Below, one piece after another: positions 1-64,000 of a stretch of DNA of 64,000 nt (position 1 is its first letter; each line of letters begins with the position of its first letter). The DNA lies in NCBI RefSeq assembly GCF_913060805.1, contig NZ_CAJXTC010000023.1:1-64000 (forward strand), given 5' to 3'. This stretch comes from an uncultured Draconibacterium sp. Lineage in GTDB: Bacteria > Bacteroidota > Bacteroidia > Bacteroidales > Prolixibacteraceae. A program made the translations under genes and the position numbers. The notes below the pieces were generated by a model, which saw nothing but the letters and a program-made list of their open reading frames with translations, was not told the DNA's origin and ran no database searches.

Positions 1-90
1 AAAGAATTTGATCTTGCTATTCCAGACGACGAGGCAGAAAAAATTTCTACAGTAGGTGAAGCAGTAGCTCACATCGAGGCTGCTCTCTAA
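1..90 (+). CDS. acpP: Acyl carrier protein, C-terminal fragment (5' end outside window)
   Basis: Twenty-nine codons and a TAA stop are open from the first base. They encode an acidic helical tail ending in GEAVAHIEAAL, typical of the last helix of acyl carrier protein. ACP carries growing acyl chains on a phosphopantetheine arm; the modified serine lies upstream of the window and cannot be checked. The identity rests partly on position: fabF follows after 36 bp and rnc after that, the usual acpP-fabF-rnc order in Bacteroidota. Confidence 0.85.
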   Translation, partial: KEFDLAIPDDEAEKISTVGEAVAHIEAAL

Positions 91-126
91 TTTTACCAAA
101 AGAAGTTATATTCATAGAATTCATTT

Positions 127-1368
127 ATGGAATTTAAACGGGTAGTAATAACCGGTGTTGGAACCGTTAATCCTTTAGGGAATTCCGTTGAAGAGTACTG
201 GGAGAATCTTAAAAACGGTGTAAGCGGAGCTGGGCCTATAACTCACTTCGATGCATCGTTGCATACCACCAAGTTCGCTTGCGAGGTAAAAGATTTTGAT
301 CCTCTTAAGTACATGGAGAAAAAGGAACTCCGCAAATACGACATGTATACGCAGTATGCATTTGCATCGTCAGAACAAGCCGTTGTTGACAGTGGCATTG
401 ATCTGGAAAAAGTTGACGGTGACCGAGTAGGCGTTATTTGGGGTGCAGGAATTGGAGGCTTGGAAACTTTCCACCAGGAAGTTAGAGCTTACAAAGAGGA
501 GCGTCCTCGTTTTTCTCCGTTTTTTATCCCTAAAATGATTGCAAACATTGCGGGTGGTTTGGTATCGATGAAATATGGTTTCAGAGGACCAAACTATACA
601 ACAGTGAGTGCATGTGCTTCAGCTTCTCATGCCATGATCGATGCGATGAATACCATTCGTATGGGAAAAGCCGACATGATCTTGACAGGAGGTTCAGAGG
701 CCGGAGTTAATGAATGCGGTGTTGCCGGATTCAACTCTATGCGCGCACTTTCAACTCGCAATGATGATCCAAAAACTGCTTCGCGCCCATTCGACAAAGA
801 CCGTGATGGTTTTGTTATGGGAGAAGGTTCTGCAGCGTTCATATTCGAAGATTATGAACATGCCTTAGCTCGTGGAGCAAAAATTTATGCAGAAATTGTA
901 GGTGGTGGCATGTCGGCCGATGCTTATCACATGACTGCTCCCGATCCGGAAGGAAGAGGTGCTAATCTTGTGATGAAATGGGCATTGGAAGATGCTGGGT
1001 TAAAACCTGAAGACGTTGATTATATTAACGTTCACGGAACTTCAACTCCGCTCGGCGACATTGCAGAACCAAAGGCTATTCTAAAAACATTTGGCGAACA
1101 TGCTTACAACTTAAGCATCAGTTCAACCAAATCAATGACCGGTCACCTTCTTGGTGCTGCCGGAGCCATTGAAGGCCTTGCCAGCGTTCTTGCCATTATC
1201 AATGGTATTGTTCCGCCAACAATCAACCACGTTACACCAGATCCTGAAATTGACGAAAAGTTGGATTTCACATTCAACAAAGCCAAAGAGAAGGAAATCA
1301 ATGTTGCGATTAGCAATACATTTGGTTTTGGTGGACATAATGCAACAGTAGTTTTCAAAAAACTATAG
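127..1368 (+). CDS. fabF: Beta-ketoacyl-ACP synthase II (FabF)
   Basis: The 413-residue protein is a full-length condensing enzyme that extends acyl-ACP with malonyl-ACP in type II fatty acid synthesis in the cytoplasm. The thiolase-fold active site is complete: Cys163 in TVSACASASH, His303 in NVHGTSTPLGD, Lys335 and His340 in STKSMTGHLLGAAG. These match the Cys-His-Lys-His set and numbering of Escherichia coli FabF as I recall it. The glycine-rich C-terminal motif NTFGFGGHN is also present. The ATG lies 36 bp after acpP and rnc starts 6 bp after its stop, so the three genes are very probably one transcript. Confidence 0.97.
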   Translation: MEFKRVVITGVGTVNPLGNSVEEYWENLKNGVSGAGPITHFDASLHTTKFACEVKDFDPLKYMEKKELRKYDMYTQYAFASSEQAVVDSGIDLEKVDGDRVGVIWGAGIGGLETFHQEVRAYKEERPRFSPFFIPKMIANIAGGLVSMKYGFRGPNYTTVSACASASHAMIDAMNTIRMGKADMILTGGSEAGVNECGVAGFNSMRALSTRNDDPKTASRPFDKDRDGFVMGEGSAAFIFEDYEHALARGAKIYAEIVGGGMSADAYHMTAPDPEGRGANLVMKWALEDAGLKPEDVDYINVHGTSTPLGDIAEPKAILKTFGEHAYNLSISSTKSMTGHLLGAAGAIEGLASVLAIINGIVPPTINHVTPDPEIDEKLDFTFNKAKEKEINVAISNTFGFGGHNATVVFKKL

Positions 1369-1374
1369 TAAACT

Positions 1375-2106
1375 GTGGTTAGAAAAATAGTACAACGAGT
1401 AAAACTCTTTTCGTCTGATCGAAAAGAGTTTTATTTGTTTTTAAAAGATCTTTTAGGATTTTACCCCCAGAATTTACGTTTGTACGATCTTGCCTTTATT
1501 CATAAGTCGGCCTCGATGGTCGATTCGCAGGGCAATTTTGTAAACAACGAACGTTTAGAGTATCTCGGCGACGCCATTCTTGGTGCTATTATTGCCGATT
1601 TTCTGTACAACCGTTTCCCGCAGGAAGACGAAGGTTTTTTAACCAAAACCCGATCGAAACTGGTAAACCGTGCCATTCTTACGCAGTTAACGCACGAAAT
1701 GGGATTGCATGTTTTTATCGATTCGAATACGACAAAAAACATCGATAAAAGCCACATTTACGGCGATGCGCTCGAAGCACTTATCGGTGCCATTTATCTC
1801 GATAAAGACTATAAGGCGGCAAAATTTTTCGTTACAAAAAAGATTCTTCCTCAATTTGTTGATCTGAACGAAATTGAACAGGAAGACTCGAATTTTAAAA
1901 GCCAGTTGATTGAGTGGAGCCAGAAAAACAAACGCGAAATAGAGTTTGAAACCACTGAAGAGACCGACGAAAAAATTAAGCAGCCCCGATTTAAAGCGGT
2001 TGTTAAAATCGACAATAAAAAGGCCGGCGAGGGTGTTGGAACTTCTAAAAAAGAAGCCCACCAAAAAGCAGCTCACGAAACATTAAAAAAGCTCGACCAG
2101 CTTTAA
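1375..2106 (+). CDS. rnc: Ribonuclease III
   Basis: The 243-residue protein cleaves double-stranded RNA during rRNA processing and mRNA turnover. The family signature NERLEYLGDA spans about residues 58-67, with Glu62 and Asp66 as metal ligands; the second acidic pair is Asp131 and Glu134 in GDALEALIGAIYLD. A double-stranded RNA-binding domain covers about residues 172-240 and ends with KKEAHQKAAHETLKKL. The start is GTG, six bases after the fabF stop; no ATG gives a full N-terminus, so GTG is preferred. Translation is probably coupled to fabF. Confidence 0.95.
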   Translation: MVRKIVQRVKLFSSDRKEFYLFLKDLLGFYPQNLRLYDLAFIHKSASMVDSQGNFVNNERLEYLGDAILGAIIADFLYNRFPQEDEGFLTKTRSKLVNRAILTQLTHEMGLHVFIDSNTTKNIDKSHIYGDALEALIGAIYLDKDYKAAKFFVTKKILPQFVDLNEIEQEDSNFKSQLIEWSQKNKREIEFETTEETDEKIKQPRFKAVVKIDNKKAGEGVGTSKKEAHQKAAHETLKKLDQL

Positions 2107-2144
2107 TATTTCCGATGCTCACACAGCTTATTCGTTACGTTTAT

Positions 2145-2152
2145 TAAATTTG
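2145..2152 (+). promoter_or_regulatory. Candidate -7 promoter element
   Basis: TAAATTTG matches the Bacteroidota -7 consensus TAnnTTTG and sits 18 bp before the LAB_N gene start at 2170. No good -33 TTTG is visible at the expected spacing, so this is a moderate call. Confidence 0.4.
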
Positions 2153-2169
2153 CCCCGCAATAACAATAC

Positions 2170-2856
2170 ATGGAAGGTATTTTAATTATAGGACTTGGTT
2201 TTTTTGCCCAGGGATTATTCTTTATCCGCACCATTGCGCAATGGTTTAAATCGGAGAAGGAAGGAGAAGTAATTTCGCCGGTAATTTACTGGCAGATTAG
2301 CCTGGTAGCGTCGATTATGATGCTGACCTACGGAATCCTGCGCCACGATTTTGCCATTGTTATGGGGCAATCGCTGGTTTACGGAATTTACATCCGTAAC
2401 CTGCAGCTAAAAAATGTATGGACCAAAATGCACTGGGCCTTAAAATTTCTGGCATTGGCCATTCCGGTTGCTTACTGGGTTTGGCTGCTTACATCAGGCA
2501 GTTTTGCCAACATACTGCACAATGAAGATGTGTCACTTTTCTGGATGATTTGGGGAACCACCGCGCAAGTGGTATTTATCTCGCGCTTTTTTTACCAGTG
2601 GATACATTCCGAAAATAAAAAGGAATCATACTTCCCATTGGGATTCTGGATTATCAGTACTTGTGGTTCGTTGATGATTTTTACCTATTCGATCATTCGT
2701 CTCGATCCGGTGCTTTTTGCAGCGCATAGTTTGGGGCTCTTTACCTACATGCGAAATATTGCGCTACATTATGGAAAAAGCAGCTTATTCGAAAGGCTCA
2801 GCAAAATTCCGGTACTGAATAAAGTAATTGGTAAAGTTTCGGAAAAGATTAAGTAA
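2170..2856 (+). CDS. Membrane protein with two LAB_N (lipid A biosynthesis N-terminal) repeats
   Basis: This 228-residue, wholly membrane-embedded protein contains two related units. The first is near residues 7-80 (FFAQGLFFIRTIAQWFKSEK to SLVYGIYIRNLQL), the second near 125-200 (TAQVVFISRFFYQWIHSENK to SLGLFTYMRNIALHY). Both carry the pattern R-x(2-3)-QW/I followed by a charged KEG/KES turn and a late Y-x-RN motif, as in LAB_N domains (PF07578), which elsewhere sit at the N-terminus of some LpxB proteins or stand alone. No glycosyltransferase domain follows, so lipid A disaccharide synthase activity should not be assigned. Its biochemical role is unknown; a membrane or lipid-linked function is inferred. 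Confidence 0.8.
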   Translation: MEGILIIGLGFFAQGLFFIRTIAQWFKSEKEGEVISPVIYWQISLVASIMMLTYGILRHDFAIVMGQSLVYGIYIRNLQLKNVWTKMHWALKFLALAIPVAYWVWLLTSGSFANILHNEDVSLFWMIWGTTAQVVFISRFFYQWIHSENKKESYFPLGFWIISTCGSLMIFTYSIIRLDPVLFAAHSLGLFTYMRNIALHYGKSSLFERLSKIPVLNKVIGKVSEKIK

Positions 2857-2882
2857 ACAGTTTCAGGCTGCTCTTCCAGAAT

Positions 2883-2915
2883 AAAAAAGCAGGCCTCCCG
2901 AAGAAAACCCGCTTT
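2883..2915 (-). terminator. Rho-independent terminator for the MotA/TolQ-like gene
   Basis: On the minus strand a stem beginning AAGCGGG pairs with CCTGCTT (one G-T pair) and runs into a T tract. It lies just past the 3' end of the minus-strand gene at 2939-3319. Confidence 0.6.
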
Positions 2916-2938
2916 GACACATAAAAGGATTACTTTGT

Positions 2939-3319
2939 TTAATTGTTTCCATGCATTTTCTGCTTAATAACTTCTTTTAGTACAAAGTAGATTAGTAATG
3001 ATACGAGTAATACTGTAAGCCCCCAAATAGTACTGTAAAAGCTAACAATTGCCCCGCCCATAACAATTTCGGGCGAAATGTCGGCAGCTGCCCGAATGGC
3101 TTCCAAAGCCTGAACAATACCAATAATTTGCGAAAGTACACCCAGTGCAGCGGCAAATAGTCCGGCCATCCGAATCAAGCCCATAAGTTTCAAATCATAA
3201 TGCTTTAGCACAGCCATTTTATAAATTTTAATTCCGGCCACTACCAGCATTAACAAGCCCATTACAGTAATTACTCCCATAAACGGGCCACCTGCTCTAT
3301 GAAAATCAAAAAAGTTCAT
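2939..3319 (-). CDS. Small MotA/TolQ/ExbB-like membrane protein
   Basis: The 126-residue protein has three or four hydrophobic helices and a central segment (GLFAAALGVLSQIIGIVQALEA, then AIVSFYSTIWGLTVLLVSLL) that resembles the pore helices of TolQ/ExbB/MotA channels, including the conserved small residues and threonine. It is much shorter than ExbB or TolQ (usually above 200 residues) and lacks their long cytoplasmic loop. No ExbD/TolR-like partner lies beside it. A proton-channel-like fold is plausible, but the function and energised partner are unknown. Confidence 0.65.
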   Translation of the reverse strand: MNFFDFHRAGGPFMGVITVMGLLMLVVAGIKIYKMAVLKHYDLKLMGLIRMAGLFAAALGVLSQIIGIVQALEAIRAAADISPEIVMGGAIVSFYSTIWGLTVLLVSLLIYFVLKEVIKQKMHGNN

Positions 3320-3537
3320 GATCGTTATTTTTAAAGTTTACACCGCAAGCTACTGCTGATTGTTCGATTAGTGCGAATTTAATCGTTTAACAACCAGAAA
3401 TCAACGCTCAGTAACATTTTACAGGAAGAAATACATACCGAGCGAGTTTTGAGTCATTCATCCTTGTTTCGATGAATTTAGACGATAAAAATAGGTTAAT
3501 CCAAAAATCCTCGATAATTTCCTGTTTTAATTGTGTT

Positions 3538-4623
3538 ATGACCGATAAGATCCAACATATAATTACCCGGATTGAGAGCTCGAAATACATCCGACCTGTC
3601 TACCACGCAGCATTTTGGATAATGGTTGCCTGCTTCTACTTTTTCATGTTTAGCTGGAACAGTGCTTTTCGCGAGGCTACAATTATTTTCTCGGCCGGGT
3701 TATTGCCGGTGGCCATTTTGCTTACCTACTTTTTCAACCATTTTTTAGTGCCGCGCTACCTATGGAAAAAACGTTATGGCCTATTCCTTTTGTACAGTTT
3801 TTACACCTTGCTCGCCGGTGTTTGGCTTTCGTTACTAATCGTATTTTATGCGCTAATTTATATTCTTAAAGACAAAGCAGCCATCGATCCGTCGGTGCTT
3901 CATCCCGAGTTACAAGTGATTTCGCTGAATTTTATCGTGTTTTTTGCCATAGCCGTAAAGCAGATAAAACGTGCCTTTTTTATTCAGCAGGAAAAGAATG
4001 AATTGGAGCGCAAAAAACTGAATACCGAACTGAAGCTGAAAGAAGCCGAATTAAAACTGCTAAAAGCCCAAATTCATCCGCACTTTCTGTTTAACACGCT
4101 GAATAACCTTTACGGGCTTACAATGGAAAAATCGGACGAAGCGCCCAGTCTGGTGCTGCGCCTTTCCGATATTCTGGATTATATTCTTTACCGCTGCAAT
4201 GAAAAAAAGGTGTTGCTTATCGACGAGATCATGAATCTGCAAAACTATATCGAGATTGAAAAGCTGCGCTACTCAGAGAAACTGAGCATAACAACTGATT
4301 TCCCGGAAGAAACCAATAACCTGCAAATTGCGCCGCTGCTTTTGCTGCCTTTTGTCGAGAATGCATTTAAACACGGTGTGAGCCACAATCCCGGCCGGGC
4401 GCAGATTACAACAAGTTTAAAAACACGGCACACCACCTTGGAGTTTAAAATCGAAAACTCAAAGAATCCGGTAAAACCGCAAATAGAAAGTCTCTCGAAA
4501 GGAATTGGCTTGAGTAATGTAAAAAAACGGCTCGAGTTACTTTATCCGCAAAAATACAAGTTGGAGATCGACGATAAAGAAGCGACTTTTTCAGTAACTT
4601 TATCCTTAGAATTAGCTGAATAA
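3538..4623 (+). CDS. LytS-type sensor histidine kinase
   Basis: From the preferred ATG this is a 361-residue inner-membrane kinase; an in-frame ATG at 3472 would add 22 residues. About four transmembrane helices occupy the first 150 residues, then a short coiled coil (ERKKLNTELKLKEAELKLLKAQ) leads to the His_kinase domain (PF06580) with motif QIHPHFLFNTLNNL, whose first histidine after Ile is the probable phosphoacceptor. The ATP-binding region includes LPFVENAFKHG and KGIGLSNVKKRLELLY. The stop overlaps the start of the response regulator by one base (TAATG), so the two are translationally coupled. The signal sensed is unknown. Confidence 0.9.
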   Translation: MTDKIQHIITRIESSKYIRPVYHAAFWIMVACFYFFMFSWNSAFREATIIFSAGLLPVAILLTYFFNHFLVPRYLWKKRYGLFLLYSFYTLLAGVWLSLLIVFYALIYILKDKAAIDPSVLHPELQVISLNFIVFFAIAVKQIKRAFFIQQEKNELERKKLNTELKLKEAELKLLKAQIHPHFLFNTLNNLYGLTMEKSDEAPSLVLRLSDILDYILYRCNEKKVLLIDEIMNLQNYIEIEKLRYSEKLSITTDFPEETNNLQIAPLLLLPFVENAFKHGVSHNPGRAQITTSLKTRHTTLEFKIENSKNPVKPQIESLSKGIGLSNVKKRLELLYPQKYKLEIDDKEATFSVTLSLELAE

Positions 4624-5318
4624 TGTACCGCTGTATCATCATAGACGACGAACCGATTGCCATTCGGGTTATCCGGAATCACCTGTCGGTTTTTACCGAT
4701 TTCGAAGTTGTTGCCGAATGCAGCAATGCGTTGGAAGCGATGCCAATTCTGCAAAAAGAAAATATTGATCTGCTGTTTTGCGATATTCAGATGCCACAAA
4801 TTACGGGAGTTGATTTTATTCGTTCGATGCTGCATCCACCCAAAGTAATTTTTACAACGGCCTATCGCGATTATGCCATCGATGCATTTGAGCTAAACGT
4901 GGTAGATTACCTGTTAAAACCCATTTCGTTCGAGCGTTTTACAAAGGCGATTAACCATTTTCTCGAATTACAAACAGCTACTCCCCCGTCGATATCTGAA
5001 ACGCAAGAAACCCGTGATTTTATCTTTCTTAAGGCCGATAAAAAGCATCATAAAATAAATCTTTCCGATATCCTGTATTTCGAGAGTCTCGGCGATTACG
5101 TTATTGCTTATACCTCCGACCAGAAAATTGTAACCAAGGAACGTATCAGTCATCTTTCGGATTTACTTCCGCCCAAACGCTTTCTGCAAATTCATCGCGG
5201 CTATATTGTTTCTATTGATAAAATCGAATCGATTGGTGCAGGTTTTGTCGAAATTAAGGGCAAGAAATTACCTGTTGGCAGAAATTACAAACCTGATCTT
5301 CAGAAACTGTTGTCGTAA
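4623..5318 (+). CDS. LytTR-family response regulator
   Basis: The 231-residue protein pairs with the overlapping LytS-type kinase. The receiver domain covers about residues 1-120, with acidic pocket DDE at 8-10, phosphoacceptor Asp54 in FCDIQMP and the late lysine in YLLKPISF. A LytTR DNA-binding domain fills about 135-231 (INLSDILYFESLGDYVIAY and RFLQIHRGYIVSIDKIE). Proteins of this family bind paired direct repeats about two helical turns apart upstream of targets. The CDF exporter follows in the same direction 50 bp downstream, so it may be co-transcribed; the target genes are not known. Confidence 0.92.
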   Translation: MYRCIIIDDEPIAIRVIRNHLSVFTDFEVVAECSNALEAMPILQKENIDLLFCDIQMPQITGVDFIRSMLHPPKVIFTTAYRDYAIDAFELNVVDYLLKPISFERFTKAINHFLELQTATPPSISETQETRDFIFLKADKKHHKINLSDILYFESLGDYVIAYTSDQKIVTKERISHLSDLLPPKRFLQIHRGYIVSIDKIESIGAGFVEIKGKKLPVGRNYKPDLQKLLS

Positions 5319-5373
5319 TAAACCTTTCCGTTTTTAATCTGTTTTACCTACTTTTAAACCCATAAAATTGCAA

Positions 5374-6261
5374 ATGGAAGATAGCAGGAAATATACTGTA
5401 CGTACCGGATGGTTCTCCATTATTGGGAATATTTTGCTTTCGTCTTTAAAATACTGGGCAGGAGTTTCAACCGGCTCTTTAGCTTTGGTTGCTGATGCCT
5501 GGCATTCGATTTCAGATGTTGTTACCTCTGCAATTGTATTAATCGGAGGAAAGATTTCGCGAAAACCGGCTGATGACGATCACCCGTTTGGACATGGAAG
5601 AGCCGAACATATTGCAGCCATTATTATAGGTGTTGTTTTGGCAATCGTGGCATTCGATTTTATTCTGAATGGCATTGAAAAGTTTGGAAACCGGGAACAT
5701 ACTTATTACAGTACCTTTGCATGGATTGCGATTATAATATCCGTTATCGTGAATGAATTGATGACCCAATATTCCTTTTGGGCAGGAAAAAAGATCAATT
5801 CCAGCATGCTTATCGCCGATGGGTGGCACCACCGAACCGATGCACTTTCATCGGTAATTGTGCTGATTGGTATAGCGCTGGGACGATCATTTTGGTGGAC
5901 TGATGCCGTGTTAAGCATTATTGTTGCTATTTTAATTGGCTACGCCAGTTTCGAGATTTTGTCAAAAGAGATCAAATCGCTGCTTGGCGAAAGTCCTTCT
6001 GATGAGTTATTGGAAAAGATTCATAAAACAGTTAGCCTTAATTGCACAATCCGGGTGAACCTGCATCATATTCATTTGCACAATTACGGCCACCATACCG
6101 AAATGAGCTGCCACATCAAACTTCCTCCGGAAATGACACTCTACGAAACGCACGAAATCTGCACCAAAATTGAGAAGGCTATTAAAGAGGAATTTGGTTT
6201 TTTCACCACCATTCACCCTGAGCCGCTGAGCGATAAACTCAAATCATTTGAACGCTATTAA
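5374..6261 (+). CDS. Cation diffusion facilitator (CDF) metal exporter
   Basis: This 295-residue inner-membrane protein exports divalent metals (zinc, iron or manganese are usual) in exchange for protons. The transport site is visible twice: ADAWHSISD in helix 2 and ADGWHHRTD in helix 5, each with the Asp and His-x3-Asp pattern typical of zinc transporters. A HPFGHGR loop and a C-terminal cytoplasmic metal-binding domain of about 90 residues (HHIHLHNYGHHTEMSCHIKL, histidine-rich) follow. The ATG at 5374 is preferred over an in-frame TTG six bases upstream. Substrate identity cannot be settled by sequence alone. Confidence 0.9.
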   Translation: MEDSRKYTVRTGWFSIIGNILLSSLKYWAGVSTGSLALVADAWHSISDVVTSAIVLIGGKISRKPADDDHPFGHGRAEHIAAIIIGVVLAIVAFDFILNGIEKFGNREHTYYSTFAWIAIIISVIVNELMTQYSFWAGKKINSSMLIADGWHHRTDALSSVIVLIGIALGRSFWWTDAVLSIIVAILIGYASFEILSKEIKSLLGESPSDELLEKIHKTVSLNCTIRVNLHHIHLHNYGHHTEMSCHIKLPPEMTLYETHEICTKIEKAIKEEFGFFTTIHPEPLSDKLKSFERY

Positions 6262-6334
6262 GGCAGAATTTCACTAAAAAATATATTGGGCAGAAACCAA
6301 TTCTTTTAATCGTGCAAAAACGCAACGAGTTAGC

Positions 6335-6363
6335 TTGAAAATTAAATTTTTTCCATATTTTTA
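6335..6363 (+). promoter_or_regulatory. Candidate promoter of the hexosaminidase gene
   Basis: TTG at 6335-6337 and TATTTTTA at 6356-6363 are separated by 18 bp, close to the Bacteroidota -33/-7 arrangement, and lie 32 bp before the ATG at 6396. Confidence 0.4.
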
Positions 6364-6395
6364 GCATCTATTTAAATTTTTTAAAAACTAACTAA

Positions 6396-7937
6396 ATGAG
6401 AAAGATATCAGTTTTGTCAATTTTAGTAATCCTCATGTCTATGTTTCAGTCCTGCTCCGAAAAAGTTGAAACCGACCTCACTAAAACGGCTTTTATACCG
6501 AAACCAACCAGCGTAACAGCTACAGGCGATGGTTTCAACCTGAATAAAGCCAGTGTAATTTATGTACAAGAAGGTAGCGAAGGCGTGCTCCGCTCTGCTG
6601 AAATGCTTGCTGAAAAAATCAATCAGCTTACCGGTGGTTCTGTTACGGTTAAACCAACCGCTACTCCCCCGTCGAGGGAAATTTATATTTCTGATTTCGA
6701 CAATGAAGAGCTAAATGAACAAGGTTACGAGTTGGAAATTGAAAAACACCTGATCACAATTAAAGGTGCAGATGCAGCCGGATGTTTCTTTGGCGTTCAA
6801 ACGCTGTTGCAAACACTGCCTGTTTTAGCAGATAATTCGCAAACTTTATATGTGCCAACCGGAATAATTACTGATTCACCGGAATACACCTACCGTGGTG
6901 CTATGCTTGATGTTTCGCGCCACTTTTTCAATGTTGAGGAAGTAAAACAATACATCGATTTTCTGGCCATGTACAAAATGAATGTACTTCACCTGCACTT
7001 GTCGGATGACCAGGGCTGGAGAATTGAAATCAAGTCGTGGCCAAAACTTACTGAAATTGGTGGCCAGACTGAAGTTGGTGGCGGCGAAGGTGGTTTTTAC
7101 ACACAAGAGCAATACAAAGAATTGGTTCAATACGCAGCTGATCGCCAGATTATGATCGTTCCTGAAATTGATATGCCGGGACACACCAACGCAGCGCTTG
7201 CATCGTACGCCGAGCTGAATTGCGACGGTAAAGCCCGCGAACTATACACCGGCACCGAAGTTGGATTCAGCACACTGTGCACCGACAAAGAAATAACTTA
7301 CCAGTTTATCGACGATGTAATCCGCGAGTTGGCAGAGATAACTCCTGGTCCGTACATCCACATTGGTGGCGACGAATCGCATGTTACAGCGCACGACGAT
7401 TATGTGTATTTTGTAAATAAAGTTCAGGATATCGTAAAAAAATACGATAAGAAAATTATTGGCTGGGATGAAATTGCCAATGCCAAATTGATCGATGATG
7501 TAACTGTACAATTCTGGGCCGATGTTGAAAACACAACAATGGGCGTTGAAAAAGGTGCACAGGTATTAATGTCGCCTGCAGCGCGCGCTTATCTTGATAT
7601 GCAGTACGATTCAACAACTCACCTTGGTTTGCACTGGGCCGGTTATATTGAAGTGGATCACGGTTACGACTGGGATCCTGCGACATTGGTTGAAGGAATT
7701 ACAAAAGAGAATATTTTGGGAATTGAAGCGCCACTTTGGTCGGAAACTGTTACCAATATCGACGAAGTGGAATATATGGTTTTCCCTCGTCTGCCGGGAT
7801 ATGCAGAAATTGGCTGGACAGCACCAGGCGAAAGAAGCTGGGACGAATACAAAACACGTTTAGCAAAACATGGCAAACGTTTCGAAGCACTGGGTATCGA
7901 TTATTACAAATCGGCCCTCGTTCCGTGGGAAGAATAG
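6396..7937 (+). CDS. Beta-N-acetylhexosaminidase lipoprotein (GH20)
   Basis: The 513-residue protein removes terminal beta-linked GlcNAc or GalNAc from glycans. A lipoprotein signal ends at Cys20 (FQSC), so it should be membrane-anchored in the envelope. A GH20b-type N-domain covers about residues 30-155, followed by the catalytic barrel. The barrel contains HLHLSDDQGWRIEIKSWPKL, PEIDMPGHTNAAL and the catalytic pair Asp326-Glu327 in HIGGDES, as expected for substrate-assisted GH20 chemistry. No PUL genes (susC/susD) are adjacent, so the natural glycan is unknown; host-type, chitin-derived or peptidoglycan-derived sugars are all possible. Confidence 0.93.
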   Translation: MRKISVLSILVILMSMFQSCSEKVETDLTKTAFIPKPTSVTATGDGFNLNKASVIYVQEGSEGVLRSAEMLAEKINQLTGGSVTVKPTATPPSREIYISDFDNEELNEQGYELEIEKHLITIKGADAAGCFFGVQTLLQTLPVLADNSQTLYVPTGIITDSPEYTYRGAMLDVSRHFFNVEEVKQYIDFLAMYKMNVLHLHLSDDQGWRIEIKSWPKLTEIGGQTEVGGGEGGFYTQEQYKELVQYAADRQIMIVPEIDMPGHTNAALASYAELNCDGKARELYTGTEVGFSTLCTDKEITYQFIDDVIRELAEITPGPYIHIGGDESHVTAHDDYVYFVNKVQDIVKKYDKKIIGWDEIANAKLIDDVTVQFWADVENTTMGVEKGAQVLMSPAARAYLDMQYDSTTHLGLHWAGYIEVDHGYDWDPATLVEGITKENILGIEAPLWSETVTNIDEVEYMVFPRLPGYAEIGWTAPGERSWDEYKTRLAKHGKRFEALGIDYYKSALVPWEE

Positions 7938-7966
7938 AAAAAATTGATAGTATTAAAATATTGAAG

Positions 7967-7997
7967 ACGGGTTGCAAAATTGCAGCCCGTTTTTTTT
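7967..7997 (+). terminator. Rho-independent terminator after the hexosaminidase
   Basis: ACGGGTTGC pairs with GCAGCCCGT around a six-base loop and is followed by eight T residues. It ends just before the convergent YCF48-like gene. Confidence 0.8.
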
Positions 7998-7998
7998 A

Positions 7999-9057
7999 TT
8001 ATTCAAATTCTACTTTTGCAATACGGCCACCGCTTCCGGCAGCAAAGCCTGCCAACCGATTCGGAATTGCTCTAAACGTGAAATAACCTTCATCTGAAAG
8101 AAAATTCCAATTGATTCCGCCGTCTGTTGAAATATCGCAACCGGTTTTTCCGATCGCAAATACAAATGAATCGTTGCCTGCTTTTACCTCCTGAACACAC
8201 GAACGGTATTCTTTTGGCATTGTTACAGCCGGCTGCCAGGTATCTCCGCCATCAAAAGTATACGAAGCAATATTGGTATTCAGTTCCGGCTGATCGTATA
8301 TTCCACCTACAATTATTCCTTCTTTGTCATTTTTAAAAGCCACAGAAAATATTCCTGATGATGCCAATCCGCGAATCATTGGTGTTTTCGAAACTTGCCA
8401 CGATTTTCCAAAATCTTCAGAATAAAACACACGAGCCGCTTTCCCGCCACTGGCGATCCATGCTTTCCCTGACGGCAAATATTCGATACAAGTATTCGAG
8501 GCTGCAAAGTTGGCCTCCCCTTCTTCTACCGGAGGAAGATCTGTAACCTGAGTCCATGTGTTTCCGGCATCTTTTGTACGCAACACAAAAAACTTTCCGT
8601 CAATCGGATCACTCACGGCCAAACCATTCTTTGCATCCGCGAATTTTACCGAGTTAAAAAACAAGCCGCTTGTAGTGTCACTGAAAACGACATTCCAGGT
8701 TGCTCCGCCATCAACGGTTTTGTAGCCAAACTCAGGACCGGCCACACCAAAAACGAGGGCCGTATTTTCGTCCCAGGCATGAATACTGCGGAAGTCGTTT
8801 TGCTCAGTGTCCGGAACCGTAACATCTTTCCAACTGTTACCGCTGTTGGTCGATACCAACACTGTTCCTCCCGATCCACTCGCCCAAACAACGTTTTCAT
8901 CAACTACATGCAGTCCGCGAAAACTGGCGTCAGTAGAAGTATTAAGTTCTGTAAAAACAACTCCCTCTACCGTCTTTTTCTGATTAGCACACGCCACAAT
9001 CATAATGCAGCCGATAAAAAACAATAATCCCGATCGTATTCTTTTGATTTTTCTCAT
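7999..9057 (-). CDS. YCF48/BNR-type beta-propeller lipoprotein
   Basis: From the ATG at 9057 the protein has 352 residues; the open frame extends 13 codons further upstream but that would spoil the signal peptide. Lipobox VAC ends at Cys23. The rest is a repeated propeller pattern with Asp-box-like units such as STNSGNSWKDV, TVDGGATWNVVF, TKDAGNTWTQV, SEDFGKSWQVS and STDGGINWNFL. YCF48-like proteins (HCF136 relatives) help assemble membrane complexes in phototrophs, but here the name only describes the fold. No enzymatic residues stand out; a surface or periplasmic binding role is inferred. Confidence 0.8.
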   Translation of the reverse strand: MRKIKRIRSGLLFFIGCIMIVACANQKKTVEGVVFTELNTSTDASFRGLHVVDENVVWASGSGGTVLVSTNSGNSWKDVTVPDTEQNDFRSIHAWDENTALVFGVAGPEFGYKTVDGGATWNVVFSDTTSGLFFNSVKFADAKNGLAVSDPIDGKFFVLRTKDAGNTWTQVTDLPPVEEGEANFAASNTCIEYLPSGKAWIASGGKAARVFYSEDFGKSWQVSKTPMIRGLASSGIFSVAFKNDKEGIIVGGIYDQPELNTNIASYTFDGGDTWQPAVTMPKEYRSCVQEVKAGNDSFVFAIGKTGCDISTDGGINWNFLSDEGYFTFRAIPNRLAGFAAGSGGRIAKVEFE

Positions 9058-9195
9058 GGCATTAAAAATAGAAATAACTTTTGTCCCGCACCTCAAATTG
9101 ACACTTTACGCACAAAAAAATCATACAAAAAACGCCCAATTTCTTTATCTTGTGCATCCGTAAAAAATAATCTAAACCATAAATTTAATAGCATT

Positions 9196-10473
9196 ATGAC
9201 CAAAGCAACTGAATTTCTGAAAAGCCACATAATGACGGCTGAAGACATTAAAATGAAGGAGGTGGTGAACGCCTTTTTAGACGAAATGGCAAAAGGATTG
9301 GCCGGGCAGGAAAGTTCTCTACTGATGTTACCAACGTATATTGAAGCCGATGGAGAAGTGAAAGCCAACGAACCTGTTGTTGCCATCGATGCCGGCGGAA
9401 CCAATTTTAGAGCTGCCAAAGTTTATTTCGACGACAACCTGAAATTGGTAACAGAAAATATTAAAAAAGCTAAAATGCCGGGTGTTGAAAAAGAACTGAC
9501 AAAAGCTGAGTTCTTCGATACTTTTGCATCGTACCTGGCAGATTACAAAACCACATCAGACAAACTGGGATTTTGCTTTTCGTATGCTGCAGAGATTTTC
9601 CCGAACAAAGACGGTAAACTGATCGAATGGAGCAAAGAAGTGAAAGCGCCCGATGTAATTGGAGAAATGATCGGCGAAGGACTTCTGAACGCCATGCAAA
9701 CACCCGACAAACAACTGGTGCTGATGAACGACACCGTGTCGACCCTACTTGCCGGGAAGGCAGCACGCGCCGTAAAAGCCTACGACACTTACATTGGTTT
9801 TATTTTGGGCACAGGAACCAACACCAGCTACATCGAAGCCAATAAAAACATTACCAAAACCGACGGGCTAAACATGGAAGGCAGCCAGATCATCAATATC
9901 GAATCGGGCGCATTTACACTGGCTCCACGCACTGATATTGATATTGCTTTTGATAACACTACCGAGAATCCGGGCCGTTATGCTTTTGAAAAAATGTTCT
10001 CGGGTGGGTACTTTGGCGGATTGTGTACAAAGGCGTTAAAAACTGCAGCGGCGGAAGGCGTTTTTACCAACCCTGAAGTTTTTGAGAATCTGCAGGAATT
10101 AACATCGGAAGAAGTAAATAATTATGTGCACGGCATTGAAAGTGCCCACAATGTATTACCCGGAGTATTCACCAGCGATTCAGATAAAATGTTGGTTGCC
10201 GAAATTATCGACAAACTAATTGAGCGCGCAGCAAAACTGGTAGCTGCTAACCTGGCGGCTGTAATTCTGCAAACCGGAAAAGGTAAACACCACGAAAAAC
10301 CGGTTTTAATGACCATTGAAGGAACAACGTTTTATAAACTTCATAATTTCCGGCAACTATTTGAAAAATACCTGCAGGATTTCCTTTCGGGAGATAATCA
10401 ACGGTATTACGAAATTGTGGAAGTGGAAAACTCAAGCTTACTAGGTGCAGCTATTGCAGCCATTGTAAACTAA
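9196..10473 (+). CDS. Hexokinase (eukaryote-like family)
   Basis: The 425-residue protein phosphorylates hexoses, mainly glucose, with ATP. The actin-like ATPase fold is marked by phosphate-1 motif AIDAGGTNFRAAKV near residue 63 and phosphate-2 motif ILGTGTNTSYIE near 205. An adenosine region lies near the C-terminus (LMTIEGTTFYKL, SSLLGAAIAAI). Length and motifs fit the hexokinase_1/2 family known in Bacteroides rather than the short bacterial ROK or Glk glucokinases. It is transcribed alone, divergent from the YCF48-like gene. It may phosphorylate sugars released by the nearby hexosaminidase, but that link is speculative. Confidence 0.9.
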   Translation: MTKATEFLKSHIMTAEDIKMKEVVNAFLDEMAKGLAGQESSLLMLPTYIEADGEVKANEPVVAIDAGGTNFRAAKVYFDDNLKLVTENIKKAKMPGVEKELTKAEFFDTFASYLADYKTTSDKLGFCFSYAAEIFPNKDGKLIEWSKEVKAPDVIGEMIGEGLLNAMQTPDKQLVLMNDTVSTLLAGKAARAVKAYDTYIGFILGTGTNTSYIEANKNITKTDGLNMEGSQIINIESGAFTLAPRTDIDIAFDNTTENPGRYAFEKMFSGGYFGGLCTKALKTAAAEGVFTNPEVFENLQELTSEEVNNYVHGIESAHNVLPGVFTSDSDKMLVAEIIDKLIERAAKLVAANLAAVILQTGKGKHHEKPVLMTIEGTTFYKLHNFRQLFEKYLQDFLSGDNQRYYEIVEVENSSLLGAAIAAIVN

Positions 10474-10519
10474 TTGATTTGGTGAGGATTTCTTAAAGGA
10501 AAAGATGTTTTAAAAGGAC

Positions 10520-10588
10520 GTCACCCTGAACTCGTTTCAGGGTCTGTTTCCCGCCAAACAAGATTCTGAATCAAGTTCAGAATGACGG
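10520..10588. repeat. Dispersed palindromic repeat, copy 1
   Basis: The 69-bp element begins with CGTCA and ends with TGACG. It contains two internal hairpins: CCCTGAA/TTCAGGG (about five-base loop) and ATTCTGAA/TTCAGAAT (five-base loop). The same architecture recurs at 60831-60896, so this is a dispersed family. It lies between the convergent hexokinase and hypothetical genes. Confidence 0.8.
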
Positions 10589-10619
10589 AGTAAGCAGCCA
10601 GCAAGAAAACCTCATCATT

Positions 10620-11366
10620 TTAATTTTCAACAAGTGGAAAAACGCGTGCACGCATCAAGTCGAGCACAAATACCTGTTGAAACCGCGACTGAAATTCTTC
10701 ATGACTGATCTTATTCAACAGATTGATATTCTTATCCGCCCGCAAACAATCAGTAGTAATTAAAAGCCAGTATTGTTGCAATTGTTGTTTTTGATAGATC
10801 CGCAGTTTCTCATCCTTTTTGGCAATCGCTAAACGAATATCTTCAACCACATTATTCGAAATGCCGAGATTATTCGAACGCTCCCAAACCGACTCTTTTA
10901 ACTCGGGATGATGAGCGATCAATACTTGCTCCAGCCCGTCAGGCAGATCGGAATTCGTGAGGATTTTATGAAAAAAGGCTCCATCGGTTTTGCCTTCGAT
11001 AGCAGATTTTATTGTTGCCACTGTTTTCGATCGTACCATTAATTCGCGTTCAGGCGAGATCAGGTGTTTCTCGAAAAACATAAATTTCACAAAAAGTTTT
11101 GCATCTGATCCGTCTTCAAAAAGCTCCTTCATATCCTCAACCAATTCATCTCTAAAGTTAATTTGGGCTTGTACCTCTTCTGTTTTTGTTACAGCGTTGG
11201 CGGGGTTTAGCCGTGTAAGTTCAATTCCCAGTTTGTGTGCGTTTTTCATTTTCACCACAAAATCGGGCGACTCCGATGCCACAACTTTCCCATTCGGAAA
11301 ACCGGGGTAGCAATCTCTAAAATAGTTCACCAGTAAAACTTCCAGCTGTTTCTTTACTTCCTGCAT
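10620..11366 (-). CDS. Hypothetical protein with a nuclease-like N-terminal motif
   Basis: I do not recognise a named family for this 248-residue soluble protein. Near the N-terminus ESPDF (Asp35) is followed 14 residues later by GIELTRL (Glu49, Thr51). This D-x(n)-E-x-T arrangement recalls the PDDEXK nuclease-like fold of many uncharacterised proteins, where a lysine is often replaced. The C-terminal half is charged and helical, with a predicted strand LLITTDCL. There is no signal peptide, membrane helix or adjacent methylase, so restriction activity should not be assumed. It is divergent from the small membrane protein at 11545. Confidence 0.6.
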   Translation of the reverse strand: MQEVKKQLEVLLVNYFRDCYPGFPNGKVVASESPDFVVKMKNAHKLGIELTRLNPANAVTKTEEVQAQINFRDELVEDMKELFEDGSDAKLFVKFMFFEKHLISPERELMVRSKTVATIKSAIEGKTDGAFFHKILTNSDLPDGLEQVLIAHHPELKESVWERSNNLGISNNVVEDIRLAIAKKDEKLRIYQKQQLQQYWLLITTDCLRADKNINLLNKISHEEFQSRFQQVFVLDLMRARVFPLVEN

Positions 11367-11544
11367 TTTCGCTAATTTGTGTTTTGAGTCCTCATTCTCA
11401 AGAGTTTGTTATTGGAACAACTAAAGATAAGAAAATACGGCATTGAAAAAACTGATCGGATTATCATAAAAACAATCAATGTTTTTGTATAAATTTTCAA
11501 CCAAAAACAAAATCTGGTGTTACATTTCAATAAAATCATAATTT

Positions 11545-11985
11545 ATGTATCAAGGACTATTACACGCACATAACGGATTTCGCTGGTTGGTTTTAATCGC
11601 ACTTTTATTTGCAGTTTTGCTTGCAGTAAGCGGCTGGGCAAGTAAACGAAAATGGGGACGGGCCGATAACCTTTCCGGACTAATTTTGGTAATGATAATG
11701 GATATTCAGTTTCTGCTGGGAATTGTATTATACGCCTTTGTTAGCCCGATTACCAAAGCTGCATTTAACGATTTTGGAGCAGCTATGAAAAACAGCGATC
11801 TGCGTTTCTACGCCGTAGAACATATTCTGTTAATGATTATTGCACTTGCATTGGTGCACATTGGACGGGCAAAATCGAAAAAAGATGTGGCACCGTTAAA
11901 GAAATACAAGGCATCGGCAATATTTTACGGAGTTGCTTTAATACTAGTTTTGGCAGCCATTCCGTGGGACAGAGCTTTGTTTTAG
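11545..11985 (+). CDS. Small four-helix membrane protein (often labelled cytochrome b-like)
   Basis: The 146-residue protein has four hydrophobic helices near residues 13-30, 44-66, 90-110 and 125-143. The N-terminal HAHNGFRW motif and the later EHILLMIIALALVHIGRAKSK segment supply histidines at membrane edges that could bind heme. Relatives in Bacteroidota are usually labelled hypothetical or cytochrome B, but I see no proof of heme binding. The gene is monocistronic and is followed directly by a 41-bp tandem repeat array. Confidence 0.7.
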   Translation: MYQGLLHAHNGFRWLVLIALLFAVLLAVSGWASKRKWGRADNLSGLILVMIMDIQFLLGIVLYAFVSPITKAAFNDFGAAMKNSDLRFYAVEHILLMIIALALVHIGRAKSKKDVAPLKKYKASAIFYGVALILVLAAIPWDRALF

Positions 11986-12007
11986 CCATAGTCGATTAAA
12001 AAAAGGA

Positions 12008-12199
12008 GTATCGTACTGAGTACGATTAAAGAAAAACGCGTGATTGGTGTATCGTACTGACTACGTTTGACGAAAACCGCGTGGGTGAAGTATCGTACTG
12101 AATACGATTGAAGAAAACTGTGTTGGGAAAGCATCGTACTGAGTACGTTTGAAAAAAACTGCGTTGGGGAAGCATCGTACTGAGTACGTTTGAGGAAGA
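12008..12199. repeat. 41-bp tandem repeat, about 4.7 copies
   Basis: Copies start at 12008, 12049, 12090, 12131 and 12172, an exact 41-bp period; the last is partial. Each begins G(T/C)ATCGTACTGA and contains the near-palindrome CGTACT-G-AGTACG (or a one-base variant), followed by a GA-rich stretch and a GTGGGT-like end. The last two copies are the most alike, suggesting recent duplication. Confidence 0.9.
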
Positions 12200-12283
12200 T
12201 TAACGATACGTAGAATAAAGTGTGTTAATATAAAAGACTCCCTGTTCAATTGACATTTCCAAATTTTGAAATGTTTCGCGAAT

Positions 12284-12321
12284 AAAAAAGGCTGCAAGAG
12301 ATAAACTCCTGCAACCTTTTA
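12284..12321. terminator. Bidirectional rho-independent terminator
   Basis: GGCTGCAAGAG pairs with CTCCTGCAACC through Watson-Crick and G-T pairs, flanked by A-rich sequence on the left and T-rich on the right. It can serve both the plus-strand membrane protein gene and the minus-strand acyl-CoA synthetase gene. Confidence 0.65.
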
Positions 12322-12490
12322 AGCTTGGTTCAGCTTGTGCTTTCGCACCTGTTTCTTAAATGCTATACCGATTTAATATCGAAATGAGCCTTTAGTTCGC
12401 GAGCTCCTAAAGTCTTTTTCGTTTATTATCGGCATTAACCATTGTAATCTCAACGTATCGCTTAAAGCTCACGTTGAAATACAACTGGTT

Positions 12491-14281
12491 TTACTTCTTT
12501 GCCCCTACGGCATATATATCATCAATTAAGTGCTGGTATTTTACTGCTACCGCATTTCGTCTCAGTTTTAATGTTGGCGACAGTTCGCCCGATGTTGGAG
12601 TCCACTCTTCGTGTACCAACCGAATACGACTAATCTGTTCGTGCGATCCCAAAGTCTTATTAATCTTAGCAACTTCTTTTTGTAATTTCTGAATGACTTC
12701 CGGAAGTTGAATCAGCTCCTCATTATTCTCGTAATGCACTTTGTGTTCGCCGGCCCAGTCATGCAGTATTGGGAAACACGGTGAAATAATGGCACTTGCA
12801 AATTTTTCGTTGGCACCAATTACCATTACCTGCTCAATCAGCTCCGATGTTTTCAACTTGTTCTCAATCATTTGCGGAGCAATATATTTTCCGCCCGACA
12901 GTTTAAATATCTCTTTCTTACGGTCGGTAATTTTCAGGTATTTATCATCTACCAAAACACCAATATCACCGGTATGAAACCATCCGTTCTCATCGATCAC
13001 TTCTTCGGTTAATTCCGGCGCTTTGTAATAGCCCATCATTATTCCGGGGCCTTTGCACAAAATCTCGCCGTCGGGTGCAAATTTCACATCGTAACCTTTC
13101 AGAATAGGGCCAACTGTTCCAACCATCATTTCCATTGTAGTTGGATTATTTACCCCAATTACCGGCGAAGTTTCTGTTAAGCCATACCCTTCGAGCGTAG
13201 TAAGTTTTGCCATACCAAACAGGCGGGCAATTCGCGGCTGAAGGGCAGCGCCACCCGAAACAATGTATGTGATATTTCCACCAAGAGCTTCTCTCCATTT
13301 GGAATAAATCAACTTGTCTGCCACCGAAATTTTCAGTTGCATTAACGGGCCAAACTTTTTATTGTATTCAAAATGACGAGTCAGATTCAGTGCCCAGAAA
13401 TATAATTTCCGCTTAATTCCTGAAAGTTCTTTTCCTTTCGCTACAAATCCGTCGTAAACTTTTTCGAGCAAACGTGGCACCGAGTTAAACATGTGCGGTT
13501 TCACTTCTTTAATCGACGAAACAATCTGCGCCAGGTTTCCAACATAATAAACACCCATTCCACGGTACTGAAAGTGATAATTTACACTTCGCTCGTAAAC
13601 ATGGCAAAGCGGCAGAAAACTCAAGGCCCTGTGCTCTATTCCCAGATCGTGAAGTTTTGCGTGTTCTGTAAAATTCGATACCAAATTGTTGTGACTCAAC
13701 ATCACTCCTTTTGGCACACCTGTTGTTCCCGAGGTATAAATAATCGTTGCCAGGTCCTCAGGCTTAATATCCTTTTTAGTGGCTTCCAGCACTTCTGCAA
13801 ATTCTTCTTTTTTCTCTTCACCCAAATCAAGAATTTGCTCATAGTTTTTGGCTCCTTCTACCTCCTCAAAAGTGTAAACAGCATCAACACCGTCAATCAT
13901 ATTGGCCAGCGGGCACATGCTTTGGAAAAGCTTTTTATCGCCTGCCAGAATAATTTTCACTTCGGCATGCTTCAGAATATATTTATATTCATCGTCGCCC
14001 AAGGTGGGGTAAATTGGCACGTGAACAAAACCGCCCATTGCCAATCCCATATCGGCAATATTCCACTCGGGACGATTGGTGGTAACCGTAGCAACTTTAT
14101 CGCCACGTTTTAACCCCAAAGCCATAAGTCCCATGGCAAACTGGTGCGATTTTTCGTAATATTCTTTGGTTGAATAAGTATACCATTTTCCATCTTTTTT
14201 TCCGGCAATGGCATCTGTACGGGGGAATTCGTTTAATGCGCGTTCGAGAACATCAAAAGTACGTGTAACTGTCTGTCCCAT
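12491..14281 (-). CDS. Long-chain fatty acid-CoA ligase (AMP-forming)
   Basis: The 596-residue cytoplasmic or membrane-associated enzyme activates long-chain fatty acids to acyl-CoA through an acyl-AMP intermediate. The AMP-binding motif TIIYTSGTTGVPKGVMLSH lies near residue 182. LEGYGLTETSPVIG, GWFHTGDIGVL and DRKKEIFKLSGGKYIAPQ complete the adenylate-forming superfamily core and the fatty-acid ligase signature. No signal peptide is present. Length fits the FadD15/FAA-like group common in Bacteroidota rather than classical Escherichia coli FadD. No beta-oxidation genes are adjacent, so it may serve lipid synthesis or recycling of exogenous fatty acids. Confidence 0.93.
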   Translation of the reverse strand: MGQTVTRTFDVLERALNEFPRTDAIAGKKDGKWYTYSTKEYYEKSHQFAMGLMALGLKRGDKVATVTTNRPEWNIADMGLAMGGFVHVPIYPTLGDDEYKYILKHAEVKIILAGDKKLFQSMCPLANMIDGVDAVYTFEEVEGAKNYEQILDLGEEKKEEFAEVLEATKKDIKPEDLATIIYTSGTTGVPKGVMLSHNNLVSNFTEHAKLHDLGIEHRALSFLPLCHVYERSVNYHFQYRGMGVYYVGNLAQIVSSIKEVKPHMFNSVPRLLEKVYDGFVAKGKELSGIKRKLYFWALNLTRHFEYNKKFGPLMQLKISVADKLIYSKWREALGGNITYIVSGGAALQPRIARLFGMAKLTTLEGYGLTETSPVIGVNNPTTMEMMVGTVGPILKGYDVKFAPDGEILCKGPGIMMGYYKAPELTEEVIDENGWFHTGDIGVLVDDKYLKITDRKKEIFKLSGGKYIAPQMIENKLKTSELIEQVMVIGANEKFASAIISPCFPILHDWAGEHKVHYENNEELIQLPEVIQKLQKEVAKINKTLGSHEQISRIRLVHEEWTPTSGELSPTLKLRRNAVAVKYQHLIDDIYAVGAKK

Positions 14282-14471
14282 ATTTCAATTTTAAAAACTT
14301 CGAAATATAAGGCTTTTGTTGTTGGTTGATTTACAAAGCGTTTATGCTATTTTTCAGCTTTTATTATTTATATGCATTCTAAATAATTTTAATTATCTGT
14401 ATTACAAAAAGTTAAAACAGACACTGTCGACTTTCAGAGCCTATTGTTCTAAAATTTTACTTAGAAAACGA

Positions 14472-17400
14472 TTAATCCTCAGCCTCAGCTTCAGCGAGTT
14501 GCTGCTGATATTTATTGTCTTTTATGTACGCCCAAATTATTAATCCGGCCAACACTAAAATCGATGCCGGAACTGCCGGATCTACCCCATCGGCAACACC
14601 TTTTCCGTACGAATGTAACCCTGACAGGTAATAGTTCACGCCGAAGTAGGTCATCAGTACCGAGGCAAAACCAAGTATCGACGCAAAATTATAATTGAAA
14701 ATTCCTTTCAACGAAGGAATCAGCCGCATGTGTACAATAAACGAGTAGATCACTACGGTAATCAATGCCCAGGTTTCTTTCGGATCCCAGCCCCAGTATC
14801 GGCCCCAGCTTTCGTTGGCCCAAATGCCGCCAAGAAATGTTCCGATGGTAAGAAAATACAGACCAACCGTTGCCGACATTTCGTTGATGGTTGTCAGTTG
14901 TTCGATAAATCCATTTACTTTTGATTCGTTCACACCTCTTCGCAGAACGATCAGAATCATAACCAAAACTCCCAGGAACATACTCAAACCAAGAAATCCA
15001 TAGCTTGCCGTAATAATGGCCACGTGAATAGCCAACCAGTATGATTTTAGTACCGGAACCAGATTGGTTACTTCCGGATTCATCCAACTCAGATGAGCCA
15101 CAAACAGTGCAATTCCGGTTAAGAATGCAGCAGTACCCACTACCATCGGGTATTTTCGGCCAAATATAATTCCGGCCAACATGGTTGCCCACGCAACATA
15201 AACCACCGATTCGTATCCGTTACTCCACGGTGCGTGGCCTGAAATGTACCAGCGCACAATCAAACCAACCGTGTGCACCAAAAACAGTATTAAAATGAAT
15301 CCGAAGAAAGAAATCCGTAGAAATGATGGCAATTGTTTTTGTCTGAAAATATTTATAAAAAGTACCGTTAACAGCAAGAAACCAAACAAGAGGTAAAACG
15401 GAAAGATGCGTTTAAACGGATTTACTTTATTGAATAGAATTTCAACGTTTTTCTTTTTCTCGCCGGGCAAAAGATCGGCTCCGTATTTCACCTGGAAATT
15501 ATCGACTGCCTGCAACACCTGCACAGCATTTGCACTTTGGTTTTCGGTAATCGACTGTAGCAACAGCTGAAAACCACTTTGTATAAAAATAGAATCGCCG
15601 TCGGTGTATTCAGTTGGAGTACTTCCGGGAGCATACCAGGTATCCTCCACTCGTTCGCGCGGGAACAAATGGAAAATTGAACCCTGAAATACCATAAAAC
15701 AGATATTTACGCGCTCGTCAACGTTAATGTATTCCTTATCCATGCGGTTGCGCATTCCGGGAGCTTTAGCGTAAGCCGCCCGCACCGCATCCGCAATTTT
15801 ATAATTGCCGTTGGCATCAAAAAGCGATTCAACCGTAATAAATTTATTTTGTGCGCCGAGCGCCCCTTCCAGCGATTTATCGGCAACCTTTATAATAGGC
15901 ATCGATTGCCAGATTTCGGGATATGCCATCATACTCAGCACTACTCCATCGGCTGACAATCCATACAAACCTGATTTACGGCTTATCTTTCGAACAATCT
16001 CTCCCGACAACGTTGACACCGGTTCAATTCGTCCGTCGACACCCTGCACCCATAATTCGCTGAATTCTTTTACCACTTCCTTGTCAATCGACGGGATTCC
16101 TGCTCCAACGCCACTTTGTGCCGATGCTGAAAAAGCTACACTTCCCAACACCGCAATAAGCGCAATTACTTTTACCGAACTGGCTTTTAACTTCTTCGCC
16201 AAATACTGGAAATAGGAATTTGGATTTATCAGCGACATGATACAACCAACAATAAGCAGGAAATAACCGAGGTACGAAATCCACGTTCCCCAAAAGTCGT
16301 AATTAACCGAAAGAATCGTGCCTTGTTCGTCCACATCGTACGACGATTGGAAGAACTTGTATCCCCGGTGATTCAGTGTGTTATTCATGAAAATGCGAAT
16401 ATCTTCGTTAATGCCTTTTTCCTGGTCTACCAAAACAACTTCCGAAGCAAACGACGACGGCGAGTTGGAGCCCGGATAATGTTCCAACTGAAAATCTTTT
16501 AAATGAATACTAAACGGAACCTGCAGCGGCAATGCGCCATAAGCCAGTTTTAGCGTACCGTTGCCAAGCGGAACACGCACAGTATCGGGGCGTTGCCCGG
16601 AATGACCAAACACCGGTACATTTTGCTGGCGTATACCATCCGAAACCTGAATCATTACAGCATCTTCTCGTGTTTCGGTCTGACTTTTTACTGCTGTAAA
16701 TGTGGCACTTGGCAAGAATTTTCGAACTAAAAAGCGAAAATTGTCATAACCGTATAAGAACATCGGTTTTACCGCAATTGTGTCACCGGGATGAATATCG
16801 ACCGTTTCCTGAGTGGCCATGGTCGTTTCTTCAAGTTGTGCAAAAGAGGTCATATAAAGTGTGCCGTCCTGCGTAAAAAAGTTGATCACCTTTTCTTCAT
16901 CCACCTCAAAACCGGCAGTAAAACCGGGGTAATCGAGCACATCTCCTTCTTTAAAAGAAAACGACTGCATTCCCTGTGCTCCGGGTGCCGAAAAAACAAA
17001 ATCGATAACCGGCTCTCCCGAATCGGAAGCGATGGCTTTTTGTTCCGCATTTTCGATAAAACCAACGGCTTTTACTTTTACCGCTTTTCCGTTAACATCA
17101 AATTTTGCAGAATACTGCTTCGGTGTAATCTCCGAAAACCGCACCTGCTTCACCTTTTCCTGACCGTCAAATCCGGCATAAAAATAATCGTTGGTAGAGA
17201 GAATCGAATTGGCTCTCTCACCTTCGCGAATGTGCATTACTCCCTCGAAACTGATAAAGCGCGTAACGGCACCTCCCAGTATCATCACCAAAAAAGACAC
17301 GTGAAAAATGCCGAGTGTGTATCGCCTGTTGGTGAAAAAACGGTAGCGAAACATGTTATTAATAAGGTTTAGCGCAAACAGCCCCCAAAGTACCTCGAAC

Positions 17401-17546
17401 CAATGCGTGTTATACACCAATGCGCGGGCGGTTGGCGTGCCATAACTGCTTTCGATAAATGTGGCCACAGCCATTGAAAAAGCAAGCCCAAGAAAAATAA
17501 ATGCCGCGAACGGCATGGATGTTATAAAGGAATAGAATTTCTTCAT
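14472..17546 (-). CDS. ccsBA: Fused ResB-CcsA cytochrome c maturation protein (CcsBA)
   Basis: The 1024-residue membrane protein combines both halves of the system II cytochrome c synthetase, which exports heme and attaches it to CXXCH motifs outside the inner membrane. Residues 1-450 form the ResB-like part: N-terminal helices, a large periplasmic domain and the segment FFQSSYDVDEQGTIL. A linker domain follows, then the CcsA part from about residue 680 with multiple helices and the heme-binding WWD motif WGWDPKETW at about 918-926. Conserved histidines include HLSW, HVAIITASYGFLG and HMRLIPSLKG. Its presence implies respiration through c-type cytochromes. The fused form is usual in Bacteroidota. 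Confidence 0.93.
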   Translation of the reverse strand: MKKFYSFITSMPFAAFIFLGLAFSMAVATFIESSYGTPTARALVYNTHWFEVLWGLFALNLINNMFRYRFFTNRRYTLGIFHVSFLVMILGGAVTRFISFEGVMHIREGERANSILSTNDYFYAGFDGQEKVKQVRFSEITPKQYSAKFDVNGKAVKVKAVGFIENAEQKAIASDSGEPVIDFVFSAPGAQGMQSFSFKEGDVLDYPGFTAGFEVDEEKVINFFTQDGTLYMTSFAQLEETTMATQETVDIHPGDTIAVKPMFLYGYDNFRFLVRKFLPSATFTAVKSQTETREDAVMIQVSDGIRQQNVPVFGHSGQRPDTVRVPLGNGTLKLAYGALPLQVPFSIHLKDFQLEHYPGSNSPSSFASEVVLVDQEKGINEDIRIFMNNTLNHRGYKFFQSSYDVDEQGTILSVNYDFWGTWISYLGYFLLIVGCIMSLINPNSYFQYLAKKLKASSVKVIALIAVLGSVAFSASAQSGVGAGIPSIDKEVVKEFSELWVQGVDGRIEPVSTLSGEIVRKISRKSGLYGLSADGVVLSMMAYPEIWQSMPIIKVADKSLEGALGAQNKFITVESLFDANGNYKIADAVRAAYAKAPGMRNRMDKEYINVDERVNICFMVFQGSIFHLFPRERVEDTWYAPGSTPTEYTDGDSIFIQSGFQLLLQSITENQSANAVQVLQAVDNFQVKYGADLLPGEKKKNVEILFNKVNPFKRIFPFYLLFGFLLLTVLFINIFRQKQLPSFLRISFFGFILILFLVHTVGLIVRWYISGHAPWSNGYESVVYVAWATMLAGIIFGRKYPMVVGTAAFLTGIALFVAHLSWMNPEVTNLVPVLKSYWLAIHVAIITASYGFLGLSMFLGVLVMILIVLRRGVNESKVNGFIEQLTTINEMSATVGLYFLTIGTFLGGIWANESWGRYWGWDPKETWALITVVIYSFIVHMRLIPSLKGIFNYNFASILGFASVLMTYFGVNYYLSGLHSYGKGVADGVDPAVPASILVLAGLIIWAYIKDNKYQQQLAEAEAED

Positions 17547-17812
17547 CTCTGTTTTATCAATTTAATTCCAAGTCTTTTGTATAACCATTTTCTCTCAAAA
17601 TAGTTGCTGAAAATAATCCTTATTTAGAACAAATCAAAAAAAGAGATAAAACAAAAACCTCTTTGGTATTTTTTTAAACGAAACATAAGGTGCGAACGAG
17701 GCAGCAACTTTTTATCTCATTTCTTTTGCTGAGAAATTGAGAATCAATTAGCAAATTGTCAATTTTTTAACAATTTTAGACTCCCTTGGTTACAAATGTC
17801 TCGTCCTACACA

Positions 17813-17966
17813 TGTAGGGCAAGACAAATGTAACATAAGAGATAGTTTTACCAATCTAGGATGCTGTTCTTTCAGTGTAGGGAGACTTTTTTTGATGTAG
17901 GAGCGCTTCTTTTCTGTGTAGGACGACTACTTTTCAACGTAGGAGACCATTTCATCAATGTAGGAC
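17813..17966. repeat. TGTAGGA direct-repeat array with 21-bp period
   Basis: TGTAGG-type heptamers start at 17813, 17855 (TCTAGGA), 17876, 17896, 17917, 17938 (CGTAGGA) and 17959, with a degenerate unit CATAAGA at 17834. Spacing is 21, 21, 21, 20, 21, 21 and 21 bp, two helical turns. An inverted copy CCTACA at 17805-17810 makes a palindrome with the first unit. Spacers are T-rich and not conserved. Confidence 0.8.
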
Positions 17967-18006
17967 GACTTTTTTTTGCATTACGGACAAGCAAAGGGGC
18001 ACTTTA

Positions 18007-18047
18007 AAACAAAAAGACCTTCAAGGTTTTGGAAACCTTGAAGGTCT
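18007..18047 (-). terminator. Rho-independent terminator of alaS
   Basis: AGACCTTCAAGGTTT and AAACCTTGAAGGTCT form a perfect 15-bp stem around a three-base loop at 18015-18047. On the minus strand it is followed by a T-rich tract. It lies 79 bp past the alaS stop. Confidence 0.8.
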
Positions 18048-18077
18048 ATTAAGCAGCGGTTAAAAACCGCTAATCCC

Positions 18078-18115
18078 TTCTGTGGGAATCTGCGAAACCC
18101 GCGTTATCAGCGTTC
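18078..18115. repeat. TCTGCG-type dispersed intergenic repeat, copy 1
   Basis: A segment with AATCTGCGAAA followed by CGCGTTATCAGCGTT resembles 63048-63076, which has CTCTGCGTAAATCAGCGTTATCAGCG. Such segments recur between genes in many Bacteroidota genomes. Its function is unknown. Confidence 0.5.
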
Positions 18116-18125
18116 TGATTTCATC

Positions 18126-20747
18126 TTACTGCAAAAACGACAGTGCTTTTTCGATAGCCGCCTGCAGGCCGTCAACATCTTTACCACCGGCAGTAGCATA
18201 AAATGGCTGGCCACCGCCACCACCTTTAATTTCTTTTCCGGCTTCGCGAACAATCTGTCCGGCGTTTAAACCTTTATCGGCAACAATATTATCCGAGATC
18301 ATTACTGTCAGGTTTGGTTTGCCGTTTACTTCGGCACCAATTACCAAAAACAAATCTTCAATCTCGCCTTTTAGCTGGAAAGCCAAATCTTTTACTAATC
18401 CGGCATTGTCGATTATAATTTTATCGGCGATGATATTTACACCGTTTTCGTTTAATACTTTACTCTTCAGATTGGCTTTGGTCATTTTCAAACTCTCTTG
18501 CTGGAAAGCATCGATTTGTTTGCTCAACTCCGAATTTTGCTGAAGCAGCGTTGTTACACTACCCAGAACATCTTTCGAACCTTTCAGCGTTTCTTTGATG
18601 TTGTTGATCAGCGCCAATTGATCGTTAATGTATTTCTCGGCACGATCAGCAGTAATTGCTTCAATTCGGCGCACACCTGCAGCGATTGCACTTTCCGATA
18701 CAATTTTCAACATACCGATCTGGCCGGTTGCAGCAACGTGCGTTCCTCCACACAATTCAACCGATTCTCCAAACTTAATTACACGAACTGCCTCGCCGTA
18801 TTTCTCACCAAACAACATCATTGCACCTGTTGCTTTGGCTTCTTCAATCGGCATTTCTCGGTTTTCTTCTTTAACTGAATTGGCGCGGATCTTTTCGTTC
18901 ACCCGTTTTTCAACCTCGGCAATTTCCTCATCGCTCATTTTCTGGAAGTGCGAAAAGTCGAAACGCAAATGATCGGCATTTACCAATGATCCTTTTTGCT
19001 CAACGTGCGATCCCAAAACTTCACGAAGCGCGGCATGCAACAAGTGAGTTGCAGTGTGGTTATTGGCAATGTTTGTTCTGCGTTTGGCATTCACCACCGC
19101 ATTAAATGTTTCTTCCGGATTTTGTGGAAGCTGATTTACCAAATGAACGATAAGGTTATTTTCTTTTTGCGTATCAACAATCGATGTTTTTACACCATCG
19201 AACTCAATGTAACCGGCGTCGCCAACCTGACCACCCGATTCGCCATAAAATGGTGTTTGATCGAATACCAGCTGGTAAAATGATTTTTTCTTCTGCGTTA
19301 CTTTGCGGTAACGGGCTATTTTAATTTCGGCTTCCAGTTTGTCGTAGCCTAAAAATTCTGTCTTTTCAATTTTGCGCAGTTCCACCCAATCATCGGTTTC
19401 CTGTGCTGCGGCATTTCTCGAGCGATCTTTTTGTGCCTGCATTTCCACAGCAAAACCTTTTTCGTCAACTCCCAAACCATTTTCGCGGGTGATCAACTCG
19501 GTCAGGTCAAGCGGGAAACCAAAAGTATCGTACAATACAAAAGCATCCTTCCCTGCAATTTCTTTGGCACCGTCGTTTTTCGCTTTCGAAATAATATCGT
19601 CGAGCAATTTTATACCGGTTGAAAGTGTGCGCAGGAACGACTCTTCCTCCTCCTTAATAACCTTTTCGATAAGCGTTTGTTGGCTTACCAACTCAGGGAA
19701 AGCTTCGCCCATTGTATCTTTTAATACGGCAATTAAACGGTAAATAAAGGCATCTTTTAAATCGAGGAAAGTATAACCGTAACGAACAGCACGGCGCAAA
19801 ATACGGCGGATTACATAACCGGCTTTATTATTCGATGGCAACTGACCATCGGCAATGGCAAAAGCCACGGCACGAAGGTGGTCGGCAATAACGCGCATGG
19901 CGATATCCACCTTTTCGTTTTCGCCATATTTTTTGTTACACAGCTTTCCTATTTCGGCAATTGTATTCTGGAAAACATCAGTATCGTAATTCGATTGAAC
20001 GCCTTGTAAAACCATACACAAACGCTCGAAACCCATTCCGGTGTCAACGTGTTTGGCCGGCAAACTTTCCAAAGCTCCATTTGCTTTTCGGTTAAACTGG
20101 ATAAATACCAGGTTCCAGATTTCGATAACCTGCGGGTGATCCATATTCACCAAGTCGCGTCCGGGAACTTTTGCACGTTCTTCTTCCGAACGAATATCAA
20201 CGTGCACCTCCGAGCAAGGTCCGCAAGGTCCGGTTTCGCCCATTTCCCAAAAGTTATCTTTTTTGTTACCGTTCAGGATGCGGTCTTTTGGCAGGTACTG
20301 TTCCCAGTATCCGGCAGCTTCGTTGTCGCGCTCCTGGTTATCATCGGCACTTCCTTCAAAAACGGTGGCATACAAACGGCCGGCGTCAATTCCCATACGA
20401 TCTACCAAAAACTCCCACGCCCAATCGATGGCTTCCTTCTTAAAGTAGTCGCCAAACGACCAGTTTCCCAGCATTTCGAACATGGTATGGTGGTATGTAT
20501 CCAAACCAACTTCTTCCAAATCGTTGTGTTTTCCTGAAACACGCAGACACTTTTGCGTATCGGCCACCCGCGGATATTTTACCGGTTCGTTACCTAAAAA
20601 CTGGTCTTTAAACTGGTTCATCCCCGCATTGGTAAACATCAGCGTGGGGTCGCCTTTCACAACCATCGGTGCTGAGTTTACAATCTGATGTTCTTTCTCG
20701 GTAAAAAAGTCGAGAAAAGCCTTACGTATCTCTTTAGAAGTCTTCAT
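18126..20747 (-). CDS. alaS: Alanyl-tRNA synthetase
   Basis: The 873-residue protein charges tRNA-Ala. The class II catalytic domain starts at residue 1 and includes [16 protein letters not shown], the [20 protein letters not shown] region and [13 protein letters not shown]. The editing domain carries zinc-site motifs HTATH (564-568) and CGGTH (666-670), which deacylate Ser- and Gly-tRNA-Ala. The C-terminal DHHA1/C-Ala domain ends with [16 protein letters not shown]. Full length and all motifs are intact. It is transcribed alone, divergent from the M23 peptidase. Confidence 0.97.
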
Positions 20748-20827
20748 TTTCCGTCTGTATGATTTATGAATTCGTTAAAAATATTTAATGCAAAGAAAAC
20801 AAATTCATTAATTATGAGTTATTTACT

Positions 20828-20835
20828 TACCTTTG
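20828..20835 (+). promoter_or_regulatory. Candidate -7 element of the M23 peptidase gene
   Basis: TACCTTTG matches TAnnTTTG. A small hairpin CGTGA/TCACG follows at 20839-20852 in the presumed leader, and the ATG is at 20926, giving a leader of about 85 nt. Confidence 0.45.
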
Positions 20836-20925
20836 CCGCGTGAAAAATCACGTTTTATTAAATCCATGCAAAGTTATAGGATTTAATGAATAGACATTAA
20901 AAAAGAGATAAAACCGGCCTTTTAT

Positions 20926-21906
20926 ATGGCAAAAAAGAAATATAAATTTAACCCGGATACCCTCAGTTACGAGAGCGTAGGATTAAGTTGGAAAGCCAAA
21001 GCAACAAAATTACTTACCTATTTTGCTAGTAGTTTAGCATTGGCAATTCTCATTTCGCTGATTTTCGTAAACTTTTACGACACGCCACGATCAAAACGAT
21101 TGATGCGTGAAAACAAGCGTTTGATTTCCCAGTACGAATTGCTTTCGAAGGATCTGGATAAAGTAGAAAATGTATTGTCGGAACTGCAGCAGCGCGACGA
21201 TAATATTTATCGTGTAATTTTTGAAGCCGAGCCAATTCCTTCGACAGTTAGGAATGCAGGTTTTGGTGGTGCGAATAAATATTCGGAGTTGGAAGATATG
21301 GACAATGCCGAATTGGTAATTGCAACAGCGCATAAGCTGGATGTAATTTCGAAACAGGCGTATATTCAGTCGAAATCGTACGACGAAGTATTAGAACTGG
21401 CGCTGAACAAAGAAAAAATGCTGGCTTCGTTGCCGGCAATTATGCCTATTACCAACACCGATCTGAAACGAACTTCGAGTGGTTGGGGATACCGTGTACA
21501 CCCGATTTACAAAGTGCGAAAAATGCACTGGGGACAAGACTTTACAGCTCCTGTAGGAACTCCTATTTATGCCACCGGCGACGGTAAAGTTACCGACGTA
21601 TCAGGTTCGAAAAGAAGTAAAGTGGGACTCGGCTTGCACATTAAACTCGATCACGGATTTGGTTACGAAACTGTTTATGGCCACATGAACGAATTTAATG
21701 TAAAACGCGGCCAGCAGGTAAAACGTGGAGACATTATCGGTTATGTTGGAAACACCGGAGGCTCAACTGCACCGCACCTGCACTACGAAGTGCACAAAGA
21801 CGGGCGCAAAGTGAATCCGGCCTACTACATGTTTAAAGATCTTACTCCACAGGAATACGACAAAATGATTGCAATTTCGTCGAATATCGGCCAATCATTG
21901 GATTAA
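20926..21906 (+). CDS. M23 family metallopeptidase, membrane-anchored
   Basis: The 326-residue protein is a probable peptidoglycan DD-endopeptidase. One transmembrane helix lies near residues 29-48, a coiled coil near 55-95, and the LytM/M23 domain near 180-310. Zinc ligands are visible as His201 and Asp205 (HWGQD) and His286 (PHLHYE), with His253 (YGH) and His284 completing the active site, so it should be an active enzyme rather than an EnvC-like activator. The topology places the peptidase in the periplasm. The MerR gene follows 148 bp downstream. Confidence 0.92.
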   Translation: MAKKKYKFNPDTLSYESVGLSWKAKATKLLTYFASSLALAILISLIFVNFYDTPRSKRLMRENKRLISQYELLSKDLDKVENVLSELQQRDDNIYRVIFEAEPIPSTVRNAGFGGANKYSELEDMDNAELVIATAHKLDVISKQAYIQSKSYDEVLELALNKEKMLASLPAIMPITNTDLKRTSSGWGYRVHPIYKVRKMHWGQDFTAPVGTPIYATGDGKVTDVSGSKRSKVGLGLHIKLDHGFGYETVYGHMNEFNVKRGQQVKRGDIIGYVGNTGGSTAPHLHYEVHKDGRKVNPAYYMFKDLTPQEYDKMIAISSNIGQSLD

Positions 21907-22006
21907 CGATTTCGCGATTTCTAAAAATATTGAGGCTTCCATCGGTTTATTCCGGTGGAAGTTTTTATTTGGCAAAACGTCTGCACATCAAAAAATCAAT
22001 CACTCT

Positions 22007-22037
22007 TTTGTAACAGCTTCAAATTCTTTTATCTTGC
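22007..22037 (+). promoter_or_regulatory. Candidate promoter of the MerR regulator gene
   Basis: TTTG at 22007-22010 and TATCTTGC at 22030-22037 are 19 bp apart, a good fit to the Bacteroidota -33/-7 layout. The GTG start at 22055 would lie only about ten bases after the expected transcription start. Confidence 0.5.
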
Positions 22038-22054
22038 ATCTAAATTATTAGCGC

Positions 22055-22405
22055 GTGCCATACAAAAAGCCCAAAATAGAAAAGATGCTGTATTCCATTG
22101 GCGAAGTTGCCGATATGTTTGGCGTAAACGTGTCGCATATTCGTTATTGGGAAAACCAGTTTGAGGCGCTAAAACCGGTGAAAAACAAAAAGGGCAACCG
22201 GCAATTTACGCCAAAGGATTTGGATACGATCCGGATGATAAACCATTTGGTAAAAGAACGCGGACTAACCATTGACGGCGCCCGGAAGAAACTGAAAGAA
22301 AATCCGGAAGACACATTAAACAATTTCGAGGTGGTTAAACGTTTACAAGATATTAAACAAGAACTAATCGCGATAAAACACGGACTTGGGGAAAATGAAA
22401 ATTAA
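22055..22405 (+). CDS. MerR-family transcriptional regulator
   Basis: The 116-residue protein starts at GTG; the winged helix-turn-helix YSIGEVADMFGVNVSHIRYW begins near residue 13, and an ATG at residue 11 would remove its lead-in. The wing QFEALKPVKNKKGNRQFT follows, then helices and a short coiled coil. There is no cysteine-rich or drug-binding C-terminal domain, so no effector can be named. Its last 11 bases overlap the Nif3-like gene, and the M23-MerR-Nif3-zinc ribbon run suggests one expression unit. Confidence 0.85.
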   Translation: MPYKKPKIEKMLYSIGEVADMFGVNVSHIRYWENQFEALKPVKNKKGNRQFTPKDLDTIRMINHLVKERGLTIDGARKKLKENPEDTLNNFEVVKRLQDIKQELIAIKHGLGENEN

Positions 22406-23489
22406 AGATATTACCAATTTTTTAGAAGATCTTGCACCGTTAAAATTGCAGGAATCGTACGACAATGCCGGGCTAATTCTTGGCGATAAAAATGCTAAGG
22501 TTTCGGCAGCTTTGATTACGCTCGATGTTACCGAAGCCATTGTTGATGAAGCCATAAAAAGAAAAGCCGGATTAATAATTGCCCATCACCCCATCCTTTT
22601 TTCGGGATTGAAAAAAATTACGGGCAAAAATTACGTAGAGCGCACACTGATAAAAGCCATAAAACACGATGTGGCTATTTATGCAGCACACACCAATCTC
22701 GACAGTGTTACAGGCGGAGTAAATGGAAAAATCTGCGAAAAGCTCGGATTGGAGAACTGCAAAATTCTTCAACCTGCCGGCGGGATGCTGAAAAAGCTGG
22801 TAACTTATGTTCCGGTCGATCAGGCCAACCAGGTTCGCGAAGCTGTTTTTGCTGCCGGTGCCGGGCAAATCGGGAATTACGACTCGTGCAGTTTTAATGC
22901 CCACGGGCAAGGTACATTCCGTGGAAGTGACACCACCAACCCTTTTGTGGGAAAAAAAGGCGAGCAACATTACGAAAACGAGATCCGTATTGAAACCATT
23001 TTCCCCGATTATCTTCAGGGAAAAGTTATAAATGCCCTCGTTCAGGCTCATCCGTACGAAGAAGTTGCCTACGATATATATTTGCTCGATAATAAATTTG
23101 ATCAGATTGGAGCTGGAATGATCGGTTCGTTACCCAAAGAAAAAAACGAAACAACTTTTCTTCGCCAGTTAAAGAAAACGTTTAATGTAAAAATGATCAG
23201 GCACACCGCTTTACAAGATAAAAAAGTGAAGAAAATTGCGGTTTGCGGAGGATCGGGTTCGTTCCTTTTAAACCAGGCAATTGCAGCCGGAGCCGACGTT
23301 TTTGTGACCGGCGATTTTAAATATCATCAATTTTTTGATGCCGAAAATAAAATAGTTATCGCCGATATCGGACATTTTGAGAGTGAACAGTTCACTAAAG
23401 AACTTTTTTATGAGATACTTACAAAAAAATTCCCTAAATTTGCAGTCCATTTATCAGAGGTGAATACCAACCCGGTTTTTTACTTCTGA
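22395..23489 (+). CDS. Nif3-like dinuclear metal center protein (YqfO/YbgI family)
   Basis: The 364-residue protein belongs to the NIF3 (GTP cyclohydrolase I type 2-like) family, which forms hexamers with a two-metal site but has no firmly established reaction. Metal-binding histidines are visible in AHHPILFSGLKK and YAAHTNLDS, and the late motif VTGDFKYHQFFDAE plus IADIGHFESEQF supplies the others. A central inserted PII-like domain at about 130-235 (VPVDQANQVREAVFAAGAGQ) marks the long YqfO form. The ATG at 22395 is preferred over a TTG nine bases upstream. Confidence 0.9.
   Translation: MKIKDITNFLEDLAPLKLQESYDNAGLILGDKNAKVSAALITLDVTEAIVDEAIKRKAGLIIAHHPILFSGLKKITGKNYVERTLIKAIKHDVAIYAAHTNLDSVTGGVNGKICEKLGLENCKILQPAGGMLKKLVTYVPVDQANQVREAVFAAGAGQIGNYDSCSFNAHGQGTFRGSDTTNPFVGKKGEQHYENEIRIETIFPDYLQGKVINALVQAHPYEEVAYDIYLLDNKFDQIGAGMIGSLPKEKNETTFLRQLKKTFNVKMIRHTALQDKKVKKIAVCGGSGSFLLNQAIAAGADVFVTGDFKYHQFFDAENKIVIADIGHFESEQFTKELFYEILTKKFPKFAVHLSEVNTNPVFYF
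23435..23442 (+). promoter_or_regulatory. Candidate internal -7 promoter element
   Basis: TAAATTTG inside the 3' end of the Nif3-like gene matches TAnnTTTG and lies 76 bp upstream of the zinc-ribbon gene. It could give that gene its own transcript. The -33 match is poor. Confidence 0.35.
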
Positions 23490-23517
23490 TTTTTATGTAT
23501 AAAAAAATATTACGAGC

Positions 23518-24294
23518 ATGAATGCACCATATTCAAGGCAAGAAGACAAAGACATTTCAGTAGAAGAGAAATTACGCGCATTGCATGAGTTGCAGAGTGT
23601 TGTATCTGAAGTTGATAAAATAAAAACCCTAAGGGGTGAGCTTCCTTTAGAAGTTCAAGACTTGGAAGACGAAATTGCCGGTTTGAAAACCAGGTTGGTA
23701 AACCTTGATGACGAGGTTAAAAATCTGGATACTTCAATCAACAACAAAAAAATTGCGATTAAAGATTCGCAAGCGTTGATTGTAAAATATACCGAGCAGC
23801 AAAACAACGTTCGTAACAACCGCGAATTCGACTCGCTTTCGAAAGAAATTGAGTTCCAAAACCTGGAAATCGAACTCTCGGAAAAACGAATTAAAGAGTT
23901 CACTGCAGAAATGGCTCAGAAAAAAGAAACCATTACTGCATCGAAAGAACAGTTGAAAGAGCGTGAAGAAGATCTTGACAGAAAGAAAAACGAACTTTCG
24001 GAAATTACTGAAGAAACCAAGATCGAAGAAGAAAAGCTGAGAGCTAAATCAGAAAAGATCGAGTCGTTTATCGAACCTCGTCTGTTGGGAGCTTTTAAGC
24101 GTATTCGCAAAAATGCACGCAACGGTTTGGCCGTAGTTACTATTCAGCGTGATGCTTGCGGTGGTTGTTTTAACAAAATCCCACCTCAGCGCCAGTTGGA
24201 TATTGCCAGCCGCAAAAAAATTATTGTTTGCGAATATTGCGGTCGTATTTTGGTTGACCAGAATATTAACGTAGTTGAAGATATTGCTGAATAA
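23518..24294 (+). CDS. Coiled-coil zinc-ribbon protein (DUF164/C4-type zinc ribbon)
   Basis: This 258-residue protein is a long charged coiled coil (about residues 10-190) followed by a C4 zinc ribbon with Cys214, Cys217 (CGGC) and Cys238, Cys241 (CEYC). The family (zf-RING_7) is widespread and usually sits next to nif3-like genes, as here, 28 bp downstream. It is thought to bind nucleic acid or act in RNA-related processes, but the exact role is not established. A strong terminator follows, marking the end of the unit. Confidence 0.85.
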   Translation: MNAPYSRQEDKDISVEEKLRALHELQSVVSEVDKIKTLRGELPLEVQDLEDEIAGLKTRLVNLDDEVKNLDTSINNKKIAIKDSQALIVKYTEQQNNVRNNREFDSLSKEIEFQNLEIELSEKRIKEFTAEMAQKKETITASKEQLKEREEDLDRKKNELSEITEETKIEEEKLRAKSEKIESFIEPRLLGAFKRIRKNARNGLAVVTIQRDACGGCFNKIPPQRQLDIASRKKIIVCEYCGRILVDQNINVVEDIAE

Positions 24295-24315
24295 GCATTA
24301 AGATATTGATCAAAC

Positions 24316-24351
24316 AAAAGCCGGTTCAAAAAATTTTGAACCGGCTTTTTT
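24316..24351 (+). terminator. Strong rho-independent terminator
   Basis: AAAAGCCGGTTCAAAA and TTTTGAACCGGCTTTT form a perfect 16-bp inverted repeat with a two-base centre, followed by more T residues. It ends the M23-MerR-Nif3-zinc ribbon unit. Confidence 0.9.
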
Positions 24352-24396
24352 GTTGACGGATGTTTTAAAAGGTAATACTTAAAAATTTCGTGCATA

Positions 24397-24498
24397 AAAA
24401 AATCCCGGCGTCCACTCCGGGATTTTTTCTTCATTGCATCTATGCTTCTTTTGATTGACTCTGTTGTAAAGAGTTTGTACTGGGTTTGTACACTGCAA
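24397..24498 (-). ncRNA. Possible small RNA with its own terminator
   Basis: On the minus strand TATATTTG (24499-24506) matches the -7 consensus. About 100 bases follow with no gene, including hairpin ACTCT/AGAGT near 24455-24475. They end in a perfect 12-bp stem AAAAAATCCCGG/CCGGGATTTTTT with an eight-base loop. Promoter, short RNA and terminator in series suggest a small RNA. The -33 element is weak, and I recognise no known RNA family. The hairpin could instead just terminate the plus strand a second time. Confidence 0.35.
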
Positions 24499-24730
24499 AT
24501 ATAGATTCCCAGTAGCAAATAAAACCTTATTTTTTGCCTAATCGGGCTAGACAAAAGCAGTATTTATCGATGTTAGTTTTCGACATTGGCGACACAATCG
24601 TGCTTAAAACCAAGGTTATAAAACCTTAGCGTCGATCACCAAAATCCTTAAAAAGAAAAAAGCCGCTCCTCCAGAAACGACTTCCTCAAATTTGAACATT
24701 GTTTTTATGTAACGAATAATGAACTTCTTT

Positions 24731-25522
24731 TTACCAGCTTCCACCGGCGCCTCCACCGCCAAAGCTTCCGCCACCAAATCCACCGAAGCCTCCGCCACCG
24801 AAACTTCCGCTTCCCGACGAAAAGTTTCCGAACGAGCCTGATGAACGATGACTTCCCGACATCATTCCCATAGCCATCCAGAATGGCAAACTTCTGCCCG
24901 GTGAGTAAAAACGGCCACGTCGGCGTCTTCCGAATAAGGTTATAATTAAAACAAAAAAGATAATACCAAAAGGAATTCCGGCACTGCCGCCGGCGTTAAC
25001 CTTTTCCTGGTAATTCGCCGCGGTATATTCGCCGCGGGTGATATCCATAATTACGTTTAAGCCTGCCGCCAGACCGCCGTAATAATCGTTTTGCTTAAAG
25101 CGCGGAATCATCTCCTCGTTAACGATTGTAGTATTTACAATGGCATCGGGTAAAACACCTTCCAGTCCGTAACCCGTGGCAATAAACACTTGCCCGCGAC
25201 TGTTACCAACTTTTGGTTTTACCAAAACCACCAAACCATTATCGTTGCCCTTTTGGCCAACTCCCCAGTTTTCGCCCAGTCGCTGTGCATAGTCAGCACG
25301 GTCGTATCCTTCAAGATCAGGAACCGTTACCACCACAATTTGTGTTGATGTTTTTCGTGCAAACTGCACCAGGGCACTCTCCATATTTTGCTTTTCGCCA
25401 TCGCTTAAAATATTGGCGAGATCGTTTACCAAACGTGCCGGTTGAGGACGTTCGGGGATTTGTGCCAAAACGCTTGTGGCGGTTACGATCAGTGCAAATA
25501 GTACTATTATTGTTCGTTTCAT
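24731..25522 (-). CDS. TPM-domain membrane protein with glycine-rich tail
   Basis: From ATG 25522 the protein has 263 residues: signal peptide ending near VLAQ, a TPM domain (about 25-150, with LVNDLANILSDGEKQNMES, QIVVVTVPDLEGYD and IATGYGLEGVLPDA), one transmembrane helix (GIIFFVLIITLFG) and a C-terminal tail rich in Gly, Ser and Phe ending GGSW. TPM domains occur in photosystem repair phosphatases (TLP18.3) and in bacterial proteins usually linked to lemA. The open frame runs 25 codons further upstream but enters a repeat, so the later ATG is chosen. Third gene of the lemA operon. Confidence 0.88.
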   Translation of the reverse strand: MKRTIIVLFALIVTATSVLAQIPERPQPARLVNDLANILSDGEKQNMESALVQFARKTSTQIVVVTVPDLEGYDRADYAQRLGENWGVGQKGNDNGLVVLVKPKVGNSRGQVFIATGYGLEGVLPDAIVNTTIVNEEMIPRFKQNDYYGGLAAGLNVIMDITRGEYTAANYQEKVNAGGSAGIPFGIIFFVLIITLFGRRRRGRFYSPGRSLPFWMAMGMMSGSHRSSGSFGNFSSGSGSFGGGGFGGFGGGSFGGGGAGGSW

Positions 25523-25535
25523 ATTTTTTTTATTT

Positions 25536-25597
25536 AACCCCTCTGCCATCCACCCGCTTTCCTTACGCGGGCATCTCCCCTTATAAGGGGAGAACAA
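25536..25597. repeat. Double-hairpin repeat between the two TPM genes
   Basis: CCCGC (25553-25557) pairs with GCGGG (25567-25571), followed by the perfect palindrome CTCCCCTTATAAGGGGAG (25575-25592). The sequence type resembles dispersed intergenic repeats seen in other Bacteroidota. It lies inside the presumed lemA-TPM-TPM transcript. Confidence 0.7.
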
Positions 25598-25612
25598 GCG
25601 GAACAGTGATTT

Positions 25613-26050
25613 TTATTTTCCAAACGAAATTTCGTCCGATAATTCATTCACATCATCACTCTGGTATGGGAAATGCGTTTTTAACTGTTCGCCGGCCATT
25701 ATAATTCCATCGGCCAAAGCTTCGGCGTACTTACTCTCTTTTAATTTGGCAATCACCACTTCTTTGGTACTTTCCCAGAAATCGTCAGCCACCTTTTGGT
25801 TAATTCCTCCATCGCCCAAAATGGCAAACTTTTTATCCTCAACTGCCAGGTAAAAAAGCACACCGTTGCGCAATTCCGTTTTGTGCATTTCCAGTTTCTC
25901 GAAAATATACGCTGCACGATCTAACACATCGCCGGCGCAATGTTTTTCAATGTGCACCCGAATCTCTCCCGAGGTATTAGTTTCGGCCACACGAATGGCG
26001 TTGGTAATTTGCAGTTTCCCTGCTTCGCTAAAATATTTTTGAACTCCCAT
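25613..26050 (-). CDS. TPM-domain protein, short cytoplasmic form
   Basis: The 145-residue protein starts at ATG 26050, eight bases after a good AAAGGAG ribosome binding site. It is a single TPM domain (ITNAIRVAETNTSGEIRVHI, GVLFYLAVEDKKFAILGDGGI, LADGIIMAGEQLKTHFPY) with no signal peptide or membrane helix. Paired long and short TPM genes after lemA are common in Bacteroidota. Function is uncharacterised; the TPM fold can have phosphatase or binding activity, but catalytic residues cannot be assigned here. Confidence 0.85.
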   Translation of the reverse strand: MGVQKYFSEAGKLQITNAIRVAETNTSGEIRVHIEKHCAGDVLDRAAYIFEKLEMHKTELRNGVLFYLAVEDKKFAILGDGGINQKVADDFWESTKEVVIAKLKESKYAEALADGIIMAGEQLKTHFPYQSDDVNELSDEISFGK

Positions 26051-26109
26051 AATCTCCTTTAATTTGTTATTACTGCAATCCATTTGGATGCTTCTCCCCT
26101 TCATTTTCA

Positions 26110-26141
26110 GATGCTGAATCCGTCAGTTGACGGACAGCATC
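26110..26141. repeat. Hairpin repeat between lemA and the short TPM gene
   Basis: GATGCTG-AA-TCCGTCA and TGACGGA-CAGCATC pair over 14 bp with a two-base bulge and a two-base loop. It is another palindromic intergenic repeat, located in the spacer of the lemA operon. Confidence 0.65.
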
Positions 26142-26159
26142 ACCTCCTTCGCAAAACGA

Positions 26160-26738
26160 TTAAAACTGTACTTCAGGAGCTTGTTCTGCACCTTGTTGAG
26201 CTTCGAAATATGTTTTCTTTTCGAAACCAAACCAACCGGCATAAATTACCCGCGGAAATTTTCGGATATAGGCATTGTACGATTGTGTGGTCTGATTGAA
26301 TTTACGTCGTTCCACAGCAATTCGGTTTTCAGTACCTTCAAGCTGCGCCTGCAATTCCATAAAATTCTGGTTGGCTTTTAAATCGGGATAACGTTCAACA
26401 ACCACCATCAATTTACTTAACGCTGAAGAAAGTCCTTCCTGGGCCTGGTTAAATTGCTGAATAGTCTGAGGATTCAGGTTTGCAGGATCGATATTTACCG
26501 AAGTAGCTTTCGAGCGCGCTTCAATAACGCCGGTTAGCGTTTCCTGCTCGTGCTCGGCATAACCTTTTACGGTATTCACCAGATTTGGAATCAAATCAGC
26601 ACGACGCTGATAAACGTTTTCAACTTGTGCCCATGATGCAGTTACCTGCTCATCCATTTCCACCATTTTGTTGTAACCACAACTCGAAAATAAAACTACA
26701 CTTACTAATGCTATTAATACAATTCTTAATCTTTTCAT
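26160..26738 (-). CDS. lemA: LemA family lipoprotein
   Basis: The 192-residue protein has a lipoprotein signal ending at Cys20 (FSSC) followed by the LemA helical domain: YNKMVEMDEQVTASWAQVEN, QRRADLIPNLVNTVKGYAEH, LMVVVERYPDLKANQNFMEL and NRIAVERRKFNQTTQSYNAY, all hallmark segments. LemA proteins are membrane-attached four-helix bundles of unclear function. It is the first gene of a three-gene minus-strand unit with two TPM genes, an arrangement widely conserved in this phylum. Confidence 0.92.
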   Translation of the reverse strand: MKRLRIVLIALVSVVLFSSCGYNKMVEMDEQVTASWAQVENVYQRRADLIPNLVNTVKGYAEHEQETLTGVIEARSKATSVNIDPANLNPQTIQQFNQAQEGLSSALSKLMVVVERYPDLKANQNFMELQAQLEGTENRIAVERRKFNQTTQSYNAYIRKFPRVIYAGWFGFEKKTYFEAQQGAEQAPEVQF

Positions 26739-27067
26739 CTTCTATTTATTTAACTATTTCTTGTTTCGTTTTCTTCAATAACACCGTCCTTTAGGGCGGT
26801 GATTTCAAATATCGTAACACTAACCGTTTTTTGAGAAATTTTGTAAGATATTAGTTTACAAAATTTCTCAAAAACCTTCGATATCTCACTTTCTAAGTCG
26901 CCGCCCTAAAGGACGGCGTTATTTATATTTTTTGTGCACTATATACAAAACTTTACTTCTATTCTTACAAATATTTTTAAAAGGTGTGAAATATCAGAAG
27001 TAAATTCGGGGAAAGGCGATAATTTGCCGCTGTATTTCGAAATATTTAAGATTAAAGCAGAGGAACC
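26739..27067. other. Divergent intergenic region between lemA and hutU
   Basis: The 329 bp contain the BIME-like palindromic element at 26777-26923. The remaining 144 bp before hutU include GATAATTTGCC near 27018, which resembles a -7 element, so the hutU promoter probably lies there. No histidine-utilisation operator was identified. Confidence 0.6.
26777..26923. mobile_element. BIME/MITE-like palindromic element, 147 bp
   Basis: A 26-bp left end (26777-26802) is the inverted repeat of the right end (26898-26923) with 24 of 26 matches; each end itself folds around CCGTCC-TTTA-GGGCGG. The centre holds a perfect 19-bp stem (26828-26846 with 26856-26874) around a nine-base loop, and ATATCG/CGATAT lies between. 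No open reading frame is present. The ends resemble REP sequences mobilised by IS200-related RAYT transposases, but no transposase gene is in the window. Confidence 0.75.
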
Positions 27068-29074
27068 ATGAATTTAGCAGCATTCAAAACAGCCCTATTA
27101 CAAGGTATTCCGGAAGAACTTCCATTGCCGAAACCATACGAAACCAACATTAACCACGCCCCCAAAAGAAAGGACATATTATCGGCGAAAGAAAAAAAAC
27201 TGGCTTTAAAAAATGCCTTACGCTATTTCCCTGCTAAATTTCATGAAGTACTCGCTCCTGAATTTTTAAACGAACTGGAAACTTTTGGGCGTATTTATAT
27301 GTACCGTTTCCGTCCGGATTACAAAATGTATGCGCGCCCTATTGATGAATACCCTGCAAAATCGAAACAGGCAGCATCTATTATGCTGATGATACAGAAC
27401 AACCTGGATTACGCTGTGGCACAACACCCGCACGAACTGATCACATACGGCGGAAATGGCGCGGTTTTTCAAAACTGGGCACAATACCTGCTTACTATGA
27501 AATACCTGGCCGAAATGACCGACGAACAAACGCTCGTGATGTATTCCGGGCACCCGATGGGCTTATTCCCTTCGCATAAAAATGCACCGCGCGTGGTAGT
27601 TACCAACGGTATGGTAATTCCGAATTATTCGGGCCGCGACGATTACGAACGCATGAACGCATTGGGCGTTTCGCAATACGGACAAATGACTGCCGGATCG
27701 TACATGTACATTGGCCCACAGGGAATTGTACACGGCACTACAATTACAGTTATGAATGCTGCCCGCCTGCACTCGCCCGGCGATTTTGGAGGAAAGATAT
27801 TTGTTACAAGTGGCCTCGGTGGAATGTCGGGAGCTCAACCAAAAGCAACGGTAATTGCCGGAATGGTTTGTATTGTTGCCGAAGTAAATCCTAAAGCCGT
27901 GGAAGTTCGCCACAATCAGGGTTGGGTGGATGAAGTTTATACTGACCTCGATGAATTGATGACCCGCGCATTAAAAGCCCGCGAAAACAAAGAAGCTGTT
28001 TCGCTGGCCTATCAGGGTAACATTGTTGATTTGTGGGAAAAACTGGCTGAGGAAAATATTCCGGTTGAACTTGGATCAGATCAAACATCATTGCACAATC
28101 CGTTTGCGGGAGGTTACTACCCGGCCGGATTGAGTTTTGAGGAGTCGAATAAAATGATGGCCGAAAATCCGGAACAGTTTAAGGAAGACGTATATAAAAC
28201 ATTACGCCGACATGTAGCGGCAGTAAATAAAATGACTCAAAACGGCATGTATTTCTGGGATTATGGAAATGCCTTTTTGCTGGAAGCGAGCAGAGCCGGT
28301 GCCGACATAACCAAAGCTGACGGTGAATTTAAATATCCTTCGTACGTTCAGGATATTATGGGACCGTTGTTTTTCGATTATGGTTTTGGTCCTTTCCGTT
28401 GGGTGTGTACCTCGGGAAAAGCCGAAGATTTGGAAACTACTGATAAAATTGCTGCCGATGTATTGTCTGAAATAGCCGCTTCTGCTCCGGAAGAAATTAC
28501 CGGTCAGATGGAAGACAATATCCACTGGATAAAAGAAGCCGGAAAAAACAAACTGGTGGTAGGTTCACAGGCGCGTATTTTATATGCCGACTGCACCGGT
28601 CGCACAAAAATTGCCAAAGCATTTAACGACGCCATTGCCGACGGAAGAATCTCGGCTCCTATTGTTTTAGGCCGCGATCATCACGACGTTTCAGGAACTG
28701 ACTCGCCTTACCGCGAGACTTCAAATATTTACGATGGCTCATCGTTTACAGCCGATATGGCCGTGCAGAATTTTGTCGGCGACGGTTTCCGTGGCGCCAC
28801 CTGGATTTCCTTGCATAACGGTGGCGGCGTTGGTTGGGGCGAAGTAATTAACGGTGGTTTTGGAATGACCATCGACGGATCGCCCGAAGCCGAAGAACGC
28901 CTGAAAATGATGTTGCACTGGGATGTAAACAACGGTATTTCGCGCCGAAGCTGGGCACGCAACAAACCGGCACGTTTTGCCATCGAGCAGGCTATGAAAG
29001 AAAATCCGGAGCTTAAAGTTACGTTGCCAAATGAGGCGGATGACAATTTCCTGGAAACATTATTTAAACCATAA
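27068..29074 (+). CDS. hutU: Urocanate hydratase
   Basis: The 668-residue protein converts urocanate to imidazolone propionate, step two of histidine breakdown, using tightly bound NAD as electrophile. Family motifs are clear: MYSGHPMGLFPSH, NYSGRDDYERMNALGVSQYG, GSYMYIGPQGIVHGT, SGLGGMSGAQPKATVIAG and LGRDHHDVSGTDSPYRET. The length matches the long form found in Bacteroidota rather than the 555-residue proteobacterial form. No hutH, hutI or ftcD is in the window, so the rest of the pathway must lie elsewhere. The symporter gene starts 166 bp downstream on the same strand. Confidence 0.95.
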   Translation: MNLAAFKTALLQGIPEELPLPKPYETNINHAPKRKDILSAKEKKLALKNALRYFPAKFHEVLAPEFLNELETFGRIYMYRFRPDYKMYARPIDEYPAKSKQAASIMLMIQNNLDYAVAQHPHELITYGGNGAVFQNWAQYLLTMKYLAEMTDEQTLVMYSGHPMGLFPSHKNAPRVVVTNGMVIPNYSGRDDYERMNALGVSQYGQMTAGSYMYIGPQGIVHGTTITVMNAARLHSPGDFGGKIFVTSGLGGMSGAQPKATVIAGMVCIVAEVNPKAVEVRHNQGWVDEVYTDLDELMTRALKARENKEAVSLAYQGNIVDLWEKLAEENIPVELGSDQTSLHNPFAGGYYPAGLSFEESNKMMAENPEQFKEDVYKTLRRHVAAVNKMTQNGMYFWDYGNAFLLEASRAGADITKADGEFKYPSYVQDIMGPLFFDYGFGPFRWVCTSGKAEDLETTDKIAADVLSEIAASAPEEITGQMEDNIHWIKEAGKNKLVVGSQARILYADCTGRTKIAKAFNDAIADGRISAPIVLGRDHHDVSGTDSPYRETSNIYDGSSFTADMAVQNFVGDGFRGATWISLHNGGGVGWGEVINGGFGMTIDGSPEAEERLKMMLHWDVNNGISRRSWARNKPARFAIEQAMKENPELKVTLPNEADDNFLETLFKP

Positions 29075-29239
29075 AAAGGCTGTATGAAGCCTGGCCATAA
29101 AAAATGAGAGCACGTCCTTTTTCGTAATGTCATTATTATGCATAATCTGTCTAAATTTGATCTTTATGACTTTCTAGAGGGTAATTGGTAAGATATTTTT
29201 CAGACATTTATCGACCAAAAATTCTAAAAGTCAATCAAC

Positions 29240-30643
29240 ATGAGCGACAAAACCACCGTTTTACTGGTTTGTTTTGCCTATTTTTCCATCATCATTATTG
29301 CAGGTATCATCATGATGTCGCGCAATAAAAAGGCCTCCGATTTTCTGGTGGCCGGACGCAAACTGAGCCTTCCATTAACCATCGGAACACTTACAGCTGT
29401 ACAAATTGGAGCGGGCATAATTCTTGGCGGTTCTGAAACCGGAAACCAAATGGGCATATGGCCGGGCATGTGGTACGCGCTTGGTTGTGGTGGCGGTTTG
29501 ATTGTAGCCGGTTTACTGGTTGCTGCCAAACTCAAAAAGAAAGACAGTTTTGTTCCGCTCGATTTTTACGAAGCCCGTTACGGCAAAAACAAATGGGTGC
29601 GTATTTGGGCGTGGATGAGCAATGTGCCAAGTTTACTGGGTATTTTTATTGCACAACTTCTGGCCTGCGGAAGCCTCCTCTCGGGATTTGGAATTCCGTT
29701 TTACCAGGGAGTAATTATTTGCGCTGCCATCATTTTAATTTATAGTACACTTAGTGGAATGTGGGGAGTTGTTCTCACCGATGCAATTCAGTCGTCAGTA
29801 ATTCTAATCGGAATTCCGGTAGTTGCCATTGCGTCACTTTTGCTCCTTAATAAACAGGGCATCAGTATGGCCGAAGTTTACCATCAACCGTTTATTCCAA
29901 AAGGCACTTTCACCAAATTCATTTACCTGGTGGTTCCGTTCCTGATTGCCATTTCGGTTTCTTACGATGCTTACCTGCGTTTTCAATCGGCAAAAGATGC
30001 AAAAACCGCCAGAAATGGTGCAGTCATTGCCGGAGTTCTCGTCATTTTTATCGGCATATTGAGTTCAACAGTTGGCGTGGCCAGTCATCTTCTTTTTCCG
30101 GAAATTAAAGAAGGAGTTTTTTCGCACATGGTAATTACATCGTTACCTCCTGTTTTAGCCGGAATAACCATTGCCGCAGTTTTGGGAGCTGCCATGTCGA
30201 GTGGTGCAGGATTATTGATGGCACTGGGAGCAACCTTTTCGCGAGATTTACTGAACTGTTTCTTTTATCGCGAATATCAACTTGACGAGATGCCACATTC
30301 GAAACTGATCTCAAGATTGGCAGTAGGTTTGTCTGTTATTGCAGGCGTTTTATTGTCATTTAAAGTAAGTAACATACTCGACGCAATTATAATTTTCAAC
30401 TATCCTTACATGGGTAGTCTGCTCATTCCCCTGCTGGCGGGCGTTCTGTGGAAAGGAGCCACAAAAAGAGGTGCCGTTGCCGCAATTTTTACCGGCGGAA
30501 TTATCGGAGTTGGCGCATTTCTTTCGGGAGTCTATCCCCCATTCAGTAAAATTATCAGTTCCGAACTGGGGCTATTTATCGCCTATTCGGTTTCGCTGGG
30601 CGTATTGATTATTGTTAGTAAACTTGAAACAAAAAAATTATGA
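29240..30643 (+). CDS. Sodium:solute symporter (SSS family)
   Basis: The 467-residue protein has about 13 hydrophobic helices and typical SSS features: an N-terminal helix, DFLVAGRKLSLPLTIGTLTA, GSETGNQMGIWPGMWYALGC, and LGAAMSSGAGLLMALGATFSRD for the Na2-site region. It should import an organic solute with sodium. The stop overlaps the start of the flavoprotein gene by four bases (ATGA), so the substrate is probably used by that enzyme. Substrate identity is unknown; a carboxylate or an imidazole acid (given hutU upstream) are guesses. Confidence 0.88.
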   Translation: MSDKTTVLLVCFAYFSIIIIAGIIMMSRNKKASDFLVAGRKLSLPLTIGTLTAVQIGAGIILGGSETGNQMGIWPGMWYALGCGGGLIVAGLLVAAKLKKKDSFVPLDFYEARYGKNKWVRIWAWMSNVPSLLGIFIAQLLACGSLLSGFGIPFYQGVIICAAIILIYSTLSGMWGVVLTDAIQSSVILIGIPVVAIASLLLLNKQGISMAEVYHQPFIPKGTFTKFIYLVVPFLIAISVSYDAYLRFQSAKDAKTARNGAVIAGVLVIFIGILSSTVGVASHLLFPEIKEGVFSHMVITSLPPVLAGITIAAVLGAAMSSGAGLLMALGATFSRDLLNCFFYREYQLDEMPHSKLISRLAVGLSVIAGVLLSFKVSNILDAIIIFNYPYMGSLLIPLLAGVLWKGATKRGAVAAIFTGGIIGVGAFLSGVYPPFSKIISSELGLFIAYSVSLGVLIIVSKLETKKL

Positions 30644-32586
30644 ACGAAAATAGCTGGCCTTACCCGTTGGAATACGATAAGGAAGAAACCATCTCTTGCG
30701 AGGTTTTGGTTTTGGGAGGAGGAATTGCCGGATGCATGGCGGCCATAGCTGCAGCCCGCGACGGCAAAGAAGTGGTTTTGGTTGAAAAAGGAGCCACCAA
30801 AATGAGTGGTGCCGGAGGTTCAGGCTGCGACCATTGGGAATCGGCTGCTACCAATCCATGTTCGAAAGTTACGCCCGAAGAACTGACCCAGTCCATGATG
30901 GATGACAACGACGGTTACAACAACGGCATTTCGCATTATATCGAATGCCGCGAAGGCTGGGATTGCATGCTCGACATTGAAAAGATGGGCGGTAAAATAC
31001 GCGACACCGGCGATGAATTTAAAGGTGCTGAATTTCGCGACGACGACTCGAAACTGATGTTTGCCTACGACTACGAAAACCGATTTACGCTGCGTATCTG
31101 GGGAAGCACTTTCAAACCGGCCATGTACAAAGAATTGAAACGTTTAGGTGTAAAAATATACGATCGCATAATGGTCACTTCCTTGCTGACCGCAAAAAAC
31201 GGCGACGAGATTCAGTGCATCGGTGCTACCGGGATGCACACCCGCACCGGGAAATTTTTCGTTTTTAAAAGCAAGTCGAGCATTATGTGCATGTCGCGAC
31301 CTGCAAGGATTTGGCTGTTTTCTGCAGAACTTCCCGGCCTGGCAGAATTCCGTCCAACACAGTGTATTGGCGACGGTCATGCCATGGGTTGGCGCGCCGG
31401 AGCCGAATTTACCATGATGGAAAAATCGGTGGGTGCCGAATTCTCCGCTGCCGGAAGAAGTTATCCGCCTTACGGAGCCGGCAACAACCACAACACCTGG
31501 TATGCGGCATCGATGATCGATGCTACTGGAAAAGAAATTCCTTATGCCGACCGCGACGGGAATATTCTGAAGACTGTTTCGGAACGATTTAAACCCGCTA
31601 AAGGACAAAAATATTTTATGAAGGGCGGCAACATCGACGATGCCAACTACGAAATCGACGGCCCGGAAACCTTGTCGCTGGATAAATTTGAACATGGAAC
31701 TTATAAAATACCTCTCTATGCTGATCTTTCCACTTTGCCAGAAGCTGAGCGAAAAGTGATCTGGGGAATGATGATCGGTGAAGAAGGGAAAACCAAAGTA
31801 CCGATTTACCAGAATTACACCCGCGCCGGTTTTGATCCGGAAAAACATGTGTTGCAATGTTATGGCACCGGCTGGCGATCGGGGCAGTTTCTGCCACAGG
31901 AAAGGCAACTCTTCGGTTTGCCGGGTGGTTTTATGAACGACTGGCAATTACAATCGAACATCAAAGGATTGTTTGTGGCCGGCGACGCATTGTACGCATC
32001 AAATTGCTACGGACACGCCGCTGCAACCGGATACTACGCCGGTCGTCATGCAGCAAAATATGCAGCCGATGCAGAAATGAAGGAACCGTCAATCTCACAA
32101 ATCGAAAACGAGAAAAAACGGATTTTTGCTCCGCTAAAAAATAATCCGGCAAAAAGTATTGGCTGGAAAGAGCTGAACATGGGAATTGCCAAAACCATGC
32201 AAAACTATTGTGGCGATGTAAAACACGACGAGTTGCTCGACATCGGCCTCACGGTTCTGAAAGAGTACGAAGAAGACATTCTTTCGCAAACCTTCGCCTA
32301 CAATCCGCACGAACTAACACGACTGCTTGAGGTTTTCGATATTCTTACGAATGCACAAATTATCCTTCTTGCCAGCAAGGCCCGTAAAAACAATTCCAAA
32401 TCGCTTTGTTTTACGAAAGCCGGAAGTGCTGATGAAAAGACCTCAGAGAAAAAACTGATCATTCTGAAAAATGAAGAGGGCGAGATCAAACAACGCGAAT
32501 TGCCTGTCGATTTCTTTGGAGATCTGCAGGAAAACTATGAAAAGCACAACACTGATTACCTAAAAACAAACAGCCATGTCGAATAA
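30640..32586 (+). CDS. AprA-like FAD-dependent oxidoreductase
   Basis: The 648-residue protein belongs to the fumarate reductase/adenylylsulfate reductase alpha superfamily. A Rossmann FAD motif VLGGGIAGCMAAIAAA sits near residue 25, followed by VEKGATKMSGAGGSGCDHW. The late FAD region LFVAGDALYASNCYGHAAATGYYAGRHAAK is intact. The usual ATGG-type loop near residue 215 reads IMCMSRPARIW, which is unusual. A C-terminal helical domain ends the protein. There is no signal peptide, so it is cytoplasmic or bound through a partner. It overlaps the symporter by 4 bp and the ferredoxin by 11 bp. No sulfate-reduction genes are present, so APS reductase should not be assigned; its substrate is unknown. 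Confidence 0.82.
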   Translation: MNENSWPYPLEYDKEETISCEVLVLGGGIAGCMAAIAAARDGKEVVLVEKGATKMSGAGGSGCDHWESAATNPCSKVTPEELTQSMMDDNDGYNNGISHYIECREGWDCMLDIEKMGGKIRDTGDEFKGAEFRDDDSKLMFAYDYENRFTLRIWGSTFKPAMYKELKRLGVKIYDRIMVTSLLTAKNGDEIQCIGATGMHTRTGKFFVFKSKSSIMCMSRPARIWLFSAELPGLAEFRPTQCIGDGHAMGWRAGAEFTMMEKSVGAEFSAAGRSYPPYGAGNNHNTWYAASMIDATGKEIPYADRDGNILKTVSERFKPAKGQKYFMKGGNIDDANYEIDGPETLSLDKFEHGTYKIPLYADLSTLPEAERKVIWGMMIGEEGKTKVPIYQNYTRAGFDPEKHVLQCYGTGWRSGQFLPQERQLFGLPGGFMNDWQLQSNIKGLFVAGDALYASNCYGHAAATGYYAGRHAAKYAADAEMKEPSISQIENEKKRIFAPLKNNPAKSIGWKELNMGIAKTMQNYCGDVKHDELLDIGLTVLKEYEEDILSQTFAYNPHELTRLLEVFDILTNAQIILLASKARKNNSKSLCFTKAGSADEKTSEKKLIILKNEEGEIKQRELPVDFFGDLQENYEKHNTDYLKTNSHVE

Positions 32587-32869
32587 ATTACGAGCCTTAA
32601 AAGCTGAAATGCCGGCAGCCAATCCGATCATTATCGATGACGAAAAATGTATTGCCTGCAATAAATGTGTAGAAATATGCCAGGTCGATCTGTTTGTTCC
32701 CGGCGCTGAAAAAGGAGAATCACCATTGGTTTTATACCCCGGCGAATGCTGGTATTGCGGAAACTGCGTGGTTGTTTGTCCGGTTGAAGGAGCCATTACG
32801 CTGCGACACCCGCTGATGAACCAGGCCCGCTGGGTTGCAAAAAGCGATTTATTGAAGAAGAACAAATAA
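32576..32869 (+). CDS. AprB-like 2[4Fe-4S] ferredoxin subunit
   Basis: The 97-residue protein carries two cluster motifs: Cys25-x2-Cys28-x2-Cys31-x3-Cys35 and Cys58-x2-Cys61-x2-Cys64-x3-Cys68-Pro, spaced by a loop with a basic/acidic insertion as in AprB. It should pass electrons to or from the flavoprotein, whose gene it overlaps by 11 bp. It lacks the long C-terminal tail with which true AprB wraps AprA. No membrane electron carrier gene (such as qmo) follows. Confidence 0.88.
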   Translation: MSNKLRALKAEMPAANPIIIDDEKCIACNKCVEICQVDLFVPGAEKGESPLVLYPGECWYCGNCVVVCPVEGAITLRHPLMNQARWVAKSDLLKKNK

Positions 32870-32986
32870 GCTCAGTTTCGATAATCAAAGGATCTAAAGA
32901 TTACATCGAATATTTATAACTCATTGTAATGTTTACTTTTAAGCATTTTCCTAAATTAGAGGAACATTTAATAGTAAAAGTTATAA

Positions 32987-33775
32987 ATGTCTGATCTGCC
33001 AAAACTCATACAATGTCCAAACTGTAGTTCTGCTGCAATTGATAATTACTGCAGCAATTGCGGGCAAAAAATCTATCAAAAACATTTTACGTTAAAAGGC
33101 TTTTTAGCAGTGGTTGGCAATGCGCTCAACATGGAGCGTGGATTTATTTACACGCTGGTTTGGCTATTCCGAAACCCGGGAAAAGTTGTCGACGACTACT
33201 TGCGGGGAAAAACAAAACCATATATTAATCCTCTGAATTATATCCTTGTTATTTGCGGAGCTTATGCGTTTTTAATGCTTTCATTAAACATCTACGATAC
33301 GGGAGTTGAAACGACAAGCCACTTTATTGGCACTGATCAACAGACATCCAGTCCTGAAGCAATGGAATTTCAAGAAAAATTGACGGGAATCATCAAAGGC
33401 TATATGAATCTTTTACCCGTTTTAATGCTCCCATTTGCCAGTTTAATTTCTAAATGGTGCTTCAGAAGAAAGAAGCTGTATTATGGCGAACATTTGATTT
33501 TGAATACCTACATTTTTGCACAGAGCATTCTGATTACGGTAATTTTAGCCCCTTTTATTTTTATTATTCCCGCGCTGCTTCCCAGTTTTACGTCGGTAAG
33601 TTTTTGTATTACACTCTTTTATTTCACCTACGCTTTTCACTCTTATTTTAAGCGCTCAATTTTTAGTGCCGTAGCTGGAACGCTTGCGGTTTATATCGGC
33701 GGAATTATCTCTTTCGTCCTATTGGTTTCGATAATCCTTACGATTATAGTCCTGATCACCAAATGGCCTTTGTGA
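32987..33775 (+). CDS. DUF3667 membrane protein with zinc ribbon
   Basis: The 262-residue protein begins with a four-cysteine ribbon (Cys10, Cys13, Cys22, Cys25; CPNC and CSNCG), then the conserved segment NMERGFIYTLVWLFRNPGKV and DYLRGKTKPYINPLNYIL, then five hydrophobic helices. This pattern defines DUF3667, common in Bacteroidota and of unknown function. It is separated from the ferredoxin by 117 bp and is probably independent. Confidence 0.85.
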   Translation: MSDLPKLIQCPNCSSAAIDNYCSNCGQKIYQKHFTLKGFLAVVGNALNMERGFIYTLVWLFRNPGKVVDDYLRGKTKPYINPLNYILVICGAYAFLMLSLNIYDTGVETTSHFIGTDQQTSSPEAMEFQEKLTGIIKGYMNLLPVLMLPFASLISKWCFRRKKLYYGEHLILNTYIFAQSILITVILAPFIFIIPALLPSFTSVSFCITLFYFTYAFHSYFKRSIFSAVAGTLAVYIGGIISFVLLVSIILTIIVLITKWPL

Positions 33776-33830
33776 GAGGCCTTTAAAGTTTCAAGCCAAT
33801 TCAACAGAACATTTATTCGTCAAGCGAAAA

Positions 33831-34163
33831 CTAATCAAACAACATAGAATAATACCGCTCAATCTCGTGCTCCAATTCTTCTACGCCAAAAGCACGGCTT
33901 TTACGAATGGTTTCGCGGCCATCGAAAAATACCACAACAGTGGGTGCTGTAAATACACTGTTTTGTGCAGCCACATCGGGCAACACATCCGATTTAACGT
34001 AAACCAATTGCATTTTAGGAAATTTGGCTGTCGCCATTTCATCCACCTTAGGCTTTAACACTTTACAAACCGAACATGCATCGGTAGAAAAATAGGCCAG
34101 CATTGCTGCCTGTTCTTCTTTTAGTATTAAAAATTCGTCGAGTGATTTTATTTCTTTGAACAT
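33831..34163 (-). CDS. Thioredoxin-like protein with CSVC active site
   Basis: The 110-residue protein has a compact thioredoxin fold: AYFSTDACSVCKVLKPKVDE supplies the redox motif CSVC, and VFTAPTVVVFFDGRE includes the cis-proline. The CxxC differs from the CGPC of the true thioredoxin at 43191, so its redox partner is probably different. The preferred ATG is at 34163; a TTG six bases upstream is possible. It lies 75 bp after the CoA-binding protein gene, across a small hairpin repeat. Confidence 0.85.
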   Translation of the reverse strand: MFKEIKSLDEFLILKEEQAAMLAYFSTDACSVCKVLKPKVDEMATAKFPKMQLVYVKSDVLPDVAAQNSVFTAPTVVVFFDGRETIRKSRAFGVEELEHEIERYYSMLFD

Positions 34164-34189
34164 GATCAAAATATGTATTTTACAATTAT

Positions 34190-34236
34190 CATAGTTCGAC
34201 TCCGCTCACTATGACTTCAGGCTGGGCGCAGTCGTA
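34190..34236. repeat. Hairpin-forming intergenic repeat
   Basis: GACTCCGCTCA (34198-34208) pairs with TGGGCGCAGTC at nine of eleven positions, with CATAG/CTATG inside the left part. The sequence type (TTCGACTCCGCTCA) recurs in other genomes as a dispersed repeat. It separates two minus-strand genes. Confidence 0.5.
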
Positions 34237-34238
34237 AC

Positions 34239-34601
34239 CTAGTAATTTCCGATACTTAACAATACCAAAGTACAAGCTTCTTCAGCCTGAATACCATTGG
34301 CCTCCAGTTTTTCGGCAAATTCCGGATTTTCGGTACCCGGATTAAAAATAACACGTTGTGGTTTCATGCCGATAATATCCTCATAATACTCAGGCTGATG
34401 TTGTGGCCCCACATAAAGTGTTACGGTATGAATATCGTCGTTTCCCGGGAAATCTGTTTCAATGGCAACATCGTCAACCAAACCTTTACGTTTGGCCAGT
34501 GCTACCACTTCGTGTTCATTTCGTCGAAGTGCAAGAATTGCTTTGTTGGAGTATCGGGCCGGGTTTTCGCTGGCACCAATAACAAGAGTGCGTTTGCTCA
34601 T
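34239..34601 (-). CDS. CoA-binding protein (YccU-like)
   Basis: The 120-residue protein is a single CoA_binding Rossmann domain: TLVIGASENPARYSNKAI at the N-terminus, VTLYVGPQHQPEYYEDII and RVIFNPGTENPEFAEKLEAN, ending with ACTLVLLSIGNY. It lacks the ligase domains of succinyl-CoA synthetase. Function is unknown. It overlaps the ispF stop by one base (TAATG), so the two are translationally coupled. Confidence 0.88.
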   Translation of the reverse strand: MSKRTLVIGASENPARYSNKAILALRRNEHEVVALAKRKGLVDDVAIETDFPGNDDIHTVTLYVGPQHQPEYYEDIIGMKPQRVIFNPGTENPEFAEKLEANGIQAEEACTLVLLSIGNY

Positions 34602-35080
34602 TACACGTGTTTTAAAAGTACCACCGCATTTACCGACATACCTTCTTCGCGGCCTTCGAAACCAAGCGTTTCGGTAGTTGTTGCCTTTACCGAAACACGA
34701 TCGACATCAATTTCCAAAACATCGGCCATACATTGTTCCATTGCAGGAATATGTGGTTTTAATTTTGGCTGTTGCGCCTGCACGGTTGAGTCGATATTTA
34801 CAATTTCGTAGCCTTTTTCTTTTACCAGCTCGTACGACTTTTTCAGCAAAATTTTACTGTCGATATTTTTGAATTCGGCAGCCGTATCCGGAAAATGTGT
34901 ACCAATGTCGCGCAGTTTCAGTGCGCCCAGCATGGCATCGCAAATGGCATGTATCAGCACATCGCCATCAGAATGTGCCACGGTTCCCTTACTGTGGGGA
35001 ATAAGAACACCGCCTAACCACAAGGTTTCTCCTTCGGCTAAGCGGTGTACATCATATCCTTGTCCAATTCTGAAATCCAT
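34601..35080 (-). CDS. ispF: 2-C-methyl-D-erythritol 2,4-cyclodiphosphate synthase
   Basis: The 159-residue enzyme acts in the MEP isoprenoid pathway, making MEcPP from CDP-ME2P. Zinc ligands Asp10, His12 and His44 are visible in GQGYDVHRL and DVLIHAICDAMLGA. Other family motifs are HFPDTAAEF and the C-terminal VSVKATTTETLGFEGREEG. It is a trimeric cytoplasmic enzyme. The ATG overlaps the porV stop by one base. The ispF next to porV/porU arrangement is common in this phylum. Confidence 0.96.
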   Translation of the reverse strand: MDFRIGQGYDVHRLAEGETLWLGGVLIPHSKGTVAHSDGDVLIHAICDAMLGALKLRDIGTHFPDTAAEFKNIDSKILLKKSYELVKEKGYEIVNIDSTVQAQQPKLKPHIPAMEQCMADVLEIDVDRVSVKATTTETLGFEGREEGMSVNAVVLLKHV

Positions 35081-36255
35081 CAGCGTTGGTTACTAAATGC
35101 GTCAATATCAAACGCCAGCGAGAAACGCAGCGTATTTTCAAGTGGGTGGTTACGTTGTGTTGGCAACAGGTATGAGAAGTCGAGTGCAAATACATTCATT
35201 TTTAAACCGGCACCTGCAGTAATAAACTGGCGGTTACCTTTGTTTTCGTTCTCGTAGAAATAACCGGCGCGCAAAGCAAACTGCTTGTTGTACCAGTACT
35301 CAACACCTACTGACCAGGTAATCTCCTGCATCTCTTCTTTAAATCCGCCCGGCGCATCGCCAAACGATTTAAAAATACCTTCGATAACACCAATGTTCGA
35401 GTTAATACCACCCGACCAAATTACATCGCCATCGCCGTAACCGGTTGAATCGGCAGGAGGTGTTGGCACCAACAGTTTGTTCGCCTCAGCGGCAAAACTG
35501 AATGAGTTGTAATCATCGAGTTCCATGGTGTACGAAGCACCTAATTTCAAAGTAGTTGGTATGAAGTCTTTTACATCGCCATCGGTATACGAAATTTTCG
35601 AACCAATATTCTGAATATTAATACCGGCTGCGAAGATATTGTCTTGTCTTCCTGCTCTGAATTCGTTGTAATAATAGAAAGCCACATCCGCAGCAAACGA
35701 AGTACCGGCATTGGTTTCAACACCGTTTACCAGCTGTCCACCAGTAAGGTCGGAACGAATGTAACGTACGGCAACTGCTCCTGAGAACTGTTCACTTAAC
35801 AGACGAGAGTATCCAAAATCGATGGCAAATTCGTTCGGGCTTTGTTGCCCCATAAACTCACCCTGATCGGAAGTAAAAACGATATCGCCCAATGCAAAAT
35901 AGCGCAACGAAGCACTAAGTGCCTGCACATCGTCTAATTTTTTGTATCCCGACAGGTAAGCCAGGTTAATATCGTCAACCAGGTTACGCAACCATGGCGA
36001 GTACGATAAACCAACTCCCATCTCACTCTCCATAAAAACATATTTTGCAGGGTTCCAGTGCTGCGAGTTCACATCGGCTGTGGTACCTACACCGGCATCA
36101 CCCATACCTCCTGCGCGCGAATCGGGCGTAATTGCCAAAAACGGAACAGCAGTTGTAATTGTATTGGCACCCGACAAGGTTCCCTGTGCCATTACATTCT
36201 CAGTTATCATGGCTGCAAGAGCCACCACAAATAAAATTCGTATTAATTTGATCAT
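35080..36255 (-). CDS. porV: Type IX secretion outer membrane protein PorV
   Basis: From ATG 36255 the protein has 391 residues with a signal peptide ending near NVMAQG. It is a FadL-like outer membrane barrel: ITPDSRAGGMGDAGVGTTAD near residue 45, NSQHWNPAKYVF, then repeated amphipathic strands ending in phenylalanine (RFSLAFDIDAF). PorV shuttles T9SS cargo from the translocon to the PorU sortase. Its place directly after porU and before gldJ supports this over the paralogue PorQ. The open frame allows eight more codons upstream, which would disrupt the signal peptide. Confidence 0.93.
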   Translation of the reverse strand: MIKLIRILFVVALAAMITENVMAQGTLSGANTITTAVPFLAITPDSRAGGMGDAGVGTTADVNSQHWNPAKYVFMESEMGVGLSYSPWLRNLVDDINLAYLSGYKKLDDVQALSASLRYFALGDIVFTSDQGEFMGQQSPNEFAIDFGYSRLLSEQFSGAVAVRYIRSDLTGGQLVNGVETNAGTSFAADVAFYYYNEFRAGRQDNIFAAGINIQNIGSKISYTDGDVKDFIPTTLKLGASYTMELDDYNSFSFAAEANKLLVPTPPADSTGYGDGDVIWSGGINSNIGVIEGIFKSFGDAPGGFKEEMQEITWSVGVEYWYNKQFALRAGYFYENENKGNRQFITAGAGLKMNVFALDFSYLLPTQRNHPLENTLRFSLAFDIDAFSNQR

Positions 36256-36429
36256 ACTATCTAAAAATTGAGCCTGCAAAGATATAACATTTGTCTTTGC
36301 AACAATAGGTTAAATCTGTACCCTGAATATTTTTTTCATTCCGAGTGTTTCTTTTTCTTCCGTGTAGCCCGTAGGCATACAAGAATGAAAACGCAGCTTT
36401 TTCTGAAAAATTTTACAGAATGGGAAAAA

Positions 36430-39400
36430 TTATTGGGCCACCAACAATTTCCCTGATTTAGAAGCAATTACTCCATTATTATTTTTAAGGAAAACCTGGT
36501 AAACATAAACTCCCTGAGTAAGCGGAATTTTTGATTCTGATAGATCCCAGCGCACCGGGTTACTGGTACTTCCGCTTGAGCTGATCTCGGTTTCAAACTG
36601 ATCGACCAATTTGCCGTTGATATTATATATATCGAAAACTGCCGAAAAACTTTCGCCGGCCTGATTGTGCTCGATTACAAAATAGGTGTAATCCGTAATC
36701 GGATTCGGATAATTGCTTATTCCGTTGATGATAAAATCGCCGGTAACTTCAAACTCAATTTCCACTTCCGATGAGTTATTGGCCACGTCCCATGCTTTTA
36801 ACGACAGCGTGTGCTTTCCAACCGAAAGATTACTTAACGGATATTGCAACGAACCGCTTGTGTAATCATCCTTTTCGGCCTGGTAATAATTATTTAGCAC
36901 GTAAACTTTCGAATAATCGTTGTCGATCACCGCAGTAATATCGTGCCCGATTCCGGTTCCAACGGTGTTAATACCGTTTTCGTCCGACAAATACGCCAGT
37001 AAAGTCGGGTTCTTTCCGGTTTCGTCGCCCGATTGGAAATCTTCTGAATCAAGGAAAAGCTGAATTTCAGGTCCGTTGTTATCGGCAATGCTCGATCCTT
37101 CGCCACCAATACTAAAATTAGTGAACGCACCGTGCGCATCTTCTTCGCCATTTTGGGCATAGTACATTATTTTACCGGAGCCAATTTTATACGAAATATC
37201 TTTTGGCACAACAAAACTAAAGCTGAAATTTCCGTTGGTAACGCTTGTTGTTCCCGAGTAAATAATATTATTCTGCACCTGGAAAGTCTGCGGTCTGTTG
37301 TCGTCGCCATTTCCAAGTGTTTGCATATCCATTTCTTTGTCGTAAACCGTGTGCGTTATCTCGCCGTTAAAATCGTCGATCCTGTTATCGAAATAATCGG
37401 CCACATAACCTTCGATTGTAATTTTTTCGAGTGTACCAATTGTATCGGGGCTGCTTGTTGCATCCGCACCATTTATCGACGTGGTTACCACTTGATATTT
37501 CGGGTAAGAAAGTTTTAACGCCGGATCGGCCAGTAACGAAAAGTTTCGCTTATTGATCCCGCTAGAGACGTTGTTTTTGGCAAGACGCATTACATCTCCC
37601 ATTCGGTAGTGCTCACCGTTTTCGTCTTTGGCAAAAATATAGCGGTAAAAACTTTTGCTTAGCTTAAAATTCTCTCCCGAGAAAACTACTCGTGTGGTTG
37701 AAAACAACCCGATACTTCCACCGTTTGGATTCATGAGTACCTCCTCGCCTGCCGAAGTCTCATCTGCATCAAAGCGACTGAACTCGCAGGTTGCCGTCAC
37801 AAAAATAGGCAGCTGATTACGGTTCGACCACGAATTAATATCACCTTTCTCCAACACATGCTCATGCGCCAGGAAACTGTTATTGGCATGCCCGATATAA
37901 TTCAATATCAGCACCCCATCTTCTACCCTTTCGTTAATTGCCGCATTTACATCGGGGTATCGCTCGCCCGCCGGCGTAACATCTTCGGCGTAAGCATCAA
38001 AATATATTTTGTCGGTAATAAATTCTCCGTAATTATTATTGAGCGTATCGGCAATTTCCTCCGACTGCCGCATGTGAACTCCGGTATCGCCATCGTCGCC
38101 GATCATACAAACTACATTTCGCCAAGCGCCCAAAGCTTCCGGTTCGTAGTAACGTTTTACTTTGTCAACCACCAACTGTGCCTGGTAAGCTGTTGATGCC
38201 GGAATTCGTCCAATCCCCAAATCAATAGAGCCATTCGATAACGTTTCTGCAGAATCGAGCATTACAAAATAGTCGTCGCTTACAAATGATCTTAACGGAT
38301 CGAGAGAATTTGAAGATTGATAAGTTGGAATAAAATTCAGTCCACTGCCGTTTATGTTTCGGTTATCGTAACTACCATCGCCAAAAAGCAATACATATTT
38401 TAATGTATTCCCCCGGTCGTAAATCATTTTTATGAAGTTCCGGATTCCAGTGGCGCTTTTACTTCCCGAGCTGAATTCGTTATAAACATTATTTACATCC
38501 ACCACTTCCACACTCATTCCATCCTGCGTGCGGTGAAAATCGGCCAACTCTTCGGCAGCACTCATAAAATTACTGTGTGAAATGACCAGAAATTCCGGTG
38601 TATTCATGGCGTGTAAATTTTGGTTCTCAACATCCTCAACAAATGCCGGTTCCGGAAAAGTTCCCGTAGTATTAAAAACGACGTATTCTCTCAACTCCGA
38701 GGCATCTTGTGCGAAAACCATATCCGAGCCACTCAGAACGGCATTAATTTCTTTTGCATTGTTAATATCCGAAACATCAAGAACTTTTGTTTCGCCTCCT
38801 GCATTGGCAACCTGAAACTCGACTATATTACCGTCACCCACCGATTTTGAATCGCGGAAAAACAAGGGAGCATCTCCGACTACGATATTTCTTCTGTAAT
38901 TCAGCTCAATGTAATCGAGCCACGCTTCGGCACTGCTGTTCGATGCATTGTAGGTAACGCGAATTCCCTGCTCGCCTTCAGCCAGATTAACATCCATTGT
39001 TGTTGTTTCAGGGTCGGCAAAAATACCATAGGTTTCATCGGTATCAACACTTTTGAACGGTACTGTTCCTGCTTCGGTTCCTTCGGCGGCAACTCCAAAA
39101 TTTGATGAGCGAAACGACCGCGCAGCGCCGCTTACCGTTACTTTTGCTTCAGTTTCATCTGCCGGATCAACAATATTAAATGTGTATGTTTTTGCCCCAC
39201 CATTGGTATATCGGTCGCTATACCAGCTTTTTCCCGAACCTAATTCTAACAAATTATATCTTTCGTTTTCTATCAGATCAAAACAATCAAACGTTGAGAC
39301 TGAATGAGTAGTTTCATCGGAAACATTCTCCAGCATCTCAAGCTGTTTAGGCGTTGATGTGTTTCCCACGAAAAAATACCCTTGGGCAGTATATTCATTC

Positions 39401-40164
39401 AAACGATGTGTAAAAACTCCCGAATCGTTTACATCCCATTCATTAACTCCCGGCGCATAAAAGAATAAACACTCTTCGCCGTTATTGGTCGCTGTCCACA
39501 CGGCACATTCTTCAAGATCATCGTAATCAATCTTTCCGGGATCTTCCGATTGTATTTTTCCACCGCTTCCAAACACCCCAACTTGAGTGGGGTCTGAAAA
39601 TCCCCAACCATTCAAACTCGAAAATGGTATTTTGTAAATTCCTTTTCCTGAAGTACGGATTTTCACCCAGTCTCCCGATGCCAGAACCGATTCAGATTTC
39701 CAATTTATGGCTTCTGCCGATTTTTTATAAACATCGGGAGCAGACCGCAAACCAAAACTTTTTAACCAGTAAATCTTACCATTTTCTTGCTTCAACGGAA
39801 TGATCTGAAGTTCGATCTTTTTATCGTTCCCCGACTGCAAAACGGTAGTTTTTACTTCTATTTCCGAAGGAATTTCAACAGCTAATATTTTCTTAATACT
39901 GTCGCTCACTTCTTCAAAAACGGGATTCTCGATACTAAAACGAAGTATTTTTTTTGGATTGTCGAGTTCGTATAAACGGGTATAAACAGGTAAAGCCAAA
40001 TGCTCCATATCGCCCAATATATCGACGTTTTCGAAGAATTCCAACACGTCTCCATCGCGGCTACCCGAATTTTCCTGCCAGTTAAGCACAATTATCTCGT
40101 TGTGCACATCGCTAACAGCAAAGCCTACCAAAACAACAAATAACAGGAGTATATATTTATTCAT
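36430..40164 (-). CDS. porU: Type IX secretion sortase PorU
   Basis: This 1244-residue outer membrane protein cleaves the C-terminal sorting domain from T9SS cargo and joins the cargo to a surface lipid. The gingipain-like C25 domain lies in the middle: LLFGDGSYDNRN, the catalytic His near residue 761 (NYIGHANNSF) and catalytic Cys near 792 (FVTATCEFSRFD), followed by GGSIGLFSTTRVVFSGEN. The C-terminus has the type A sorting-domain pattern (YPNPITD, then IYNINGKLV, then GVYVYQVF). The start at 40164 gives a clean signal peptide (MNKYILLLFVVLVGFAV); fifteen upstream codons are dropped. Confidence 0.93.
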   Translation of the reverse strand: MNKYILLLFVVLVGFAVSDVHNEIIVLNWQENSGSRDGDVLEFFENVDILGDMEHLALPVYTRLYELDNPKKILRFSIENPVFEEVSDSIKKILAVEIPSEIEVKTTVLQSGNDKKIELQIIPLKQENGKIYWLKSFGLRSAPDVYKKSAEAINWKSESVLASGDWVKIRTSGKGIYKIPFSSLNGWGFSDPTQVGVFGSGGKIQSEDPGKIDYDDLEECAVWTATNNGEECLFFYAPGVNEWDVNDSGVFTHRLNEYTAQGYFFVGNTSTPKQLEMLENVSDETTHSVSTFDCFDLIENERYNLLELGSGKSWYSDRYTNGGAKTYTFNIVDPADETEAKVTVSGAARSFRSSNFGVAAEGTEAGTVPFKSVDTDETYGIFADPETTTMDVNLAEGEQGIRVTYNASNSSAEAWLDYIELNYRRNIVVGDAPLFFRDSKSVGDGNIVEFQVANAGGETKVLDVSDINNAKEINAVLSGSDMVFAQDASELREYVVFNTTGTFPEPAFVEDVENQNLHAMNTPEFLVISHSNFMSAAEELADFHRTQDGMSVEVVDVNNVYNEFSSGSKSATGIRNFIKMIYDRGNTLKYVLLFGDGSYDNRNINGSGLNFIPTYQSSNSLDPLRSFVSDDYFVMLDSAETLSNGSIDLGIGRIPASTAYQAQLVVDKVKRYYEPEALGAWRNVVCMIGDDGDTGVHMRQSEEIADTLNNNYGEFITDKIYFDAYAEDVTPAGERYPDVNAAINERVEDGVLILNYIGHANNSFLAHEHVLEKGDINSWSNRNQLPIFVTATCEFSRFDADETSAGEEVLMNPNGGSIGLFSTTRVVFSGENFKLSKSFYRYIFAKDENGEHYRMGDVMRLAKNNVSSGINKRNFSLLADPALKLSYPKYQVVTTSINGADATSSPDTIGTLEKITIEGYVADYFDNRIDDFNGEITHTVYDKEMDMQTLGNGDDNRPQTFQVQNNIIYSGTTSVTNGNFSFSFVVPKDISYKIGSGKIMYYAQNGEEDAHGAFTNFSIGGEGSSIADNNGPEIQLFLDSEDFQSGDETGKNPTLLAYLSDENGINTVGTGIGHDITAVIDNDYSKVYVLNNYYQAEKDDYTSGSLQYPLSNLSVGKHTLSLKAWDVANNSSEVEIEFEVTGDFIINGISNYPNPITDYTYFVIEHNQAGESFSAVFDIYNINGKLVDQFETEISSSGSTSNPVRWDLSESKIPLTQGVYVYQVFLKNNNGVIASKSGKLLVAQ

Positions 40165-40336
40165 AAATACAGTCAATAATATATGCTTGTAAACGGCTAT
40201 CGGGTTCAAATATTGCTAACTAAGCGGCAAACGAACCACGGTTTTTCGCCGAATGCTGGCAAAGATATTAACATCCTTATTAAATCAAGAATAAAATAAT
40301 TGAAAAGACTGAACAATAAGAATTGAACAAATTAGT

Positions 40337-40344
40337 TATATTTG
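40337..40344 (+). promoter_or_regulatory. Candidate -7 element of gldJ
   Basis: TATATTTG matches TAnnTTTG. A start of transcription near 40350 would make the ATG at 40371, not that at 40350, the usable start codon. It lies in the porU-gldJ divergent region. Confidence 0.45.
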
Positions 40345-40370
40345 TGTCGATGAGAAAATTTATACAAACA

Positions 40371-41825
40371 ATGAATTTTAAAAGATTAAAACCATTCGTT
40401 TTTATTGCCTTGGCCGCATTCGTATCCGGATGTGGATTATTCGGAAAAGGTGGTAGAGGAGAATCATCACGAACCACTGGTTGGGAATACAATGCTGAAG
40501 AGACCGGAAATATTCCGAATGTTTCGGGTTACGAGCAGGAAGCCGGACCGGGTTTAGTTTTTGTTCAGGGTGGTACGTTCACCATGGGTCGTGTAGAACA
40601 GGACGTAATGTACCGCAACGACAATTATCCTCGAAGAGTTACTGTAGCTTCATTCTACATGGACGAAACAGAAGTTTCAAACCAGGACTATCGCGAATTT
40701 ACCCACTGGACCAGTCGCGTATACCCCGGCGATGTTGCGAAAATTAAAGCTATTACGCCCGACTCAACAGTTTGGCGCAAAAAACTGGCTTACAACGAAC
40801 CTTACGTAAATAACTATTTCCGTCACCCGGCATATTCTGAATATCCGGTGGTTGGTGTAACATGGGAACAAGCCGAGGCTTATTGTGCATGGCGTACCGA
40901 CAGGGTAAACGAGCAGATATTAGTTGACAAAGGAATTATTACGCATGATAATACTCAGGCGGGAGAAAACGTTTATACAACAGACACCTACTTAGCTGGT
41001 ATATACCAGGGAACTGAAGGTGACGATCCTGTTGAAAATCCTGATGGAACAACTCGTCGCCCAAAATGGGAAGATGGAATTATGCTACCAAATTACCGCC
41101 TGCCAACTGAAGCAGAGTGGGAATATGCCGCTTACGGTTTAATTGGTAACACCGATGGTGAATTACTAACCGACCGTAAATTGTATCCATGGAACGGTGC
41201 CTACCTGCGTGACGATAAGAAAAAAGACAAAGGCCAAATGAAAGCCAACTTTGTTCGTGGACGTGGTGATATGATGGGTATGGCCGGAGCATTGAATGAT
41301 AATGCAGACATTGCTGCACCTGTTTTCTCGTACGAACCTAACGATTACAATTTATATTGTATGTCGGGTAACGTTAACGAATGGGTGGCCGATGTTTATC
41401 GTCCAATGTCGCTAAACGATGTTGAAGAATTCAACCCTTTCCGTGGTAATGTTATTACCGAATATCGTCGCGACCAAAACGGACAATTAATGAGAAACCA
41501 GTATGGTGAGCTTGTTAAAGATACAATTGCCGGAATGGACTACCGTAATACTTTAGACGGTGATCCGAACTCACAGGTTGTTGAAGGTGATACATGGATT
41601 GGTAACGAAAAAGAAACCGATGGCATGTACATTCAGGATGACAGACCTGGCGCATTCTCATCATTGATTGATGATGAAGTACGTGTATACAAAGGTGGTT
41701 CATGGCAAGATCGCCCTTATTGGTTGGTACCCGGAACACGTCGTTACCTGGAGCAAACAAAAGGACAGAACGACCTTGGTTTCCGTTGTGCAATGACTAG
41801 AGTTGGAAGCCCTGAAGGTTTCTAG
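40371..41825 (+). CDS. gldJ: Gliding motility/T9SS lipoprotein GldJ
   Basis: From ATG 40371 the protein has 484 residues; ATG 40350 and TTG 40323 are alternatives in the same frame. A lipobox ends at FVSGC. The formylglycine-generating-enzyme-like domain covers most of the chain: FVQGGTFTMGRVEQD, PRRVTVASFYMDETEVSNQD, PVVGVTWEQAEAYCAWRTDR, YRLPTEAEWEYAAYG, MSGNVNEWVADVY and KGGSWQDRP. GldK shares this fold, but the porV-porU-gldJ neighbourhood points to GldJ, an inner-face lipoprotein needed for GldK stability and T9SS function. A terminator follows. Confidence 0.87.
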   Translation: MNFKRLKPFVFIALAAFVSGCGLFGKGGRGESSRTTGWEYNAEETGNIPNVSGYEQEAGPGLVFVQGGTFTMGRVEQDVMYRNDNYPRRVTVASFYMDETEVSNQDYREFTHWTSRVYPGDVAKIKAITPDSTVWRKKLAYNEPYVNNYFRHPAYSEYPVVGVTWEQAEAYCAWRTDRVNEQILVDKGIITHDNTQAGENVYTTDTYLAGIYQGTEGDDPVENPDGTTRRPKWEDGIMLPNYRLPTEAEWEYAAYGLIGNTDGELLTDRKLYPWNGAYLRDDKKKDKGQMKANFVRGRGDMMGMAGALNDNADIAAPVFSYEPNDYNLYCMSGNVNEWVADVYRPMSLNDVEEFNPFRGNVITEYRRDQNGQLMRNQYGELVKDTIAGMDYRNTLDGDPNSQVVEGDTWIGNEKETDGMYIQDDRPGAFSSLIDDEVRVYKGGSWQDRPYWLVPGTRRYLEQTKGQNDLGFRCAMTRVGSPEGF

Positions 41826-41844
41826 ATCAGAAAAATATTTTCAG

Positions 41845-41874
41845 AAAAGCTTCGTAATCTGCGGAGCTTTTTTT
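41845..41874 (+). terminator. Rho-independent terminator of gldJ
   Basis: AAAGCTTCG pairs with CGGAGCTTT (one G-T pair) around a seven-base loop and runs into seven T residues, 20 bp after the gldJ stop. Confidence 0.8.
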
Positions 41875-41890
41875 ATGCCAAATTGAATCG

Positions 41891-41898
41891 TATTTTTG
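41891..41898 (+). promoter_or_regulatory. -7 element directly before murF
   Basis: TATTTTTG is an exact TAnnTTTG match ending only four bases before the murF ATG at 41903. If used, the transcript would be leaderless or nearly so. Confidence 0.45.
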
Positions 41899-41902
41899 CT
41901 TT

Positions 41903-43198
41903 ATGACAAGTATTGAAACTATCTACGGTTGTTTTCTAAAATCAACAAAAGTATCTACCGATAGCCGCAAAATTGACACTGGCTGCATTTTCTTCGCTCT
42001 TAAAGGTGCCAACTTTAATGGCAATAAATATGCTCACGATGCCCTGAAAAAAGGAGCTGCTTATGCCATTGTTGACGAAGAAGAATATGCCACCGAAGAT
42101 AAAATATTACCGGTTGACGATGTTCTCGCTTCGTTACAGCAACTGGCCCATTATCACCGAAAACAACTGGGACTACCTATACTTTCCATTACCGGCACCA
42201 ACGGTAAAACAACCACAAAAGAGTTGATCTCAACTGTACTTGCAAAGAAATTCAAAGTAAGTTTCACTCAGGGGAATTTGAACAACCATATCGGAGTTCC
42301 GTTAACGCTACTTGCAATGGATAAAAACACTGAATTTGGCGTAGTAGAAATGGGTGCCAATCATCCCGGTGAAATTGCCGATCTGTGCGAAATTGCCGAT
42401 CCTGATTTTGGAATAATCACCAACATTGGCCGCGCCCACCTCGAAGGTTTTGGATCGTTTGAAGGCGTAATAAAAACCAAGGGAGAATTATACGATTACA
42501 TCGGAAAAAAGAATGGAGTAATTTTTTACAACGCCGACAATAGGCTACTTGAAGAAATTGGCGAAGCACTTCCAAAACGTATTTCTTACGGAAAAAAGAA
42601 TGCATCGTTCACCGGCGAAACCATTCAAAGTCCTCCGTTTATTCATGTAAAAGCCAATTTTAAAAAGGGCGTACTGTACTTGAACAGCAACCTGATTGGC
42701 GATTTCAATTTTGAAAATATCCTCGCTGCAGCCTGCATCGGAAATCATTTTGATGTTGATCCGCTAAAAATCCAGCAAGCTATTAAAGAATATCAGCCAA
42801 CCAACAATCGCTCGCAACTAATAAACAAAGGCGAAATAAAGATTATAATGGACGCCTATAATGCGAACCCAACAAGTATGGCGGCGTCAATCGAAAGTTT
42901 TCTGGAGAACCTGAAAGGTGATAAATACCTTATTCTTGGAGATATGCTTGAGCTGGGAGAATATTCGGAAGACGAACATACAAAGATCGTTGATCTGATT
43001 CCGGATGAATTAAAAAGCAGCACCTTTCTGGTAGGTAAAGAATTCTCGAAAGCCAACAATCAGGAAAGCATAAAATCCTTTCTTCATGTTGACGAATTAT
43101 GTGCTTACCTTAAAAATGAGCCCATAAAAAACGGGAACATTTTAATAAAAGGTTCCCGCGGTATTCAGCTTGAAAAAGTACTCGATCTTCTTAATTAG
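41903..43198 (+). CDS. murF: UDP-MurNAc-tripeptide--D-Ala-D-Ala ligase
   Basis: The 431-residue cytoplasmic ligase adds D-Ala-D-Ala to UDP-MurNAc-tripeptide. The three Mur domains are visible: N-terminal STDSRKIDTGCIFFALKGANFNG, the ATP-binding SITGTNGKTTTKEL near residue 96, the central TQGNLNNHIGVPLTLL and VEMGANHPGEIADL, and the C-terminal MDAYNANPTSMAASIESF and GDMLELGEYSEDEH. It follows gldJ after a terminator and so has its own promoter. Its last eight bases overlap the convergent thioredoxin gene. Confidence 0.95.
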   Translation: MTSIETIYGCFLKSTKVSTDSRKIDTGCIFFALKGANFNGNKYAHDALKKGAAYAIVDEEEYATEDKILPVDDVLASLQQLAHYHRKQLGLPILSITGTNGKTTTKELISTVLAKKFKVSFTQGNLNNHIGVPLTLLAMDKNTEFGVVEMGANHPGEIADLCEIADPDFGIITNIGRAHLEGFGSFEGVIKTKGELYDYIGKKNGVIFYNADNRLLEEIGEALPKRISYGKKNASFTGETIQSPPFIHVKANFKKGVLYLNSNLIGDFNFENILAAACIGNHFDVDPLKIQQAIKEYQPTNNRSQLINKGEIKIIMDAYNANPTSMAASIESFLENLKGDKYLILGDMLELGEYSEDEHTKIVDLIPDELKSSTFLVGKEFSKANNQESIKSFLHVDELCAYLKNEPIKNGNILIKGSRGIQLEKVLDLLN

Positions 43199-43562
43199 CC
43201 TGAGGTTTTTCAACTTTCAGCACGTCTGAAATTGCTTTCTCGAAAGTTTGTTTCGGAAGTGCTCCCATTGCCATTTGTGGTTGTCCATCTTGCGGTACAA
43301 ACAATAATGAAGGGATGCTTTGCACACCAAACATTCCGGCTAATTCCTGTTGTTCTTCAGTGTTTACTTTGTAGATTACGATACTGTCGCCGTACTCCGA
43401 TTGCAACTCTTCCAACACCGGGGCTACCATTTTACATGGTCCACACCAATCGGCGTAAAAGTCGATCAAACATGGCTTCTCACCTTCGTATTTCCACTCT
43501 TTATTTGTTTCAAAATTGAAAACTTTCTCTTTAAATGTTTCTTTCGTTAAATGTTCCAGCAT
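43191..43562 (-). CDS. trxA: Thioredoxin
   Basis: The 123-residue protein is a canonical thioredoxin with DFYADWCGPCKMVAPVLEEL (CGPC active site) and the cis-proline segment FGVQSIPSLLFV. It reduces protein disulfides in the cytoplasm; no signal peptide is present. An N-terminal extension of about 15 residues is slightly longer than in Escherichia coli TrxA. A well-matched promoter lies upstream, divergent from the CCA-adding enzyme gene. Confidence 0.93.
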   Translation of the reverse strand: MLEHLTKETFKEKVFNFETNKEWKYEGEKPCLIDFYADWCGPCKMVAPVLEELQSEYGDSIVIYKVNTEEQQELAGMFGVQSIPSLLFVPQDGQPQMAMGALPKQTFEKAISDVLKVEKPQAN

Positions 43563-43578
43563 GATTTTTATTTTTTCA

Positions 43579-43615
43579 ATATTTATATATCTATTTATTT
43601 CGATATTTATATATC
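43579..43615. repeat. 13-bp direct repeats in the trxA leader
   Basis: ATATTTATATATC occurs exactly at 43579-43591 and 43603-43615, 24 bp apart, between the trxA promoter and start codon. Confidence 0.7.
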
Positions 43616-43644
43616 AAAGATAATACCAAATTTTGAATTCCCAA
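43615..43644 (-). promoter_or_regulatory. Promoter of trxA
   Basis: On the minus strand TTG (43642-43644) and TATCTTTG (43615-43622) are separated by 19 bp, an excellent match to the Bacteroidota -33/-7 consensus. The leader would be about 45 nt. Confidence 0.6.
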
Positions 43645-43673
43645 GTTACTACTTAATTTCAACTAAATAATTG

Positions 43674-43681
43674 TAATTTTG
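43674..43681 (+). promoter_or_regulatory. Candidate -7 element of the CCA-adding enzyme gene
   Basis: TAATTTTG matches TAnnTTTG, divergent from the trxA promoter. A start near 43688 favours ATG 43738 (leader about 50 nt) over the in-frame GTG at 43699. Confidence 0.45.
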
Positions 43682-43737
43682 TCACGATTTTTATCAAAGT
43701 GGCAGAACAGTCCATTTTGAAATACGATTTTTGTCAG

Positions 43738-45147
43738 ATGAACAGCAAGCTAAAAGAGAAGATTTTCAAAGATATACAGGCAGTTGCCGACCGCGTTGAA
43801 ACAGAAACTTATGTGATTGGAGGATATGTTCGCGATCTGTACCTCGACCGCCCCTCAAAAGATATCGACATTGTAACCATTGGCAGTGGTATTGATTTCG
43901 CAACAGAAGTTGCCAAGAGTCTTAAGCCGCGCCCAAGAGTTAATGTATTTAAAAACTTTGGCACCGCCATGTTAAAATACAAGGATCTTGAAATTGAATT
44001 TGTAGGTGCCCGCAAAGAATCGTACCAACGCAATTCGAGAAAACCGATTGTGGAAGACGGAACGCTGGAAGACGATCAAAACCGTCGCGATTTTACCATC
44101 AACGCAATGGCTTTCAGTTTAAACGGCGATCGTTTTGGCGAGCTTGTCGATCCGTTTAACGGGATGGATGACTTGAATAACAAGATCATCCGCACGCCAC
44201 TCGATCCGGATGTTACGTTCTCTGATGATCCCTTGCGAATTATGCGTGCCATTCGTTTTGCAACTCAGCTTGATTTTGAAATTGAGGATAAAACTTTAAA
44301 GGCGATTGCCAGAAATAAGGACCGCATTAAAATTGTTTCTGCCGAGCGAATTATCGAAGAGCTGAATAAAATTATTATGGCACCGAAACCCTCGAAAGGT
44401 TTTAGGCTACTGGAAGAAACAGGTTTGCTGGCGATAATATTCCCCGAACTGCAAAGAATGAAAGGAGTTGACAAAGTAAACGGCATCGGTCATAAAGACA
44501 ATTTTTATCACACTATTGAAGTGCTCGATCGCCTGGTACCCAACTCCGATAATTTGTGGTTACGTTGGTCGGCCTTGTTGCACGACATTGCCAAACCCAA
44601 AACAAAACGTTTTGTAGAAGACCTGGGCTGGACTTTTCACGCGCATAATTTCGTTGGAGTTAAAATGATTCCCAAGATTTTTAAACGCATGAAACTGCCG
44701 CTGAATGAAAAGATGAAATACGTTCAGAAGATGGTAGGCTTGCACATGCGCCCAATTGTGCTTTCGGAAGATATTGTTACCGACTCGGCAGTGCGTCGCT
44801 TGCTTTTCGAGGCCGGAGATGATATTGATGATTTAATGACACTTTGCGAGGCCGACATTACATCGAAGAATCCGGAGAAGGTGAAACGTTACATGAAAAA
44901 CTTCAAGGTGGTTCGGCAAAAACTGAAAGAGATTGAAGAGAAAGATGCGATTCGTAATTTCCAACCTCCGGTTGATGGCGACCTTATTATGGAGACTTTT
45001 AACTTGTCGCCATGCCGTGAAGTTGGTCTGCTAAAAGATGCCATAAAAGAAGCCATTCTGGATGGCGAAATTCATAACAATTACGAGGAAGCTTTTGCTT
45101 TTATGATGAAAAAGGCAGAAGAAATGGGATTAAAAGCAAAAGGTTAA
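43738..45147 (+). CDS. CCA tRNA nucleotidyltransferase with HD domain
   Basis: The 469-residue protein adds or repairs the 3' CCA of tRNAs. The class II polymerase beta-type head shows [20 protein letters not shown] (GG-x-VRD and the DxD metal pair), then [23 protein letters not shown] and [19 protein letters not shown]-terminal HD phosphohydrolase domain contains [12 protein letters not shown] and [14 protein letters not shown] 43699 would add 13 residues, but relatives start near MNSK. The stop overlaps the convergent EEP gene by four bases. Confidence 0.92.
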
Positions 45148-46166
45148 TCAACCTGTAACTTTAACAAAACCGGCAAATGGTCGCTAAAACCACCATTGTA
45201 ACGGTAGCCCGTGTAAGTGCGATGTAGTTTTCGGCCTCCGCGCGTTTCGTCAGGCTCGAATAAAAAGGGCAATTTACAGATTGTTGCATTTTCTGGTTTT
45301 GTACCCAATCCACTTCCTGCGGCCAATAAGTTTGGTGATACAATTATCTGATCGAAAACAAACCACTGTCCCTGGTATTTTAAAGTCCCCTCCTCCTGAT
45401 CCATCCAGGGCAAAGATAAGTTGTACAAATCGGCAGATTCGTTATTTAGAGGATCAGCAGCACCAAGATCTTGCGATATACTTTCATCTGTTGGCTGATC
45501 GTTAAAATCACCTACGATAACCACTTTCGCCTTTTCATTCTCTTGAATGATCTCTTCGTATTTCGACAAAAGCAAACGCGCAGCCTGCTGCCTTGCAGGG
45601 CGTGTTTCCAGCAAACCCGAATACCGCGACGGCCAGTGATTTACAAACACGTGAATAGAATCTCCACCAGTTACCGTTCCCAGAACATAAAGTATTTCGC
45701 GACTTTTACGAACGCCTCCATTTTTATCTTCCAGCGGGTAATATGCGTAATCAAGCGGATAAAAGGTTTCTGAATTATAAATCAGCGCCACATCGATTCC
45801 ACGGGGATCCGGCGACTCTTTATGAATTATTTTGTATGGCGTAGATTTTAGTGGTGTATCGTCGGTAAGTTGTTCCAACACATAACGATTCTCGATTTCT
45901 GCCAACGCAATTAAATCAGGCATTTGCCAACCGCCGGCACTCAGTATTACTTTCGAGATATTGTTGATTTTGTTATCGAAACGTTTCCTTGTCCAGTGGC
46001 GTTCTCCTGCAGGCGTAAACTCGTCATCGGCAGTTAACGAATCGTTTCGTACATCAAACAAGTTTTCAACATTATAAAAGAGTATTGAAAATTCGGCATC
46101 AGCATTTTGAGCATTGCCTTTTGCAATGAGCAGAATTAGGGATAAACAAAAAAGAAAGTGTTTCAT
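45144..46166 (-). CDS. Secreted endonuclease/exonuclease/phosphatase family protein
   Basis: From ATG 46166 the protein has 340 residues and a signal peptide ending near KGNAQ. The EEP fold is marked by [13 protein letters not shown] at the start, [44 protein letters not shown] and the final [10 protein letters not shown]. Metal-binding Asn/Glu and Asp/His residues are present, so it is probably an active phosphodiesterase, DNase or sphingomyelinase-like enzyme outside the cytoplasm. It starts one base after the stop of the beta-helix lipoprotein gene, so the two form an operon. Confidence 0.88.
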
Positions 46167-46167
46167 T

Positions 46168-47607
46168 TTACTTTTCAATGCGTTCGTACGCTCCCAGGTC
46201 GGGGCCATCTTCGCCGGTTCGGCTTCTGTTCAGCAAATCAAGCGGAAACTGCTCAGAATACCTCGTTGTTCCCACATCTTTTGCAGCCGATAAAGTATCT
46301 AACTCGAAGTTATAATCATCGTACGGATCAACAAAACGCGGGTCAAATTCCATTCCAACCATCGCATTAATGAAGTGATCTGTATTGCTCGTATTTAAGG
46401 TATCGGGCGCCTGAATTATACAGTGATCGAACAGGTAATTAAAGGTGTTCTCTTCGTTGTCTCCCAATTCCAGTTCGTTTCCGATATTACCGTAAATAAT
46501 ACTGTTTCCGAAAGTTGCCTTGGTCAAATCGCCGTTGTACGAAATTTGTTCGCCATTCGAGTTTTCAACAACCAGCACATTCGAAACAACCAACGACGGT
46601 GTAGTTCTCACAGCCTGTCCGTAGTTGCCCCAATAATTGGCAATGGTTGAGTGGTAAAACTCGTATTCGCCACCAACAAGTAAAGCGGCAGCATAATACC
46701 CACAGTTGCTGATCAGCGCATTGTAAGCATAAATCTTCGATTTCATGGCAAACACTCCGGCGTAAGCCATATTTTCAATTTTGGAGTTGGTAAGTGCCAC
46801 CGAAGCATAACCTTCGTTTTCAATGGTACCAACCTGCAAACCAATATTTGCATTTTTTATGGTGGTAAAATTGAATATGTTATTATGACTTCCGGAATAC
46901 AAAACAATACCATTCCACTGATCGGGAATATTTTCGTATGACGGTTCCAAACGGTCGGCCCGGAATATGATCGGCGATTCGAAAGTACCATCAGCAACCA
47001 CGTTTCCACGAACATACATTCCGGCACCTTTGTGGAAGTACACTTTTGTTCCCGGCTCAATTGTCAATGTCGACGTACTGTCAACATAAGCATAATCGTA
47101 CACGAGATATGGTTTCTCAGCAGTCCATGTTGTAGTTTTGATCCGCTCGCTTTTTATCAGCTTAAAATCCTGCCCGTAGGCTTCCAACATTATGCTCTGA
47201 AAATTTGTGTTGGTTGTAAACTCAATAGAATCCTGCACAACCATAGGCAAATTCTGTCCGTTCGGATCGATAGTAACCTCAACAAAAATATAGATACTGT
47301 CTTTTGCAGGCAATGTAATTTCGTACAATTCACTACTCTCGTAACCGTTGATATTCAATCTGAAATTAGAGGCATCGCCTCCTGCCAAACGAATGCGTGA
47401 AATCAAAACATCCTCGTTGTAAGGATTACTCACCGTAAATCGTCGGGTTGTTGAGCCAATGGTAGTAAAAATGGTATCGAAAGTTACTGTATCAGCGGAA
47501 AACTGTAACTGTGCATCAGTAGACGTCATATACCCCTCGTCCTCACAAGAGAAGAGCATAACAAGCACAAGAGCTGCAGCCAGTATTTGAAGTAAATTTT
47601 TAACCAA
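46168..47607 (-). CDS. Right-handed beta-helix lipoprotein
   Basis: I do not recognise a specific function for this 479-residue protein. A lipoprotein signal ends at LFSC, then an N-terminal Ig-like beta domain (FDTIFTTIGSTTRRFTVSNP) leads into a parallel beta-helix (IEPGTKVYFHKGAGMYVRGN, then repeated short strands with Asn ladders), and a tail ending GPDLGAYERI as in many surface proteins with this fold. The start is TTG: an in-frame TAA lies three codons upstream and no ATG is available, so a rare start is very likely. It is co-transcribed with the EEP gene. Confidence 0.75.
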   Translation of the reverse strand: MVKNLLQILAAALVLVMLFSCEDEGYMTSTDAQLQFSADTVTFDTIFTTIGSTTRRFTVSNPYNEDVLISRIRLAGGDASNFRLNINGYESSELYEITLPAKDSIYIFVEVTIDPNGQNLPMVVQDSIEFTTNTNFQSIMLEAYGQDFKLIKSERIKTTTWTAEKPYLVYDYAYVDSTSTLTIEPGTKVYFHKGAGMYVRGNVVADGTFESPIIFRADRLEPSYENIPDQWNGIVLYSGSHNNIFNFTTIKNANIGLQVGTIENEGYASVALTNSKIENMAYAGVFAMKSKIYAYNALISNCGYYAAALLVGGEYEFYHSTIANYWGNYGQAVRTTPSLVVSNVLVVENSNGEQISYNGDLTKATFGNSIIYGNIGNELELGDNEENTFNYLFDHCIIQAPDTLNTSNTDHFINAMVGMEFDPRFVDPYDDYNFELDTLSAAKDVGTTRYSEQFPLDLLNRSRTGEDGPDLGAYERIEK

Positions 47608-47703
47608 TTCGAATTAATTTATATCCTTATAACGTCCACTTTTCGCCGTTATTTTACAAATATAAAAAATCAATTCACAATTTTTAACATTTCTTTACAA
47701 TCC

Positions 47704-49155
47704 TTAGCTATTAACAGCACTTTTTTCAGAAATGAGAAACAAACCAAGCATTGTAATCACCCCGTTGAGGATAAGCAATTCGAATCCAAACTGATAGCCA
47801 TTAAATAACACCTCGGAATAGCTCGAAATAAAATAGCACAAAACGGGTGCAAAAATTCCGATATACGGAACCCACTTATCGTTCACTTTTCGTTTAGAAT
47901 ACATGCCAAAAAGGAATAACCCTAAAATAGGACCGTAAGTATACCCTGCAACCGTAAATACTGCCACCACAATACTCTGATTATTAATGGCATCGAAAAC
48001 TAGAATTACCGCAATTAACAGCACTGAAAACATTAAATGCGACAACATTTTCATACGGCGTTTTTTCTCTTCCGGGTATTTATGGATTTTCAGAAAATCG
48101 ACAGTAAATGATGTTGTTAATGCGGTTAATGCCGAATCGGCACTTGAATAGGCGGCGGCTGTGATCCCCAGTAAGAAGGCAATTCCCACAGGCAAACCGA
48201 AATATTTTAAAGCCAACATCGGGTAAAGATCATCGGTATTTTCAGGTAAGCTAATTCCATGCTCGCGGGCAAAAATGTATAACATTACACCCAGGCTCAG
48301 AAACAACACCACCGTAAAAAGAAACGACATACTAAACACCAGCATGTTTTTCTGTGCCTCCCATTTGTTTTTACAGGTCAGGTTTTTTTGCATCATATCC
48401 TGATCCATACCAACCATAACAACGGTGATAAACATTCCGGAAATAAACTGCTTGAAGAAGTTATTTCCTGAGCGCCAGTCCCAAAAGAAAAGTTGCGAGT
48501 TACTGTCATCAGCAATGGTTTTCACCAGCCCCGACAAATTCAAATCAAGGCTTCGCGAGATGGCTACGATGGTAAAAATAACCGCACTTACCAAAAAGAG
48601 TGTTTGCAGCGTATCGGTCCAAACAATGGTCTTTATTCCGCCCTTAAAAGTGTACACCCAAATAAGCGCGATGGTAACAATTACGGTTAGCGAAAACGGT
48701 ATATTAAACGCATCGAAAAAGGCGATTTGCAAAACTCCGGCAACCAAAAACAAGCGGAATGCCGCCCCGATCAGTTTCGAGATCAAAAAGAAAAACGAGC
48801 CGGTTTTATAGGATCGTGGTCCAAAACGATCGTCAAGAAACGAATAGATGGAAACCAGGTTAAGGCGATAATACAAAGGCAATAAAATACCCGCTACCAG
48901 CCAGTATCCAACAAGGTTTCCGAGAACAAACTGCAGGTACGAAAAGGCAGAATTACCAACTTCTCCCGGCACCGAAATAAAAGTAACTCCCGAGAGGGTG
49001 GCTCCAACCATTCCAAAGGCCACTAAATACCATGGCGATTTTCGGTTAGCAGTAAAAAATGCCTGCGTGTCGGCTTTTCGCGAGGTTAACCACGAAATAA
49101 AAATCAGTACTAAAAAGTAACCAAGTACAATTCCTAGAACAAGATATGGGCTCAT
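47704..49155 (-). CDS. Sodium:solute symporter, probable MurNAc/muropeptide-sugar importer (MurT-like)
   Basis: The 483-residue SSS transporter has about 13 helices with TANRKSPWYLVAFGMVGATLSGVTFISVPG, the classic SSS gate, and ITAAAYSSADSALTALTTSFTVDF in the Na2-site helix. It begins nine bases after the NamZ-like gene ends. In Tannerella forsythia an SSS protein (MurT) takes up MurNAc near namZ and nagZ genes, so MurNAc is the favoured substrate here. That substrate is inferred from context only; no murK or murQ is in the window. Confidence 0.8.
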   Translation of the reverse strand: MSPYLVLGIVLGYFLVLIFISWLTSRKADTQAFFTANRKSPWYLVAFGMVGATLSGVTFISVPGEVGNSAFSYLQFVLGNLVGYWLVAGILLPLYYRLNLVSIYSFLDDRFGPRSYKTGSFFFLISKLIGAAFRLFLVAGVLQIAFFDAFNIPFSLTVIVTIALIWVYTFKGGIKTIVWTDTLQTLFLVSAVIFTIVAISRSLDLNLSGLVKTIADDSNSQLFFWDWRSGNNFFKQFISGMFITVVMVGMDQDMMQKNLTCKNKWEAQKNMLVFSMSFLFTVVLFLSLGVMLYIFAREHGISLPENTDDLYPMLALKYFGLPVGIAFLLGITAAAYSSADSALTALTTSFTVDFLKIHKYPEEKKRRMKMLSHLMFSVLLIAVILVFDAINNQSIVVAVFTVAGYTYGPILGLFLFGMYSKRKVNDKWVPYIGIFAPVLCYFISSYSEVLFNGYQFGFELLILNGVITMLGLFLISEKSAVNS

Positions 49156-49164
49156 AATTTAAGT

Positions 49165-50334
49165 TTATTCGAAGTCGGGGTAAAGTAGATATTTTTTTCT
49201 CATTTGTTTGAATTCCTCCAGCTCGGGCTGCCAGCTTTCAATAATTTCAGCCTCGCTTTTCCCTTCTCTGATTTGTTTCAGCATCGAGTCGGTTCCGGCA
49301 AGCAGATTCAGCCAGCGCTCGCGTGTAAGGAAATCAGCTTCATTCTCGTATTTGTTATAAAAGTCGAGGAAGTATTTCAAAGTAAATTTTGGCGATTCAT
49401 CCAGTGTTCGTAAATCAACGCCATAACATTTTTTGTCTTTGTTCAGCGGGTTTATCGCCACTCCGGGAATACTGCGGGGAGTAAATTCGAAAGTGCCGAT
49501 ATTTTCGTTTAAACCACCTAAAACCTGGAACGGGAAATCGGTTCCGCGCCCAACACTTACGCTGGTTGCTTCAAAAAAGCACAACGATGGATATAAGCGC
49601 ACTGAAAGATCGTTGGGTAAATTTGGCGACGGACGCACCGGCAAAGAATACGCCATTTTATGATCGTAATTTTTTACAGGAATAACTGTAATATCACATT
49701 TTTTACCAGCAGTGTGCCAGCCTTCTTCATTGATCATATTTGCAAGTTCGCCAACTGTACATCCGTGAACGATTGGAATGGGATCGAGACTTACAAACGA
49801 TTCAAAACCTTCTTTACGAATTGGGCCGGCAACATAATCGCCATTCGGATTTGGTCGGTCGAAAACAATTAGCGGAATATCATATTCAGCACACGCTTCA
49901 ATAACGTAATGCATGGTTGAAATGTAGGTGTAAAACCGGCATCCTACATCCTGAATATCGAAGATTACGGCATCGAGTCCGGAAAAATGTTCTTCAGTTG
50001 GCTTTTTGTTTTTTCCGTAGAGCGAAAATACCGGCAAACCCGTGCTTTTGTCCAGCCCGTCTTCCACTTCTCCTCCGGCCGAAACATCGCCTCTAAAGCC
50101 GTGTTCAGGTGCAAATATCTTTTTTACATCAACGTTTTGGTTCAGTAAAAAATCGACCAGATGCTCGTCTTCTGCAATGGAAGTGTTGTTTACAACTAAC
50201 CCCACATTTTTGCCTTTCAGCGCATCCAAATATAGCGAAGTACGTTCCGCTCCTACAATAATTTCATTATCTTGCAGTGCCATGCAACCGCTGGCCGAGA
50301 TCCATAAAACTAACACTAAAAAAATCCTGAACAT
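49165..50334 (-). CDS. namZ: NamZ-type exo-beta-N-acetylmuramidase (DUF1343)
   Basis: The 389-residue protein has a lipoprotein signal ending at SGC and a DUF1343 body: GKNVGLVVNNTSIA, KKIFAPEHGFRGDVSAGGEV, FDIQDVGCRFYTYISTMHYV, VFDRPNPNGDYVAGPI and PIPIVHGCTVGELANMINEE. Characterised members (Bacillus subtilis NamZ, Tannerella forsythia NamZ) release MurNAc from the non-reducing end of peptidoglycan fragments. The Glu in APEHGF is the likely catalytic residue. Together with the adjacent symporter and the divergent NagZ-type fusion it suggests peptidoglycan salvage in the envelope. Confidence 0.88.
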   Translation of the reverse strand: MFRIFLVLVLWISASGCMALQDNEIIVGAERTSLYLDALKGKNVGLVVNNTSIAEDEHLVDFLLNQNVDVKKIFAPEHGFRGDVSAGGEVEDGLDKSTGLPVFSLYGKNKKPTEEHFSGLDAVIFDIQDVGCRFYTYISTMHYVIEACAEYDIPLIVFDRPNPNGDYVAGPIRKEGFESFVSLDPIPIVHGCTVGELANMINEEGWHTAGKKCDITVIPVKNYDHKMAYSLPVRPSPNLPNDLSVRLYPSLCFFEATSVSVGRGTDFPFQVLGGLNENIGTFEFTPRSIPGVAINPLNKDKKCYGVDLRTLDESPKFTLKYFLDFYNKYENEADFLTRERWLNLLAGTDSMLKQIREGKSEAEIIESWQPELEEFKQMRKKYLLYPDFE

Positions 50335-50509
50335 AGGCTTTTAAATATTACATTTGCGCAAGCGAAGATAGTTTTTAAATTTTTTAAAAAGCAATCATTT
50401 AGTTAAAAAAGTGAAACGAAAACGAAATATAATTAGGATCCGATTTTTGTACTATTTTATTTCGATGAACGTTTAACGTGTAGCATTAATTTTTAGCGAA
50501 TTTACAACG

Positions 50510-53458
50510 ATGAAACCAACACCTATAATATTTCTACTTTTTACCCTATTAGTACTGTCACTGGCCAACTGTTCTTCGGCACAGGAACCACCTTTTCAGC
50601 AATACAAAAACGATGAGTGGGTAAACCAGCAACTCGAAAAAATGAGTCTGGATGAGCGAATTGCCCAGTTGATGATGATTACCGTTTACCCGAAACAGAA
50701 CGAAGCCGCCAAAGCCATTTTTAAGCGGAGAATACAGGAGTGGAAACCCGGTGGAATTCTGGTAATGCAAGGTTCACCTGCAAAAAATGCCGATTGGATC
50801 AATCAATTTCAGGAAGCTTCCGAGACGCCGCTTTTGGTCGCTATCGACGGCGAATGGGGACCGGCCATGCGTACCGACAGTACCATTGTTTATCCGTATG
50901 CGCAATCGTTGGGCGCCGTGCAAGACACTTCCCTTCTCTACCAAATGGGACAGGATTTTGCCAGCCAGTTAAAACGCATGGGAATTCAGATGAATTTTGC
51001 GCCGGTTGCCGACATTAACACCAATCCGTTTAATCCGGTTATCGGTTATCGCTCGTATGGAGAAGAAAAGCATAATGTGGCTGAAAAGTCGTGGATGGTG
51101 GCAAAAGGAATGCAGGACAACAATGTTATTCCGGTGGCAAAACATTTTCCCGGTCATGGCGACACCAAAACCGACTCGCACAAAACATTGCCGCTTATTC
51201 CACATTCAAAAAGCCGCATCGACAGTATTGAAAGCTACCCGTTCAGGTATTTATCCGATAAAGGAATTGCTGGAATTATGTCGGGGCATTTAAATGTTCC
51301 GTCGCTCGATGATTCCGGAATCACCTCTTCGCTTTCGAAAAAAGTAATTACCGATTACCTGAAGGACGAAATTGGCTACAAAGGTTTTGTGGTTACCGAT
51401 GCCATTACCATGAAAGGCGTGCAAACCACTGCAGGAAGAGCCGAACTGGAAGCCCTGATTGCCGGAAACGATATGATCGAATTTGTTGACGATGTTAGCA
51501 AAGCTGTTGCAACTATAAAAGAAGCAATTATCTACGGCGAAATTACCGAAGATGAAATCAACGAAAAGTGCAGAACTGTTTTGGCACTTAAACGCTGGGT
51601 TGGTTTAAACAACTACCAACCGGTGGATTTAAAAAATATTACCGCCGATCTTAACGCTCCCGAATACCAGGTTACCAACCGAAAACTGATTAAAAAATCG
51701 ATGACAGTTGTTGTTAACAACGACAGTACTCTTCCGGTGCAGGATTTGGAGAAACGCAACATTGCAACGATAATGATTGGTGGCGACCAAAAATCAGATT
51801 ATCAGAATACGCTGGCAAAATATACCGGCATGGATCATTTTTGGTTACCAAAAGATGCCTCTGAAAAAACATGGGCAAATCTTCGCCAGGAGCTAAGTAA
51901 TTACAACTTTGTTATTGCCGGAATTACCGGAATTAACAAATACTCATCAAACGAATACGGTATTTCCGAAATACAAAAACAAGCGGTTACGGATTTGGTA
52001 AACGAACAAAATGTGGTGTTTACGCTTTTCGGAAACGCTTATTCACTAAAATACTTTGCCAATATTCATCATGCCGATGCCTTGATTGTGGCTCATCAGG
52101 ATAATGAACTGACTCAGGAATTAGCAGCGCAGCTTATTTTTGGTGCATTTAAAGCTAATGGCAAACTTCCGGTTACTTCCGACAGACGATTTAAAGCCGG
52201 CGATGATTTGGTTGTTGAACCCAACAAAACTTTTTCGTATACCATTCCTGAGGAGGCCGGGATGAGTTCAGTTATTCTGAACCGGAAAATCGACTCGCTG
52301 GCAAATCTTGGAATTTCGGAAGGTGCATTTCCCGGCTGCCAGGTTTTGGTGGCCAAAGATGGGCAAGTGGTTTTTCACAAGTGTTACGGTTTTCAAACCT
52401 ACGACAGCATTTACCCCGTAAACCAGAATAATATTTACGACTGGGCATCGGTTACCAAAGTTACCGGGCCGCTGCCGGCAATTATGCGATTGGTCGACGA
52501 GGGCAAAATGAACGTTGATGATAAGTTTAGCAAGTACTGGCCCGATTTTATTGGCAGCAACAAAGAAAACCTGAGCTTTCGTGAGATTTTGGCGCACCAG
52601 TCGCGTTTGGCTTCGTGGATTGCTTTCTGGACCATGACCGTGCAAAAAGACGGAACACTCGATAAAAAAGTATTTAAAGATCACCCCTCGACACTATACG
52701 ATGTTCGCGTATCGGAACGGTTGTGCATGAATCACAATTTCAGAAAAATAATGTTCGATACCATCCGCACTTCGGATCTGCTACCCAGAAAAAAGTACCT
52801 GTACTCAGGACTGAGTTTTTACCTCTATCCGGATATTATTGAAAACCTGACCGGCACTCCGTACGAATCGTATGTAAAAAACACTTTCTACCGACCTTTA
52901 GGAGCGCAAACAATAACGTTCAATGCATACAAACACTTTCCGCTTAACCAGATTATTCCAACCGAAACGGATGACTTTTTCCGAATGGAGAAACTTCGTG
53001 GTTACGTGCACGACGAAGGAGCAGCAATGATGGGCGGCGTATCGGGAAATGCTGGTTTATTCGGTTCAACAAACGACCTCGCCAAGGTATTTCAAATGTA
53101 TTTGCAAAAAGGATATTTTGGTGGCCGACGTTATATTTCGGACTTAACGCTTAACGAATTTACGCGTATTCAGTATCCTGAAAATAAAAACCGACGAGGG
53201 CTTGGTTTCGACAAACCCATGATCGACAACGATGAAAATGATCTTGAAGATGCCTACCCCGCCGTGTCGAGCAGCAAAAGCAGTTTTGGGCACAGCGGCT
53301 ACACCGGAACTTTTGCATGGGCCGACCCTGAAAAAGGGGTGTTATACATTTTTATGTCGAACCGTGTTTACCCAACCCGCAACAACAGCAAACTCTACGA
53401 ATTAAACATTCGTACGGCCATGCATCAGGCCATTTACGACAGCATTATCAAAAAATAA
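50510..53458 (+). CDS. GH3 beta-N-acetylglucosaminidase fused to a beta-lactamase-like serine hydrolase
   Basis: The 982-residue secreted protein (signal peptide or lipobox near LANCSS) joins two enzymes. Residues 35-360 form a GH3 NagZ-type domain with KHFPGHGDTKTDSHKTLPLI (catalytic His/Asp loop) and the nucleophile Asp near 297 in VVTDAITMKGV. A GH3 C-domain-like region follows to about 580. Residues 590-980 are a class C beta-lactamase/esterase domain with SxxK at WASVTKV (about 647), YSG near 765 and HSGYTG near 927. The fusion is typical of Bacteroidota. It should cut GlcNAc-MurNAc fragments; the hydrolase may act on peptide or ester bonds. Divergent from the namZ-symporter operon. Confidence 0.9.
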   Translation: MKPTPIIFLLFTLLVLSLANCSSAQEPPFQQYKNDEWVNQQLEKMSLDERIAQLMMITVYPKQNEAAKAIFKRRIQEWKPGGILVMQGSPAKNADWINQFQEASETPLLVAIDGEWGPAMRTDSTIVYPYAQSLGAVQDTSLLYQMGQDFASQLKRMGIQMNFAPVADINTNPFNPVIGYRSYGEEKHNVAEKSWMVAKGMQDNNVIPVAKHFPGHGDTKTDSHKTLPLIPHSKSRIDSIESYPFRYLSDKGIAGIMSGHLNVPSLDDSGITSSLSKKVITDYLKDEIGYKGFVVTDAITMKGVQTTAGRAELEALIAGNDMIEFVDDVSKAVATIKEAIIYGEITEDEINEKCRTVLALKRWVGLNNYQPVDLKNITADLNAPEYQVTNRKLIKKSMTVVVNNDSTLPVQDLEKRNIATIMIGGDQKSDYQNTLAKYTGMDHFWLPKDASEKTWANLRQELSNYNFVIAGITGINKYSSNEYGISEIQKQAVTDLVNEQNVVFTLFGNAYSLKYFANIHHADALIVAHQDNELTQELAAQLIFGAFKANGKLPVTSDRRFKAGDDLVVEPNKTFSYTIPEEAGMSSVILNRKIDSLANLGISEGAFPGCQVLVAKDGQVVFHKCYGFQTYDSIYPVNQNNIYDWASVTKVTGPLPAIMRLVDEGKMNVDDKFSKYWPDFIGSNKENLSFREILAHQSRLASWIAFWTMTVQKDGTLDKKVFKDHPSTLYDVRVSERLCMNHNFRKIMFDTIRTSDLLPRKKYLYSGLSFYLYPDIIENLTGTPYESYVKNTFYRPLGAQTITFNAYKHFPLNQIIPTETDDFFRMEKLRGYVHDEGAAMMGGVSGNAGLFGSTNDLAKVFQMYLQKGYFGGRRYISDLTLNEFTRIQYPENKNRRGLGFDKPMIDNDENDLEDAYPAVSSSKSSFGHSGYTGTFAWADPEKGVLYIFMSNRVYPTRNNSKLYELNIRTAMHQAIYDSIIKK

Positions 53459-53590
53459 AAACGCTCCAACATCTTCCCTTAAAAAATGTTAACACCTGTC
53501 TGTTAGTGACCTGTTTTACAACATATCAACAAAATCCATAACCCTTATATTTCAGCTACTTACATTTTATCACACCCCCTGTAATACACA

Positions 53591-53607
53591 TAATTTTGCT
53601 CATGTGT
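53591..53607 (+). promoter_or_regulatory. -7 element overlapping an inverted repeat, upstream of the small HTH gene
   Basis: TAATTTTG (53591-53598) matches TAnnTTTG. The inverted repeat ACACAT (53586-53591)/ATGTGT (53602-53607) brackets it, as an operator would. The leader to the ATG at 53719 would be about 115 nt. Confidence 0.4.
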
Positions 53608-53718
53608 TATAACATTTAACAATACCTGTTCGTGATGCTTTCATTATTAAATTATTAATTATAATTTTAAAGCACGTTCTTTATAAATACAATAATTATT
53701 AATTAATACCACAGCGAT

Positions 53719-53970
53719 ATGGAAAAAAAGATAACATTTAACGAGCTGCGAAAAATTAAAGACAGCTTGCCTGACGGTTCAATTGCACAAATAGCGCAAG
53801 AATTTGAATTAAGAGAAGAAACCGTCAGGAATTATTTCGGAGGCGCTAATTACACAGATGGAAGAGCAGTGGGTATACACATGGAGCCGGGACCAAATGG
53901 AGGAATCGTTCTCTTAGATGATACGGCAATTTTGGAACGAGCGCAGCAATTAGCTGGCGCAGCGGTTTAA
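53719..53970 (+). CDS. Small HTH DNA-binding protein conserved in Bacteroidota
   Basis: The 83-residue protein has an N-terminal helix-turn-helix (TFNELRKIKDSLPDGSIAQI, then REETVRNYFGGANY) and a short C-terminal part with VGIHMEPGPNGGIVLLDDTA, a segment I recall as well conserved in this phylum. It resembles a resolvase- or LuxR-like HTH without a sensor domain. The function is unknown; its compact size and strong conservation suggest a basic DNA-binding or regulatory role. It has a long AT-rich leader and its own terminator, so it is expressed alone. Confidence 0.8.
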   Translation: MEKKITFNELRKIKDSLPDGSIAQIAQEFELREETVRNYFGGANYTDGRAVGIHMEPGPNGGIVLLDDTAILERAQQLAGAAV

Positions 53971-53996
53971 AAGAGAAAAAAATAAAAATATTTAAG

Positions 53997-54028
53997 AAAC
54001 TGTCCTATATTTATGGGGCAGTTTTTTT
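53997..54028 (+). terminator. Rho-independent terminator of the small HTH gene
   Basis: AAACTGTCC pairs with GGGCAGTTT (one G-T pair) and is followed by a T run, 27 bp after the stop. Confidence 0.8.
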
Positions 54029-54056
54029 ATGTCAATTATATCTAAACCATTACCTC

Positions 54057-54851
54057 ATGAAGAAATTCACATTTTTTATTTCCCTTGCTTTTATCAGCAT
54101 TTTATTTACCTCGTGCGAAGCGCCATGGCAACCTTTATTTAACGGCGAAAACCTCGATGGCTGGGAAACCTACATCGGCACTCCGCTTACCGGCTTCGAA
54201 CACATTCACGAACAGGCCAAACCCGAGAACGTTTTTAAAGTTGTTGATGTAGATGGCGAAAAGCTCATTCACATTACCGGAGAAGTAAACGGTTCGTTGG
54301 CCACTGTCGACACTTTTGCCAACTACCACCTTGAATTGGTATTTAAGTGGGGCGACCAGGTTTACACTACCCGAAACAGCGGATTGCTGTATCATAGTTT
54401 TGGAGATTTTGGCGAAGCATTGGGCACCTGGATGACTAACATCGAGTGCCAGCTGATGCACGGAAACATGGGCGATACTTACCTGATGAACAATACGTGC
54501 TGCGAAACCGAAACCACGCAAACCGACGATGGTTTTGTTTTCACTAAAGGAGGAGAACTTACCCAGTTTGGAAAAGACTTTAACGGCCCGGGCATAAAAA
54601 AGGCTGTTGATGCCGAAAATCCAACAGGCGAATGGAACACTGTTGAACTGTACTCCTACGGACGTACTACCGTTCATCTGGTTAACGGACAAGTTACCAT
54701 GGTAAATACAAACACGGGAGTTGACGAAGAAGATGGCATCCGTCCGCTGAGCTCTGGGAAAATCCAAATCCAGTCGGAAGGCGGCGATTTATTTATTAAA
54801 TCAATTCGGGTAAAACCGATTAAGGAAATTCCTGCCGAAATCCTTCAATAA
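54057..54851 (+). CDS. DUF1080 family lipoprotein (3-keto-disaccharide hydrolase-like)
   Basis: The 264-residue protein has a lipoprotein signal ending at FTSC and a single DUF1080 domain: WQPLFNGENLDGWETYIG at the start, the central YHLELVFKWG and NSGLLYHSFG, and the final GKIQIQSEGGDLFIKSIRVK. The fold is a concanavalin-like beta-sandwich. Some relatives hydrolyse 3-keto-glycosides, but most are untested, so that label is tentative. It has a terminator and appears monocistronic. Confidence 0.85.
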   Translation: MKKFTFFISLAFISILFTSCEAPWQPLFNGENLDGWETYIGTPLTGFEHIHEQAKPENVFKVVDVDGEKLIHITGEVNGSLATVDTFANYHLELVFKWGDQVYTTRNSGLLYHSFGDFGEALGTWMTNIECQLMHGNMGDTYLMNNTCCETETTQTDDGFVFTKGGELTQFGKDFNGPGIKKAVDAENPTGEWNTVELYSYGRTTVHLVNGQVTMVNTNTGVDEEDGIRPLSSGKIQIQSEGGDLFIKSIRVKPIKEIPAEILQ

Positions 54852-54864
54852 AAAAATACATTTT

Positions 54865-54896
54865 ACCCGTTTCTTTCGCAAACGGGTATATTTTTG
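54865..54896 (+). terminator. Terminator of the DUF1080 gene overlapping a -7 promoter element
   Basis: ACCCGTTT pairs with AAACGGGT (54880-54887) around a seven-base loop, followed by ATATTTTT. The tail also reads TATTTTTG (54889-54896), a full TAnnTTTG match 28 bp before the permease ATG. The one segment may both end one transcript and start the next. Confidence 0.6.
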
Positions 54897-54923
54897 CGCA
54901 AATTTTAAACGAATACAAAAAAT

Positions 54924-56129
54924 ATGAGTGGTAAATCTTTACGTGAACAGTTAACCTTTAAAAACACCGTTCTGGGTGTACAGTTCTTATTTGTGGCTTT
55001 TGGTGCTACCGTTTTGGTGCCGCTGCTTGTTGGCATCGATCCGGCCGTTGCACTTTTTACCGCCGGAATTGGCACGCTGCTTTTTCACCTCATTACAAAA
55101 GGAAAAGTTCCGGTGTTTCTCGGAAGTAGCTTTGCTTTTGTTGCTCCTATTATCGAAGCCACCCGACTTTATGGCTGGCCCGGTACACTTTCAGGAATTA
55201 TTGCCGTAGGTATCGTTTACGGCGTTGTTTCAGCACTGGTAAAATTACGTGGAATCACCTTTGTTGAACGCCTGTTTCCATCGGTAGTAGTTGGCCCAAT
55301 TATTTTGCTGATCGGTTTATCGCTGGCATCAACTGCTGTTGATATGGCAAAAACAGACTGGGCACTTGCAATAATCACATTGGCAACAGCAGTTTCAGTG
55401 GTAATTTTTGGTAAAAAAATGCTGAAACTGATCCCGATTTTCATCGCCATTGCAGTGGGTTATATTGCAGCGCTTATCTGGGGAAAAGTTGATTACTCAA
55501 TAGTACAGGAAGCGAGCTGGATAAGCATTCCGGAATTTACCGCTCCAAAATTTAGCTGGCAAGCCATTTTATACATGGTTCCGGTGGCAATTGCTCCAAT
55601 TATCGAGCACGTTGGCGACATGTACACCATTGGCGGTGTTTGTAATAAAAACTTTATTGAGAAACCGGGATTGCACCGCACCTTACTTGGGGACGGTATT
55701 GCCACTGCTTTGGCCGGTTTTTTTGGCGGAGTACCTAACACTACCTATTCGGAAGTAACCGGAGCGATTACGCTTACCAAAGTTACTAATCCGTTTATCC
55801 TGCGCATTTCTGCTATTACTGCATTGGTGTTTGCGTTTGTGGGCAAAATTAGTGGCTTCCTGGAAACCATCCCGCAAGCAGTGCTCGGTGGTATAATGTT
55901 GTTACTTTTCGGAATGATCGCATCTATTGGTATCAAAACACTGGTTGACTCGAAAACCAACATGGGCGAAACCCGTAACCAGGTAATCGTTTCGCTGGTA
56001 CTTACCGTTGGAATTGGTGGTGCTGTAATTCAATACGGAACTTTCTCGCTGGCAGGAATTGGTTTGGCTGCAGCAGTTGGTATTATTTTGAATTTGCTTC
56101 TCCCCGCAACTAAAAAAGAAGATTTATAA
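54924..56129 (+). CDS. Uracil/xanthine permease (NCS2 family)
   Basis: The 401-residue inner-membrane protein has about 14 hydrophobic segments and NCS2 signatures: FLFVAFGATVLVPLLVGIDP at the N-terminus, KVPVFLGSSFAFVAPI, FPSVVVGPIILLIGLSLA, VAIAPIIEHVGDMYTIG with the substrate-binding Glu, and GFFGGVPNTTYSEVTGAI. The motif GGVPNTTY and the overall length fit the UraA-like uracil subgroup, but xanthine or uric acid cannot be excluded. It should import nucleobase with protons. No pyrimidine salvage gene is adjacent. Confidence 0.9.
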   Translation: MSGKSLREQLTFKNTVLGVQFLFVAFGATVLVPLLVGIDPAVALFTAGIGTLLFHLITKGKVPVFLGSSFAFVAPIIEATRLYGWPGTLSGIIAVGIVYGVVSALVKLRGITFVERLFPSVVVGPIILLIGLSLASTAVDMAKTDWALAIITLATAVSVVIFGKKMLKLIPIFIAIAVGYIAALIWGKVDYSIVQEASWISIPEFTAPKFSWQAILYMVPVAIAPIIEHVGDMYTIGGVCNKNFIEKPGLHRTLLGDGIATALAGFFGGVPNTTYSEVTGAITLTKVTNPFILRISAITALVFAFVGKISGFLETIPQAVLGGIMLLLFGMIASIGIKTLVDSKTNMGETRNQVIVSLVLTVGIGGAVIQYGTFSLAGIGLAAAVGIILNLLLPATKKEDL

Positions 56130-56163
56130 AAGCTTCGAGTATCGAGTTGCTCGCTTCGAGATA

Positions 56164-56220
56164 AAAAAAGGATGGCATCTGTATGAGTAGAATCATAAAC
56201 CGATGCCATCCTTCTTTTTT
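56164..56220. terminator. Bidirectional terminator between the permease and PQQ-like gene
   Basis: AGGATGGCATC (56169-56179) pairs with GATGCCATCCT (56202-56212), with an A run on the left and a T run on the right, so it can stop transcripts from both strands. Confidence 0.85.
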
Positions 56221-56261
56221 TGGATCATTTGTCACTGGCCTTCACCAGAACGTTGTGACAT

Positions 56262-57497
56262 TCACTTAACCTTGTATGCCATCAAGGCTTCTCCGTGGCG
56301 GATATAAAGTACTCCATCGGCAACCACCGGATGCGAAAAATGTTCCTGGCTTCCCATGGTAACTTTAAACAAACCACCCTGCGCCAGCTTTCCGTTTTCG
56401 TAATTGAAAAGGCGAACATCACCATTTGTGCCATACACAATAAACTTATTGTCGGCGAAAATAGTGCCTCCAAACGATGATCTGACTTTATCCAAAACGC
56501 TTCCTGTTTCCGGATCAAGGACATTCAGGTATTTATTCTCGGTGGTAACAAACAACTTGTTATCGTTTAGAATATAACCGCCCATATCATTCTTCACATT
56601 TTCGTTGGTCCATACTTCTTTCACACTGCTTCCATCAGCTGCAAGTTCCAGTTTTATGGCACCTTTTCCGTTATCGTCGTTGGTAATAACATACAAATAC
56701 GGGGCCTGATAAACGGGGGTGTTTGCATGGTCTCCGTCGTGGCGGATAGCAATGTCGTATTTCCAAAGTAACTCTCCGGTTTCGCAATCAACACCAAAAA
56801 CATGGTGCCTCGATGTGGAAACAAAAACCTTTCGCGAAGGCAGGTTTACAAGAATTGGCGAAACAAAATGAGTGGTATCTCCAGTTGCTTCCGATGTCCA
56901 GATGGTTTTTCCGGTTAATCGATCGAGTTTAGCCACACTGATTTCTTTTCCTCCGGGGAAACAATAAACTGCATTCTCATCGGTAACCACCGATTCCGCG
57001 TAACTAAACTCATTCATATAACCATTCAGGTCGTTCAGCATATCAACCGCCCACAGTTCTTTCCCGGTATTCAGGTCAAAACAGGCCAGTCGTCCAAGTC
57101 CCGAGGTTGCATAAACCATATCGCCCACAACGGTTGGCGTTGATCTTGATCCCGGAAAACGGGCAGAGAATCCATCTCCCACAAACGATTTTCCGTTTGT
57201 CGATTTCCATAATAAGTTACCCTCCAGGTCGTAAGCAAATAACGTGCTGATACCGTCTTCTACCCCGATGATAAGTAATTTATCTGAAGTTATTACCGGA
57301 GCGGCGTAGCCGGGGCCAATAGTTTCGGTCGACCACAAGAGTTGAGGACCATCTTCAGGCCATTCCGACAGCAGTCCGGATTCGTTGTACTTTCCATCGC
57401 GATCAATGCCGCGCCACTGATAAACGGTTTGTGAAATTGCAATTTGACTGACAAACAATAAGGCAATCAGACAGAATAAAGAATTGATTTTTTTCAT
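56262..57497 (-). CDS. PQQ-binding-like beta-propeller protein, exported
   Basis: The 411-residue protein has a signal peptide ending near AISQ and seven or eight propeller repeats of the PQQ_2 kind, for example LFAYDLEGNLLWKSTN, ACFDLNTGKELWAVDML, KLDRLTGKTIWTSE, GVDCETGELLWKYDI and VLDPETGSVLDKVR. The Trp-rich repeat pattern resembles BamB and quinoprotein dehydrogenases, but no catalytic or PQQ-binding residues stand out, so a structural or binding role is more likely. Often such genes lie near sulfatases or carbohydrate enzymes; none is here. Monocistronic, with a shared terminator downstream. Confidence 0.83.
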   Translation of the reverse strand: MKKINSLFCLIALLFVSQIAISQTVYQWRGIDRDGKYNESGLLSEWPEDGPQLLWSTETIGPGYAAPVITSDKLLIIGVEDGISTLFAYDLEGNLLWKSTNGKSFVGDGFSARFPGSRSTPTVVGDMVYATSGLGRLACFDLNTGKELWAVDMLNDLNGYMNEFSYAESVVTDENAVYCFPGGKEISVAKLDRLTGKTIWTSEATGDTTHFVSPILVNLPSRKVFVSTSRHHVFGVDCETGELLWKYDIAIRHDGDHANTPVYQAPYLYVITNDDNGKGAIKLELAADGSSVKEVWTNENVKNDMGGYILNDNKLFVTTENKYLNVLDPETGSVLDKVRSSFGGTIFADNKFIVYGTNGDVRLFNYENGKLAQGGLFKVTMGSQEHFSHPVVADGVLYIRHGEALMAYKVK

Positions 57498-57640
57498 TTT
57501 CGGTTATTTAATTTTTCGGTTTGTTGACAGAGTGCTGACTCATGCGAATATAAATAAAAATCACGACAGACCATGTTAACGCGTTCTTAATCACTTCATC
57601 AGAAAAGGGTTCCGAAAATAAATCTACAATGCCACTCCTT

Positions 57641-58414
57641 TCAATTCGCCTCTTGCTTTTCAGGTAGATAACGCCAAAATCGCCTCGGCATATGCTGGCG
57701 TTGCAGTTTTAGATTTTTGCGTTCTTCAATATTGATGTGTTTAAAATACGAGCGCCACAACTTTTGATAAAAATCTTCGCCCTCATGCAGCAACTCCTCT
57801 TTCACCTGTCCGTTGTAGGCATTAAACTGCTTTTTTGTGAGCACCACTTCCTCCACCTTTTCGTTGCCGTACAGAATGCCATAGTTGCGCTTCAAATCGT
57901 AGATCAGCCAGCGCTGATCGGTAAATCGTTTTTGGTAATGATTAATGATCAGTGGAATGACATCGTATCTGGGTTCGATACCGCAAAAATACATCCGGTC
58001 TTTGGTGCGCTGAAACCGAACAAACTGCATCATTCGCATGGCTTCCTTTTTCACCTTTTGCGAGGCTTGCGTAAGGTGCAACACATCAGGATCGCCGTAA
58101 TCGGTTTCCAAATTTAAATGCCCGCTGAACATTCGCCGTAAAAAACGGTAAATTTTCATTTCAATGCCCAGCTCTTCCGACAGGTAAGCGTAAAAAAGCA
58201 GCTGCTTATTTTTTCCCGACAAATGTTTCTGAATACCTTTCCAAACCCGTTCGGCCTTTTTCGGATTGGTGGGAACATCAATGCTTTCTACAAAAAGGTA
58301 GCGCTGCTCGCCATAACGCGAACAAATATCAACCGGAAAATCTTTCCGGCTGTAACAATCGAAAACGCAGGTTAAAAAACCCTCAAATGTATTATCGTAG
58401 GTATATATTTTCAT
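57641..58414 (-). CDS. TIGR03915 family protein (probable DNA metabolism protein, DUF4130)
   Basis: From ATG 58414 the protein has 257 residues. Conserved segments are YDNTFEGFLTCVFDCY at the start, YAYLSEELGIEMKIYRFLRR, VHLTQASQKVKKEAMRMMQF-like pattern in the centre, FVRFQRTKDRMYFCGIEPRY and WLIYDLKRNYGILYG. This family almost always pairs with a TIGR03916 radical SAM protein, and some members are fused to a uracil-DNA glycosylase domain, which is absent here. Its action is unproven; a role in recognising or repairing modified DNA is inferred. It is separated from its partner by 64 bp holding a heptamer repeat. Confidence 0.87.
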   Translation of the reverse strand: MKIYTYDNTFEGFLTCVFDCYSRKDFPVDICSRYGEQRYLFVESIDVPTNPKKAERVWKGIQKHLSGKNKQLLFYAYLSEELGIEMKIYRFLRRMFSGHLNLETDYGDPDVLHLTQASQKVKKEAMRMMQFVRFQRTKDRMYFCGIEPRYDVIPLIINHYQKRFTDQRWLIYDLKRNYGILYGNEKVEEVVLTKKQFNAYNGQVKEELLHEGEDFYQKLWRSYFKHINIEERKNLKLQRQHMPRRFWRYLPEKQEAN

Positions 58415-58417
58415 GAC

Positions 58418-58460
58418 TGGATTCTGGATCTTTGGATTCTGGATTCTGGATTCTGGATAC
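58418..58460. repeat. Heptanucleotide tandem repeat (TGGATTC), about six units
   Basis: Units TGGATTC (one eight-base and two variant units) run from 58418 to 58460 in the spacer between the radical SAM stop and the TIGR03915 start codon, ending four bases before that ATG on the minus strand. Confidence 0.9.
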
Positions 58461-58478
58461 TGTGACTGCAAACTGAGA

Positions 58479-59777
58479 CTAATGCAACGTTGGCAGCACC
58501 GGCTTATAATCGGCAAACAACGACAACTGCGTATTAAGCGAATTTTTGTACTTCGAATTCATCTCACATAGCAATTTATGTCTTAGGCGTTTGGGCTCCC
58601 ACCCCATCCCGGGAGCCGGAAGTTCGTTACAAGTGATAAAATATTTGGCTCGTTTCATCACTATTCCCAGTTTTTTAAGGTGCAATGAATTTAGCCGGCG
58701 GTGCTTTCGCGCCAGAATAATCTTTTGTGCCGACTGCACTCCAACTCCGGGAATCCGAAGTATCATTTCGTAATCCGCACGGTTAATATCCACCGGAAAC
58801 AAGTGCATATTTCGCAAGGCAAAACCTAGTTTCGGATCGACATCAAGATCAAGAAAAGGCTGATCATCGCTTAAAATCTCTTCGGCTTTAAAGTGATAAA
58901 AACGCATTAACCAATCGCTTTGATACAGGCGGTTTTCGCGAACCAGCGGCGGCCGGTTCACCGCGGGCAGTCGAGCATCGTAACTGTTCACCGGCAGGTA
59001 ACCCGAAAAATAAACGCGTTTAAGGTTTTGCTTTTTGTACAAACCCGACGACAGCAAAATAATCTGCCGGTCGGTTTCGGGAGTGGCACCAACAATCAAT
59101 TGTGTACTTTGTCCGGCCGGAGCAAAACGCGGTGCTTTTCGGTACTTTTTTCGTTCTTCCTTTGCCACCAAAATCGAATCGCGGATTTGCCCCATAGGCG
59201 TAACAATATCGGGGTAGTTCTTTTCCGGCGCCAGCTTTTTCAGGTTCGGTTCCGTCGGAATTTCCATGTTCACACTTAGTCGGTCGGCCCAAATTCCGGC
59301 CTCGTGGATCAGCTCACTGCTTGCTCCGGGAATCGCTTTCAGATGAATATAACCGTTGTAGTTTTCTTCTTGCCGAAGCTTTTTAGCCACCAACACCATT
59401 CGCTCCATAGTGTAATCAGGATTTTTAATCACACCCGAACTCAAAAACAATCCTTCAATGTAGTTTCGGCGGTAAAAACCAATGGTCAGGTCGACAATTT
59501 CCTGTGCCGTAAAAGTTGCCCGCGGGCGGTCGTTCGTGCGCCGATTTATACAGTAAGCACAATCGTAAATACAATTGTTGGTCATCAGTATTTTAAACAG
59601 GCTCACACAGCGCCCGTCTTCGGTAAAACTGTGGCAAATGCCGCACGCCACACCACTGCCAATTCCTTTGCTGGTGTTTGCCCGGTTGCTTCCGCTCGAT
59701 GCACACGACACATCGTATTTTGCAGCGTCGGATAATATTTTCAATTTTTCATGTACGGAGTCATTCATGGCACTCAT
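58479..59777 (-). CDS. TIGR03916 family radical SAM protein (putative DNA modification/repair)
   Basis: The 432-residue protein has a radical SAM core with Cys69-x3-Cys73-x2-Cys76 (CIYDCAYC) binding the catalytic [4Fe-4S] cluster. Four earlier cysteines (Cys25, Cys45, Cys48, Cys57) may bind a second cluster or metal. Other conserved segments are GLFLSSGVIKNPDYTMERM, IHLKAIPGASSELI and RFAPAGQSTQLIVGATPETD. A helix-hairpin-helix motif near residues 335-365 (DYEMILRIPGVGVQSAQKII) suggests DNA contact. It pairs with the TIGR03915 gene; the substrate and reaction are unknown. Divergent from the S24 repressor. Confidence 0.9.
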   Translation of the reverse strand: MSAMNDSVHEKLKILSDAAKYDVSCASSGSNRANTSKGIGSGVACGICHSFTEDGRCVSLFKILMTNNCIYDCAYCINRRTNDRPRATFTAQEIVDLTIGFYRRNYIEGLFLSSGVIKNPDYTMERMVLVAKKLRQEENYNGYIHLKAIPGASSELIHEAGIWADRLSVNMEIPTEPNLKKLAPEKNYPDIVTPMGQIRDSILVAKEERKKYRKAPRFAPAGQSTQLIVGATPETDRQIILLSSGLYKKQNLKRVYFSGYLPVNSYDARLPAVNRPPLVRENRLYQSDWLMRFYHFKAEEILSDDQPFLDLDVDPKLGFALRNMHLFPVDINRADYEMILRIPGVGVQSAQKIILARKHRRLNSLHLKKLGIVMKRAKYFITCNELPAPGMGWEPKRLRHKLLCEMNSKYKNSLNTQLSLFADYKPVLPTLH

Positions 59778-59798
59778 CTCATATTGCAGTTTGTAGTC

Positions 59799-59829
59799 AA
59801 AAAAATCCCCGGCGATTATGCCAGGGATT
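59799..59829 (-). terminator. Terminator-like hairpin in the radical SAM gene leader
   Basis: On the minus strand AATCCC-T-GGC pairs with GCC-G-GGGATT (one mismatch) around a six-base loop and runs into a T tract, 22-52 bp upstream of the ATG at 59777. It could be an attenuator, or the end of a separate short transcript. Confidence 0.6.
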
Positions 59830-59906
59830 ACGAACCTCAGTTCATTTTGGGTTTAAACATTTAGGAACATTAAGGAAATATGTTGATGTAAAACAAATAC
59901 TCTTTT

Positions 59907-59923
59907 TGATAATTATATTATCA
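59907..59923. promoter_or_regulatory. Perfect 17-bp palindrome, candidate operator
   Basis: TGATAAT-TAT-ATTATCA is an exact palindrome in the divergent region between the radical SAM and repressor genes. A looser pair GATAAT/ATTAATC lies just downstream at 59932-59946. Both are natural sites for the divergently encoded XRE/S24 repressor. Confidence 0.55.
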
Positions 59924-60002
59924 TTTCTGACGATAATAAATTAATCATTTCTTTTTAAACTGCAAGAATATTTTTTACTTTTGAAGAAATAAATTTTCCC
60001 AC

Positions 60003-60803
60003 ATGAACTATTTTGGCAAGAATATCAAGCTGTTACGAAAAAGAAAAAAACGCACACAAAACGAGGTGGCTGTTGCGCTGGAGTTAAAACGAACTTCTGT
60101 AAATGCACTCGAAAATGAGATCAGCCAACCTACGGTTTCGCACCTTCAGGCTTTTTCAAAATATTTTGGCATCGCTATAGACACGCTGATAAATGTGGAT
60201 TTGCAACAATTATCAGAGAGTCAGTTTGCCGATCTGCAAAATGGTTTTGATGTGTTTATACGCGGCTCGAAATTGCGGGTAATTGCCACAACGGTTGATT
60301 CGGACAACAACGACAATATTGAGTTTGTAAACGAAAAAGCCAAAGCCGGCTATGTAAATTGTTTTGCTGATCCGGAGTACATCGGGAAACTGCCGGTTTT
60401 TCAGTTGCCGTTTTTGTCGAAAGAAAAGAAATACAGAGCTTTTACCATCGAAGGCGACTCGATGTTGCCCATCCCCGCCGGATCGATCGTAATTGGCGAA
60501 TTCATTCAGGATTTCTTCAACATAAAAAGCAACGATGCCTACATTATTGTTACGCGCGACGAAGGTATTGTTTTTAAAGTGGCGCATAATAATATTGAAA
60601 CCACCCGCTCGCTGCACCTGGTTTCGCTGAACAAAGCATTTGAACCGTATGATTTGCCAATTGCCGAGGTTACTGAAGTTTGGAAATTTGTGTGTTACCT
60701 GAACACCAGCATCCCCGAACCGGAGTCGGACATGAGTGTATTGATGAAACAAATGGACGACATGCAACAGGCCATTAAAAAGCTCGGATCGAAAATTGGA
60801 TAA
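60003..60803 (+). CDS. XRE/S24 (LexA/CI-like) transcriptional repressor
   Basis: The 266-residue protein has an N-terminal XRE helix-turn-helix (IKLLRKRKKRTQNEVAVALE, then RTSVNALENEISQPTVSHLQ) and a C-terminal S24 peptidase-like domain. Features of self-cleavage are visible: Ala115-Gly116 in EKAKAGYVNC, Ser153 in EGDSMLPIPAGS and Lys192 in IVFKVAHN. Spacings of 37 and 39 residues fit LexA/CI. It probably represses the divergent DNA-metabolism pair and itself, and is lost on RecA-activated cleavage; this regulation is inferred. A short coiled coil (MKQMDDMQQAIKKLGSKIG) ends the protein. Confidence 0.88.
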   Translation: MNYFGKNIKLLRKRKKRTQNEVAVALELKRTSVNALENEISQPTVSHLQAFSKYFGIAIDTLINVDLQQLSESQFADLQNGFDVFIRGSKLRVIATTVDSDNNDNIEFVNEKAKAGYVNCFADPEYIGKLPVFQLPFLSKEKKYRAFTIEGDSMLPIPAGSIVIGEFIQDFFNIKSNDAYIIVTRDEGIVFKVAHNNIETTRSLHLVSLNKAFEPYDLPIAEVTEVWKFVCYLNTSIPEPESDMSVLMKQMDDMQQAIKKLGSKIG

Positions 60804-60830
60804 GGCTAAGTTAAACATATCTCCTCTATA

Positions 60831-60896
60831 CGTCATGCTGAATTTATTTCAGCATCTTTTAAATAGGAAAGATTCCGAAACAAGTTCGGAATGACG
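60831..60896. repeat. Dispersed palindromic repeat, copy 2
   Basis: The 66-bp element begins CGTCATGCTGAA and ends TTCGGAATGACG. It holds hairpins ATGCTGAA/TTCAGCAT and ATTCCGAA/TTCGGAAT, matching the architecture of 10520-10588. Confidence 0.8.
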
Positions 60897-60988
60897 TGCT
60901 TCTAATTTAAAAAATTGACCTAAAGCTAATTCTAAAGAAACCACTCTCGTATTCCTTTCGTAACTTTAAAAAAGTTTGACAACAGGAA

Positions 60989-61996
60989 ATGCAAGAAGCT
61001 CTATTCTATAGCAAAACCACAAACGGACAAGTTCAGTGTGAACTTTGCCCGTGGAACTGTATTTTATCCGATGGACAAACGGGCAATTGCAAAGTAAGGT
61101 CAAACCAAAATGGCGTTTTGCTCACCGAAGTTTATAACAAAGTAGCTGCGCTTGGTTCAGATCCCATTGAAAAGAAACCACTCTATCATTTTTATCCCGG
61201 CAAAAACATTTTATCGGTCGGCGAAGTGGGTTGTAACCTGCATTGCAGCTTTTGCCAGAACCACAGGATTTCACAATGCAAAGCCTCTGAATTTATCGGA
61301 TTCCATAACATCAGCGCTAAAAAAATTGTAAAAGAAGCACTGAAAACCTGGAACAACATTGGCATCGCCTACACCTACAACGAACCTTTTACTTTTTACG
61401 AGTTTTTATTGGAGACTGCACAACTGGCTCATTCAAAAGGATTAAAAAATGTAGTGGTTTCCAACGGTTATATCAACGAAAAACCCTTACAAAAACTTCT
61501 TCCTGTTATTGATGCTTTTAACATCGATTTGAAAGCTTTCTCGAACGACTTTTATAAAAAATACACCAAAGGGAAACTGCAACCGGTTTTAGATACACTC
61601 CAGCAAATTGCAAAAAGTCCGGCTCATCTTGAAATTACAACGTTGGTTATTCCCGGATTAAATGATGATACCTCCGAATTTAAAAGTATGGTAAACTGGA
61701 TTGCAAGCGAATTGGGTGAATCAGTTCCGCTTCATCTTTCTCGCTACTACCCTCAATACAAACTAAATGCCCCCGCCACGCCAATAGACACACTAATTGA
61801 GTTGTACAACCTGGCAAAAACTCAATTACAACATGTTTACCTGGGAAATGTAAGTGATGCGCAACGGTCAGCCACCTATTGTGCCAACTGCAATGCTGAG
61901 CTAATTTCCAGAAACCACTACAACACTGAAATTTCAGCACTTGATACCGAAGGAAAATGCAAAAAATGCGGAACTTTTGCCTCTGTAATTATGTAG
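60989..61996 (+). CDS. amrS: AmmeMemoRadiSam-type radical SAM enzyme (AmrS-like)
   Basis: The 335-residue protein has a radical SAM motif Cys82-x3-Cys86-x2-Cys89 (CNLHCSFC) preceded by a cysteine cluster (Cys17, Cys20, Cys24, Cys34). Conserved segments are YPGKNILSVGEVGCN, YTYNEPFTFYEF, VVSNGYINEKPL and LVIPGLNDDTSEF. A C-terminal ribbon (CANC and CKKC) is present. In other genomes this enzyme accompanies AMMECR1 and Memo proteins in an uncharacterised modification system; neither partner is beside it here. Its last eight bases overlap the convergent Ppx/GppA gene. Confidence 0.85.
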   Translation: MQEALFYSKTTNGQVQCELCPWNCILSDGQTGNCKVRSNQNGVLLTEVYNKVAALGSDPIEKKPLYHFYPGKNILSVGEVGCNLHCSFCQNHRISQCKASEFIGFHNISAKKIVKEALKTWNNIGIAYTYNEPFTFYEFLLETAQLAHSKGLKNVVVSNGYINEKPLQKLLPVIDAFNIDLKAFSNDFYKKYTKGKLQPVLDTLQQIAKSPAHLEITTLVIPGLNDDTSEFKSMVNWIASELGESVPLHLSRYYPQYKLNAPATPIDTLIELYNLAKTQLQHVYLGNVSDAQRSATYCANCNAELISRNHYNTEISALDTEGKCKKCGTFASVIM

Positions 61997-62903
61997 CCAG
62001 CATTTCGTAAAGCACACCTTCACGCAGCGCAAAATCGGTTTGAACGATCTGTTTTATTCCAATTTTAGAAATCAGCGTTTCAATCAGGATTACTGCCGGC
62101 ACAATCAAATCTACGCGCACATAGTCCATTCCTTTCATTTGCAAACGTTCGTCGCGGGTAGATTGCAGCAATTTTTCGTAAACCTCATAAAACTCTTCCA
62201 GCGTAACGACCTGTGTCACCCGTTGTTTCACGCCCGGATTTACCTCATCGATCATATCGGCAATCGTATCAAAAGCACCGGAGCAACCAATTAAAGTTGC
62301 AACTTTCTTTTCTTTACAATTCTGAATGGCAGTGTGATGTTCTGTTGCAAAAAACTTCTGAAGTTCGCGAACCTGCTCATCCGTTACCGGATCGGAAAGA
62401 TCAAACGAATTAATGATCCGCGACATTCCTGTTGGCCGGCTTTCTTTCCAAAGAATTTCGTCTTTTTGGGTTAATATCAACTCATTGCTGCCACCGCCAA
62501 TATCAAGAATTACAGAAGGGAATTCAATTTTTTGAAAAGCCAGCAACACTCCTTTAAAGATGAGTTCAGCTTCGCGCTCTCCCGAAATAACTTCAATTGT
62601 ACAATTGCAAATCTTTTCAATTGCCGCTACAAATTCGGCCTTATTATCGGCAGTGCGCACCGCCGACGTCGCAAAAACTTTTATTTCATCAACACCAAAA
62701 GTGTCCATCACCTTTTTATGCGAAACAAATGCAGCTTTCGTCCGAAAAGTCGCTTTATCACTTATCTGGTTATCCCTGATTTTTCCGTCGCCCAGTTTCA
62801 CCATTTCCTTGCTTTGGTGCAGGATTTTAAAATCGGCATTAAGCATTTCGGCAATAAGCAGGTTGCAGGTGTTGGTTCCTAAATCGATAACAGCAATGCG
62901 CAT
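61989..62903 (-). CDS. Ppx/GppA-family exopolyphosphatase or pppGpp phosphatase
   Basis: The 304-residue protein has the ASKHA phosphate loops AVIDLGTNTCNLLIAEM at the N-terminus and VILDIGGGSNELIL near residue 135, with FATSAVRTADNK and ISGEREAELIFKGV between them and GCSGAFDTIADM later. It lacks the C-terminal HD domain of long Ppx proteins, fitting the short Bacteroidota form. Whether polyphosphate or pppGpp is preferred cannot be read from sequence. Confidence 0.9.
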   Translation of the reverse strand: MRIAVIDLGTNTCNLLIAEMLNADFKILHQSKEMVKLGDGKIRDNQISDKATFRTKAAFVSHKKVMDTFGVDEIKVFATSAVRTADNKAEFVAAIEKICNCTIEVISGEREAELIFKGVLLAFQKIEFPSVILDIGGGSNELILTQKDEILWKESRPTGMSRIINSFDLSDPVTDEQVRELQKFFATEHHTAIQNCKEKKVATLIGCSGAFDTIADMIDEVNPGVKQRVTQVVTLEEFYEVYEKLLQSTRDERLQMKGMDYVRVDLIVPAVILIETLISKIGIKQIVQTDFALREGVLYEMLAT

Positions 62904-63002
62904 AAAATAATTTTGAGATGTTGAATGGCGACAAATTAAGACACCTTTGCTATAATATCCAAAGGTTTTCAGTTGAAAACATATTCCACAATTTTAAGTT
63001 TC

Positions 63003-63080
63003 TCGCAGATGGCGCAGAAAATCGCAGATTTAGACCATTTACAGATTGCCCTCTGCGTAAATCAGCGTTATCAGCGAGCA
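63003..63080. repeat. TCTGCG-type dispersed intergenic repeat, copy 2
   Basis: CTCGCAGATGGCGCAGAAAATCGCAGATT and then CTCTGCGTAAATCAGCG-type sequence form loose direct and inverted units between the Ppx/GppA and queG genes. It is related to the segment near 18078-18115. Confidence 0.5.
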
Positions 63081-63124
63081 ATTAATTTTAGAAATTATGC
63101 CGATTGTGCTATTTTGCAACCTAA

Positions 63125-64000
63125 ATGCAACAGCAGTTTAAACAAAAAATACAATCGCTCGGATTTCTCGATCATGCCATTCTTCCTGTTTCATTTCTGG
63201 AAGAAGAAGAACCGCACCTAAAAGAGTGGCTGGCAAACGATATGCACGGTGAAATGGGCTACATGAACCGTAATATCGACAAGCGTTTAAATCCGTCGTT
63301 GCTGGTTGAAAATGCCAAAACAATTATTGTTGTGCTGCTGAATTATTTCCCCGAAACAACACAAGTAGATCAAACGGCGCCAGTACTCTCGAAATATGCT
63401 TACGGTACCGACTACCACTTTGTAATGAAAGACAAATTGAAGGAGTTGCTTCAATTTATTCAGGAAGAAATAGCGCCTTGCTCGGGACGACCATTTGTTG
63501 ATTCGGCACCAGTTTTAGAGCGTACCTGGGCCCGAAAAGCAGGTCTTGGCTGGATAGGAAAAAACAGCAACGTAATATCCCCGGAACACGGCAGTTTCTT
63601 TTTTATCGGAGAACTGATCATCGACATTGAACTACCTTATGATGAGCCCAAACTGGTGCGCGACCATTGCGGGCGATGCACAAAATGTATTGATGCCTGC
63701 CCGACAAAAGCCATTGTTGCCGACCGCGTGGTTGATGCCCGGAAGTGCATCTCGTACCAAACCATTGAGGTGCGTGGTGAAATGGATGCCAATTTAAAAG
63801 GCCAGTTTGAAAACCGGGTATTTGGCTGCGACATCTGCCAGGATGTGTGCCCATGGAATTTAAAATCGGAACCACACAACGAAGCCAGTTTCAAGCCTCA
63901 TCCCAAACTTTTATCACTGCAAAAACAGGATTGGGAAAATATGGAGCGCCCGCTGTTTAACGAGCTTTTTAAAAACTCGGCAGTTAAACGAACCGGTTAT
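63125..64000 (+). CDS. queG: Epoxyqueuosine reductase, N-terminal 292 residues (cut by window end)
   Basis: The frame opens at ATG 63125 and stays open to the last base. It reduces epoxyqueuosine to queuosine in tRNA, using cobalamin and two [4Fe-4S] clusters. Signs are FVDSAPVLERTWARKAGLGWIGKN (substrate and cobalamin site), CGRCTKCIDACPTKAI from residue 182 and CDICQDVCPWN from residue 235, then NELFKNSAVKRTGY at the cut, the start of the C-terminal helical repeats. Nothing is broken in the visible part. The HEAT-like tail lies beyond the window. Confidence 0.94.
   Translation, partial: MQQQFKQKIQSLGFLDHAILPVSFLEEEEPHLKEWLANDMHGEMGYMNRNIDKRLNPSLLVENAKTIIVVLLNYFPETTQVDQTAPVLSKYAYGTDYHFVMKDKLKELLQFIQEEIAPCSGRPFVDSAPVLERTWARKAGLGWIGKNSNVISPEHGSFFFIGELIIDIELPYDEPKLVRDHCGRCTKCIDACPTKAIVADRVVDARKCISYQTIEVRGEMDANLKGQFENRVFGCDICQDVCPWNLKSEPHNEASFKPHPKLLSLQKQDWENMERPLFNELFKNSAVKRTGY

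Follow-up and report, generated by a model that had tools for sequence, protein, structure and literature searches.

The window, a stretch of 64,000 nucleotides from an uncultured Draconibacterium sp., contains between positions 57,641 and 60,803 a two-gene operon encoding a radical SAM protein and its DUF4130 partner, and a repressor gene transcribed divergently from it. The 225-bp spacer between the two transcription units holds a pair of candidate operators (Table 1).

Table 1. Genes, predicted functional residues and candidate control sites of the locus (positions in the window)
Feature	Position	Strand	Description
TIGR03915 / DUF4130 protein	57641..58414	-	257 aa, partner of the radical SAM protein; NCBIfam TIGR03915, Pfam DUF4130 E 3e-50
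TIGR03916 radical SAM protein	58479..59777	-	432 aa; NCBIfam TIGR03916
Helix-hairpin-helix stretch, residues 329-359 of the TIGR03916 protein	58701..58793	-	Pfam HHH_3 E 6.5e-5, weak, below gathering score
Radical SAM cluster motif C69-x3-C73-x2-C76	59550..59573	-	conservation of 97% or more among 101 homologues
Operator O1 (candidate), TGATAA-N5-TTATCA	59907..59923	.	TGATAATTATATTATCA; conserved in same-genus loci; once in its own genome
Operator O2 (candidate), CGATAA-N5-TAATCA	59931..59947	.	start 24 bp from O1 start; imperfect, weaker
Possible -7 promoter box of the repressor gene	59976..59983	+	TACTTTTG; read by sequence; similar letters in most relatives shown
XRE-S24 repressor, non-canonical LexA type	60003..60803	+	266 aa; HTH_3 E 1.3e-10, Peptidase_S24 E 4.8e-7
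Predicted self-cleavage site Ala115-Gly116	60345..60350	+	invariant, 90/90 aligned homologues
Predicted catalytic Ser153	60459..60461	+	invariant, 90/90 homologues
Predicted catalytic Lys192	60576..60578	+	invariant, 90/90 homologues

The identities proposed for the two enzymes in an earlier sequence-only reading are confirmed by the curated models, whose cut-offs are largely exceeded (267.9 bits against 112.25 for TIGR03915, 651.8 bits against 343.5 for TIGR03916); the closest known system is the COG1573-COG4277 pair (TIGR03915-TIGR03916, with or without a uracil-DNA glycosylase, or UDG, domain). The ATG at 58414 was taken as the start of the TIGR03915 gene; the longest reading frame opens instead with a TTG at 58516. 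The helix-hairpin-helix (HhH) motif claimed for the radical SAM protein is recovered, but weakly. In this protein C25, C48 and C57 are conserved equally to the cluster cysteines among the 101 homologues and would point to a second metal site; TIGR03916 is its sole NCBIfam match, and no spore photoproduct lyase (SPL) family model matches it. As the same reading had pointed out, no UDG fusion is present: domain profile searches match no UDG domain in either operon protein, and in this respect the pair differs from UDG-linked versions such as that of Agrobacterium, in which DUF4130 is fused to a UDG annotated in the UdgX family. None of the 140 genomes of the family Prolixibacteraceae contains a TIGR03914 UDG domain above the cut-off; weaker matches occur in 10 of them, and the window genome, which has none, offers as its sole UDG match an ordinary Ung unlinked to the pair. 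The question of which enzyme would remove the base had thus been fairly raised.

Across the phylum, a TIGR03915 relative is located at a distance of 1.5 kb or less in 28 of 29 loci, one of them with a short match. No such relative was found in a scan of IMG/VR, and PADLOC matches neither protein. No solved structure resembles the TIGR03915 protein, and the search with the TIGR03916 protein returned weak matches only, mostly HhH proteins together with other marginal ones; predicted structures, based on nine close sequences each, were too poor to be used (mean pLDDT of 48 and 42, respectively). Published work (PMC3765255) links DUF4130 to SplB-like radical SAM proteins and UDG and predicts that it is an enzyme related to mutagenesis. 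This little studied enzyme pair probably serves DNA repair, with damaged DNA as its most likely substrate; the earlier reading had conjectured, more narrowly, modified bases or crosslinks. Radical-based reversal or processing of the lesion is favored at about even odds over base excision led by a glycosylase, because no UDG domain of the family exceeds the TIGR03914 cut-off.

In the repressor, HTH_3 and Peptidase_S24 both score above the gathering threshold, which defines a CI-like, not winged, helix-turn-helix joined to an S24 domain. The canonical LexA models (winged HTH PF01726 and NCBIfam lexA) are not matched, and a PHROG transcriptional repressor family spans residues 1-219 (E 1.2e-16). 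The divergent LexA/CI-like repressor described from the sequence, with its predicted cleavage site and Ser-Lys dyad, was correctly recognized. The sole PADLOC matches at the locus fall in the HTH region of this protein, and a phage defence reading was left aside for that reason.

By its features, the repressor would belong with the non-canonical LexA proteins of Bacteroidetes, a class already known. These proteins bind dyad-N5-dyad sites, exemplars are induced by mitomycin C, the COG1573-COG4277 pair appears among the predicted SOS targets and diverged motifs of paralogues are reported (Sanchez-Osuna et al. 2021, PMC8565304). The window repressor shares with the members described there the CI-like HTH and S24 architecture, the Ala-Gly bond, the Ser-Lys dyad, a dyad-N5-dyad in its own promoter region and the existence of paralogues with diverged operators. 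It differs by its TGATAA-N5-TTATCA core, by what is apparently one private target and by a fixed tandem of 23-24 bp, whereas two or more sites at several promoters are described in that article, from whose main text Marinilabiliales, Prolixibacteraceae and Draconibacterium are absent. By analogy with this published work, damage induction of the genes controlled by the repressor is plausible.

The 17-bp palindrome noticed earlier between the genes is real and is conserved as a candidate operator, but it is not perfect. Its 7-bp arms (TGATAAT and ATTATCA) surround the 3-bp centre TAT, in which the flanking pair is T/T, and 7 of 8 pairs match; the perfect form, TGATAATATTATTATCA, is present in many relatives. 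A Markov-shuffled spacer contains on average 0.069 inverted repeats of this 7/3 geometry and 0.53 repeats of any kind with 7-bp arms and a loop of 0-8 bp. By itself the O1 repeat would be modest evidence, and it becomes strong through its conservation in relatives. Indeed, O1 is found in all 23 same-genus loci with at most one of 14 counted positions changed. When all 6-bp half-sites with spacers of 0-10 are compared, TGATAA-N5 comes first and is present in every one of the 12 thinned upstream regions; across five shuffled controls, the top site got no further than 4/12. All 24 loci examined (G098, from another genus, included) have a second site with 2 mismatches whose start is 23 or 24 bp away from that of the first, and so do 8 of 8 after thinning, which is the sole means by which these offset counts address relatedness, those for clade C (see below) being unthinned. 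The CI repressor of phage lambda binds at OR to 17-bp operators separated by gaps of 6 and 7 bp. The site length and the distance of 23 or 24 bp between starts are thus the same in both systems; lambda OR has three sites and two were found here, and no homology of operator sequences is claimed. The promoter box proposed upstream of the repressor gene resembles the Bacteroidota-type -7 consensus TAnnTTTG.

The switch looks private to the enzyme pair, because the exact 17-bp O1 site occurs once in the window genome. Across 37 genomes of the genus, 18 of 23 exact 17-mers lie at the enzyme-pair locus, and the reversed-pattern control gives 0. The shorter core GATAA-N5-TTATC is found at 20 genomic places against 7 for its reversed control; among the 15 places inspected, 12 are inside ORFs, and the outer T...A bases exist at the window site only. 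This 10-bp core was rejected as a definition of the regulon, being too loose. In the 461 bases inspected at recA, no such operator is seen by eye.

It had been suggested to verify whether the repressor and the pair stay together across Bacteroidota. Within the genus they do, the orthologues being divergent from the radical SAM gene in 23 of 23 cases: 23 of the 37 genomes contain both genes and 10 contain neither, while 3 have the radical SAM gene but no repressor orthologue (one of these genes is incomplete) and 1 has no radical SAM gene but part of a repressor where a contig ends (Fisher p 8e-6, the kinship of the genomes being ignored). The absence of co-occurrence that would have refuted the earlier reading is thus not what related genomes show. 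Outside the family, an S24 gene adjoins the pair in 3 of 29 loci, and the link does not hold across the phylum. In the genus g2, no tandem operator precedes the radical SAM gene in any of the 16 scored loci despite the presence, in 14 of these 16 genomes, of a repressor 50-54% identical to that of the window; therefore, the coupling between repressor and pair is not universal. The guess that TIGR03915 genes separated from their partner retain an operator was wrong as well. In the five genomes checked (G036, G040, G107, G108, G110) no clear upstream operator is present, TGATAA sites having 4-5 mismatches out of 12 and the other classes at least 3.

The repressors adjoining the pair form two clades, and the operators changed along with the repressor clade. 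In the clade of the window (W) the motif is TGATAA, not CTAA-N5-TTAG or GGA-N5-TCC, and in other genera of the family the repressors of clade A go with the published motif CTAA-N5-TTAG. A paralogous repressor with different sites adjoins dinB in the window genome, and its operator core, distinct from that of O1, is likewise unique in the genome. Of the 98 homologues in the tree, 38 are transcribed divergently from the radical SAM gene and 33 divergently from dinB; in addition, all 15 members of clade D adjoin an imuA-like gene. Paralogues next to dinB or imuA mostly have the same tandem spacing (starts 23-24 bp apart). A damage gene is not the rule for all paralogues whose neighbours could be identified; L117, L119, L121 and L142 adjoin unrelated genes. 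A placement of W beside clade B is not borne out, the tree leaving the order of W, B and D unsettled.

Operators without their repressor are also encountered. Thirty-one genomes lacking a repressor gene next to the pair were scored (G078, G080, G139 and G127, where the repressor is adjacent, fall outside this set). In eight, a strong tandem operator precedes the radical SAM gene, and in 7 of these the operator class is that of a repressor in the same genome. TGA...A is common to the B, C and W matrices and every one of the 23 W loci scores above the shuffle level for B and for C as well, so that the operator class calls rest on the best score; the margin of B over C is narrow in G110 and G132. 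Tandem operators precede the pair without an adjacent repressor gene in G045, G057, G108, G110 and G132. In G097, the W-type repressor is on another contig and a W-type tandem site is kept upstream of the radical SAM gene; before the repressor itself there is no site (best 4/14 mismatches). G045 and G057 no longer have the adjacent repressor, and their first operator is already of the dinB-repressor type; the second retains 14 of 17 bases of the old site and scores about equally for both types. The clade C pattern was written after viewing several C loci and the G045/G057 spacers, and its zero-mismatch count is not independent; in the matrix test, the class C matrix was built without any radical SAM locus. 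In the half-site scan of clade C, TGTCGA-N5 came first in 5 of 7 only. On a midpoint-rooted tree with some weakly supported branches, the operators of one radical SAM gene lineage look like an ordered series, from clade A to W or B and then to C. This comparison with relatives suggests that the switch was rewired several times.

The locus can be understood, with a probability of about 0.77, as a self-contained SOS-type module with its own repressor, its tandem operators and an enzyme pair released by damage. It seems that this marine bacterium keeps the pair behind a damage-sensing repressor of its own and two evenly spaced sites. In the undamaged cell, repressor dimers would occupy O1 and O2 and hold down both the repressor gene and the radical SAM-DUF4130 operon; their cooperation is suggested by the lambda-like geometry. 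Upon DNA damage, RecA filaments would prompt the Ser153-Lys192 dyad to cut the Ala115-Gly116 bond; the dimers would then leave and the enzymes, once made, would act on damaged DNA. Cleavage and release are inferred because the residues are invariant and by reference to the published members of the class.

Several other readings have to be weighed against this module. If the operators served the autoregulation of the repressor alone, with the pair as a passive neighbour, the lack of a visible operator at the g2 pair (16/16) and at the separated TIGR03915 genes (5/5) would follow naturally. This is hardly credible given the site of G097, which is at the radical SAM gene and not before the distant repressor, and the five genomes where tandem operators stand at the pair without any adjacent repressor. 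A general SOS regulator reaching many targets through weaker sites is improbable too. The excess of the core over its control speaks for it, as do published relatives averaging about nine operons in some families (PMC8565304), but 12 of the 15 core places inspected lie inside ORFs, the window site alone among them has both outer bases, the exact 17-mer occurs once in the genome, recA has no such site by eye in the 461 bases inspected and dinB has a different and itself unique core.

An inducing signal independent of RecA, for instance phage or metabolic, would agree with the resemblance of the HTH to phage repressors and other XRE regulators and with the few paralogues next to genes without evident link to DNA damage. 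It is nevertheless very improbable in view of the 90/90 invariance of the cleavage site and dyad and of the neighbours of the homologues, namely the radical SAM gene (38/98), dinB (33/98) and the imuA-like gene of clade D (15/15). There is a small but appreciable chance that the pair is damage-regulated without being a repair system, and acts instead in RNA or nucleotide modification or in phage defence. The structure searches, with no TIGR03915 relative and weak HhH-type or marginal matches for TIGR03916, leave room for such a function; the HhH stretch, the DUF4130-UDG fusion of Agrobacterium, the linkage to SOS-type genes and the absence of PADLOC matches for both proteins argue for repair.

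The locus bears on the way in which damage-response regulons are assembled and rewired. What is new here is a private-looking switch, a second operator at fixed spacing and operators that change with the repressor clades. Along a single radical SAM gene lineage of this family, repressor and operator change together in what seems to be an ordered series; the tandem spacing gives a concrete handle on cooperative binding in non-canonical LexA proteins, and the private module a clean one on the role of the widespread, uncharacterised TIGR03915-TIGR03916 pair. On a wider scale, it is an even bet that the SOS response of Prolixibacteraceae is split into private modules (the enzyme pair, dinB, imuA-imuB), each under a dedicated CI-like repressor that in most clades has a lambda-spaced operator pair to itself. 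Targets would move between repressors by repressor replacement and point changes in operators left in place; G045 and G057 would then capture a step of regulon fusion.

A comparable organization is described for the FddR modules of Francisella (PMC13148647), where a phage-like S24 repressor controls itself and a divergent gene and a paralogue is found at dinB; the authors propose that networks grow as modules are gained and redundant repressors are lost. FddR belongs to another S24 lineage according to the authors' tree, and a single motif is common to the paralogues tested there, whereas in the present family the sites differ from one paralogue clade to the next. The sequence-only reading was silent on the non-canonical LexA class, the second operator, the dinB paralogue and the exchange of repressors. 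The SOS-type module is further favored by the arrangement in G116, in which umuD-umuC, an ORF and a repressor of this type (L113) lie divergent to the pair.

The locus is a real, conserved regulatory module, built around a repressor of an already known class. The identities of the two enzymes and the presence of Ala115-Gly116, Ser153 and Lys192 in the repressor, both proposed in an earlier sequence-only reading, were confirmed, and these residues are invariant in 90/90 aligned homologs. The perfect 17-bp palindrome described in the same reading has to be corrected: the 3-bp center of this operator, named O1, is imperfect between its 7-bp arms, and the perfect form is carried by many relatives. 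An inverted repeat of this 7/3 type is expected by chance 0.069 times per shuffled spacer.

Features of the locus in the window
Feature	Position	Strand	Description
TIGR03916 gene (radical SAM)	58479-59777	minus	match far over curated cut-off
TIGR03915 gene (DUF4130)	57641-58414	minus	match far over curated cut-off
Repressor gene	60003-60803	plus	XRE HTH and S24 peptidase domain; divergent from the pair
Palindrome O1	59907-59923		7-bp arms, imperfect 3-bp center

The repressor shares 95-96% identity with its counterparts in D. mangrovi, D. sediminis and D. orientale (Prolixibacteraceae, Marinilabiliales). An ortholog with at least 72% identity is present in 23 of the 37 genomes of the genus, and it is divergent from the radical SAM gene in 23/23. 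Both genes are absent from 10/37; three others contain the radical SAM gene without a repressor ortholog (G045, G057 and, as a fragment, G042), and one, G058, shows a piece of the repressor at a contig end and no match to the radical SAM gene. The repressor genes of G050 and G058 are cut by the assembly at contig ends and are not shortened. The proposed co-occurrence of repressor and pair holds within the genus and fails across the phylum, where an S24 gene was found at 3/29 loci (L230, L235 and L236); this is a further S24-type gene whose N-terminus differs, located upstream of the radical SAM gene and divergent from it. The TIGR03915 and TIGR03916 genes are themselves apart in G036, G040, G050, G107, G108 and G110, on other contigs or at about 2 to 100 kb, and no clear operator was found at the separated TIGR03915 gene in the five genomes checked (all of these except G050).

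According to one study (PMC8565304), Bacteroidetes use CI-like S24 repressors as non-canonical LexA, with dyad-N5-dyad operators of sequence CTAA-N5-TTAG or GGA-N5-TCC; exemplars are induced by mitomycin C, paralogs with diverged sites exist, and the COG1573-COG4277 operon is among the predicted SOS targets. Structurally, the window repressor has the features of this class, but it lacks both motifs named there. FddR of Francisella (PMC13148647) is a phage-like repressor of the S24 type whose target is divergent. Among the main texts of open-licence papers, none on this locus was listed under non-canonical LexA in Bacteroidetes or SOS in Prolixibacteraceae; DUF4130 and COG4277 each turned up in a single paper, and TIGR03915/TIGR03916 by name and UdgX together with radical SAM in none.

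At 23/23 loci of the genus, O1 shows no more than one change over 14 positions; G098, a member of another genus, has it with one change. When every 6-bp half-site was scanned blindly with spacers of 0-10, TGATAA-N5-TTATCA came out as the best motif, in 12/12 thinned upstream regions. The longer TGATAAT-N3-ATTATCA occurs once in the 5.48-Mb genome under study and 23 times in the 37 genomes of the genus, 18 of them at this locus, against 0 for the reversed control. Its shorter core GATAA-N5-TTATC occurs 20 times in the genome versus 7 for the control; among 15 places inspected, 12 lie within ORFs, and both outer bases are found at the window site only. The other repressor of this kind in the same genome (locus L002, contig C22) adjoins dinB; the core of its second operator, GACTA-N5-TAGTC, likewise has exactly one occurrence in the genome (control 14). 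The window sites score 21.7 and 17.0 under the matrix of clade W, that of the window repressor, and 10.5 and 7.8 under that of clade C; the dinB sites score -2.6 and 6.7 under W, and 21.9 and 19.9 under C. These scores set the two groups of operators apart, and the tandem operator of the module is apparently private. At L002, dinB and its operators are separated from the dinB-linked repressor gene by an IS200/REP-type transposase gene (1003-1437). In the spacers of L014, L017, L019, L021 and L022, extra sequence, in several cases with short G+C-rich inverted repeats, moves the start of the repressor gene to 173-313 bp from that of O1, with O1 and O2 themselves unmoved.

The second, weaker operator O2 (CGATAA-N5-TAATCA or close) is present in 24/24 loci, its start being 24 bp from that of O1 in 21 and 23 bp in three. 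After thinning it is retained in 8/8, and matches at 94 other offsets together amount to one. The same spacing is observed in clade B, which adjoins dinB (18/24; thinned 14/18, 4 matches falling elsewhere), as well as in clade D (15/15; thinned 4/4). Clade C, adjoining dinB in the window's genus and in G115, has a spacing of 23 bp in 26/26 loci where dinB was found (an unthinned count; L250 is without dinB), and clade A differs, with 18-21 bp in 7/15. In the OR region of phage lambda, 17-bp sites with gaps of 6 and 7 bp are likewise 23-24 bp apart from start to start. We infer that two repressor dimers would bind O1 and O2 cooperatively.

A midpoint-rooted tree built from 98 repressors, for which the program warned of long branches coming together close to A and C, groups clade W with B and D in no given order and places clade A, comprising the other radical SAM-linked repressors, on the opposite side with clade C. 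A single clade of all radical SAM-linked repressors was rejected (p-AU 7e-9), as was one of all dinB-linked repressors (p-AU 2e-8). Recognition-helix residues 31-36 vary by clade. The clade A operator TACTAA-N5-TTAGTA is found with at most one mismatch in 13/15; clade D operators are of the TTGTTA/TGTTAT type, and their repressors adjoin an imuA-like gene in 15/15, a Y-family polymerase gene coming next at L157 (G112). Other paralogs (L117, L119, L121, L142) have neighbors other than a damage gene. At L113 (G116), the genes divergent from the pair are umuD-umuC, an additional ORF and the gene of a clade A repressor.

The most interesting part of the finding is the apparent rewiring series. Among 31 genomes scored in which the radical SAM gene has no adjoining repressor gene (it lies 2-2.5 kb away in G071, G116 and G121), a strong tandem operator, defined as >15 over the 99% shuffle level, was found upstream of the radical SAM gene in eight. 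Its class matches a repressor of the same genome in 7/8: W in G097, C in G045 and G057, B in G108, G110 and G132, and A in G071. The exception, G042 (L202), has operator-like sites upstream of its radical SAM fragment, and its sole repressor belongs to clade D. Among the 23 genomes without a strong operator, G101, G016, G138 and G118 gave no repressor match, the last having one marginal A-like site. Evidence against a coupling of operator to repressor comes from another genus, g2, where no tandem operator precedes the radical SAM gene at any of 16 loci and 14/16 genomes contain a repressor 50-54% identical to that of the window.

The adjacent repressor was probably lost in G045 and G057, because both are nested in the W group of the radical SAM gene tree (98/90 with G063). 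Under C, the first site of G045, TGACTATATTTTCGTCA, reaches 23.2 and that of G057 15.5; under W, they reach 5.2 and 2.5, respectively. Their common second site scores 10.6 under C and 10.4 under W, and is 14/17 identical to the W second site. This operator looks like one caught, in place, partway between two repressors.

In the radical SAM protein, C69-x3-C73-x2-C76, C25, C48 and C57 show conservation of 97% or higher across 101 sequences, and a second metal site is suggested because C25, C48 and C57 are also conserved. PMC3765255 predicts that DUF4130 is an enzyme related to mutagenesis and linked to SplB-like radical SAM proteins and to uracil-DNA glycosylases (UDG). A DUF4130-UDG fusion occurs in Agrobacterium. 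No TIGR03914 domain exceeded the cut-off in 140 genomes of the family, ten giving weaker matches, and the sole UDG match of the genome under study is an ordinary Ung encoded on a different contig. The best guess, at about even odds, is that the pair reverses or processes lesions with no dedicated glycosylase involved. An AmmeMemoRadiSam-system radical SAM enzyme gene is a neighbor in the window (60989-61996), and a similar gene, detected by ORF translation, adjoins the pair in G045 and G057.
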